From positions 1 to 37,602 of the forward strand of contig JAHFUS010000009.1 of the NCBI GenBank assembly GCA_023264975.1: a stretch of 37,602 bases of DNA. Reading direction: 5' to 3'. The translations under genes were made by a program, and so were the position numbers. Source of the stretch: Actinomycetes bacterium. GTDB taxonomy: Bacteria > Actinomycetota > Acidimicrobiia > Acidimicrobiales > GCA-2861595. Under the pieces are notes generated by a model. It saw only the letters and a program-made list of their open reading frames with translations. It did not search any database and was not told where the DNA came from. This document shows, piece after piece, positions 1-37,602 of this stretch. Each line of letters begins with the position of its first letter. Within the stretch, counting starts at the first letter, position 1.

Positions 1-493
1 CCACCTGGCCGGCGCCGCCGCCGGGCGCAGCCGCCGCCACCTGGCCGGCGCCGCCCACTCCGCCGGCAGCAGGCGCCGCCGACCGGCCGGCCGCCGTCTC
101 CACCACGAACAGGCGCCCGTCGTAGCGCAAGCGGGCCTGGCCACCGGCGGCCACCCGGACCGGGAAGCCGGGGGACTGGGCGCCGTCTCGGGCGTCGCGT
201 ACCTCCCCGCCGTTCGGGAAGCGGACCACCACGTTGTCGGCCGGCGACGTGAGCACGGACACCCTCAGCTCACCGCCGGCCCGGCCCAGTGTGGTGCCTG
301 GATAGAACTGGGTCAGGATCTGGGCCGTGTTCGACCCCGCCCTGCCCATGGCCAGTGCGCCGTCCTGGGCCATCCCGACCCCGTGGCCGTGGCCCTTGCC
401 GTCGATCACGAGTACCGGGACGGGAGCCCCGACGGCGGGCGCAGGGGCGATCAGGGCCCCGACCAGCCCGAGCACGAGAAGGGACCGGCGCAC
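1..493 (-). CDS. Secreted SpoIID/LytB-type protein, N-terminal part (runs off the window)
   Basis: This is the first 164 codons of a gene cut by the window edge. It starts at GTG 493-491 behind a purine-rich GGGGGAG. The N-terminus is a signal peptide (RRS, then a Leu/Val/Ala-rich core ending near APAVGA). Straight after it comes GKGHGHGVGMAQDGA, the glycine/histidine signature of the SpoIID/LytB family (usual form GHGVGMSQYGA). SpoIID proteins are secreted peptidoglycan-acting enzymes or their modulators. After the motif comes a beta-rich stretch (LRVSVLTSPADNVVVRF) and then a Gly/Ala linker in which GGAGQV recurs; that linker corresponds to a 19-bp direct repeat at 1-19 and 37-55. Having the motif next to the signal peptide instead of near the C-terminus is less usual. 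The gene is divergent from the lipoprotein at 575. The rest of the domain cannot be judged. Confidence 0.7.
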   Translation of the reverse strand, partial: MRRSLLVLGLVGALIAPAPAVGAPVPVLVIDGKGHGHGVGMAQDGALAMGRAGSNTAQILTQFYPGTTLGRAGGELRVSVLTSPADNVVVRFPNGGEVRDARDGAQSPGFPVRVAAGGQARLRYDGRLFVVETAAGRSAAPAAGGVGGAGQVAAAAPGGGAGQV

Positions 494-562
494 CGCTGCA
501 TTCTCCCCCGAGCGTTCACCTTCCGAAAATCAGGCGCGGAACCGAATGCGCGGGGCCACAGG

Positions 563-568
563 TAGCCT
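563..568 (+). promoter_or_regulatory. -10 element of a probable leaderless promoter
   Basis: TAGCCT fits the actinobacterial -10 consensus TANNNT and ends exactly six bases before the GTG at 575. There is no Shine-Dalgarno sequence in between. Transcription would start at the start codon. The same TAGCCT-N6-start arrangement precedes the pyruvate kinase gene. Confidence 0.5.
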
Positions 569-574
569 GGGACC

Positions 575-1234
575 GTGGCACTCGGCCGACGGCCCCGGCG
601 CGTTGCGATCTCCGCGTTGGCGGTGGTCGCTGCCAGCTGCACGGCGTTGTCCGCCTGCGGTGGGACGCAGTACCACTACGTCAAGAGCACCTCGGACCGG
701 ACCTTCGTGCGGGTGCCTTCGAAGTGGACGCTTTTCAACGAGGACGACCTGCTCAAGGCCAGCGACGACTCCGTCGAGACCAAGACGCTCTTCAAAAAGC
801 TCACGTGGTCCGTCGCCTTCGATGCCGCCCCCAAGCCGTCGCTCGAGCATCTGCTCACTCCCTCCGCCCACCCCACCGGCCTCGTCCAGGTGCGTACCCT
901 TCTGCCGACCCAGCGGGATACGTTCTCTCTGGCCGACCTGCGGTCGCTGCTGCTGTCGTACGACCCGCTGTCGGACGAGGCGCAGGCCAACGGTGAGGTT
1001 GAGGTGCTGGACGCCACGGAGGTGCGCCGAGGCGGGGGGCTGCACGGCAGTGAACTGTTGCTCAACGTCAAGACCGAAGCAGGCGAGATCGTGAAGTGGC
1101 ACCAGATCGCGCTCACCGACGCATCCATCAGCAAGGTCCACGTGCTGGCGATCGGCTGTAACGAGGATTGCTACTCCGCCAACGAGGGCGTGATCGACAA
1201 GATCGTCGACTCGTGGAAAGTGAAGGAGCCATGA
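575..1234 (+). CDS. Predicted lipoprotein, function unknown
   Basis: A 219-residue exported protein. The N-terminus has positive charges (GRRPRR), a hydrophobic core (VAISALAVVAASCTAL) and a lipobox LSAC at about residues 25-28, so it should be lipidated on that cysteine and held on the outer face of the membrane. The mature part carries no domain I recognise. It has the soluble alternating pattern (for example FVRVPSKWTLFNEDDL and ALTDASISKVHVLAIGC) of small actinobacterial lipoproteins. The GTG start at 575 follows a leaderless-type -10 box. The stop TGA (1232-1234) sits inside ATGA, which is also the start of repeat unit A, so it is linked through that unit to the FtsH-like gene. That link suggests, but does not show, a shared role at the membrane. 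Confidence 0.75.
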   Translation: MALGRRPRRVAISALAVVAASCTALSACGGTQYHYVKSTSDRTFVRVPSKWTLFNEDDLLKASDDSVETKTLFKKLTWSVAFDAAPKPSLEHLLTPSAHPTGLVQVRTLLPTQRDTFSLADLRSLLLSYDPLSDEAQANGEVEVLDATEVRRGGGLHGSELLLNVKTEAGEIVKWHQIALTDASISKVHVLAIGCNEDCYSANEGVIDKIVDSWKVKEP

Positions 1235-1302
1235 CCGGCCCGAGAGGAAGGTCCAGCGGCAACTCGCTGGCGCGACATCACGAAGGGATGGTGTGCCAGT
1301 GA
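1231..1302 (+). repeat. 68-bp junction repeat, copy A: 23-codon micro-ORF linking two genes
   Basis: Copy A begins at ATG 1231, overlapping the lipoprotein stop as ATGA, and reads 23 codons to TGA 1300-1302. That TGA overlaps the next gene's GTG (1299) as GTGA. The peptide begins MTGPRGRS and ends HHEGMVCQ. Start-to-start distance is 68 bp. Head (ATGACCGGCCCG, then GAGGA-AGGTCC) and tail (CGAAGGGATGG, then CCAGTGACC) match the copies at 19897 and 24174; the middle differs. The middle forms a 6-bp hairpin, CCAGCG/CGCTGG, with a 6-nt loop. GAAGGGA serves as a Shine-Dalgarno-like element for GTG 1299. Confidence 0.8.
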
Positions 1303-3941
1303 CCATCCAACACCGAGACGAGGACGGCGGTCTGGTGCTCAGGCCCGACGCGTCCCATCCCGGCGTCCGCCCGGGCTACACGAGCCGAATCCGCGACGAC
1401 GAGCGCAAGACCCGCAAGCCTGCGGGCTGGTGGGACCGCGCCAAGATCCTCACCCTGCTGGCCGGTCTGTGGATCGTCCTGGTGTGGACGGCGATGGCCG
1501 ACAACCCGATCCTGCCGTTCCGCGACGCCTTGCGCGAGCAGGTCCGGTCCGGGCTGTGGCTCATCCTCCTGGCCGGCCTCGAGGTGGTGCGCCAGGTCCA
1601 CTACCTCATCAGCGAGAAGTCGGCCGGCTGGCACGCCTTTTGGACCAAGAAGGTCTTCGGTGGCCTCGACCGGCGCACCGAGCGGATGAGCTCGTGGACC
1701 CGCTTCCGCGTCGCTCGGGTCATCAGGTGGACCCTCATCCTCGCGGTCGCCGGCATCGGCCTGGGGAAGCTCTTCGACACCACGCCGGTGATCGCCCTGT
1801 TCGAGGCGCCGGCCCGCCTGGTGAGCTCGCTGCCGAACGTCCTCCAGTTCGCCCTGCTGTTCTTCGTGATCATCATCCAGTTCGCGGGCATGGCGTGGTA
1901 CGCCGCCCGCCAGGGCATCGAGGTCTATTTCCCTGACGACATCAAGACCCGCTTCACCGACGTGTGGGGCCAGGACAGCGTTCTCGAGAAGGTGAAGGAG
2001 AACATCGTCTTTCTCGAGGACCCCGAGACGATCGAGGCCAAGGGCGGCCATGTGCCGGCCGGCATCTTGCTCTGGGGTCCTCCGGGCACCGGTAAGACGC
2101 TCATGGCGGAGGCGGTCGCAGGCGAGACGGGCAAGCCCTACGTGTTCGTGGACCCGGGCGGAATGACGTCGTTCGGCTTCGGCGCCCTGGCCGTCAAGGG
2201 GGTGTTCCGCAAGCTCCGAAAGCTCTCCGTCCGCTACGGCGGCGTGATCGTCTTCTTCGACGAGGCCGACTCGCTGGGCAGCCGCCGGATGACCGCTCCG
2301 CAACCCTCGCCCACCGGCTACGGCCCCGGCAGCCCCTTCGCATGGTCCGCCAACCCGTCGTGCAACGGGCTGTCCTACGTCGACCCCCGGTCGGCCCGGA
2401 ACCTGATGATGGCGTCGCTCAACCGCAGCGAGGCCGACGAGGTGCCCCGGAGCCGGCGGGACGGCTTTTTCATGATGGGCGGCGCAGGTGGCGGCGGCAT
2501 GCTGCAGGCGCTGCTCACCGAGCTGTCCGGCCTCAAGAAGCCCCGCGGCTTCGTGAACCGGGTGGTGCGGCGCTCGCTCGGCATGCGTCCCAAGCCGCCG
2601 CCCAAGTACCGGATCCTGGTGATGATGGCCACCAACCTGCCGGAGGCGCTCGACGAAGCCCTCCTGCGGCCGGGACGCATCGACCGCATCTACAAGGTCG
2701 GCTACCCCTCCAAGCCCGGGCGCATCCGCACGTTCGAGGGCTACCTCGACAAGGTGAAGCACGAACTCACCCCCGCGCAGGTCGACAAGCTGGCCACGAT
2801 CACCCCCTATGGCACCGGCGCCACCATCAAGGACCTGGTGAACGAGGCACTCATCCAGGCCATCCGCGACGACCGCGACACGATCACCTGGCAGGACATG
2901 ATCCGGGCGAAGCACCTCAAGAGCCTCGGTCCGCCCGAGGACGTGGAGTACATCGAGCGGGAGCGCCACGCCGTCGCCGTGCACGAGGCGTGCCATGCGG
3001 TGGCGGCGGCCAAGGTGCGCCACCATCTCCACATCGACATCGCCACCATCGAGAAGGGCGGCACATACCTGGGGATGGTGGCGTCGATCCAGCCCGAGGA
3101 CCTGTTCACCCAGTGGCGATCGGAGTACGAGGCCGACATCATCGTGTGCCTGGCCTCCCTCGCCGGCGAGCGGCTGTTCTTCGGCGGCGACAATTCCTCG
3201 GGTGTCTCCGGTGATCTCGAGACCGCCACGGCCATCGCCACCATGATGCACGGCTACTGGGGCATGGGCACCACCGTCGTGTCCCACGGCATCACCCACA
3301 AGGTGGGTATCGGCGGCGGGGGCCGGCCCGGTCCAAAGGGCGACGACGGCAAGGAGAAGGAGCTGCTGGAGGGCGGCCTCGGCCAGCGCATCGAGAAGCA
3401 CCTGGGCGATCTGCTGGAGCGTACGAACCAGCTGCTGGTCGAGAACCGTCGCCTCGTGCTGGCCGTCGCCCACGCCCTCGAGACCACCAAGACGCTGGCC
3501 GGCGAGGACGTCATGGCCATCGTCGAGGGCCGCCAGGGCCCCCTGGTGGACGGCCGGCCCTACCACACGCCCGAGTTCATGGAGCTGGCCGAGCGGTACC
3601 ACGCCGCCGCCCTGTCCGCCCACGAGGGCCACTCCACCATCAACCTCCCGCTGCCGCGCTGGTCGCCCAGTTCGAACGGCCACCATCCCTTCGGCCCCCA
3701 GGACCACGTTGCGCCGCGGCCCGGCAACGGGTTCGCCAACGGTGACGCGGTGGTCCACGAGGAGGGCGAGGAGGCCTATCTCCAGGGAGATGGCGCGCCG
3801 GAAGAAGCCGCTGACGCGCCCGACCAGGTCATCGTGCCCAACGGAGACGGCGCGCCCGACGCGGGCGCACCGCCCGACGCGGGCGCACCGCCCGACCATG
3901 CGCCCGACGCCCGCCGGCGCCTGCGCCGCCCCCGTGACTGA
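1299..3941 (+). CDS. Divergent membrane-bound FtsH-like AAA+ zinc protease
   Basis: An 880-residue relative of FtsH, the ATP-driven membrane protease that extracts and degrades membrane and regulatory proteins. The N-terminal ~200 residues hold about four hydrophobic segments (ILTLLAGLWIVLVW, LWLILLAGLEVV, TLILAVAGIGLG, LQFALLFFVIIIQF), against two in standard FtsH. The AAA+ module has Walker A GPPGTGKT (260-267), Walker B VIVFFDEAD (D321) and RPGRIDR. HEACH (562-566) is the HExxH zinc site, and SGDLETAT probably gives the third ligand. Two oddities: the pore loop reads SFGFGA instead of the usual FVGVGA, and about 75 Gly/Pro/Met-rich residues sit between Walker B and the arginine-finger region. 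The C-terminus ends in a Pro/Asp/Ala tail with an 18-bp DNA repeat (3855-3896). The start is placed at GTG 1299 because the repeat unit ends there; GTG 1293 is the alternative. It overlaps hemQ by 8 bp. Confidence 0.85.
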   Translation: MTIQHRDEDGGLVLRPDASHPGVRPGYTSRIRDDERKTRKPAGWWDRAKILTLLAGLWIVLVWTAMADNPILPFRDALREQVRSGLWLILLAGLEVVRQVHYLISEKSAGWHAFWTKKVFGGLDRRTERMSSWTRFRVARVIRWTLILAVAGIGLGKLFDTTPVIALFEAPARLVSSLPNVLQFALLFFVIIIQFAGMAWYAARQGIEVYFPDDIKTRFTDVWGQDSVLEKVKENIVFLEDPETIEAKGGHVPAGILLWGPPGTGKTLMAEAVAGETGKPYVFVDPGGMTSFGFGALAVKGVFRKLRKLSVRYGGVIVFFDEADSLGSRRMTAPQPSPTGYGPGSPFAWSANPSCNGLSYVDPRSARNLMMASLNRSEADEVPRSRRDGFFMMGGAGGGGMLQALLTELSGLKKPRGFVNRVVRRSLGMRPKPPPKYRILVMMATNLPEALDEALLRPGRIDRIYKVGYPSKPGRIRTFEGYLDKVKHELTPAQVDKLATITPYGTGATIKDLVNEALIQAIRDDRDTITWQDMIRAKHLKSLGPPEDVEYIERERHAVAVHEACHAVAAAKVRHHLHIDIATIEKGGTYLGMVASIQPEDLFTQWRSEYEADIIVCLASLAGERLFFGGDNSSGVSGDLETATAIATMMHGYWGMGTTVVSHGITHKVGIGGGGRPGPKGDDGKEKELLEGGLGQRIEKHLGDLLERTNQLLVENRRLVLAVAHALETTKTLAGEDVMAIVEGRQGPLVDGRPYHTPEFMELAERYHAAALSAHEGHSTINLPLPRWSPSSNGHHPFGPQDHVAPRPGNGFANGDAVVHEEGEEAYLQGDGAPEEAADAPDQVIVPNGDGAPDAGAPPDAGAPPDHAPDARRRLRRPRD

Positions 3942-4632
3942 CAGCGGCCGGCCCGATCCGGTCACCCCGTCCACGGGGTGGGGTGTCGTGCACCTGTTCT
4001 GCAAGGCCGGCCCGTCGGTCGATTCCGAGGCGGTGGTGGGCGCAGTGAAGGCGGCCACTGGCGACGACCACCAGGTGGTCTCCTTTGCCGTCCTCGGCCA
4101 TAAGGCCGATCTCGGCTTCCTGGCCATCGGCCCCGACCTGTGGCGCCTCCGGGCGTTGCAGACGGCGCTGACGCAGGCCGGCCTGGTGGTGGCCGACTCC
4201 TATGTGTCGCTCACCGAGGTGTCCGAGTACACCAAGGGCATGCCGCCGGAACTGCTCAGCCCCCGGCTGTACCCGCAGCTGCCGCCCGAGGGCATGCCCG
4301 CCATCTGCTTCTATCCCATGTCGAAGCGACGCAACCCGGGCCAGAACTGGTTCACCCTGCCCTACGACGACCGTCAGCGCCTCATGTACGAGCACGGCAC
4401 CTCCGGCCGTGCCTTCAAAGGTCGGGTCCTCCAGCTGGTCACCGGCTCCACCGGCGTCGACGACTGGGAATGGGGCGTGACCCTCTTCGCCGTGCGCCCC
4501 GACGACCTCAAGGAGGTCGTGCACACCATGCGCTTCGACGAGGCCTCCGCCATCTACGCCGACTTCGGCTCGTTCACCACCGGCCTCATCGCCGAGATCG
4601 AAGTCGTGCTGCGACAGGTCGGCCTGTCCTAG
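3934..4632 (+). CDS. hemQ: Coproheme decarboxylase, chlorite dismutase family
   Basis: A 232-residue HemQ/ChdC. In Gram-positive and actinobacterial haem synthesis this enzyme converts iron-coproporphyrin III to haem b by two oxidative decarboxylations, using peroxide in the cytosol. Visible family signatures are FYPMSKRR (with the tyrosine that drives decarboxylation), NWFTLP, RLMYEHGTSGR (its His is the likely proximal haem ligand), TGSTGVDDWEWGVTLFA and MRFDEASAIYADFGSF. Length is normal for the family. GTG 3934 is chosen because the conserved protein begins shortly after it; ATG 3898 in the same frame is possible. Neither has a clear Shine-Dalgarno. The start lies 8 bp inside the FtsH-like gene, so translational coupling is likely. 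No other haem genes are in the window. Confidence 0.9.
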   Translation: MTDSGRPDPVTPSTGWGVVHLFCKAGPSVDSEAVVGAVKAATGDDHQVVSFAVLGHKADLGFLAIGPDLWRLRALQTALTQAGLVVADSYVSLTEVSEYTKGMPPELLSPRLYPQLPPEGMPAICFYPMSKRRNPGQNWFTLPYDDRQRLMYEHGTSGRAFKGRVLQLVTGSTGVDDWEWGVTLFAVRPDDLKEVVHTMRFDEASAIYADFGSFTTGLIAEIEVVLRQVGLS

Positions 4633-5001
4633 CCGCTCCCGAGGAAATCCGAGGAGCCGAGGAGCCGAATATCTGAGCCAGTGACTCAGCGCGCCGCCGC
4701 TTCGCCGATGCCGTGCGCGGGGTCGGCTCCGCTTCGACCCCACGGGATGATCCGTCGTCCTCGACGCTGGGAACACATCCCACCAGCCGGAGGAGCAGAA
4801 GGGTCGTCCTGGGGGCTCCGTCGCCAGGCGTTCATGCGTCCCGGCTTGGACGGGGCCCGTTCGTCGGACGAGGGCCGGCAAGCCTCAGTTCGGACAGGGC
4901 ACCGCGTGGCGCTCTCCCGCCCGCCGGGCATTTCGCGCCATTGATCAACTATTGGGCTTCCGTTGATCAACTCAACGCGCCGCGCGCACGACGTACCGGG
5001 C
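4633..5001. other. Intergenic stretch between hemQ and the CAP-protein gene
   Basis: About 370 bp without a convincing gene. Just after hemQ there is a short direct repeat (GAGGAGCC twice, near 4652-4667) and a weak inverted repeat CTGAG/CTCAG around 4675. The bases CCAGTGACT at 4678 match the tail of the 68-bp repeat family, but nothing else of a unit is present. An 87-codon frame from GTG 4681 has no protein-like composition. The last 60 bp hold the paired TTGATCAA boxes, so the promoter of the CAP gene is probably here. Confidence 0.4.
4941..4972 (+). promoter_or_regulatory. Two TTGATCAACT boxes upstream of the CAP-protein gene
   Basis: TTGATCAACT occurs at 4941-4950 and again at 4963-4972. 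Each copy contains the perfect 8-bp palindrome TTGATCAA. The copies are 22 bp apart, about two helical turns, so a dimeric regulator could bind both on one face. They sit 30-60 bp before ATG 5002 in AT-richer DNA than the surroundings. The binding protein is unknown. Confidence 0.4.
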
Positions 5002-5739
5002 ATGATGAAACGCCTGGCAACCATCGCCGTCGTGACCGCCGCTCTGGCTGTCGGCGCTGCCACACCCGCTTCTGCATCGTGCGGCTTGGCTGGCCTGCTT
5101 TCGGCGTGTCCTCCAGCCCCTCCGGTGGCACCGGTCGGCCCGACACCGGGAGCCCCCCTCGCTCCGGCGCCACAGACCGTGGTGTCGCCGCAGACCTCGT
5201 CCGATTCGTCGCCTGTCGCCAGCCCGCCCGGGTCACCGCCGTCAATGGTGAATCTCGACATCGGCGAAGCGCCAGGGGCGGCTGAGATGCTGCTCCAGCT
5301 GGTGAACCGGGAGCGGGTCTCGGCTGGACTCGGTGCGCTCGAGTCGCGCGGCGCCATCGTTACGATTGCCTCTGGGCAGAGCCACGCCATGGCGGCGCGG
5401 GGTGACATCTGGCACAACGAGGCATACCTCACCTCCTCGACACGGTCGTCTCTCGGGGCCGGTGCGATGGGCGAGAACGTAGCTACCAATGGCTCGGTGG
5501 ACGATGCCCACCGCCGGCTGATGGCCAGTCCGGGCCACCGATCGAACATCCTCGACGGACGCTTCGACGCCGTAGGCATCTCCGTGGTCCACGACAACAA
5601 CGGCAGGCTGTTCATCACCCAGGACTTCGTGGATTCGAAGCCCGCGCCGAGGGCCGCGCCGTCCCCTCGGCGGCGTCCCGGCATCAAGCACTATCGGCCC
5701 CGACCCTCGAAGCCGCGGGTGTCGACCACCCGTCGGTAA
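5002..5739 (+). CDS. Secreted CAP-domain (SCP/PR1-like) protein
   Basis: A 245-residue exported protein. MMKRLATIAVVTAALAVG followed by TPASA is a clear signal peptide with a cleavage site after ASA, which decides the start; ATG 5005 is equally possible. A Pro/Ser/Thr-rich stretch follows (about residues 30-80), then the CAP fold (about 90-210). It shows LVNRERVSAGLGAL, the His of SGQSHAMA, GDIWHNE, GENVATN, and the end motif HRRLMASPGHRSNIL with GRFDAVGI. The tail is basic and rich in Arg/Pro (PSPRRRPGIKHYRPR), as in wall-associated proteins. Bacterial CAP proteins are extracellular; substrates are mostly unknown. It is monocistronic: a long spacer precedes it, and the convergent liv operon follows. 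Confidence 0.88.
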   Translation: MMKRLATIAVVTAALAVGAATPASASCGLAGLLSACPPAPPVAPVGPTPGAPLAPAPQTVVSPQTSSDSSPVASPPGSPPSMVNLDIGEAPGAAEMLLQLVNRERVSAGLGALESRGAIVTIASGQSHAMAARGDIWHNEAYLTSSTRSSLGAGAMGENVATNGSVDDAHRRLMASPGHRSNILDGRFDAVGISVVHDNNGRLFITQDFVDSKPAPRAAPSPRRRPGIKHYRPRPSKPRVSTTRR

Positions 5740-5893
5740 GTCGGTCGAAGTCTGTCGTCCTGCGCCCGTGGCCGGTTCGACGCTCGACGGCTCGGGGGTT
5801 GGCGGCGCGGCACCAGCGGACCAGACCCCCGTAGCTGTCACCTTGGGCCATCTATGTCGTCAGAGCCGGCGACAACCCAAAAAGGCGACCTCT

Positions 5894-6646
5894 TTACCCG
5901 GGAGTGCCGGAGGCCTCCGGGTCGTCCGGGGAAATGTCCCCGCCGAGGTAGGCGGCCTTGACCGACTCGTCGTCGAGGAGGGCAGCGGCCGTGTCGCTGC
6001 GGACGATCCGGCCGGTCTCCAGCACGTAGGCCCGGTGGGCCCGCCGCAGGGCCTGGGCCGCGTTCTGCTCGACCAGCAGGATGGTGGTGCCCTGGCGGTT
6101 GATCTCGGTGATGATGTCGAAGATCTGGGCGACCAGCATGGGTGCGAGCCCCATGGACGGCTCGTCGAGCAGGAGCAGTTTTGGCCCGGCCATCAGCGCC
6201 CGACCGATGGCCAGCATCTGTTGTTCGCCGCCCGACAGGGTGCCGCCCGGCTGGCTGCGGCGCTCCAGTAGGCGCGGGAACAGCCCGTACACTCGGTCCA
6301 GCTCGGCGGTCACCATCGACCGGCCGCCCTTGCGGGCGTAGGCGCCCATCTCCAGGTTCTCCACCACCGTCATGCCCGGGAAGATGCCCCGACCCTCCGG
6401 CGCGTGGGACAAGCCGCGCTCCACCAGCTTGTGGGCCGGCGTGTCGACCACGCTCCTCCCCTCGAAATGGATGGTGCCCGAGGTGACCGGCCGCAGACCG
6501 GAGATCGTCTTCAGCGTGGTGGACTTCCCGGCCCCGTTGCCGCCGATCAGGGTGACGATCTCGCCCTCGTCAACCGTGAGGGAGATGCCCCTGAGGGCCT
6601 CGACCTTGCCGTAGTGCACGCGGACGTCTGACAGCTCAAGAAGCAT
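5894..6646 (-). CDS. livF: Branched-chain amino-acid ABC importer, ATPase LivF
   Basis: A 250-residue ABC ATPase, the second nucleotide-binding subunit of a LivJHMGF-type importer (HAAT family). It has Walker A GGNGAGKST (about 35-43), the signature LSGGEQQMLAIGRAL, Walker B LLLLDEPSMGLAP, and the H-loop region ILLVEQNAAQAL. The N-terminus MLLELSDVRVHYGKVEALRG is typical of LivF. ATG 6646 lies 11 bp inside the end of the livMG gene, so the two are translationally coupled. It is the last gene of the operon. No clean intrinsic terminator is visible in the 150 bp before the CAP gene end, only a GC-rich stretch with a run of five T's in the operon's direction. The substrate cannot be read from this subunit. 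Confidence 0.93.
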   Translation of the reverse strand: MLLELSDVRVHYGKVEALRGISLTVDEGEIVTLIGGNGAGKSTTLKTISGLRPVTSGTIHFEGRSVVDTPAHKLVERGLSHAPEGRGIFPGMTVVENLEMGAYARKGGRSMVTAELDRVYGLFPRLLERRSQPGGTLSGGEQQMLAIGRALMAGPKLLLLDEPSMGLAPMLVAQIFDIITEINRQGTTILLVEQNAAQALRRAHRAYVLETGRIVRSDTAAALLDDESVKAAYLGGDISPDDPEASGTPG

Positions 6647-8648
6647 CGGCCACCCCCAGGTAGGCCTCGATGACCCGTTCGTCCGCCTGGACCTCGGCCG
6701 GGGGGCCGTCGGCGATCTTCTGTCCGAAGTCGAGCACGGCCACCCGGTCGCACACGTTCATGACCAGGCCCATGTCGTGCTCGATCAGCACGACGGTGAG
6801 CCCTGAGTCGCGGATCTGACGGATGAGGCGGATGAGTGCCCGCTTCTCGGTGGGGTTCATGCCCGCAGCCGGCTCGTCGAGCAGCAGGATGCTCGGTCCG
6901 GTGGCGATGGCCCGGGCGATCTCCAGGCGGCGCTGGTCGCCGTAGGAGAGGTTGCGGGCGGCGTCGCCGGCCCGCCCCTGGATGCCGACGTAGGCCAGCA
7001 GCCGCTCGGCCTCGCGCCGGCCGTCCCGCTCCTCGCGCCGGTGACGGGGGAGGCCGAGCACGGCGCCGGGGACGCTGGTGCCGTGGCGGGCATCCACACC
7101 GACGAGCACGTTCTCCAGCGCCGTCAGTTCGGGGAACAGCCGGATGTTCTGGAACGTGCGGGCGATGCCGGCCTCGGTGATGAGGTGCGGCTTCTTTCCC
7201 ACGATCGACCGGCCGTTGAGGACGATGTCGCCGGACGTGGGGTGGAACACGCCTGTGATGCAGTTGAACAGCGTGGTCTTGCCGGCCCCGTTGGGGCCGA
7301 TGATCCCGAAGATCTGGCTCCGGTCCACCGAGATCGAGACCTCGGACAGGGCAACCACGCCGCCGAAGCGCATGGTGAGGTCGTTCAGGTCGAGTACCAC
7401 GTCCGCTGCCGTAGCCGCAACGTCGGCGATGGCGGCGGGGAGCTCGACCTCGTCCGGCGCCGCTCCCGTCGCCTCCACGACGACCGGCTCCGCCGCCGCA
7501 GCCGGTGCCGTTGCGGCGGCCACCACGGCCGCCTCCGGAGCGGCGGCGAGGGAGTGCTCAGGCGCAGCGTCGGCCAGTTCGGCTGCCCGGCGCCGGCTGG
7601 GCAGCAGGCCCTGGGGCCGGAACACCATCATGGCCACGAGCGACGCCCCGAACAGCAGGACGCGGTACTCGGTGATCGTGCGCACCTCGCCGCCCGTGAG
7701 TGAGTTGAGGCGCGCCGTGAGCCACTCGCCGGCGGCGGCGTCGCGCAGGTACTCGGGCAGGGCGCCGATGGCGAAGGCTCCTGCGATCACGCCGGGTATC
7801 GACCCCATGCCACCGAGCACGACGGCGGCAAGGATGATGACCGAGAAGAAGAAGGGAAAGTTGTCGGGGTTGATGAAGCCGACCTTGCTGGCGAAGATCC
7901 ACCCGGCCAATCCACCGATGGACGAGCCCATGGCGAACGCCCACAGCTTCATGGTGAACGTGTGCACGCCCATGGCCTCGGCTGCGTCCTCGTCCTCGCG
8001 TATGGCCGACCACGCCCGGCCGACCCGGGAGTGGCCCAGGCGCACGATGATCACCACGGCCAGCCCGATGGCAGCGAGGGTGAGGTAGTAGTAGGGAAGC
8101 GGCAGGAGCCGGAACTCGGCGCCGGCCACAGAGCCCGGATGCGCGATGCCGGTGATCCCCCTGGCCTCGCCCAACGACCCGCTGTTCTGGGCAACGATGC
8201 GCACGATCTCGCCGAAGCCGAGCGTGACGATGGCGAGGTAATCGCCCCGCAGGCGCAGGGTGGGTGCGCCCAGCACGACGCCCGCCACCATGGCGAAGAT
8301 GACGGCGAAGGGAAGTGCTTCCCATGCCGTCCACCCGTGCGTGGTGGTGAGCACGGCCGTCGTGTAGGCGCCCACGGCGAAGAAGGCGACGTACCCGAGA
8401 TCGAGCAGCCCTGCCGAGCCGACCACAATGTTGAGCCCGAGGGCGAGCAGGATGTAGACGCCGACGGGGAAGAACAGCACCGCCTGTGAGTACCTCGACA
8501 GGTGCGGCGGCCATGCGATGGCGACGGCCAGCACGGCGGCACCGACCACCACCTTGGCCCGCACCGGCAGGCGGCCCCACAGACGGGCGACGGGGTCGAC
8601 CACCGCGATGCGCCGGCGGAAGTCGAGCGCTCGTGCGCGCGTCGGCAT
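6636..8648 (-). CDS. livMG: Fused permease-ATPase (LivM-LivG) of a branched-chain amino-acid ABC importer
   Basis: A 670-residue fusion of two subunits that are usually separate. Residues 1 to about 350 are the LivM permease: many membrane spans, with conserved LGLNIVVGSAGLLDLGYVAFFAVGAY-type and LRLRGDYLAIVTLGFGEIVRI-type segments. About 65 Ala/Glu/Pro/Val-rich residues form a linker (roughly 355-420). The rest is a LivG ATPase with Walker A GPNGAGKTT (about 450), LSYGDQRRLEIARAI, Walker B LLLDEPAAGMNPTEKR and VVLIEHDMGLVMNVCDRV. The frame is open throughout, so this is a true fusion. Start ATG 8648. It sits 55 bp after livH and overlaps livF. Fusion fixes one G subunit per M subunit. Confidence 0.93.
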   Translation of the reverse strand: MPTRARALDFRRRIAVVDPVARLWGRLPVRAKVVVGAAVLAVAIAWPPHLSRYSQAVLFFPVGVYILLALGLNIVVGSAGLLDLGYVAFFAVGAYTTAVLTTTHGWTAWEALPFAVIFAMVAGVVLGAPTLRLRGDYLAIVTLGFGEIVRIVAQNSGSLGEARGITGIAHPGSVAGAEFRLLPLPYYYLTLAAIGLAVVIIVRLGHSRVGRAWSAIREDEDAAEAMGVHTFTMKLWAFAMGSSIGGLAGWIFASKVGFINPDNFPFFFSVIILAAVVLGGMGSIPGVIAGAFAIGALPEYLRDAAAGEWLTARLNSLTGGEVRTITEYRVLLFGASLVAMMVFRPQGLLPSRRRAAELADAAPEHSLAAAPEAAVVAAATAPAAAAEPVVVEATGAAPDEVELPAAIADVAATAADVVLDLNDLTMRFGGVVALSEVSISVDRSQIFGIIGPNGAGKTTLFNCITGVFHPTSGDIVLNGRSIVGKKPHLITEAGIARTFQNIRLFPELTALENVLVGVDARHGTSVPGAVLGLPRHRREERDGRREAERLLAYVGIQGRAGDAARNLSYGDQRRLEIARAIATGPSILLLDEPAAGMNPTEKRALIRLIRQIRDSGLTVVLIEHDMGLVMNVCDRVAVLDFGQKIADGPPAEVQADERVIEAYLGVADAS

Positions 8649-8703
8649 CAGCGGTGCACCTTCCCTTCGGGAGGGCGCCCCATGGGGGTTGACACAGCGG
8701 GTG

Positions 8704-9603
8704 TCATGCCCTCGACCGGCCGAGTGACTCGCCCAGCAACCCGGTGGGCCGGAACATCAGCACCACGACGAGCACGGTGAAGGCGAACACGTCGGTCCAT
8801 TCGCCGCCGAGCACTGTGGCCCCCCACTTCTCGAGGAGCCCGAGCAGTATCCCGCCGAGCAGTGCTCCCCGGATGTTGCCGATGCCGCCCAGCACGGCGG
8901 CGGTGAACGCCTTGATGCCGGGGAGGAAGCCGATGTCGTAGCGGGCCGACTCGAAGAACACGCCGTACAAGGTGCCCGCCGCCCCGGCCAGCACGCCGCC
9001 GAGGAAGAAGGTGAGCATGACGACGCGGTCGATGTTGACGCCCATGAGGGCGGCCGTCTCGGCGTCCTGCGCCGTGGCCCGGATGCCGCGACCGAGGCGG
9101 GACCGGGCGACGAAGCGCTCCAGGGCAAGGGCGAGCACCACGGCGGCGACGATCACGAGGACCTTGTCGCTGCGCACGTCGGCGCCTTGGAACGTGAACA
9201 GCTTGCGCTTCTCGAGCACCCGGGGGAAGCCGAGGAACTCGCGGCCGTAGCGGGCGGCGAACAGTTCCTGGAGGAACAACGACACGCCGATGGCGGTGAT
9301 GAGGGCGGCGAGACGGGGCGCGCCGCGGCGGCGCAACGGGCGGTAGGCGATGCGCTCGATAGCCACCGCCAAGAACCCGGACGTGAGCATGGCCACGACC
9401 ATGACGGCGCCGAGGGTGAGGGCCAGGGTCAGGCCGGTCTTCGGCGAGTCGGTGACGTCGATCCCCAGCCCGTCGATGGCGAACAAGCTGGCGAAGATGC
9501 CGATCATGAAGATCTCGGAGTGGGCGAAGTTGATCAGCCGCAGCACGCCGTAGACCAGCGTGTACCCGAGCGCGATCAGCGCGTAGATCGCCCCGGCCGT
9601 CAA
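8704..9603 (-). CDS. livH: Branched-chain amino-acid ABC importer, permease LivH
   Basis: An inner-membrane permease of about 299-318 residues with the LivH pattern TAGAIYALIALGYTLVYGVL, INFAHSE, GIRATAQDAETAALMGVN, and GIKAFTAAVLGGIGN near the end. It pairs with LivM to form the channel. The coordinates use TTG 9603, the first in-frame standard start. That start leaves no residues before the first membrane helix, whereas family members usually have 10-20. The frame stays open upstream to a TGA at about 9681. A perfect GAGGAGG lies six bases before an in-frame ATC at 9660, which would give IEHCFTCLREQFWPQTLDGL ahead of the helix. I think the real start is there, with CTG 9639 and CTG 9612 as further options. 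Confidence 0.9.
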   Translation of the reverse strand: MTAGAIYALIALGYTLVYGVLRLINFAHSEIFMIGIFASLFAIDGLGIDVTDSPKTGLTLALTLGAVMVVAMLTSGFLAVAIERIAYRPLRRRGAPRLAALITAIGVSLFLQELFAARYGREFLGFPRVLEKRKLFTFQGADVRSDKVLVIVAAVVLALALERFVARSRLGRGIRATAQDAETAALMGVNIDRVVMLTFFLGGVLAGAAGTLYGVFFESARYDIGFLPGIKAFTAAVLGGIGNIRGALLGGILLGLLEKWGATVLGGEWTDVFAFTVLVVVLMFRPTGLLGESLGRSRA

Positions 9604-9684
9604 TCCGTCCAGGGTCTGCGGCCAGAACTGCTCCCGCAGGCACGTGAAGCAGTGCTCGATGGTGGCCTCCTCAGTCCCTCAAAG

Positions 9685-9719
9685 GAGAACGGGAGGCGTC
9701 GACGACGCCTCCCGTTCTC
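9685..9719 (-). terminator. Perfect 16-bp hairpin between livJ and livH
   Basis: The arms GAGAACGGGAGGCGTC and GACGCCTCCCGTTCTC are perfectly complementary with a 3-nt loop. On the minus strand the stem is followed by CTTTGAGG, not a long T-run. It lies just after livJ and before the livH ribosome site. Such a hairpin usually lets a binding-protein mRNA be made in excess over its permease genes, by partial termination or by blocking 3' exonucleases. Confidence 0.8.
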
Positions 9720-9750
9720 ATCCGCCGACCGCTCTAAGGGGACGAGCGAC

Positions 9751-10950
9751 CTAGCCGGCCGCCAGCTCGGAGGTCTTGCCGAGCTCGGTGATCTTCCCGC
9801 CCTTCACTTCGTACACGAAGACGTCGCCTGCCTTCACGTTGCCGTTCTTCTCGAACTCGATCGTCTTGGAGATGCCCTCGTAGCTGCCGAGGCCCTCGAC
9901 GTAGGCGAGCAACTTCTCCCTGGTGGTGTTGCCCTCGTTGATGCCCTTGATGAGGATGTTGGCGGCGTCGTAGCCCTCACTCGAGTAGGTACCGGGCTCC
10001 TTCTTGACGATCTCCGCGTACTTCTTGGCGAAATCGCCGGGGGCACCGGCGATATCGGGCGTGGCCAGCCGGCACGGGCAGGTGAGCAGTGCGCCCTCGC
10101 CACCGGGTGCCCCGGAGGACACCACGAAGCCCGGGTCGAGCGAGCCGTCACCGCTGATGAAGGTGGACTTGACGCCGGCGTCGGCCAGCTGCTTCTTGAA
10201 CCGGCCCGCCTCGTTGTAGTACCCGCCGTAGAACACCATGTCGACTTTGGCGGCCTTCACCTTGTTGACGGCCACCGAGTAGTCCTGTGACTTCGGGTCG
10301 ATGGCGTCCTGCGTGGAGGTGTCGATGCCGGCATCGCCGAGGAGCTTCACCACGCCTTCCCACAGGCCCTTGCCGTAGTCGGTGTTGTCGTGGACAAGGG
10401 CGATCTTCTTGGGCTTCAACTTCTTGGTGACGTAGTCGGCGATGCCTGCCGCCTGCACGCCGTCGTCGGGGATGACGCGGTGGAACACGTCGCTCGGGAT
10501 GTCGGTGGGCAGCGCCACGTTGGTGGCCGATGCGCTGATCATCACCAGCTTGGCCTCGTTGAGGTCGGGCAGCACGGCCCGGGTCTCACCCGAGAACGTC
10601 GGGCCCACCACGGCGAGGATCGACTCGTCGGGGATGTACTTGTCCTTCTGCCCCGGCGCCTGGGCGGGGTCGCCCTGGGTGTCGAACTCCTTGATGGCGA
10701 AGGTGATGTCGCCGCCCTTCATGTTGGCCTCCTCGACTGCGACCTGCATGCCGTCACGGATGTTGATCCCGAGATTGGCGTTGGGTCCGGTGAGGGGGCC
10801 GACGAAGGCGAGGTTGACGGTGGTCTTCTTGCCGCCGCCCGCAGTGGTGTCGGTGGTGCCAGTGTCGTTGGAGTCGCTGCCGCACGCGGCGAGCACCAGC
10901 GTGGCAGCCATGAGTACCAGGACGATTCGCCTGAGACCATTTCGGGGCAT
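9751..10950 (-). CDS. livJ: Branched-chain amino-acid type ABC importer, substrate-binding lipoprotein LivJ
   Basis: A 399-residue extracellular solute-binding protein of the periplasmic binding protein type 1 fold (LivJ/LivK family). ATG 10950 is chosen because it follows AGGAGG at seven bases and starts a lipoprotein signal (MPRNGLRRIVLVLMAATLV, then LAACGS), with the lipidated Cys near residue 25. A Ser/Asp/Thr-rich spacer follows. Family markers are VNLAFVGPLTGPNANLG, VVGPTFSGETRAVLPDL, ISASATNVALP, IALVHDNTDYGKGL and FYGGYYNEAG. The true ligand is unknown: the family binds branched-chain amino acids, other amides, urea and more. It heads the operon livJ-livH-livMG-livF and is separated from the rest by a strong hairpin. 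Confidence 0.93.
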   Translation of the reverse strand: MPRNGLRRIVLVLMAATLVLAACGSDSNDTGTTDTTAGGGKKTTVNLAFVGPLTGPNANLGINIRDGMQVAVEEANMKGGDITFAIKEFDTQGDPAQAPGQKDKYIPDESILAVVGPTFSGETRAVLPDLNEAKLVMISASATNVALPTDIPSDVFHRVIPDDGVQAAGIADYVTKKLKPKKIALVHDNTDYGKGLWEGVVKLLGDAGIDTSTQDAIDPKSQDYSVAVNKVKAAKVDMVFYGGYYNEAGRFKKQLADAGVKSTFISGDGSLDPGFVVSSGAPGGEGALLTCPCRLATPDIAGAPGDFAKKYAEIVKKEPGTYSSEGYDAANILIKGINEGNTTREKLLAYVEGLGSYEGISKTIEFEKNGNVKAGDVFVYEVKGGKITELGKTSELAAG

Positions 10951-10994
10951 TTGCCTTGCCTCCTGCGGCGCGCGTTCGCTCATCCGCTGAATCG

Positions 10995-11000
10995 AGCATA
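10995..11000 (-). promoter_or_regulatory. -10 element of the liv operon promoter
   Basis: On the minus strand, TATGCT fits TANNNT. Transcription starting about seven bases later would give a leader of about 35-40 nt carrying the AGGAGG site of livJ. No convincing -35 box is seen. Confidence 0.4.
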
Positions 11001-11124
11001 GGCATGAGTGGCAGGATGGGGTGTGATCCCTCGACCGGAAGCACCACTTCTTCGCCCCGTCAGTCCCGGACGGGGTGGATCGACCAGGGCCGCAGGCTGT
11101 ACCCACGCCACACCGGCCGTTCAT

Positions 11125-11964
11125 GTGACACCTGCGGCCACCACGCCGGCGGCGTCGCTCGAGTGCCTTCGTGCCCGCCTCGAACAGCTGGCGCCCGTCG
11201 TCGTGGCGTTCAGCGGTGGCGCCGACTCGGCTTTCCTGGCGTGGGTCGCCAACGACACGCTGGGCGCCGCTGCCACTGTCGTCACCGCCGTCTCACCCTC
11301 GTTGGCGCCGGAGGAGGAGGCCGACTGCCGGGCGCTGGCCGAGGAGTGGGGCCTGCGCTGGGAGCCGGTGGCCACCGGTGAGCTGGCCGATCCCGCCTAC
11401 GCGGCCAACGACGGCCGGCGGTGCTACTGGTGCAAGACGGCCCTACTCGACGCGCTGGCGCCATTCGCCGCCGCCGGCGCCACCGTGGTGCTCGGTGTGA
11501 ACCTCGACGACCTGGGCGACCACCGGCCGGGCCAGGAGGCGGCCGCCGAGCGGGGCGCCGCCTTCCCGCTGGTCGACGCCGGCTTCACCAAGGCCGACGT
11601 GCGGGCCGAGTCGTCCCGGCTGAGCCTGCGCACGTGGGACAAGCCGGCCGCCGCGTGCCTCGCCTCGCGGGTCCCGTACGGCACGCCCGTCACCCTCGGC
11701 GTGCTGTCGTCGGTGGCCCGCGCCGAGTCGGCCCTGCGGGCGCTCGGGTTCGGGCAGCTGCGGGTCCGCCATTACGGGGACCTGGCCCGTATCGAGCTCG
11801 ACGGTGATGACCTGCACCGGGCGGTGCACGAGCGGGACGCGGTGGTCGCCGCCGTGCGGTCGGCGGGCTACGCCTATGTCACTCTCGACCTCGAGGGCTT
11901 CCGCTCGGGCAACCTCAACGGCGCCCTGGCCGGCAGCGGCGCCATCGGGGGAGGCGCACGATGA
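11125..11964 (+). CDS. larE: LarE-type ATP-dependent sacrificial sulfur transferase
   Basis: A 279-residue PP-loop ATPase. LarE adenylates and then transfers sulfur onto the pyridinium carboxylates that become the nickel-pincer cofactor of lactate racemase-type enzymes. Visible are the PP-loop FSGGADSAFLAWVA (about 26-39), DGRRCYWCKTALLDAL, GVNLDDLGDHRPGQEAA, FPLVDAGFTKADVR and WDKPAAACLASRVPYG. The last contains the cysteine that gives up its sulfur in the Lactobacillus enzyme. The Cys-x2-Cys of RCYWC is present too. GTG 11125 is chosen because the family N-terminus (SLECLRARLEQLAPVVVAFSGG) begins soon after; an in-frame GTG at 11008 would run into the livJ promoter. It overlaps the NIL gene by 4 bp (ATGA). 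No larB, larC or LarA gene is in the window, so the client is unknown. Confidence 0.85.
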   Translation: MTPAATTPAASLECLRARLEQLAPVVVAFSGGADSAFLAWVANDTLGAAATVVTAVSPSLAPEEEADCRALAEEWGLRWEPVATGELADPAYAANDGRRCYWCKTALLDALAPFAAAGATVVLGVNLDDLGDHRPGQEAAAERGAAFPLVDAGFTKADVRAESSRLSLRTWDKPAAACLASRVPYGTPVTLGVLSSVARAESALRALGFGQLRVRHYGDLARIELDGDDLHRAVHERDAVVAAVRSAGYAYVTLDLEGFRSGNLNGALAGSGAIGGGAR

Positions 11965-12200
11965 GCAAGGCCAGGGTCAGGCTCACGTTCCCCGAGCACC
12001 TCATCACCGAGCCGGTCCTCGCCCGCATGATGCGCCGGTTCGACGTGGAGCCGAACATCCGCCGGGCCAACGTCGAGGAGAAGGTCGGCTGGATCATGTG
12101 CGAGTTGGTCGGCGACGGCGAGCTGGTGGAGTCCGCTGTCGCGTGGCTGCGGGACGAGGGCGTCGAGGTCGACCGCCTGGGCGACGTCGTCGAGGGCTGA
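11961..12200 (+). CDS. NIL-domain protein
   Basis: A 79-residue protein that is a single NIL domain, an ACT-like beta-alpha fold named after a conserved Asn-Ile-Leu. Typical features are VRLTFPEHLITEPVLARMMRRF, NIRRANVEEKVGWI and ESAVAWLRDEGVEVDRL. NIL domains cap the MetN methionine transporter ATPase and also occur alone beside ferredoxins and sulfur-metabolism genes, where they probably bind a small ligand or assist sulfur insertion. The ATG overlaps the LarE stop as ATGA, so the two should be made in step, which fits a sulfur-handling role. The ligand is unknown. Confidence 0.8.
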   Translation: MSKARVRLTFPEHLITEPVLARMMRRFDVEPNIRRANVEEKVGWIMCELVGDGELVESAVAWLRDEGVEVDRLGDVVEG

Positions 12201-12210
12201 CGGCCGGCTG

Positions 12211-12828
12211 TTGCGCAAGCTGCTGGCGCTCGCCGTCCTTGCCGTCCTGCTGCTCGCCGCCGACCAGGGCGCCCGGGTGGTGGCCGAGGGCAAGCTGGCG
12301 TCCCGGGCCCGGGAGGCGGCCGGGGGGCCCGACTCGGCCGAGGCCACCATCGGGTCGTTCCCCTTCCTCGCCCGGCTGCTCGCGTCCGGCTCCGTGCCCC
12401 ACGTCGCCGTGCGCGTCACCGGAGCCACGGCGGGGCCGCTGCGCCTCGCCGCCGTCGAGGTGGACGCGTGGGGCGTCTCGCTCGACCGGGGCTCCTTGTT
12501 CTCTGGCGACGTCCGCCTCCGGGACGTCGAGCGGGGAACGGTGGCGGTGGAACTGGATGCGTCCGCCATCACCGGCGTGGTCGATCTCCCCGTCGAGATC
12601 GACGATGGCAGGGTCCGCGTAGCGACCGGTGCTGTGGCGGTGCCGGCCACCGTCACCGTGGACCGCCACGGCGCGCTCGTCCTGTCGGCGGCCGGGATGC
12701 GGACGCTCAGGGTGCCGGTTGTCCGGGCCCCTCTGTTCCCGTGCGCGGCTACGTCGGTGTCCGTGGACGGTGACCGCGTGCGCCTCAGCTGCGAGGTGGA
12801 CGAGCTGCCCGCCGTGCTCCGCCGATGA
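12211..12828 (+). CDS. DUF2993 / LmeA-like exported protein
   Basis: A 205-residue protein starting at TTG 12211, ten bases after the NIL gene. MRKLLALAVLAVLLLAADQG is a signal peptide or membrane anchor, and the remainder is extracytoplasmic. The pattern AEATIGSFPFLARLLASGSVPHVAVRVTG, followed by VDAWGVSLDRG and VELDASAITGVV, is that of DUF2993. Mycobacterial LmeA, a phospholipid-binding envelope protein involved in lipomannan elongation, belongs to this family. The TTG start with a coupled neighbour suggests modest expression. It overlaps the next gene by 4 bp (ATGA at 12825). Confidence 0.75.
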   Translation: MRKLLALAVLAVLLLAADQGARVVAEGKLASRAREAAGGPDSAEATIGSFPFLARLLASGSVPHVAVRVTGATAGPLRLAAVEVDAWGVSLDRGSLFSGDVRLRDVERGTVAVELDASAITGVVDLPVEIDDGRVRVATGAVAVPATVTVDRHGALVLSAAGMRTLRVPVVRAPLFPCAATSVSVDGDRVRLSCEVDELPAVLRR

Positions 12829-13310
12829 ACCCCGACCCGGCACTCGAGGAGAAGGCGGCGGCGCTGGTGGCGGCCGTCGAGGCCGCCGTCCCGGGCTGGG
12901 TGGAGCGGTCGGTGACGCAACTGCTGGTGGCGTTCGCAGGCGGGGCCGACCCCGCCGTCGTGGACGAGGCCCGCGCTGCGGGCGCGGTGGCGAGGACCGA
13001 GGTCGGTGGACGACTGCGTGCCCTCCTGGCCGCCGACATCGAGGAGCAGCGGGGCAACCCCCTGTCGGTCCTCCGTGCCGCCGTCGCCCACCCGACCGCC
13101 GTGCTGCGGCGTGCAGGCGTGCCGCCTGTGGTGCGGGACGACTTCGCCGAGGCCAACTTCCCCGACGACGACTACGACCTCACGCCCGCATCGTTCGCCG
13201 ATGTGGACCCTGCGCTGCACGAGCCCGGCATGGAGTGGGGCGTGGCCAAGGCCTGGGCCCACAAGCAGCGCCACAGCCGGCCCCCGACCACGACCGAAGG
13301 ACACCAGTGA
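12825..13310 (+). CDS. Unrecognised acidic soluble protein
   Basis: 161 residues, function not recognised. The first two thirds are helical and rich in Ala/Glu/Val (EKAAALVAAVEAAVPGWVER, VVDEARAAGAVART), with a basic LRRAGVPPVVRDDFAEANFPDDDYDLTPASF stretch after residue 90. The C-terminus is Trp/Lys/Arg-rich (WGVAKAWAHKQRHSRP). There is no signal peptide, membrane span or known catalytic motif. The ATG overlaps the DUF2993 stop, and its own stop overlaps the next GTG, so it is part of a coupled group. Its last codons and stop (GAAGGACACCAGTGA) resemble the tail of the 68-bp repeat. Confidence 0.7.
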   Translation: MNPDPALEEKAAALVAAVEAAVPGWVERSVTQLLVAFAGGADPAVVDEARAAGAVARTEVGGRLRALLAADIEEQRGNPLSVLRAAVAHPTAVLRRAGVPPVVRDDFAEANFPDDDYDLTPASFADVDPALHEPGMEWGVAKAWAHKQRHSRPPTTTEGHQ

Positions 13311-13612
13311 CCCGAATCGCCGCCTACGTGCCCGACCTCATGGACCGCTCCAAGGTGGCCGCCGCCGGCGGCGCCGACGTCACCTTTGTGCTGGCACCGT
13401 CCGAGCTGGCCACGGCCGGCGCCGAGCTGGTGGTGGTCGACCTGGCCCGGCCCGGCGTGCTCGATGCGCTGCCCGGCCTGGCCGGCGTTCGCTCCATCGG
13501 CTTTGCCAGCCACGTCGACAAGGAGCTGGCCGACGCGGCCGCGGCAGCCGGCTGCGACGAGGTGCTGCCCCGCTCCCGCTTCTTCTCCACCCTCGTCGAA
13601 CTTCTGGCCTGA
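13307..13612 (+). CDS. Unrecognised small protein with a Rossmann- or receiver-like pattern
   Basis: 101 residues from GTG 13307, which overlaps the upstream stop as GTGA. The sequence alternates strands and helices: MTRIAAYV, ADVTFVLAP, AELVVVDLARPGVLDAL, VRSIGFASHVDKELADAA, DEVLPRSRFFSTLVELL. This resembles a CheY-like or small Rossmann fold, with an Asp at the end of the third strand (VVVDLARP) where a receiver has its phospho-acceptor. Other receiver residues are not clearly present, so I do not call it a response regulator. It is always coupled here to the gene before it. A 45-bp palindrome follows the stop by 14 bases. Confidence 0.7.
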   Translation: MTRIAAYVPDLMDRSKVAAAGGADVTFVLAPSELATAGAELVVVDLARPGVLDALPGLAGVRSIGFASHVDKELADAAAAAGCDEVLPRSRFFSTLVELLA

Positions 13613-13626
13613 GCGGGCGCCGGTCG

Positions 13627-13671
13627 CTGGCCAGCCGATCGGTACCGCGGCGGTCGTGATCGGCTGACCAG
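13627..13671. repeat. 45-bp palindromic repeat, copy 1 (possible bidirectional terminator)
   Basis: The outer arms CTGGCCAGCCGATC and GATCGGCTGACCAG pair over 14 bp with one mismatch, around a 17-nt centre containing GGTACCGCGGCGG. It sits between two convergent genes. The same 45-bp element occurs at 28289-28333, with 33 of 45 positions identical by my count. No T-tract follows on either strand, so it may protect mRNA ends rather than terminate. Confidence 0.7.
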
Positions 13672-13683
13672 TGCGGCTTTGCC

Positions 13684-13878
13684 TCAGTCGCCCGGCTCCT
13701 TGGGCCGGCGCTCGACCGTCCAGCCGGCGTCGGTGATGGTGCGGGGCTCGAAGAACAGGCAGCCCTCGGGGCAGGCGAACGGGTCGAGCTCGGAGACGTC
13801 GAGGCGGCAGCGCTGCAGCTTCTCCTGCAGGGACGTGGTGCGCTCCACGTAGTGCCGGCAGTCCGAGCGAACGCCCAC
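13684..13878 (-). CDS. Small Cys-rich protein, probably metal binding
   Basis: 64 residues from GTG 13878: (M)GVRSDCRHYVERTTSLQ, then QRCRLDVSE and PFACPEGCLFFEPR. Four cysteines (SDC, QRC, FAC, EGC) are spaced as in a small zinc or iron-sulfur site. I know the pattern only as that of short conserved actinobacterial proteins of unknown role. GTG 13878 is chosen because TACCAT ends exactly six bases before it (leaderless signature). The in-frame ATG at 13899 would add seven residues. It converges with the gene ending at 13612 and is divergent from the amt operon. Confidence 0.6.
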   Translation of the reverse strand: MGVRSDCRHYVERTTSLQEKLQRCRLDVSELDPFACPEGCLFFEPRTITDAGWTVERRPKEPGD

Positions 13879-14012
13879 ACCCGTATGGTACGGCCCCATG
13901 GCCGGGCGTCTGGTGGTGGTGGGCGGCGACGCGGGCGGGATGGCGCCTGCGGCATCCCGTTCCCCATCGGGGGCGGTCGACCCGAGATAGCCGGACCCCG
14001 CATTCATTTTGT

Positions 14013-14039
14013 GCCACATCTACGAAACAGACCCGAAAC
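14013..14039 (+). promoter_or_regulatory. GlnR-like operator upstream of amt-glnB-glnD
   Basis: The sequence has GCCAC, six bases, GAAAC (14024-14028), six bases, GAAAC (14035-14039). Actinobacterial GlnR sites follow gTnAC-N6-GaAAC half-sites at this spacing, and amt-glnK-glnD is a classical GlnR target in Streptomyces and Mycobacterium. It lies 45-70 bp before the amt start. This points to induction under nitrogen limitation. Confidence 0.6.
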
Positions 14040-14083
14040 AAGCTTTCGCAATGCTGCGCCAAAATCAAACAAGGGGGCTGCGA

Positions 14084-15702
<1,619 letters not shown>

Positions 15703-15712
15703 GCGGGCGGCA

Positions 15713-17983
15713 CTGCTGGCAGAAGGCGGGCCGCGTGGGCCCGCCTTCTGCCGCGCCTACGCCGACGTGGCCGACCGCTGGCTCACCGGTCTGCTCGGTG
15801 CCCAGACGCATATGGCGCTGGTGGCGGTGGGCGGGTTCGGCCGGCGCGAACTGTGCCCCGCCAGCGACCTCGACGTGGTGCTGGTGCACGACGGGCGCAG
15901 CTCGGCGGCGGTGGTGCAGTCGGTGGCCGAGCGGATCTGGTACCCGGTGTGGGACGCCGGCATCGGACTCGACCACAGCGTGCGCACCGTCAAGGAGGCC
16001 CTCGCCGTCGCCGCCGGCGACCTGAAGGCGGCCCTCGGGCTGCTCGACGCACGGCTGGTGGCAGGGGACGCCGGCCTCGCCGCGGACCTGATCGAGAGGT
16101 CCCGGCGCCAGTGGGTGAAGGGCGCCGGCCGCAGGCTGCCGGAGCTGGCCGAGTCGGTCGCGGCGCGCCACGAGCGCTTCGGCGAGGTGGCCTTCCTGCT
16201 GGAGCCCGAGTTGAAGGAGGGCAAGGGCGGCCTGCGCGACGTGCACGCCCTGCGCGCCGCAGCGCTGGCCACGCCGGTGGTGGACGCCGGCGGGGCCGGC
16301 GTCGAAGCCGCCCACGACCTCCTGCTCTGCGTGCGGGTGGAGCTGCACCGGCGGGTGGGCAGGACCATGGACCGCCTGCTGCTGCAGGAGCAGGACGCGG
16401 TGGCGGACGCCCTCGGGCACGCGGACGCCGACGCCCTGATGGCGGCTGTCTCGGCCGCCGCCCGCACCATCGCCTGGACGGGCGACGACGCATGGCGGCG
16501 GGTGGCGTCCGCCCGCGCCGGTCCCCGAGGGCGCACCACGGGACGGGACCGCCCGCTCGGCCCCGGTCTCGTGCTGCGCGACGGCGAGGTCGCCCTCACC
16601 GCCGACGCGAACCCCGCCGGCGACCCGTCGCTGGCCCTGCGGGGCGCGGCGGCGGCGGCGCAGAGCGGCACATGGCTGGCCCGTGCCGCCCTCGACCGGC
16701 TGGCCGCCGAGACACCGCCGATGCCCGATCCCTGGCCTGTGGCCGCCCGCACCGCCCTGGTCGGCCTGCTGGGCACAGGTGTCGACGCCGTCGCCCCCCT
16801 CGAGGCGCTCGACCAGCAGGGGCTGCTGGTGCGGGCGCTCCCCGAATGGGAAGCGGTGCGGTGCAAGCCGCAGCGCAACGCCTACCACCGCTTCACCGTC
16901 GACCGTCACCTGCTCGAGGCGGCGGCCAACGCGGCCGCCCTCACCCGCAACGTCGCCCGCCCCGACCTCTTGCTGGTGGGCGCCCTGCTGCACGACATCG
17001 GCAAGGGCTTCCCGGGCGACCACACCGACGCGGGTGTCGAGGTGGTGGGGCGCATCGGACCCAGGCTCGGCTTCGCGCCCGACGACGTGGCCGTGCTGGT
17101 CGACATGGTGCGCCACCATCTCCTGCTCCCCGACGTGGCCACCCGTCGAGACCTCGACGACCCCGCCACCGTCGAGGCGGTGGCGGCGGTGGTGGGGGAC
17201 CGGGACCGCCTCGAGCTGCTGGCCGCCCTCACCGAAGCCGACAGCCTGGCCACCGGCCCGGCCGCGTGGGGAGCGTGGAAGGCAGGTCTGGTGGCCGACC
17301 TGGTGGCGCGGGTGGCCGGGCGGTTGGCCGGCCACCAGGTCGCCGCCGCGCCCGCCCTTCCCACCGCCGCCCACCGCCGGCTGATGGCCGACCGCCGGCC
17401 GGTCGTGGACGTGGCGGGCACCGAGGTGACCGTCATCGCGCCCGACCGGCCCGGGCTGTTCTGCCGGGTGGCCGGGGCGCTGGCCTTGCACGGGCTCGAC
17501 GTGCGGTCGGCGGCCGCCGCCGCCGAGGCCGGCATGGCGGTCGAGGTCTTCGAGGTGGAGCCCGCCTTCGGGTCGCCGCCCGACTGGACGCGCGTGACGG
17601 CGGACGTGGAGCGGGCTGTCGGTGGCCGCCTCTCGTTGGATGCCCGCCTGGCCGAGCGGGCCCGAGCCTACGCCGGCCTGCGCCGGGCGTCCACCGCCCG
17701 TCCGGCCGAGCCCCGGGTGCTCTTCGACGACGAGGCGTCGGCCACCGCCACGGTGGTGGAGGTGCGGGCCCCCGACGGTATCGGCGTGCTCTACCGCATC
17801 ACCCGGGCCCTGGCCGACTGCGACCTCGACGTGCGCTCGGCCAAGGTGTCGACACTCGGCCACGAGGTGGTGGACGCCTTCTACGTCATGGACGCGTCCG
17901 GCGCCAAGGTCGCCGACGCAGGCCACCGGCGCGAGGTGGAGCTCGCCGTGCTGGCCGAGCTCGGCCTCGTCGACCCCGCCTGA
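15713..17983 (+). CDS. glnD: PII nucleotidyltransferase / nucleotidyl-removing enzyme GlnD
   Basis: About 756 residues. GlnD modifies and demodifies PII on Tyr51 according to nitrogen status. From the N-terminus: the nucleotidyltransferase motif VGGFGRRELCPASDLDVVLVHD, the GlnD helical region with LKEGKGGLRDVHALR, an HD phosphohydrolase domain (NAYHRFTVDRHLLEAA, LLVGALLHDIGKGFPGDH), and two ACT domains that sense glutamine (VTVIAPDRPGLFCRVAGAL; VVEVRAPDGIGVLYRITRAL). Homology begins at RAALLAEGGPRG, around 15704-15716, where there is no ATG, GTG or TTG in frame. I use CTG 15713. In-frame alternatives are ATG 15563 (deep inside glnB, adding residues unlike GlnD) and ATG 15812 (cutting into conserved sequence). 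Confidence 0.92.
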   Translation: MLAEGGPRGPAFCRAYADVADRWLTGLLGAQTHMALVAVGGFGRRELCPASDLDVVLVHDGRSSAAVVQSVAERIWYPVWDAGIGLDHSVRTVKEALAVAAGDLKAALGLLDARLVAGDAGLAADLIERSRRQWVKGAGRRLPELAESVAARHERFGEVAFLLEPELKEGKGGLRDVHALRAAALATPVVDAGGAGVEAAHDLLLCVRVELHRRVGRTMDRLLLQEQDAVADALGHADADALMAAVSAAARTIAWTGDDAWRRVASARAGPRGRTTGRDRPLGPGLVLRDGEVALTADANPAGDPSLALRGAAAAAQSGTWLARAALDRLAAETPPMPDPWPVAARTALVGLLGTGVDAVAPLEALDQQGLLVRALPEWEAVRCKPQRNAYHRFTVDRHLLEAAANAAALTRNVARPDLLLVGALLHDIGKGFPGDHTDAGVEVVGRIGPRLGFAPDDVAVLVDMVRHHLLLPDVATRRDLDDPATVEAVAAVVGDRDRLELLAALTEADSLATGPAAWGAWKAGLVADLVARVAGRLAGHQVAAAPALPTAAHRRLMADRRPVVDVAGTEVTVIAPDRPGLFCRVAGALALHGLDVRSAAAAAEAGMAVEVFEVEPAFGSPPDWTRVTADVERAVGGRLSLDARLAERARAYAGLRRASTARPAEPRVLFDDEASATATVVEVRAPDGIGVLYRITRALADCDLDVRSAKVSTLGHEVVDAFYVMDASGAKVADAGHRREVELAVLAELGLVDPA
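15718..15752 (+). terminator. Perfect 15-bp hairpin at the glnB-glnD junction
   Basis: The arms GGCAGAAGGCGGGCC and GGCCCGCCTTCTGCC pair perfectly around a 5-nt loop (GCGTG). It begins 16 bases after the glnB stop and lies inside the first codons of glnD. It should either attenuate transcription into glnD or hide the glnD start from ribosomes, giving much more PII than GlnD. No T-tract follows, so simple intrinsic termination is not certain. Confidence 0.75.
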
Positions 17984-18001
17984 CCGCCGGTCCACCGCCA
18001 C

Positions 18002-18007
18002 TACGCT
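18002..18007 (+). promoter_or_regulatory. -10 element of a probable leaderless promoter
   Basis: TACGCT ends exactly six bases before GTG 18014, with no Shine-Dalgarno between. This fits the TANNNT-N6-start arrangement of actinobacterial leaderless mRNAs and suggests that a new transcript begins after glnD. Confidence 0.5.
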
Positions 18008-18013
18008 GCGGCC

Positions 18014-18232
18014 GTGGTGTCCGCCCGCTACCGGTGCGCTGCATGCGGCAACCTCACGCGCTTCGACGTCACCCTCACCCGCCGGACCCGCCGGTTCCAC
18101 CACTACACGGTCGGCGGCGAGTTGTCGGTGGACGACGAAGAGGTGCTGTCGGAGGTGCTCGAGGAGGTGTCGTGCCGCTGGTGCGGCACGGCCAAGGCGG
18201 TCGAGGAGCTGGGCAACGGCGAGCCGCGCTAA
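18014..18232 (+). CDS. Small zinc-ribbon protein, function unknown
   Basis: 72 residues with two Cys-x2-Cys knuckles: RYRCAACGNLTRFDV near the N-terminus and VSCRWCGTAKAVEEL near the C-terminus, so one zinc ribbon. Between them are a basic strand (TLTRRTRRFHHYTVGG) and an acidic helix (VDDEEVLSEVLEEV). Small ribbons of this kind occur in many actinobacteria and may bind nucleic acid or a protein partner; I cannot assign a role. Start GTG 18014 follows a leaderless -10 box. The NYN-domain gene starts 44 bp after its stop and may be cotranscribed. Confidence 0.7.
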   Translation: MVSARYRCAACGNLTRFDVTLTRRTRRFHHYTVGGELSVDDEEVLSEVLEEVSCRWCGTAKAVEELGNGEPR

Positions 18233-18275
18233 CCCCGCCGCGTCCGACTCCGGTCCGCCCGCCGGGGCGGACGGC

Positions 18276-19850
18276 GTGCTGCGGCCCGCCCTCGAGCTCG
18301 CCTTCGACGTCGCGCGGATCGGCGCCCGGTCGGTCCCGCCCATCGAGGCACCGCGGGCGGTGCGGCCCCTCCTCCACTTCACCGGGCGACTGCCGGACGG
18401 CGCGTTGGGTGCCCTGCGGCGCGGGCTCGACGAGGACGACGGCTTCCGGGCGCGTGTGGCCGGACTGGCGGACGAGGACGAGCTGGGCCGGGCCGGCTGG
18501 CTGCTGGTGATGCGCCCCGAGGGCTGGGACTCGGAGCTGGCCGGGATCCTGGACCAGGCCGGCGCCAAGGCCCGGGCCGAGCAGGAGGAGAAGGAGGAGC
18601 GCAGTGCCCGCCGGCGCCTGGCCCACGCCGAGCAGGCCACCGAGCGGGCGGAGGCGGCGGCGGCCCGGGCGAGGGCCGAGCTGGCGGCGGCCACCACCGA
18701 GCTGGCGACTGAGCGCCGTTCCCGGCGGGCGGCGCAGGACGACGTCGCCCGGCTGACCCGCAAGGTCGAGTCGCTGGAGGGCGAGCGGGACAGCTCCCGC
18801 CGGCGGGCGGTCGAATCTGCGGCCGAGGTGGAGCGCCTGCAGGCCGGGCTGGTTGTGGCACAGGGTGAAGCGGCCCGGCTGGGCTCGGCCCTCGAGGCAG
18901 CCGAGGCCGATGCCGCGGCGCGGGCGTTCAGGGAGCGGGCCGAACAGCTGCGGGCCGGGGCGGGGGGGAGTGACGCCGACGCGGTGCGGGCGAAGGGGCG
19001 CCCCGGCGACGGGCGCCGGCCGGCGCCGGCGGACACACCGGCTGGTGGGTTGCCGGCGGTGGCGAGGGATCGGTCGTCGGGGTCCGCAACGGGGGGCTCC
19101 GGCCGCGCCGGCGTGGCCGGCACGTCGGCGTCGAGCAGCGGCGCAGCAGGCGCCGGCGCGCCGGCGTCCAGCAGCGGCGGTCGGGCCGGGATGCCGGCGT
19201 CCAGCAGCGGCGGCCGGGCCGGGGACGGTCCCGATCTCCAGCTCGTGGCCGATGCCGTCGCAGCCGCCGCAGCAGCTGCGTCCACCCTGGGCATGGCCCT
19301 CGCCGAGGCATCGTCCGCCCTGGCCCCTGTGGCTGCGCCCTCCGCCACGCCGCCCCCGTCCCGGCCTCCTCGTGTCGGCCCCGCCGCCCCACGGCGGCGC
19401 CCCGCAGCGCTGCCGCCCGCTGTGTTCGACGACACGACGGAGGCAGCCGTGCACCTGGTCCGTGTCCCGGGGGCGCTGGTGCTGGTCGACGGTTACAACG
19501 CGGCCAAGGCGCTGTGGCCGGACGCGGCGCCACTGGAGCTGCGCGAGCGCCTCGTCGACGCACTGAGCGAGCTGGTCGCCCGCACCGGCAGCGTCATCCA
19601 TGTCGTCTACGACGGGGCCGACGTCGGCCTGCCGCCGTCGCGGCCGACCACCACGCGCGGGGTGCGGGTCTCCTTCTCGCCGGCCGACGTGGAGGCGGAC
19701 GACGTGATCCTCGACCTCGTCGACGCCGAGCCACCGGCTCGGGCCGTGGTGGTGGCGTCGAGCGACCACCGCGTGCGCGACGGCGCCCGCCGGCGCGGCG
19801 CCAACGTCATCACGAGCGCGCAGCTCGCCGCCGTCCTCGGGCGGTCCTGA
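18276..19850 (+). CDS. YacP-like NYN-domain protein with a coiled-coil N-terminus
   Basis: A 524-residue protein. Residues 1 to about 90 form a globular N-terminal part (MRPALELAFDVARIGARS-type start, WLLVMRPEGWDSELAGIL). About 95-230 is a charged coiled coil (EQEEKEERSARRRLAHAEQA, LTRKVESLEGERDSSRRRA). About 235-390 is Ala/Ser/Gly-rich linker with a 33-bp DNA repeat (19158-19223). The C-terminal ~165 residues are a NYN (PIN-like) nuclease domain: ALVLVDGYNAAKALWPDA, IHVVYDGADVG, ADDVILDLVD and VVVASSDHRVRDGA. The conserved acidic residues (VDGYN, ADD, SSDHRVRD) are all there, so nuclease activity is plausible. Bacillus YacP (Rae1) is a ribosome-associated mRNA endonuclease of this family. 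Start GTG 18276 is three bases after a 7-bp hairpin (18253-18272). Confidence 0.82.
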   Translation: MLRPALELAFDVARIGARSVPPIEAPRAVRPLLHFTGRLPDGALGALRRGLDEDDGFRARVAGLADEDELGRAGWLLVMRPEGWDSELAGILDQAGAKARAEQEEKEERSARRRLAHAEQATERAEAAAARARAELAAATTELATERRSRRAAQDDVARLTRKVESLEGERDSSRRRAVESAAEVERLQAGLVVAQGEAARLGSALEAAEADAAARAFRERAEQLRAGAGGSDADAVRAKGRPGDGRRPAPADTPAGGLPAVARDRSSGSATGGSGRAGVAGTSASSSGAAGAGAPASSSGGRAGMPASSSGGRAGDGPDLQLVADAVAAAAAAASTLGMALAEASSALAPVAAPSATPPPSRPPRVGPAAPRRRPAALPPAVFDDTTEAAVHLVRVPGALVLVDGYNAAKALWPDAAPLELRERLVDALSELVARTGSVIHVVYDGADVGLPPSRPTTTRGVRVSFSPADVEADDVILDLVDAEPPARAVVVASSDHRVRDGARRRGANVITSAQLAAVLGRS

Positions 19851-19896
19851 GGGGCTGTCGGAGGAGGCTGTCACAGGGTCGCGTCATCCTTGACCC

Positions 19897-19968
19897 ATGA
19901 CCGGCCCGGGAGGACGGTCCACGAGCAACTCACCGGTGTGCCGTCCCGAAGGGATGGTCCACCAGTGA
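19897..19968 (+). repeat. 68-bp junction repeat, copy B1: intact 23-codon micro-ORF
   Basis: Copy B1 reads from ATG 19897 to TGA 19966-19968. The peptide starts MTGPGGRS and ends PEGMVHQ. Its head carries GGGAGGACGG and its tail CGAAGGGATGG then CACCAGTGAC. Unlike copies A and C1 it does not begin on the upstream gene's stop; the NYN gene ends 46 bp earlier. Its stop overlaps the GTG of copy B2. Confidence 0.8.
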
Positions 19969-20039
19969 CTGGCCCGGAAAGTAGGTAAGTCCACCAGCAG
20001 CGCGCTGGTGCGACAGGACGAAGGATTGGAGCACCAGTG
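19965..20039 (+). repeat. 68-bp junction repeat, copy B2: decayed, 72 bp
   Basis: Copy B2 keeps the head (GTGACTGGCCCGGAAAG) and tail (CGAAGGATTGG then CACCAGTG), but TAA appears at the eighth codon. The unit is 72 bp long because of small insertions. Its end is exactly the GTG start (20037) of the next gene. The middle forms a 7-bp hairpin, CACCAGC/GCTGGTG, at the position of the copy A hairpin although the bases differ. Confidence 0.7.
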
Positions 20040-20237
20040 CCTGCATCGCTCTCCATCAGCTGCGACGACTGCATCGCCCACGACACCGACGCCTGCGCCG
20101 ACTGCGTGGTGAGTTTCATCTGCGACCGCGAGCCCGGTGACGCCGTGATCATCGACGTCTCCGAGGAGCGGGCCGTGCGCCTCCTGGCGCAGGCCGGTCT
20201 CGTGCCGGCCCTGCGGCACAAGAAGAGGACGGGTTGA
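20037..20237 (+). CDS. Small Cys-rich protein, function unknown
   Basis: 66 residues: MPASLSISCDDCIAHDTDAC, then ADCVVSFIC, then an acidic strand (AVIIDVSEERAVRLLAQAGLV) and a basic end. Five cysteines in the first third (CDDC, CADC, C) suggest a bound zinc or a small iron-sulfur site. The same layout occurs in short conserved actinobacterial proteins next to sepH-type genes in my recollection, but I know no function. GTG 20037 is the end point of repeat B2, which supplies GAAGGATTGG as ribosome site. SepH starts 52 bp after the stop. Confidence 0.7.
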   Translation: MPASLSISCDDCIAHDTDACADCVVSFICDREPGDAVIIDVSEERAVRLLAQAGLVPALRHKKRTG

Positions 20238-20288
20238 TGCCCGAAGATCCCCGGCGCCGGGTAGCCCGGGTGGTACGTTCCGCACAGC

Positions 20289-22751
20289 GTGAAGAAGCTC
20301 CACCTCATTGGCTTCACACCCGACGATGATGGGCTGGTTCTGTCTGCCCGTAAGGGCTCAAAATCAGGCGGTTTCGTGGTCGCACTCGACGACGGTCTCG
20401 TCGCGGCGATCGACCAGGCGCGCCGGCGCCGGTCCGGCGAGGAGATCCCACATAGCGGTGGGTCGGGCGCGGAGGGGACCACCCGTGGCGCCGGCCGGGT
20501 CCGGGCGCACAGCTCGCTGAGCCCAAGGGAGATCCAGTCGAGGCTGCGGGCGGGGAGCACCATCGCCGAGGTGGCCAGCCAGGCCGGGGTCGACGACGAG
20601 TGGGTGATGCGCTTCGCCGCACCGATCCTTGCCGAGCAGGCCCAGGTGGTGGCGAGCGCGCAGCGACTCACCCTGGTGAAGGCCCGGCGGGGCCCGTCGA
20701 TCGAGTCGCTTGCGCCGTCGGTGCAGTGGAACCTCAGCGACCGGGGCGTGAACTTCTCCGACGACGTGTTCGCCGACAGCTGGAGCGCCTTCAACCTGCA
20801 CGGAGCCCGCTGGGCGGTGCGCTTCGCCTACACCTCCCGCAAGCGTCGCCAGGTCGCCGAGTGGGAGGTCGACCTGCGCGAGCGCTCCCTCGTGGCCCGC
20901 AACCGCCTGGCCACCGACCTCGGCCACGTGGAGGAGGGCCGGCGCCGCCCCAGCCTCGAGCCGGCCGACCCGGGTGCACTCGACGCGGCGACGTCCGCCC
21001 CGGTCGGTCGGGTCGTTTCCAAGGCGCGCCCGGGCAGGGCGGCGAGCGGTGGCGGGCGGGCTGCCTCCGCCGGCGGACGGGCGCCGGCACGGCCGGCGGC
21101 CAAGCGTGCTGCCGGGACGGCGCGGCCGGCGGCCAAGAACGGGGCCAAGCGTGCTGCCGGGACGGAGCGGCCGGCGGCCAAGAAGGGGGCGGTGACGGCG
21201 GCCGAGCGTGCTGCCGGGACGGCGCGGCCGGCGGTCAAGAAGGGGGCGGAGCAGGCCACCGCTGCGGCCATGGGAGCGAAGAAGGTGGGCGCTGCGGTCG
21301 GGAAGCGGGCCGGAGCGACAGGCGGGCCGGTGAAGGGTGCCACGGCCACGGCGACGGGCGCTTCCGCCGCCAAGGCCGGAGCGAGGGGCGCAGCGGCGAC
21401 GGCCGGAGCGAGGGGCGCCGCGGCGAAGGCCGGTACTCCAGTTGCCGGCGCCAAGGCGGGCGGTCCGGCGACCCGGGCCGGTGGCGGGCGGGCGGCGGGT
21501 GCGGCGTCCTCCCGTGGCACGGCGTCCGCCGGGGCAGCCCGCTCCACCCCGGCGAGCCGATCGGGTCGGGAACCGTCGCCCCGCAAGGCTCGTCCGGCCG
21601 AGAAGGCGGACGGAGACACACCAGGAGCGTCCGACACCGGCCGTCGAGGGTTGTCGCCGACGGCCGAGCCTGTCGCCGACCGGCCGAGCCACCTGGCCCG
21701 CCCACCGTCGCCCATGAAGATGGCGAACCGGGCCACCACCTACGCGAGCCAGCGCCTCACCGCCACCAACGCCAGGCCGGCGCCGCCTGCACCGCAGCCA
21801 GCGCGCACGGCGTCGGGCCGGCAGCAGCCCGGCGCGGCCATGCCGGAGTCGTCGCATCCCGGGAACCCCCGCTTCGAACCGGCGCCCGCGCCTCGCCGCC
21901 CGCCGGGGCCGTCCCCGGCGAAGGCGTCCGCCCGTCCGGCCGGCGACGCCCGGCGCGACCAGGGGGCGGGGGAGCGCCCGCCCGTGATCGGGAGCGGCGT
22001 GTCCCGCACCGGTGGGGGAGCCGGCAACCGGACCACCGGCGGCTCTTCGCAGCGGGCCGGCTCCTCGGCCGTCGTGGTTCGGCCGCAGGCGCGACCGGGC
22101 GAGGGCCCGCCGCCCGCTGTGTCGGGACGCACCGGCGAACGCCCGCCGGCAGGGTCGGGACGCACCGGCGAACGCCCGCCGCCGGCACCCACGATCGCAG
22201 CGCCGTCCGCGAGTGTCCGTCCGGAGCCGGCCGGCGACTCGGGCTTCGAGGATCCCGCACGGCGCGGCGCAGCACGACCGGAGCCGGCCGGCGACACCGG
22301 TCCGGACTCGTCGGCACGGAGCGGCGCAGCCAGCCCAGCTCCGGCCGGCGACCCCGGCTCGAAGCAGCCGGCGCCGGGCGATGGCGCCCGACAGATGCCC
22401 GTCGTGGACGGCGGCCCCGAGCAGCCGGTACGGCTGGCTGACGCCGAGCCTACGGTCGCTCCGGTCCCGTCCGAGGCGCTCCCGCAGCCCGCACCGCGCA
22501 CGGCCGTGGCACCGCCGATCGGGCAGCCGCTCATGGCCTCCCGCCCAGAAGCGGTGGCGGCGGTCGACGAACGCCCGGCCGTGGTGATCCTGGCCCCCCG
22601 GGCGGCCGATGGCGGCGTCGCGCGCGATACACCCGAAGAGGAGGAACGTCGGGCCCGGCTGGCCTCCGCCTCGCGCCTGCGCAGTGCACTGACCGGCGCG
22701 GCCGCCACCCCCGGCGGCGCAGGGGGTAGGGGACGCCCCCGCCGCGCCTAG
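20289..22751 (+). CDS. sepH: Cell-division protein SepH (DUF3071) with a very long disordered tail
   Basis: 820 residues. The N-terminal ~225 residues are SepH: VKKLHLIGFTPDDDGLVLSA, FVVALDDGLVAAI, the helix-turn-helix part LSPREIQSRLRAGSTIAEVA through VDDEWVMRFAAPIL, and WSAFNLHGARWAVRFAYTSRKRRQVAEW. In Streptomyces and Mycobacterium SepH binds FtsZ through this region and promotes filament assembly. Residues ~240-400 are Lys/Ala/Arg-rich, histone H1-like, with RAAGTARPAAK-type repeats. Residues ~400-800 are Pro/Ala/Gly/Arg-rich with DNA-level repeats (RTGERPPAGSG-type near 22120-22190). Known SepH proteins are usually far shorter (about 300-500). GTG 20289 is preceded by TACGTT nine bases upstream. 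No frameshift is seen. Confidence 0.88.
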   Translation: MKKLHLIGFTPDDDGLVLSARKGSKSGGFVVALDDGLVAAIDQARRRRSGEEIPHSGGSGAEGTTRGAGRVRAHSSLSPREIQSRLRAGSTIAEVASQAGVDDEWVMRFAAPILAEQAQVVASAQRLTLVKARRGPSIESLAPSVQWNLSDRGVNFSDDVFADSWSAFNLHGARWAVRFAYTSRKRRQVAEWEVDLRERSLVARNRLATDLGHVEEGRRRPSLEPADPGALDAATSAPVGRVVSKARPGRAASGGGRAASAGGRAPARPAAKRAAGTARPAAKNGAKRAAGTERPAAKKGAVTAAERAAGTARPAVKKGAEQATAAAMGAKKVGAAVGKRAGATGGPVKGATATATGASAAKAGARGAAATAGARGAAAKAGTPVAGAKAGGPATRAGGGRAAGAASSRGTASAGAARSTPASRSGREPSPRKARPAEKADGDTPGASDTGRRGLSPTAEPVADRPSHLARPPSPMKMANRATTYASQRLTATNARPAPPAPQPARTASGRQQPGAAMPESSHPGNPRFEPAPAPRRPPGPSPAKASARPAGDARRDQGAGERPPVIGSGVSRTGGGAGNRTTGGSSQRAGSSAVVVRPQARPGEGPPPAVSGRTGERPPAGSGRTGERPPPAPTIAAPSASVRPEPAGDSGFEDPARRGAARPEPAGDTGPDSSARSGAASPAPAGDPGSKQPAPGDGARQMPVVDGGPEQPVRLADAEPTVAPVPSEALPQPAPRTAVAPPIGQPLMASRPEAVAAVDERPAVVILAPRAADGGVARDTPEEEERRARLASASRLRSALTGAAATPGGAGGRGRPRRA

Positions 22752-22788
22752 CGCCGAGGCGCTCCCGCCGCGGCTAGCCCGAGCTAGC
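22750..22788 (+). terminator. Two small hairpins directly after sepH
   Basis: AGCGCC-GA-GGCGCT (22750-22763) begins inside the stop codon. GCTAGC-CCGA-GCTAGC (22773-22788) follows. No T-run comes after them. Together they could end or protect the sepH mRNA, but each stem is only 6 bp. Confidence 0.35.
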
Positions 22789-23091
22789 GCCAGAATTGCG
22801 TTCCGCACCCAGTAGTGGTCGCACCTACACCCCCTCGGCTTCCCCCGGCGGCGCTGGTCCCTGGTTGCGGTTCTTCGGGTGCCGGGCTCGGGCCCGGCGA
22901 CTCGCACAGCTCGCCGTCGATGGGCCAGCCCCGGACGAGGGCCGCGTCCGGACACTCGCCGGCGGCCTCGGCCGTGCCCCCGGTCGGCGGGGGCGCCATC
23001 TGTTCTGGACGACGTCGGCGGTGTCGCCGTGACCAACGCCCTGCCGTGACCGTGACCGGCCCGATCACGCGACCCCGGCACCTGCGAGCAT
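22752..23091. other. Intergenic stretch between sepH and queG
   Basis: About 340 bp. Besides the hairpins after sepH, I see no gene I believe. A 94-codon minus-strand frame (22784-23068) has Pro/Gly/Ala/Arg composition like read-through of GC-rich DNA and lacks a ribosome site. At 23052-23063 the bases GTGACCGGCCCG match the first 12 bases of the 68-bp repeat, without the rest. No clear promoter for queG was found. Confidence 0.4.
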
Positions 23092-24177
23092 GTGGCGGTG
23101 GCCGCCGACCTGTCGCTCCTCGCCGGCGAACTGCTGGCGGCCGGCCGCCGGGCCGGGCTCGACGCAGTCGGCGTGGCGTCGGCCGACGCGTTCGAGGGCA
23201 CGAGGCGGGTCATCGAGGAGCGCAAGGCGGCTGGCCTGCACGCCGGCATGCACTTCACCTACGGCAACCCGGCCCGATCCACCGATCCCGGCAGCGCTCT
23301 TACCGGCGCCAGCGCACTGGTCGTGGGAGCGCGCTCCTACCGGCGGGTCCCTCCAGACGCCCAGCCGGGTCCCTCAGGCGCCGTGGCCCGGTACTCATGG
23401 GACGACGCCTACGCCCCGTTGCGGACGGCCCTCGGCGACGTGGCAGGCCTGCTGCAGGCGGCCGGCTGGCGGGCGCGGGTGCTGGCCGACGACAACGCGC
23501 TCGTCGACCGTGAGGCCGCCCACCGGGCCGGTATCGGGTGGTACGGGAAGAACACCAACCTCCTGCTCCCCGGCCGGGGGTCCTGGTTCGTGCTCGGCTC
23601 GGTGGTCACCGACGCGCCTCTTCCGCCGGCGCTCGCCCCCGTTGAGGACGGCTGTGGCGCCTGCACCCGCTGCCTGCCGGCCTGCCCCACGAGTGCACTG
23701 ATCGCACCCGGCGTACTCGATGCCCGGCGCTGCCTGGCCTGGCTCCTCCAAGCGGAGGGCGACTTCCCCGTCGAGTACCGCGAGGCGCTCGGCGGGCGCA
23801 TCTACGGCTGTGACGAGTGTCAGGAGGTGTGCCCTGTGAACCGGGCGGCCGACCGGGGCCATCCGCCGCCGCCGGCACACGAGCACGACCAGCCCACCGT
23901 CTCACTGATCGACCTGCTGGATGCCTCCGACGACGATCTGCTCGACCGGTACGGGCGGTGGTACATCCCCCGCCGCCAGCCCCGGTACGTCCGCCGCAAC
24001 GCCCTTGTCGCGTTGGGGAACGTGGGCGACGGGGCCGACCCGGAGGTGGTACGCGTCCTCCGCCGGGCGCTCGCCTCCGACGACCCGATGCTGTGTGAGC
24101 ACGCCGAATGGGCGGCGACGCGGCTCGGCCGCACGGACCTCGTGGCCGCCGGCGCCGGGCGGATGGCGCACCGATGA
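23092..24177 (+). CDS. queG: Epoxyqueuosine reductase
   Basis: A 361-residue QueG, the cobalamin- and iron-sulfur-dependent enzyme that reduces epoxyqueuosine to queuosine at position 34 of tRNAs. Visible are the N-terminal region (LDAVGVASADAFEGTRRVIE, GLHAGMHFTYGNPARSTDP), the cobalamin-domain part WYGKNTNLLLPGRGSWFVLG, and two 4Fe-4S clusters: CGACTRCLPACPTSAL and YGCDECQEVCPVNRA. The C-terminus carries HEAT-like repeats (YVRRNALVALGNVGDGADPE). Length is normal. Start GTG 23092 fits the family N-terminus; no strong ribosome site is visible. The stop TGA (24175-24177) lies in ATGA, which starts repeat C1. No other queuosine genes are nearby. Confidence 0.93.
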   Translation: MAVAADLSLLAGELLAAGRRAGLDAVGVASADAFEGTRRVIEERKAAGLHAGMHFTYGNPARSTDPGSALTGASALVVGARSYRRVPPDAQPGPSGAVARYSWDDAYAPLRTALGDVAGLLQAAGWRARVLADDNALVDREAAHRAGIGWYGKNTNLLLPGRGSWFVLGSVVTDAPLPPALAPVEDGCGACTRCLPACPTSALIAPGVLDARRCLAWLLQAEGDFPVEYREALGGRIYGCDECQEVCPVNRAADRGHPPPPAHEHDQPTVSLIDLLDASDDDLLDRYGRWYIPRRQPRYVRRNALVALGNVGDGADPEVVRVLRRALASDDPMLCEHAEWAATRLGRTDLVAAGAGRMAHR

Positions 24178-24245
24178 CCGGCCGGGAGGGACGGTCGGCC
24201 AGCACTTCAGAGGTGCGCCATCTCGAAGAGTCGGTGGACCAATGA
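24174..24245 (+). repeat. 68-bp junction repeat, copy C1: intact 23-codon micro-ORF
   Basis: ATG 24174 overlaps the queG stop as ATGA. The frame runs 23 codons to TGA 24243-24245, which overlaps the ATG of copy C2. The peptide starts MTGREGRSAS and ends EESVDQ. Its first 53 bases differ from C2 at only a few positions, so C1 and C2 look like a local duplication. Its tail (GAAGAGTCGG) has lost the GGGATGG found in the other copies. Confidence 0.8.
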
Positions 24246-24313
24246 CCGGCCCGGAAGGACGGTCGGCCAGCAACTCAGAGGTGCGCCATCTCGAAGGGAT
24301 GGCACACCGGTGA
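24242..24313 (+). repeat. 68-bp junction repeat, copy C2: intact 23-codon micro-ORF
   Basis: Copy C2 reads from ATG 24242, overlapping C1 as ATGA, to TGA 24311-24313. That stop overlaps the GTG (24310) of the glycosyltransferase gene as GTGA. The peptide starts MTGPEGRSASNS and ends LEGMAHR. GAAGGGATGG ten bases before the GTG can act as its ribosome site. The middle can fold as a short imperfect stem. Confidence 0.8.
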
Positions 24314-25434
24314 CTGCCCTCCTCGTCACCAACGACTTCCCCCCCAAGGTGGGCGGCATCCAGTCGTACCTGTGGGAGCTGTGGCGGCGGCTGCCGGCGG
24401 AGCAGGCCACCGTGCTCACGACCGCCTACCCCGGCGCAGGCGCCTTCGACGCCGAGCAGGGCTTCCGCGTGGTGCGGGCCGGGCGGGTCCTGCTGCCCAC
24501 GCCGGCCCTCATCCGCCGGGTGCAGAAACTGGCCGCAGAGGTAGGTGCGAGGGCGGTGGTGCTCGACCCGGCCCTGCCGGTCGGCCTCATCGGGCCCCGC
24601 CTCGGCATCCCCTACGCGGTGGTGCTGCACGGCGCCGAGGTGACGGTGCCGGGGCGGCTCCCGGGATGCAGGGCTGCGCTGGCGCACGTCCTCGGGGGCG
24701 CTGTGCACCTGGTGGCGGCGGGTGGGTATCCGGCGGCAGAGGCCGCCCGGGCGTTACGGAGCGCGGTGCCGGCGGTCAGCCTCGTGCCGCCGGGCGTGGA
24801 CGGGGGCCGGTTCCGGCCGTTGACCGACGATGGCCGGGCCAAGGCCCGAGCCGACTTCGGCCTCCCCGAAGGCGCCGACCTGGTGGTGGGCGTCAGCCGC
24901 CTGGTGCCCCGTAAGGGCATGGACACGCTGGTCCGGGCCGCAGCGCTGCTGGCGCCGGGGCGTCCCGACCTGGTGGTCGCGGTGGCGGGTCAGGGGCGGG
25001 ACTTGGAGCGGCTCCGGAAGCTGGTGGCCGAGACGCTGGCGCCCGTGCGCTTCCTCGGCCGGGTGCCCGACGACCGCCTGCCCTCGTTGTACGGCTGCGC
25101 CGACGTGTTTGCCGCGCCGTGCCGGTCGCGCTGGCGGGGACTGGAGCAGGAGGGGTTCGGGATCGTCTTCCTGGAGGCGGCGGCTTGCGGCGTGCCCCAG
25201 GTGGCGGGGGACAGCGGGGGCGCGGCCGAGGCGGTCGCCGACGGCGAGACCGGTGTCGTGGTGCGCGATCCGTCCGATGCCGCCTCGGTAGCGGCCGCCA
25301 TCGCCGGCCTCCTCGACGACCCGGCCCGGCGCCGGTCGATGGGCGCGGCGGCCCGCCGGCGGGCACTCGAGCACTTCTCCTATGACCGCCTGGCCGCCAC
25401 CCTCTCCGGCGTGCTGGCCGGGCTCGCCCGATGA
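24310..25434 (+). CDS. GT4-family glycosyltransferase, PimB-like
   Basis: A 374-residue GT-B fold glycosyltransferase. The N-terminus MTALLVTNDFPPKVGGIQSY holds the acceptor-side glycine motif; the nucleotide-sugar half has LVVGVSRLVPRKGMDTLVRA, VRFLGRVPDDRLPSLYGCADVF and the EX7E motif EGFGIVFLEAAACGVPQVAG. The overall look is that of actinobacterial mannosyltransferases such as PimB, which adds mannose to phosphatidylinositol mannosides at the inner membrane face. Sugar and acceptor are inferred, not shown. The start GTG is set by the end of repeat C2. The stop overlaps the next ATG as ATGA. DUF2993/LmeA, also in this window, is linked to the same envelope lipids in mycobacteria. Confidence 0.85.
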   Translation: MTALLVTNDFPPKVGGIQSYLWELWRRLPAEQATVLTTAYPGAGAFDAEQGFRVVRAGRVLLPTPALIRRVQKLAAEVGARAVVLDPALPVGLIGPRLGIPYAVVLHGAEVTVPGRLPGCRAALAHVLGGAVHLVAAGGYPAAEAARALRSAVPAVSLVPPGVDGGRFRPLTDDGRAKARADFGLPEGADLVVGVSRLVPRKGMDTLVRAAALLAPGRPDLVVAVAGQGRDLERLRKLVAETLAPVRFLGRVPDDRLPSLYGCADVFAAPCRSRWRGLEQEGFGIVFLEAAACGVPQVAGDSGGAAEAVADGETGVVVRDPSDAASVAAAIAGLLDDPARRRSMGAAARRRALEHFSYDRLAATLSGVLAGLAR

Positions 25435-26156
25435 CGTCCACCGACCCGGCCGACGAGCCCGCCGCGCAACCGACCGGCAAGCCGACCACCGCCGGCGAGC
25501 CCGCCGCCGCCGAACCCGCCGGCGAACTCAGCGCCGAACCCGCCGCCGAACCCGCCGCCGAACCCGCCGGCGACCTCGCCGCGGACATCGTCCACACTGA
25601 CGACGGCAGCGGGCCACCAGCGCCCGTCGCCCCCTCCGGTGCGCCGGGCGCCGGCCTGGTGAAGGCGTCGTGGGGGGCCACGGTGGTGTTCGTCGTCACG
25701 GCGGGCGTGGCGGCGGCGGTGCCCGACGCCGGCATCCCCGCCCTGGTGGTGGCGCTGGTCCTGTTCGCCGGCGGCACGGCCGCGTTCGCCGGCGCCCTCC
25801 TCCGAGCCGCCGCCCGCAGCCGTCGCGAAGAGCTCACCATGGGGCGCCTGTTCTTCCTGGAGGGGGCGCCCACGGCGATCCGCCGCCAACTCTTCGCGGC
25901 GCTCGCCATCGAGGTGGTTGCCGCCTTCGTCACCGCCGGCCTACGGCCCAACTCGACCCTGGCCTTCGGGGTCCTGGCCCCCGTGTGGGGCGAGGGCGTG
26001 GCCGCACTGTGGGCCGCCAGCCACGGCACGTTCCCTTCTCGCCGCCCGCCGTCGCGCCCGGCAGCCGGGGCCACGGCGGCGGCCAGTTCCGCAGGGGGCG
26101 AGGTCGAGGGAGCGATTGCGGGCCCCGAACCCCCGGACGGCTCGGCACCGTCGTGA
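25431..26156 (+). CDS. Membrane protein with a repetitive acidic N-terminus, function unknown
   Basis: 241 residues. The first ~60 are Pro/Ala/Glu/Gly repeats (EPAAEPAAEPAG and relatives, from a short DNA repeat at about 25500-25570) and probably disordered. Then come four hydrophobic stretches: GATVVFVVTAGVAAAV, ALVVALVLFAGGTAAFAGAL, LFAALAIEVVAAFVTAGL and FGVLAPVWGEGVAALW. A cytoplasmic loop between the second and third is basic (RAAARSRREELTMGRL). The C-terminus is Ser/Pro/Ala-rich. No known family is recognised; similar four-span proteins follow GT4 genes in actinobacteria, which hints at an envelope role. It is coupled to the glycosyltransferase by a 4-bp overlap. Confidence 0.7.
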   Translation: MTSTDPADEPAAQPTGKPTTAGEPAAAEPAGELSAEPAAEPAAEPAGDLAADIVHTDDGSGPPAPVAPSGAPGAGLVKASWGATVVFVVTAGVAAAVPDAGIPALVVALVLFAGGTAAFAGALLRAAARSRREELTMGRLFFLEGAPTAIRRQLFAALAIEVVAAFVTAGLRPNSTLAFGVLAPVWGEGVAALWAASHGTFPSRRPPSRPAAGATAAASSAGGEVEGAIAGPEPPDGSAPS

Positions 26157-26175
26157 GCAACGGCAGCGCACACGG

Positions 26176-26181
26176 TACGAT
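26176..26181 (+). promoter_or_regulatory. -10 element upstream of the eRF1-like gene
   Basis: TACGAT fits TANNNT. It would start a transcript with a leader of about 30 nt carrying GGAGG before GTG 26218. No clear -35 box. Confidence 0.35.
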
Positions 26182-26217
26182 CTCGAGAACCCTTGGACCC
26201 CGGACACCGGAGGTGGC

Positions 26218-27333
26218 GTGGTCGCACTCAGCCAGGACGTCATTCGCTCGCTCGCTTCGTTCAAGGGGGGTGACGACCCGGTTGTGTCGGTGTACCTCGA
26301 CGTGGACGGCCGGCGGTTCGTCCGCCCCCGGGACTACGAGCTCCACCTCGAGGCGCTGCTGCGCCGGGCTACAGATGGGGCCAATGGTCACGCGCCCCTC
26401 GAGGACCTGCGCCGCATCGAGTCACACGTCAAGGGGGGGCTCGACCGCCACCGCACGAGGGGCGTCGCCATGTTCTCGTGTGCCCCGGGCGGTCTGTGGA
26501 GTGTCGTCGAGCTGCCGGTGGCGGTGCGCAACCAGGTGGTCGTCAACGCCACGCCCCACATCCGCCAGCTGGAAGCGGTGCTCGACAACAACGAGCGCTT
26601 CGGCGTGCTCCTGGCCGACCGCCAGCGGGCCCGGATGTTCGTGTTCGAGCTGGGCGAGCTGGTCGACAAGAGTGAACTGTTCGACGTGCTGCCCCGCCAC
26701 GAGGACGACCGGGGCGACTGGGACAAGGACCACGTCCGCGACCACACGGCCGATGCCGCCCTGCACCACCTGAAGCGGGCCGCCGAGGTGGCTTTCTCGG
26801 TGTTCCAGGAGCAGGACTTCGACCACCTCATCGTGGGCGCGCCGGACGACATCGCCAACGAGGTCGAGCGCCTCTTGCACTCGTACCTGCGGGACCGGCT
26901 GGCCGCCCGCATCAACGTCCCCGTGAACGCCACCGACGCCGCGATATGCGAGGCCGCCCTCGCCGTCGAGGCCAAGGTGGAGCGGGAGAAGGAGGCCCGC
27001 TTGGTGCAGCGGTTGCGCGACTCCGTCGGCTCTGGCAACGGCGGCGTGGCCGGGCTGGCGCCGGTGCTCGCCGCCGTCGTCGAGCGGCGGGTCGACACCC
27101 TGGTGGTGTCCGACGGCTACGAGTCGCCTGGCTGGCGCTGCCACACCTGCGGGCACATCGCCGCGATGGGCCCATCGTGCCCCGTATGCCCGTCGTCGAC
27201 CATGCACAAGGTGGACGATGTCGTGGAGGAGGCGGTGGAGGAGGCGCTCGGCCAATCGTGCCGGGTCGAGGTCGTGGTGGGCAACGCCGACCTCGACGTC
27301 CTGGGCCGCATCGGCGCCCTGCTGCGCTTCTGA
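26218..27333 (+). CDS. Bacterial eRF1-like (baeRF / Vms1-type) protein with a zinc knuckle
   Basis: A 371-residue protein resembling bacterial homologues of the archaeo-eukaryotic release factor aRF1/eRF1 and of the Vms1/ANKZF1 peptidyl-tRNA hydrolases. The N-terminal part (DDPVVSVYLDVDGRRFVRPR, LLADRQRARMFVFELGEL) is the middle-domain fold. Then comes HHLKRAAEVAFSVFQEQDFD and HLIVGAPDDIANEVERLL, and a C-terminal eL30-like part with a zinc knuckle, WRCHTCGHIAAMGPSCPVC. No GGQ motif is visible, so classical release activity is doubtful; ribosome rescue or tRNA processing is the usual guess for the family. Start GTG 26218 follows GGAGG at about five bases. The 3' end overlaps the probable CTG start of the ROK kinase. 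Confidence 0.78.
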   Translation: MVALSQDVIRSLASFKGGDDPVVSVYLDVDGRRFVRPRDYELHLEALLRRATDGANGHAPLEDLRRIESHVKGGLDRHRTRGVAMFSCAPGGLWSVVELPVAVRNQVVVNATPHIRQLEAVLDNNERFGVLLADRQRARMFVFELGELVDKSELFDVLPRHEDDRGDWDKDHVRDHTADAALHHLKRAAEVAFSVFQEQDFDHLIVGAPDDIANEVERLLHSYLRDRLAARINVPVNATDAAICEAALAVEAKVEREKEARLVQRLRDSVGSGNGGVAGLAPVLAAVVERRVDTLVVSDGYESPGWRCHTCGHIAAMGPSCPVCPSSTMHKVDDVVEEAVEEALGQSCRVEVVVGNADLDVLGRIGALLRF

Positions 27334-28277
27334 CCGCTCCCGCCCGCCGCATCGGCATCGACCTGGGGGGAACCAAGTGCCTCGGCCTGGCTGTGGACGG
27401 CGACGGCACGCCTGTGGCCGAGCGACGCTCGCCCACACCGAGAGGCAGCGCCGCCGTTCTGGACATGCTGGCCGACACGGTGGAGGCCCTCGGGCCGGCA
27501 GAGGCGGTAGGCGTGGGCACGCCCGGTCTGGTCGACGTGGCCGGCGTGCTGCGCGTCGCGCCCAACCTGCCCGGCGTTGTCGACCTCGACGTACGAGCCG
27601 GGCTGCTGGCCCGCTTCCCCCACATGGCCGTGCGGGTGGACAACGATGCCACCTGCGCGGGCTGGGCCGAGGCCCGGGTGGGCGCCGCGCGGGGCGCCAC
27701 CGACGCGGTGCTCGTCACCCTGGGCACAGGCATCGGCGGCGGCGTGATCGCCAACGGGCTGCTCTTACGGGGCGCCAACGGGTTCGCGGGCGAGATCGGC
27801 CACATGGTGGTCGACCCGGGCGGGCCCCCGTGCCCGTGCGGGCAGCGGGGCTGCTGGGAGCGCTTCGCGTCGGGCAGCGGGCTCGGGGCGCTGGCCCGCC
27901 AGGCCGCCGCCGCCCACCCGTTCGGGCCCATGGCCGACCTGGCCGGTGGCGACGCCGAGGCGGTGCGGGGCGAGCACGCCACCGCCGCCGCAGCCGATGG
28001 TGACCCCGTGGCCCTCGCCGTGATGGCCGACTTCGGGCGTTGGGTCGCCCTCGGCCTGGCCAACCTGGCCAACATCTTCGACCCCCAGATCCTCGTCCTC
28101 GGCGGCGGTCTGGTGGAGGCGGGCGACGTCCTCCTCACTCCCGTGCGAAGTGCGTTCGCCGGCCTCGTACTGGCCGGCCCGCACCGCCCGCCCATCCCGA
28201 TCGTGGCGGCCACGCTCGGCCAACGGGCAGGCGCCATCGGCGCCGCCCTGCTGGCCGGCGAGGAACGGCCGGCGTGA
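27330..28277 (+). CDS. ROK-family glucokinase
   Basis: A 315-residue sugar kinase. GIDLGGTKCLGLAVDGDG is the phosphate-1 motif, DNDATCAGWAEAR the sugar-binding motif, TLGTGIGGGVI phosphate-2, GFAGEIGHMVVDPG the catalytic region, and CPCGQRGCWERFAS the ROK zinc site (CxCGxxGCxE). These fit glucokinase, which phosphorylates glucose with ATP and so feeds glycolysis; pyruvate kinase lies 3 kb away. No ATG, GTG or TTG is found between the upstream stop and GIDLGG. CTG 27330 overlaps the eRF1-like stop as CTGA, in frame, and gives (M)TAPARRIGIDLGG, the normal N-terminal length. I take that as the start. An in-frame ATG exists only at 26946, far inside the upstream gene. Confidence 0.88.
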   Translation: MTAPARRIGIDLGGTKCLGLAVDGDGTPVAERRSPTPRGSAAVLDMLADTVEALGPAEAVGVGTPGLVDVAGVLRVAPNLPGVVDLDVRAGLLARFPHMAVRVDNDATCAGWAEARVGAARGATDAVLVTLGTGIGGGVIANGLLLRGANGFAGEIGHMVVDPGGPPCPCGQRGCWERFASGSGLGALARQAAAAHPFGPMADLAGGDAEAVRGEHATAAAADGDPVALAVMADFGRWVALGLANLANIFDPQILVLGGGLVEAGDVLLTPVRSAFAGLVLAGPHRPPIPIVAATLGQRAGAIGAALLAGEERPA

Positions 28278-28288
28278 CCCCGTCGCCA

Positions 28289-28333
28289 CTGGTCCGCCGA
28301 CCGGTACCGGCGCGGCACCGGTTCGCTGACCAG
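28289..28333. repeat. 45-bp palindromic repeat, copy 2
   Basis: It begins 12 bases after the ROK kinase stop. CTGGTCCGCCGACCGGT at one end faces ACCGGTTCGCTGACCAG at the other. The arms pair with a few mismatches, and ACCGGT/ACCGGT is perfect. It matches the element at 13627-13671 in length, ends (CTGG and CTGACCAG) and core (CGGTACCG). Confidence 0.7.
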
Positions 28334-28392
28334 ACCGGCGGTTTGGCGACCGTGCGGTCGGGCCCGACCGGCGAGCGACCGGGCGCCAGCCG

Positions 28393-29112
28393 GTGAGGGT
28401 CGGGCTCACCCTTCCGCAGTTCCGCCACGACGCCGACTCCTGCCTGCGCACGGCGGCGCAGGCGGAGGCGGCGGGGCTCGACGGGGTGTTCGTGTTCGAC
28501 CACCTGTGGCCGCTGGGCCGGCCCGACCGGCCGGCGCTCCACGGCCCCACCCTCGCCGGCGCCCTGCTGGCCCGCACCGCCCGCGTCACGGTGGGCACGC
28601 TCGTCGCAAGGGTCGGGATCCTCCCCGACGCCGTGCTCGTCAACCAGCTGACCACCCTCCACCGCATGGCGGACGGGCGCCTGGTGGCGGGCGTGGGTGT
28701 GGGCGACGCCATGAGCAGGCCGGAGAACCTGGCCGTGGGCGTGCCGTTCCGCCCCCGTGAGGACCGGCTGGCGTCGCTGGTCGACGTGTGCCGGCGCCTG
28801 GGCGAGCGAGGGGTGACGACGTGGGTCGGCGGGAACTCGGCGACCATGCGCTCCGTGGCCCGGGCCGAGGCCGACGCCGCCAACCTCTGGGGTGTGGGGC
28901 CGGCCGCCGTCGGCGAGGCCCGGCGCGCCGGCGGCCCCGTCACCTGGGCCGGTCAGGTCGACGTGGGCGCGGTCGGCGCCGACGGGTTGGCCACCCTGCT
29001 GCGGGCCCTGGCCCTCGAAGGGGCGGCGTGGGCCATCGTGGCGCCGGTCGACACGCCGTGGCCCGAGGCGGTGGAAACCGTCGGGACTGCGGCGAGGTCG
29101 CTCGTAGACTGA
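28393..29112 (+). CDS. LLM-class (luciferase-like) flavin-dependent oxidoreductase
   Basis: A 239-residue TIM-barrel enzyme of the bacterial luciferase-like family, which uses FMN or F420. [76 protein letters not shown] and [19 protein letters not shown] are typical of the actinobacterial LLM group, many of which use F420. It is shorter than most (about 300), with the later part of the barrel compressed. The substrate is unknown. Start GTG 28393 gives the exact family N-terminus. The aminotransferase start is five bases after its stop, but that gene seems to have its own promoter. Confidence 0.85.
29105..29110 (+). promoter_or_regulatory. -10 element of a probable leaderless promoter
   Basis: TAGACT ends seven bases before GTG 29118 and lies in the last codons of the oxidoreductase gene. 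No Shine-Dalgarno is seen between it and the start. Confidence 0.4.
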
Positions 29113-29117
29113 CCGCC

Positions 29118-30290
29118 GTGGAGTTCAGACGGATCAACGGGCTGCCGCCCTACGTGTTCAGCATCATCAACGACCTCAAGATCGAGGCCCGCCGCCGGGG
29201 CGCAGACGTCATCGACCTCGGCTTCGGCAACCCCGACATCCCGTCGCCCGACGTCGCCGTCGACAAGCTGGTCGAGGCGGCCCAGAACTCGAAGAACCAC
29301 CGGTACTCGGCGTCCAAGGGCATCCCCAAGCTGCGCATGGCGATCTCGGACCTGTACCTGCGCAAGTACGGGGTGGAGCTCGACCCCGACCGCGAGGTGG
29401 TCACCACCATCGGGGCCAAGGAGGGCCTGTCCCATCTCATGTGGGTGCTGCTCGGCCCCGGCGACTCGGCGTTCGTACCCTCGCCCAGCTACCCGATCCA
29501 CGTCTACGCCGCCCTGTTCGCGGGCGCCGAGGTGCAGCAGATCCGCGTCGGCCCCGACCAGGACTTCTTCGCCAACCTGCTCGAGGCGTGGGAGAACCAG
29601 TGGCCCAAGCCGCGGGTGATCGTGCTGTCGTTCCCGCACAACCCCACCACCGCGTGCGTCGACCTGGCGTGGATGACGCGCATCGTCGAGTTCGCCAAGG
29701 AGCACGACGTCGTCCTCGTCCACGACTTCGCCTACTCCGACACGGCCTTCGACGGCTACGTGCCGCCGTCCATCCTCCAGGTGCCCGGCGCCAAGGACGT
29801 GGCCGTCGAGCTCTACACCATGACCAAGTCGTTCTCCATGGCCGGCTGGCGGGTCGGTTTCCTGGTGGGCAACGCGGCCGTGGTGCAGGCCCTCACCAAG
29901 CTAAAGAGCTACCTCGACTACGGCACGTTCCAGCCCATCCAGATCGCCGCCACCGTCACCTTGAACGAGGCGTACGACTACCCCAAGGTGGTCAACGAGA
30001 TCTACCAGAGCCGCCGCGACGCGCTGTGCGAGGGCCTCGACCGCATCGGGTGGGAGCTGGAGAAGCCCATGGGGACGATGTTCGTGTGGGCGCCCATCCC
30101 CGAGCAGTACCAGTCCATGGGCAGCCTCGAGTTCGCCAAGCTGCTGGTGCGGGATGCCAACGTGGCCACCTCGCCCGGCGTGGGCTTCGGCCCCGGCGGC
30201 GAGGGCTACGTGCGGTTCGCCCTAATCGAGAACGAGATGCGCATCTCCCAGGCTGTGCGCAACATCAAGCGGGGCCTACCGGCGCTGTGA
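29118..30290 (+). CDS. alaC: Class I/II PLP aminotransferase, probably alanine transaminase (AlaC type)
   Basis: A 390-residue fold-type I aminotransferase. [87 protein letters not shown] and [16 protein letters not shown] match AlaC/AlaA-type enzymes. In the last, the Lys of TKSFSMAG carries PLP and the final Arg helps bind the phosphate. The substrate carboxylate Arg is in [14 protein letters not shown]. AlaC converts pyruvate and glutamate to alanine and 2-oxoglutarate. Alternatives in the family act on other 2-oxo acids, so the exact substrate is inferred. GTG 29118 is set by the family N-terminus and the -10 box upstream. Confidence 0.88.
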
Positions 30291-30298
30291 GCGGGCGA

Positions 30299-30341
30299 GA
30301 CTGTGACGGGTTCCTGCACTGGTTGCCAGCCCGAAACAGTC
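30299..30341 (+). terminator. Stem-loop after the aminotransferase gene
   Basis: The arms GACTGTGACGGG and CCCGAAACAGTC pair at 10 of 12 positions. The loop contains a second small stem, CTGG-TTG-CCAG. It starts eight bases after the stop. No T-run follows, so the role (termination or 3' protection) is open. Confidence 0.5.
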
Positions 30342-30358
30342 CGTTCACGCCGTCCACG

Positions 30359-30364
30359 TAGGGT
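30359..30364 (+). promoter_or_regulatory. -10 element of a probable leaderless promoter
   Basis: TAGGGT ends exactly six bases before ATG 30371, with no Shine-Dalgarno between them. Confidence 0.5.
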
Positions 30365-30370
30365 GGCGAC

Positions 30371-31036
30371 ATGAGCACCTATGCCGTGCGGGTCTGGCTT
30401 CCCGACCGTCCGGGCGCGCTCGGCGCGGTGGCCAGCCGGATCGGCGCCGTGCGAGGCGACCTGGTGGGCATCGACATTCTGGAGCGGGGCGGCGGCCGCG
30501 CCATCGACGAGCTGCTTGTCGAACTGCCGAGCGACGATCTCCTGCCGCTGTTGGCGGCCGAGATCAGCCAGGTCGACGGTGTCGACGTGGAGGACGTGCG
30601 GCTGGCCGCCGAGTCGGTGCACGACCCCCGCCTGGGGGCGCTCGAGGCGGCTGCCGTGCTGGTGGAGCAGTACGCCCTTGACGGCCTCTTCACCGCCTTG
30701 TGCTCGCACGGCCGCCACAACTTCGACGCCGACTGGGCCGTCCTGCTCGACCTCGAAGGCCCCGGCCTGCTGGCCCGGGCGGGCGACGCCCCGCCCGCCG
30801 CTTGGCTTGGCGCCTTCCTGCACGGCAGCCGCACGTCGGCCGCGGTGGTGGGCGCCGACGCCGGCCCCGACGACGTGGCCTGGGCCGACCTGCCCACCGC
30901 CGACCTGGCCCTCGTCCTCGGGCGCCATGGCCGCCCGTTCCGGGCCCGGGAGCGGCGCCAGCTGGCCGCCCTGGCCCGCATCGCGGACTCCCGCCGGGTC
31001 GAGCTGGTGGCCCGCCAGGCTGTCGCCCAGCCCTAG
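30371..31036 (+). CDS. ACT-domain protein with a GAF-like C-terminal half
   Basis: 221 residues. The N-terminal ~75 form an ACT domain, a small-molecule (often amino-acid) sensing fold: YAVRVWLPDRPGALGAVASR and LVGIDILERGGGRAIDELLV. The rest (about 90-220) has the alternating pattern of a degenerate GAF-type sensor (ALDGLFTALCSHGRHNFDAD, WAVLLDLEGPGLLARAG, WADLPTADLALVLGRHGRPF) with no catalytic residues recognised. It is therefore a likely regulatory or sensor protein whose ligand and partner are unknown. It stands after an aminotransferase, which fits amino-acid sensing, but a hairpin and its own promoter separate the two. Confidence 0.72.
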   Translation: MSTYAVRVWLPDRPGALGAVASRIGAVRGDLVGIDILERGGGRAIDELLVELPSDDLLPLLAAEISQVDGVDVEDVRLAAESVHDPRLGALEAAAVLVEQYALDGLFTALCSHGRHNFDADWAVLLDLEGPGLLARAGDAPPAAWLGAFLHGSRTSAAVVGADAGPDDVAWADLPTADLALVLGRHGRPFRARERRQLAALARIADSRRVELVARQAVAQP

Positions 31037-31060
31037 CTGCTGCGGGGTCACCCAGGTCGC

Positions 31061-31174
31061 GTACCCGGCCACGGCCGGGGCCAGCGACATCCAGAGCCGC
31101 TCCGCAGCCCAGCCACCGCCCGACTGGGCAGCAGCGAGCACCTGCTCGAACTGCTCGCCCAGCTGCTCAGGCAC
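31061..31174 (-). pseudogene. Remnant of an ECF sigma factor gene (N-terminal ~38 codons)
   Basis: On the minus strand GTG 31174 opens a frame that reads (M)PEQLGEQFEQVLAAAQSG, then GGWAAERLWMSLAPAVAGY. That is the start of sigma-70 region 2 in actinobacterial ECF factors (pattern FExVLAAAxxGxxWAxERLWxxLAPAVAGY). After AGY (31061) similarity stops abruptly (ATWVTPQQLGLG), and the frame runs antisense into the ACT gene. The DNA-binding and promoter-melting parts are missing, so it cannot be functional. It lies just after the pyruvate kinase stop, so it looks like a deletion scar. Confidence 0.55.
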
Positions 31175-31200
31175 CCGGCGGGCCGATCCGCTTACGGCGG

Positions 31201-32649
<1,449 letters not shown>

Positions 32650-32654
32650 CCGCG

Positions 32655-32699
32655 CAGGCTATTGGTTGCGTCGACCGCGGAGCCTGAGCGTGCGCAACC
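32655..32699 (-). promoter_or_regulatory. pyk promoter region with two interleaved inverted repeats
   Basis: On the minus strand GGTTGCG, CAGGCT, CGCAACC and AGCCTG follow one another, so a 7-bp and a 6-bp inverted repeat interlock. TAGCCT (32661-32656), inside the last arm, is also a -10 box ending six bases before the pyk ATG. If the mRNA is leaderless, the repeats are DNA operators; if transcribed, they could fold as a pseudoknot over the start. Confidence 0.4.
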
Positions 32700-32745
32700 G
32701 CCCCGCCCACACCCGTTGTCGGTACGGAACCCGGGACCCGGCCCG

Positions 32746-34425
32746 TCAGCCGGCGTTGATCTGGCGGACCTCGGCCAGTACGGGCGGCGCAGAGGTGCCG
32801 GCCAGGTCGGCCAGCTCGGCCGCCGTCAGCGTCTCCCGCTCGGCCAGGGCGTCCGCGATGCGGAACATGGCGAGCCGGTTGTCCGTCAGAATCTGTTGGG
32901 CCGCCTGCTCGGCCCTCGATAGCAGGAGGCGCACCTCGGCCCCGCCGGCGCTGCCCTCGAAGTAGTGCGTCGGGTCGTCCTTCTTCCCGCCGGCCAGCTC
33001 GTAGCGACCGGTCATGGCCAGGCGCTCCACCATGCGCCGCGCCAGCAGGGCGGCGTGCTCGAGGTCGTCCTCGGCGCGGGTGCTGGGCTCACCGAAGGCG
33101 TTGAGCTCGGCCGCCCGCCCGCCCAGCAGCACGATCAGCTGCGCGATGAGCTCGCGCTTGGTGACGACGCCGCCCTCGTCGGCCGGCGACCACACCGACT
33201 TGTCGAACGAGCCGGTGCGGCTCACGATCGACACCCGGGGTGGTGTGCGCATACCCACCACCAGCAGGGACAGCAGGGCGTGGCCCGCCTCGTGCACCGA
33301 GGCCAGCTCCTTCTCGCCCTCGTCCATCAGGCGGGAGTTGCGGGTGCCCGAGTGGATGCGGGCCACGGCTTCGTCGACGTCTTCCGGCGAGATGCGGGGA
33401 TGGTGGCGGCGGGCGGCCAGCAGTGAGGCCTCGTTGACGATGTTGGCCAGCTCGGCGGGGGAGAGGCCGGCGCTGCTGGACGCGACGTCGGCCCAGTCGA
33501 CCCGCCCCGAGAAGGGGCGCTTGCCGGCGTGGAGGCGCAGGATCTTCTCCCTCCCCTTCACGTCGGGACGGTCGATCTGGATGCGGCGGTCGAAGCGGCC
33601 CGGTCGCAGCAGGGCGGGGTCGATCAGCTCGGGCCGGTTGGTGGCGGCCAGCAGGAGCACGCCCGACGAGCCCACGAAGCCGTCTAGCTCCACCAGCAGC
33701 TGGTTGAGGGTGTGGTCGAACTCGCGGTTGCCGCCGCCGTCGGAGTCGCGCTTGCGGCCGACGGCGTCGAGCTCGTCGATGAAGACGATGGACGGGGCGT
33801 TCTTCTTGGCCTCGAGGAACAGCTCCCGCACGCGGGCGGCGCCCACGCCGACGAACTTCTCCACGAAGCTGGAGGCGGACACGAAGTAGAAGGGGCGGCC
33901 CGTCTCGCCCGCCAGCGCCCGGGCCAGCAGGGTCTTGCCGCAGCCGGGCAGGCCGTGGAGGAGGATGCCCCGGGGAAGCTCGGCCCCGAGGGCGCGGAAG
34001 CGGTCCGGGTCGGACAGGTACTCGGTGACCTCGCGCAGCTCGGCGATGGCGTCGTCGAGGCCGGCCACGTCGGCGAAGGTGACCGTCGGGTGGTCGGCGG
34101 CCAGCTCGGGACGGCCCGGCTTGGACGGGCTGGCCGTGCGACCGCGGCCGGCGTCGCCCGGGTGGGCGGCCATCCCGCCGTCATCATCGTCGTCGTAGCG
34201 CTCGACCCGTTGCAGGTGGCTGCCCGGCGTGAGCCCGTCGTGCTTGCGGTTGACGGCGGTCATGCGCAGCGCCACGACGGTGACGGCGACGATGGCCAGG
34301 ACCGGGAGGATGAACTCCGGCCTTGTGATGATCTCGTTGAGGTCGTTCATGCCCGGGTCTGAGCTCCCCACCTGGTTGTCAGCGAGCAGGGCGAACACTA
34401 GCCCCTCATCCCCCACCACGCTCAT
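32746..34425 (-). CDS. ftsH: ATP-dependent zinc metalloprotease FtsH, second copy
   Basis: A 559-residue FtsH-type membrane protease with one clear membrane span ([18 protein letters not shown], about 38-55), a short acidic linker (YDDDDDGG), AAA+ and M41 domains. Walker A is GLPGCGKT (158-165) instead of GPPGTGKT. The pore loop [10 protein letters not shown] is standard, and so are Walker [12 protein letters not shown] and RPGRFDRR. The zinc site is VHEAGH (HEAGH 378-382), with the third ligand in EDDLEHA. This is closer to canonical FtsH than the gene at 1299, though it lacks the usual periplasmic domain. ATG 34425 gives the longest protein; ATG 34350, 25 codons in, is an alternative with GGGGAG upstream. 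Pyk follows 96 bp downstream. Confidence 0.9.
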
Positions 34426-34542
34426 TTGTCGTGGTATGGCCCGGCGAGGGGTAGCGGTGCGTCCTCCTCGCGGTCCTGCGGGGGCGTGCCGAGAGAATTT
34501 CGCGATTTGCCCACGACCAGCGGTTTCGCGACCCCCCGACCG

Positions 34543-34572
34543 TTGACACAGGTGGAATTACAGTGCTGTAAT
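34543..34572 (+). promoter_or_regulatory. nrdJ promoter overlapping a 16-bp palindrome
   Basis: TTGACA (34543-34548) and TGTAAT (34567-34572), 18 bp apart, make a near-consensus sigma-70-type promoter, the best in this window. The -10 box is one arm of ATTACAG-TG-CTGTAAT (34557-34572), a perfect inverted repeat, so a repressor bound there would block RNA polymerase. Confidence 0.6.
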
Positions 34573-34604
34573 AGCCACCGCATCTCGTGGCCCCACCACC
34601 GTCC

Positions 34605-34622
34605 ACCACAACATGTTGTGGT
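34605..34622 (+). promoter_or_regulatory. NrdR-box-like palindrome in the nrdJ leader
   Basis: ACCACAACATGTTGTGGT is a perfect 18-bp palindrome. Its core fits the NrdR box (acaCwAtATaTwGtgt) at most positions, including CA-A-AT-T-TG. NrdR represses ribonucleotide reductase genes when dATP is high. The centre lies 49 bp from the centre of the upstream palindrome. It would fall in the first 40 nt of the transcript. Confidence 0.5.
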
Positions 34623-34699
34623 TTCCGCCCCGGATGGCCAATGTGGGCCGGTCAACCCCCGACTGCACGAGAGCACCGACGACTGAGGAGGCTACCCGC

Positions 34700-37462
34700 A
34701 TGGCCATGGCCCAGGAGCAGATGGGAATCGGCATCCGCCGGCACTTCACCACCGAGGGGTCGCACCCCTACGACGAGGTGGCGTGGGACCGGCGGGACGC
34801 CCGGATCACCAACTTCCTGGACGGCACCGTGGCGTTCGAGCAGCTCGGCGTGGAGGTGCCCACGAGCTGGAGCGTCAACGCCACCAACATCCTGGCCCAG
34901 AAGTACTTTCGCGGGAACCCGGGCGCTCCCGAGCGGGAGACGTCGCTGCGCCAGGTGATCGACCGGGTGGTCGATACCATCACCGGCTGGGGCGTGAAGG
35001 ACGGCTACTTCGTCCACGACGACGAGGCCGAGGCGTTCAACGCCGAGCTGAAGCATCTCGTGGTCAACCAGAAGGCGGCCTTCAACTCCCCGGTGTGGTT
35101 CAACATCGGGGTGAAGGGCCGCCCGGCCCAGGCGTCGGCCTGCTTCATCCTGTCGGTCGACGACACCATGGACGACATCCTCAACTGGTACGTCGAGGAG
35201 GGCACGATCTTCAAGGGCGGCTCGGGCGCGGGCGTCAACCTCTCCCGCATCCGGTCGTCCGAGGAGCGCCTGGGCGGCGGGGGCACCGCCTCGGGCCCGG
35301 TGAGCTTCATGAGGGGCGCCGACGCGTCGGCCGGCACCATCAAGAGCGGGGGCGTCACCCGCCGCGCCGCCAAGATGGTGATCCTCGACGCCGACCACCC
35401 CGACATCGAGGAGTTCATCTGGTGCAAGGCCGTCGAGGAGCGCAAGGCGCGCGCCCTGCGCGACGCCGGCTTCGACATGGACCTCGACGGCCGCGACAGC
35501 CACTCCATCCAGTACCAGAACGCCAACAACTCGGTGCGGGTCACCGACGAGTTCATGCAGGCGGTGGTCGACGACGACCAGTGGCACCTCACGTCACGCA
35601 CCAGTGGCGAGGTGGTGCGCACGGTCAAGGCCCGTGACCTCATGCGCCAGATCGCTCAGGCCACCTGGGAGTGTGCCGACCCCGGCATGCAGTTCGACAC
35701 CACCATCAACCGCTGGCACACGGCCGCCAACACGGGCCGCATCAACGGCAGCAATCCCTGCTCCGAATATATGCATCTCGACAATTCAGCCTGCAATCTG
35801 GCGAGTCTGAATCTCTTGCGGTTCCTCGACGTCGACGGAACCTTCGACGTGGCCGGTTTCCGGGCCGCCACCGCGGTGCTGTTCACCGCCCAGGAGATCC
35901 TGGTCGGCAACGCCGACTACCCCACCAAGCGCATCGGCGACACGTCCCGCCGCTTCCGCCAGTTGGGCATCGGGTACGCCAACCTCGGCGCCCTCCTCAT
36001 GGCCGAGGGCATGGCCTACGACTCCGACGACGGCCGGGCCTGGGCGGCGGCGCTCACCGCCCTGCTCACCGGCGGCGCCTACGCCACGTCAGCCCGCATC
36101 GCCGCCCGCATGGGGCCGTTCGCCGGCTACCACGAGAACGCCGAGCACATGCTGCGCGTCCTGCGGATGCACCGCGACGAGGTGGCCAAGATCGACGAGG
36201 AGCGGGTGCCGCCCGAGCTGCTGTCGGCCGCCCAGGAGGAGTGGGACACCGCCGTCGAGCTGGGCCACTCCTATGGCGTGCGCAACTCGCAGGCCAGCGT
36301 CCTTGCTCCGACCGGAACGATCGGATTGCTCATGGATTGTGACACCACCGGAATCGAGCCCGACCTCGGGCTGGTCAAGTCCAAGAAGCTGGTGGGCGGC
36401 GGCACCATGCAGATCGTCAACCAGACGATCCCGCGGGCGCTGCGGCGACTCGGCTACACCGACGCCCAGGTCGACGACATCGTCGCCTACATCGACACCA
36501 ACAAGTCCGTGCTCGGTGCACCCCATCTGGCCGCGGACCACCTGTCAGTTTTCGCCTGCTCCATGGGCGACAACACCATCCACCACTCCGGCCACGTGCG
36601 GATGATGGCGGCCGTGCAGCCGTTCATCTCGGGTGCGATCTCAAAGACTGTCAATCTCCCCGAAACGGCTACCGTCGAGGACCTGGAGCAGCTTCACATC
36701 GACGCATGGAAGCTGGGCATCAAGGCGCTGGCCGTCTACCGGGACAACTGCAAGGTGGCCCAGCCCCTGTCGAGCGTGAAGAAGGACGCTCCCAAGTCGG
36801 CGGCCCAGGCCCACGACCAGGAGCTGGCCGTGAAGGTGGCGGAGCTGGAAAAGGCGCTCGACCGCCAGACCGTCGTCGTCAAGCAGCCCATCCGCGAGCG
36901 CCTGCCCCGGCGCCGGCGGTCGTACACGTTCGCCTTCCGGGTGGCCGACTGCGAGGGCTACGTCACCGTCGGCGAGTACGACGACGGGCGGCCGGGCGAG
37001 GTCTTCATGAAGGTCTCCAAGCAGGGCTCCACCCTGGCCGGCGTGATGGACGCCTTCTCCATCTCGGTCTCGCTGGGTCTCCAGCACGGGGTGCCTCTGA
37101 AGACCTATGTCCAGAAGTACACCAACATGCGCTTCGAGCCGGCCGGCATGACCGACGATCACGACCTGCGGATCGCCTCGTCGCTGGTCGACTACATCTT
37201 CCGCCGGCTGGCGGTGGACTACCTGCCCCGCGACGAGCGGGCCGAGCTCGGCATCCTCACCACCGACGAGCGCACCCAGCCCACCCTGCCCGGCGTGGAG
37301 GAGACGTCGGTGCGCGACGAGCTAGTGGTGGACGCGCCCCGGGTGTCGCCGCCCATGGCGCACAGCGATGCGCCCTTCTGCATGACGTGTGGGGTGCAGA
37401 TGGTGCGGGCCGGCAGCTGCCACGCCTGCCCGTCATGCGGGAGCACCAGCGGCTGCTCGTAG
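34700..37462 (+). CDS. nrdJ: Adenosylcobalamin-dependent ribonucleotide reductase (class II)
   Basis: A 920-residue class II reductase, which makes deoxyribonucleotides using a coenzyme B12-derived thiyl radical and works with or without oxygen. Active-site residues are in NPCSEYMHLDNSACNLASLN: Asn352, thiyl Cys354, Glu356, and Cys365, which pairs with Cys148 (ASACFILSVDD). Other conserved parts are KGGSGAGVNLSRIRSSEE, APTGTIGLLMDCDTTGIEP and SGAISKTVNLPE. The C-terminus has the TSCPD-type domain (EVFMKVSKQGSTLAGVMDA) and a Cys-rich tail (CMTCG, CHACPSCG) for zinc and electron transfer. ATG 34700 follows GAGGAGG by eight bases; ATG 34706 is possible. Codon use turns AT-rich at three active-site segments. 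No NrdR gene or B12 riboswitch is seen nearby. Confidence 0.95.
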   Translation: MAMAQEQMGIGIRRHFTTEGSHPYDEVAWDRRDARITNFLDGTVAFEQLGVEVPTSWSVNATNILAQKYFRGNPGAPERETSLRQVIDRVVDTITGWGVKDGYFVHDDEAEAFNAELKHLVVNQKAAFNSPVWFNIGVKGRPAQASACFILSVDDTMDDILNWYVEEGTIFKGGSGAGVNLSRIRSSEERLGGGGTASGPVSFMRGADASAGTIKSGGVTRRAAKMVILDADHPDIEEFIWCKAVEERKARALRDAGFDMDLDGRDSHSIQYQNANNSVRVTDEFMQAVVDDDQWHLTSRTSGEVVRTVKARDLMRQIAQATWECADPGMQFDTTINRWHTAANTGRINGSNPCSEYMHLDNSACNLASLNLLRFLDVDGTFDVAGFRAATAVLFTAQEILVGNADYPTKRIGDTSRRFRQLGIGYANLGALLMAEGMAYDSDDGRAWAAALTALLTGGAYATSARIAARMGPFAGYHENAEHMLRVLRMHRDEVAKIDEERVPPELLSAAQEEWDTAVELGHSYGVRNSQASVLAPTGTIGLLMDCDTTGIEPDLGLVKSKKLVGGGTMQIVNQTIPRALRRLGYTDAQVDDIVAYIDTNKSVLGAPHLAADHLSVFACSMGDNTIHHSGHVRMMAAVQPFISGAISKTVNLPETATVEDLEQLHIDAWKLGIKALAVYRDNCKVAQPLSSVKKDAPKSAAQAHDQELAVKVAELEKALDRQTVVVKQPIRERLPRRRRSYTFAFRVADCEGYVTVGEYDDGRPGEVFMKVSKQGSTLAGVMDAFSISVSLGLQHGVPLKTYVQKYTNMRFEPAGMTDDHDLRIASSLVDYIFRRLAVDYLPRDERAELGILTTDERTQPTLPGVEETSVRDELVVDAPRVSPPMAHSDAPFCMTCGVQMVRAGSCHACPSCGSTSGCS

Positions 37463-37546
37463 GCAGGCAGGGCACCGCACGGCGTCGGCCACCGTCAGCA
37501 GCGCAGGGTCGAACGACCGTGTTCGAGCCTACAAATGGGGGTCTGG

Positions 37547-37602
37547 CAAGGACCCCTGTGACGAGGACCCCTGTGACAAGGACCCCTGTGACAAGGACCC
37601 CT
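37547..37602. repeat. 15-bp tandem repeat at the window end
   Basis: The unit CAAGGACCCCTGTGA is repeated at least 3.7 times up to the last base (one copy has CGAGG), and the array continues beyond the window. Just before it, GGGGTC in GGGGGTCTGGCAAGGACCCC can pair with the first GACCCC. It starts 84 bp after nrdJ. It has no spacers, so it is not a CRISPR array. Confidence 0.8.

Follow-up and report, generated by a model that had tools for sequence, protein, structure and literature searches.

A short dispersed repeat, very probably mobile, that mostly lies, with an open micro-ORF, at gene stop/start overlaps in Acidimicrobiia

The window (the whole stretch of 37,602 nucleotides analysed here) contains a putative queG gene, the name being taken over from the initial annotation, that encodes a 4Fe–4S protein and is followed by two units, C1 and C2, and by a glycosyltransferase gene (table 1). 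The micro-ORF of C1 begins with ATG, comprises 23 codons in all and ends with TGA; that of C2 is built on the same plan. The junctions queG/C1, C1/C2 and C2/glycosyltransferase are ATGA, ATGA and GTGA, respectively. The initial annotation had described two micro-ORFs chained by three 4-bp overlaps, with the reading-frame logic preserved from queG through both units to the glycosyltransferase; the coordinates, the starts and stops and the frame logic are all confirmed. C1 and C2 are identical at 60 of 72 nt, and four of the 12 differences fall within the first 53 nt when the sequences are read by eye. As a tandem repeat, the pair has a period of 68 (Tandem Repeats Finder score 219) and 85% identity over 68 nt.

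Table 1. Coordinates of the genes, repeat units and hairpins discussed in the text.
Feature	Position	Strand	Remarks
Second site, one unit	1231..1302	+	85.3 bits; preceded by an ORF ending at 1234; followed by an FtsH-like gene (AAA, Peptidase_M41) with its called start at GTG 1299
Third site, unit 1, open micro-ORF	19897..19968	+	89.7 bits; 46 nt past the stop of a YacP-like gene (18276-19850)
Third site, unit 2, degenerate	19965..20041	+	56 bits; internal TAA 19986-19988; next called ORF starts at the terminal GTG (20037)
Upstream gene, putative queG, 4Fe-4S protein	23092..24177	+	Pfam Fer4_16; stop TGA 24175-24177 falls within the first RTGA of C1
Last codons of queG, resembling the 3' end of a unit	24158..24177	+	11/12 nt before the RTGA equal the end of C2
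Unit C1	24174..24245	+	72 nt, RTGA to RTGA; micro-ORF MTGREGRSASTSEVRHLEESVDQ; model match 41.7 bits, E 1.1e-4
Unit C2	24242..24313	+	72 nt, RTGA to RTGA; micro-ORF MTGPEGRSASNSEVRHLEGMAHR; model match 80.9 bits, E 2.6e-12
Hairpin 1 of C2 (unit positions 3-23)	24244..24264	+	Folding; compensatory pairs in further carriers
Hairpin 2 of C2 (unit positions 34-72)	24275..24313	+	Folding; covariation; right foot is the GTGA with the start codon of the next gene
Downstream glycosyltransferase gene (Glycos_transf_1)	24310..25434	+	GTG start (24310) within the last GTGA of C2

Units are present at three sites of the window: 1231–1302, 19897–20041 (two units, the second degenerate) and 24174–24313. The window also holds other tandem repeats. 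A 15-bp repeat (CAAGGACCCCTGTGA, 3.7 copies) at 37547–37602 reaches the window edge. Several repeats with periods of 12–57 bp lie at 21069–21433, inside the long ORF 20289–22751, whose first part matches DUF3071, and repeats with periods of 12–36 bp are found at 25469–25582, at the start of the ORF 25431–26156, which follows the glycosyltransferase gene and has no Pfam family.

The window's own genome (G000; 3.78 Mb in 139 contigs) was searched at the DNA level with the junction region, which gave 42 matches at E ≤ 10, the stronger ones mostly bounded near an RTGA on each side. The consensus from an alignment of 22 copies is GTGACCGGCCCGGGAGGACGGTCCATCAGCAACTCACnGGTGCGACATCnCGAAGGGATGGTGCACCAGTGAC. 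A covariance model was built from this alignment, and the 22 training copies match it by construction. In G000 the model gives 64 matches at E ≤ 1 and 48 at E ≤ 0.0018, the latter grouped into 41 sites. The typical unit measures 72 nt from RTGA to RTGA, and tandem arrays comprise two to four units. Rfam offered no known RNA family: there are no matches in the window, and the best one otherwise, CC1840, stays below the gathering score (24.8 bits against 50; E = 0.28).

Because units match at 41 sites in the same genome, the C1/C2 arrangement is not due to chance, and since the unit is a dispersed repeat, the queG–glycosyltransferase junction would first have been struck by an insertion. The initial annotation had overlooked these dispersed copies and proposed a recent local duplication, which is probably correct for the tandem step. 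Identity among the dispersed 72-nt copies of G000 averages 72% (maximum 89%), so C1 and C2, with 60 of 72 nt, are closer to each other than the average copy and probably arose by local duplication. They also have in common CGGTCGGCC together with TCAGAGG, not seen in 28 other copies read by eye. A simple duplication at one junction, with nothing wider behind it, would account for this closeness. As the whole story it is refuted by the dispersed copies and has a negligible probability, given the 41 sites in one genome, the carriers in another family and the lack of any unit at the queG junction in the 29 relatives read (see below).

The model matches at E ≤ 0.01 in seven of the 59 genomes of the relatives set (G000 included), with 48 matches in G000, 44 in G033, seven in G003, four in G001, two each in G014 and G029, and one in G032. 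G033 belongs to another family of the same order; G003 and G001 are closer relatives, and G001 is of the same genus as G000. Under stricter filters than those used for the 59 genomes, 397 genomes of the order yield 10 with matches at E ≤ 0.001, most of them from the two families f1 and f29. Under such stricter filters, one of 396 genomes drawn from the phylum, G000 itself, has a match, and the 395 others have none. A pattern of the 5′ end occurs in all seven carriers searched and its backward control in none; further carriers named are G082, G117 and G239. The exact 25-nt 5′ pattern is found in 30 stretches of the genome_contigs collection, which come from three assemblies bearing the name Acidimicrobiia or Acidimicrobiales; this collection may not include the window's own records. 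In viral_contigs, where carriage by phages was looked for, the pattern was not found.

The genes next to the units were predicted with a codon model, for which 399 kb of G000 from unit-bearing contigs served as the training set. At 66 of the 78 sites in four genomes both flanking genes lie on the strand of the unit; six sites have only the upstream and six only the downstream gene on this strand, and none is antisense to both neighbours. In a strict recount, a frame of 40 or more open codons with a clear coding score was required on both sides, and three G033 arrays were merged with an upstream unit. Both junctions are then exact, the first TGA being the upstream stop and the last RTG the downstream start, at 46 of the 78 sites (17/41 in G000, 19/26 in G033, 6/7 in G003 and 4/4 in G001). 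A looser first count, which took in five sites whose flanking frames are weak or very short, gave 49/78 (21/41, 17/26, 7/7 and 4/4, in the same order). The strict test failed on at least one side at 24 of the 41 G000 sites, and on both sides at 10 sites in G000 and at none in G033, G003 or G001. At most sites, not all, the units sit in sense orientation at RTGA/DTGA stop/start overlaps.

The 399 kb of G000 contain 250 same-strand gene pairs, 47 of them capable of a 4-nt overlap, and 542 intergenic RTGA. If units landed at random on overlaps or intergenic RTGA, the chance of 17 of 41 would be about 5e-9, under a null model that ignores selection against intergenic insertion. The step from the looser to the strict count leaves the odds as they were.

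The micro-ORF is open in 67 of the 76 parsed units (27/33 in G000, 31/33 in G033, 7/7 in G003 and 2/3 in G001); the parser did not delimit 15 of 48 matches in G000 and 4 of 37 in G033, and these are absent from all frame counts. The open units measure 72 nt (50 units), 69 nt (10), 54 nt (three) and 93, 57, 75 and 51 nt (one each). The nine others are off frame or broken and measure 73 nt (six units) and 70, 71 and 74 nt (one each). Outside the 72-nt class there are thus 17 open units and nine that are not open, an excess over one third in frame that is modest because many of the 17 are related. The frame is kept by 26 of 30 tandem spacings and in 16 of 20 arrays, as read from the listed 5′ ends, the units of one array being related and not independent. 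Changes in copy number therefore do not break the frame as often as they keep it, the pattern that the initial annotation had named as contrary to its proposal.

Several units have other arrangements. A 73-nt unit of G000 (C38:52950) has its own ATG in frame with the downstream gene, so that translation could continue into this gene. In G239, the arrays C96, C147 and C75 have a spacing of 50, corresponding to units of 54 nt, a shorter length class in which the frame is still kept. At G000 C112:31322-31468 (L007), one ORF seems to run in frame through a unit and a second, partial one, a fusion resembling those of Rickettsia palindromic elements (RPEs). Two further G000 loci, L030 (C43:3982) and L031 (C1:94077), clearly show no more than the 5′ part of a unit, which at C43 may have turned into the start of the downstream gene.

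The first residues of the micro-ORF, [VM]TGPGGRS, are nearly constant, and the 48 distinct 72-nt units contain no internal stop in frame 0, against eight and three in the other frames, as a functional small protein would predict. However, the constant residues overlie hairpin 1, where all codon positions are nearly constant, and the later residues vary freely. In hairpin 2 of G000, the changes by codon position number 41, 90 and 45. Neither hairpin 2 nor the linker has an excess of changes at third positions; the peptide is therefore without visible protein selection, and a protein function for it is most improbable.

The unit contains two hairpins. For hairpin 2, 81.6 per cent of cells in the 48 distinct 72-nt units are paired, against a shuffle maximum of 74.8 per cent. 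There are 84 both-sided changes, compared with a mean of 34 and a maximum of 51 in shuffles (which ignore relatedness) and with 15–34 in slid versions of the hairpin. Positions 32–72 fold with a mean z of −4.2 in G000 and −6.1 in G033 relative to mononucleotide shuffles. A TCAC at the left foot of this hairpin is the pairing partner of the last GTGA, which includes the next start codon. For hairpin 1, both-sided changes are absent from the 48 distinct 72-nt units. A compensatory pair is found in 10 of 22 multiply changed 5′ ends (G033, G117, G239 and G082; one per site or array), or in eight of 22 without two that use a free position, where about 1 per cent is expected for two random changes. 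Within the copies of G000 alone the covariation is weak (RNAalifold term +0.15; 17 of 500 shuffles reach the score), and it becomes clear once the other carriers are added. Both hairpins are kept by paired changes.

Of 44 genomes with a match, the best 30 were taken for a reading of the queG locus; they comprise G000 itself and 29 relatives. The glycosyltransferase gene follows queG in all 30 loci. Relative to the first base of the queG stop codon, the extrapolated start of the glycosyltransferase gene in the 29 relatives falls between 1 nt upstream and 22 nt downstream, which leaves no room for a unit, and none is present; the overlap offset is −1 in 13 of them. In the same-genus genome G001 the junction reads CCGGTGTGACGGCG, a plain GTGA overlap. 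Judged from gene order in these loci, the queG–glycosyltransferase pair is old. The comparison of unit numbers at this junction, suggested in the initial annotation, thus gives zero units in all 29 relatives, and off-frame single units exist elsewhere (the 9 of 76 above). Its view that the repeat links two genes with no obvious common task is not supported, the two being adjacent in these relatives and already overlapping in G001.

The other G000 sites were compared with 561 kb of G001, where both flanks are adjacent for three of them: site 1231 of the window, C83 and C29. At the counterpart of site 1231 the unit is absent, and the sequence is TTGA with TTG in the downstream frame. The unit is also absent from the counterpart of C83, where the start lies about 23 nt past the first base of the stop codon. 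The flanks of C29 have 48 per cent and 33 per cent identity, and the G001 pair is probably a paralogous one. Site C1 of G003 is unit-free in G001, and two weak G033 pairs in the comparison carry little information. Among sites with usable flanks, two are common to two genomes by both flanking proteins: C38:86527 of G000 with C140 of G003, and C77 of G001 with C108 of G003. Of the 41 G000 sites, one is therefore shared with one of the seven sites of G003, and none with the four of G001, by usable flanking proteins.

A structured regulatory RNA of the host, tuning the downstream gene at selected operons and not mobile, would be in keeping with the covariation of both hairpins, with the pairing of hairpin 2 to the next start codon and with the two shared insertion sites, which indicate that some copies persist. 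Such repeats can gain regulatory roles, as the region of MIRUs (mycobacterial repeats, compared below) at senX3–regX3 has promoter activity according to PMC4213456. This reading is nevertheless unlikely in view of the high turnover of sites (1/41 and 0 shared), of identical or nearly identical tandem units and of the patchy presence of the repeat in 10 of 397 genomes of the order.

Choice of the target by a longer homology, between the left flank and the right end of the unit, was considered and rejected, most of 64 sites being at background. The mean number of matches among 12 left-flank positions in G000 is 4.5 to the own unit, 4.3 to other copies and 4.25 for control junctions. Bases resembling the right end precede the first RTGA in the queG tail of the window (11 of 12) and at the G000 sites C99 (2932; 10), C108 (31256; nine) and C29 (22749; nine). 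Three perfect matches in G033 (C11, C61 and C69) have a further unit just upstream, which explains C61 and C69; at C11 (18228) the right end is repeated even ahead of this further unit. When aligned, the queG tails of G000 and G001 stop at one column but have different last residues, and the G000 tail at 24158–24177 is possibly a conversion tract or the remnant of an earlier unit. There is no general target duplication beyond the RTGA.

We consider it very probable that the family to which C1 and C2 belong as a tandem pair is a small, non-autonomous mobile element of Acidimicrobiia, which enters stop/start overlaps and relays translational coupling. Dispersed copies and empty sites suggest the mobility. 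Because the unit begins and ends with RTGA, a stop/start overlap is present on both of its sides. A ribosome that ends the upstream gene would restart at the same RTG of the unit and then read the micro-ORF, usually of 23 codons. In doing so it would melt hairpin 2, which would otherwise pair the next start codon (GTGA with TCAC), and free this start. The ribosome would stop at the last RTGA and restart on the downstream gene, and coupling could be passed on in this way through one or several units. Insertion would be cheap for the host because the coupling is relayed through the unit.

The insertion machinery may recognize the stop/start overlap itself, that is the coding-strand RTGA, perhaps exposed by coupled translation or single-stranded, as opposed to landing anywhere and being tolerated at overlaps; the covarying hairpins would then be the substrate of the transposition enzyme. 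We propose this tentatively and with some doubt. In principle that enzyme could be akin to the mobilizer of the MIRUs, on which we know of no report. No candidate for a mobilizing gene was found, and the search for a longer, autonomous relative sharing these ends was made by eye only.

REP elements with their RAYT transposase are short hairpin repeats tied to a tetranucleotide. The Acidimicrobiia repeat is likewise short, hairpin-bearing and tetranucleotide-tied, without general target duplication beyond the RTGA, and could be imagined as a REP-like element whose mover is a Y1 transposase, either REP-associated or of the IS200/IS605 type. In contrast, 13 of 59 relatives have Y1_Tnp (PF01797), but the seven with model matches all lack it (draft genomes; G082, G117 and G239 were outside this search), which makes such a mover very unlikely. 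One relative of the same order without the element, G037, has 24 Y1_Tnp matches in its genome.

According to PMC2229807, RPEs and other bacterial MITEs with open frames are either fused in frame with genes or located between genes. They resemble the Acidimicrobiia repeat in being small, non-autonomous and palindromic, and in being able to carry open frames, and the G000 unit at C112 is seemingly read through. By that description they differ from it, since the Acidimicrobiia repeat usually lies at a stop/start overlap with a separate micro-ORF.

MIRUs, the mycobacterial interspersed repetitive units, reportedly go back to Supply et al. in 1997. They are a basis of tuberculosis typing, and their insertion follows the rule of DTGA stop/start sites. 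MIRUs are repeats of 46–101 bp, with 41 loci in M. tuberculosis H37Rv (PMC3914561). They appear to be mobile and enter start codons, with an internal ORF coupled at −4 nt that likely limits the impact on the gene, and they occur in 'many mycobacteria' (PMC12548453). PMC4213456 gives MIRUs between senX3 and regX3 for M. leprae and the M. tuberculosis complex only.

The Acidimicrobiia repeat resembles them in several respects. It is short, dispersed and tandem (mostly 72 nt, 41 sites in G000). It is inserted in sense at DTGA-type sites, exactly so at 46 of 78, with GTGA and TTGA at empty junctions. Its internal ORF overlaps both neighbours by 4 nt and is open in 67 of 76 parsed units. It differs in its host class, the named carriers of the exact pattern being MAGs of Acidimicrobiia or Acidimicrobiales and not mycobacteria. 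The pattern and the model match nothing outside the order in the data searched, and the likeness to MIRUs is one of design. As its hosts form another group of bacteria and these searches turned up no sequence in common, we do not class the repeat as a MIRU; we regard it as a family that shares the known MIRU design, apparently with a sequence of its own. A single narrow group makes it hard to test how MIRUs spread and why they are placed at coupled genes. That a different class of the phylum has a second family of this design suggests that mobile DNA repeatedly finds a safe harbour in stop/start overlaps. The empty sites, the several length classes and the paired hairpin changes of this family provide independent material for finding the mobilizer and for testing relayed coupling.
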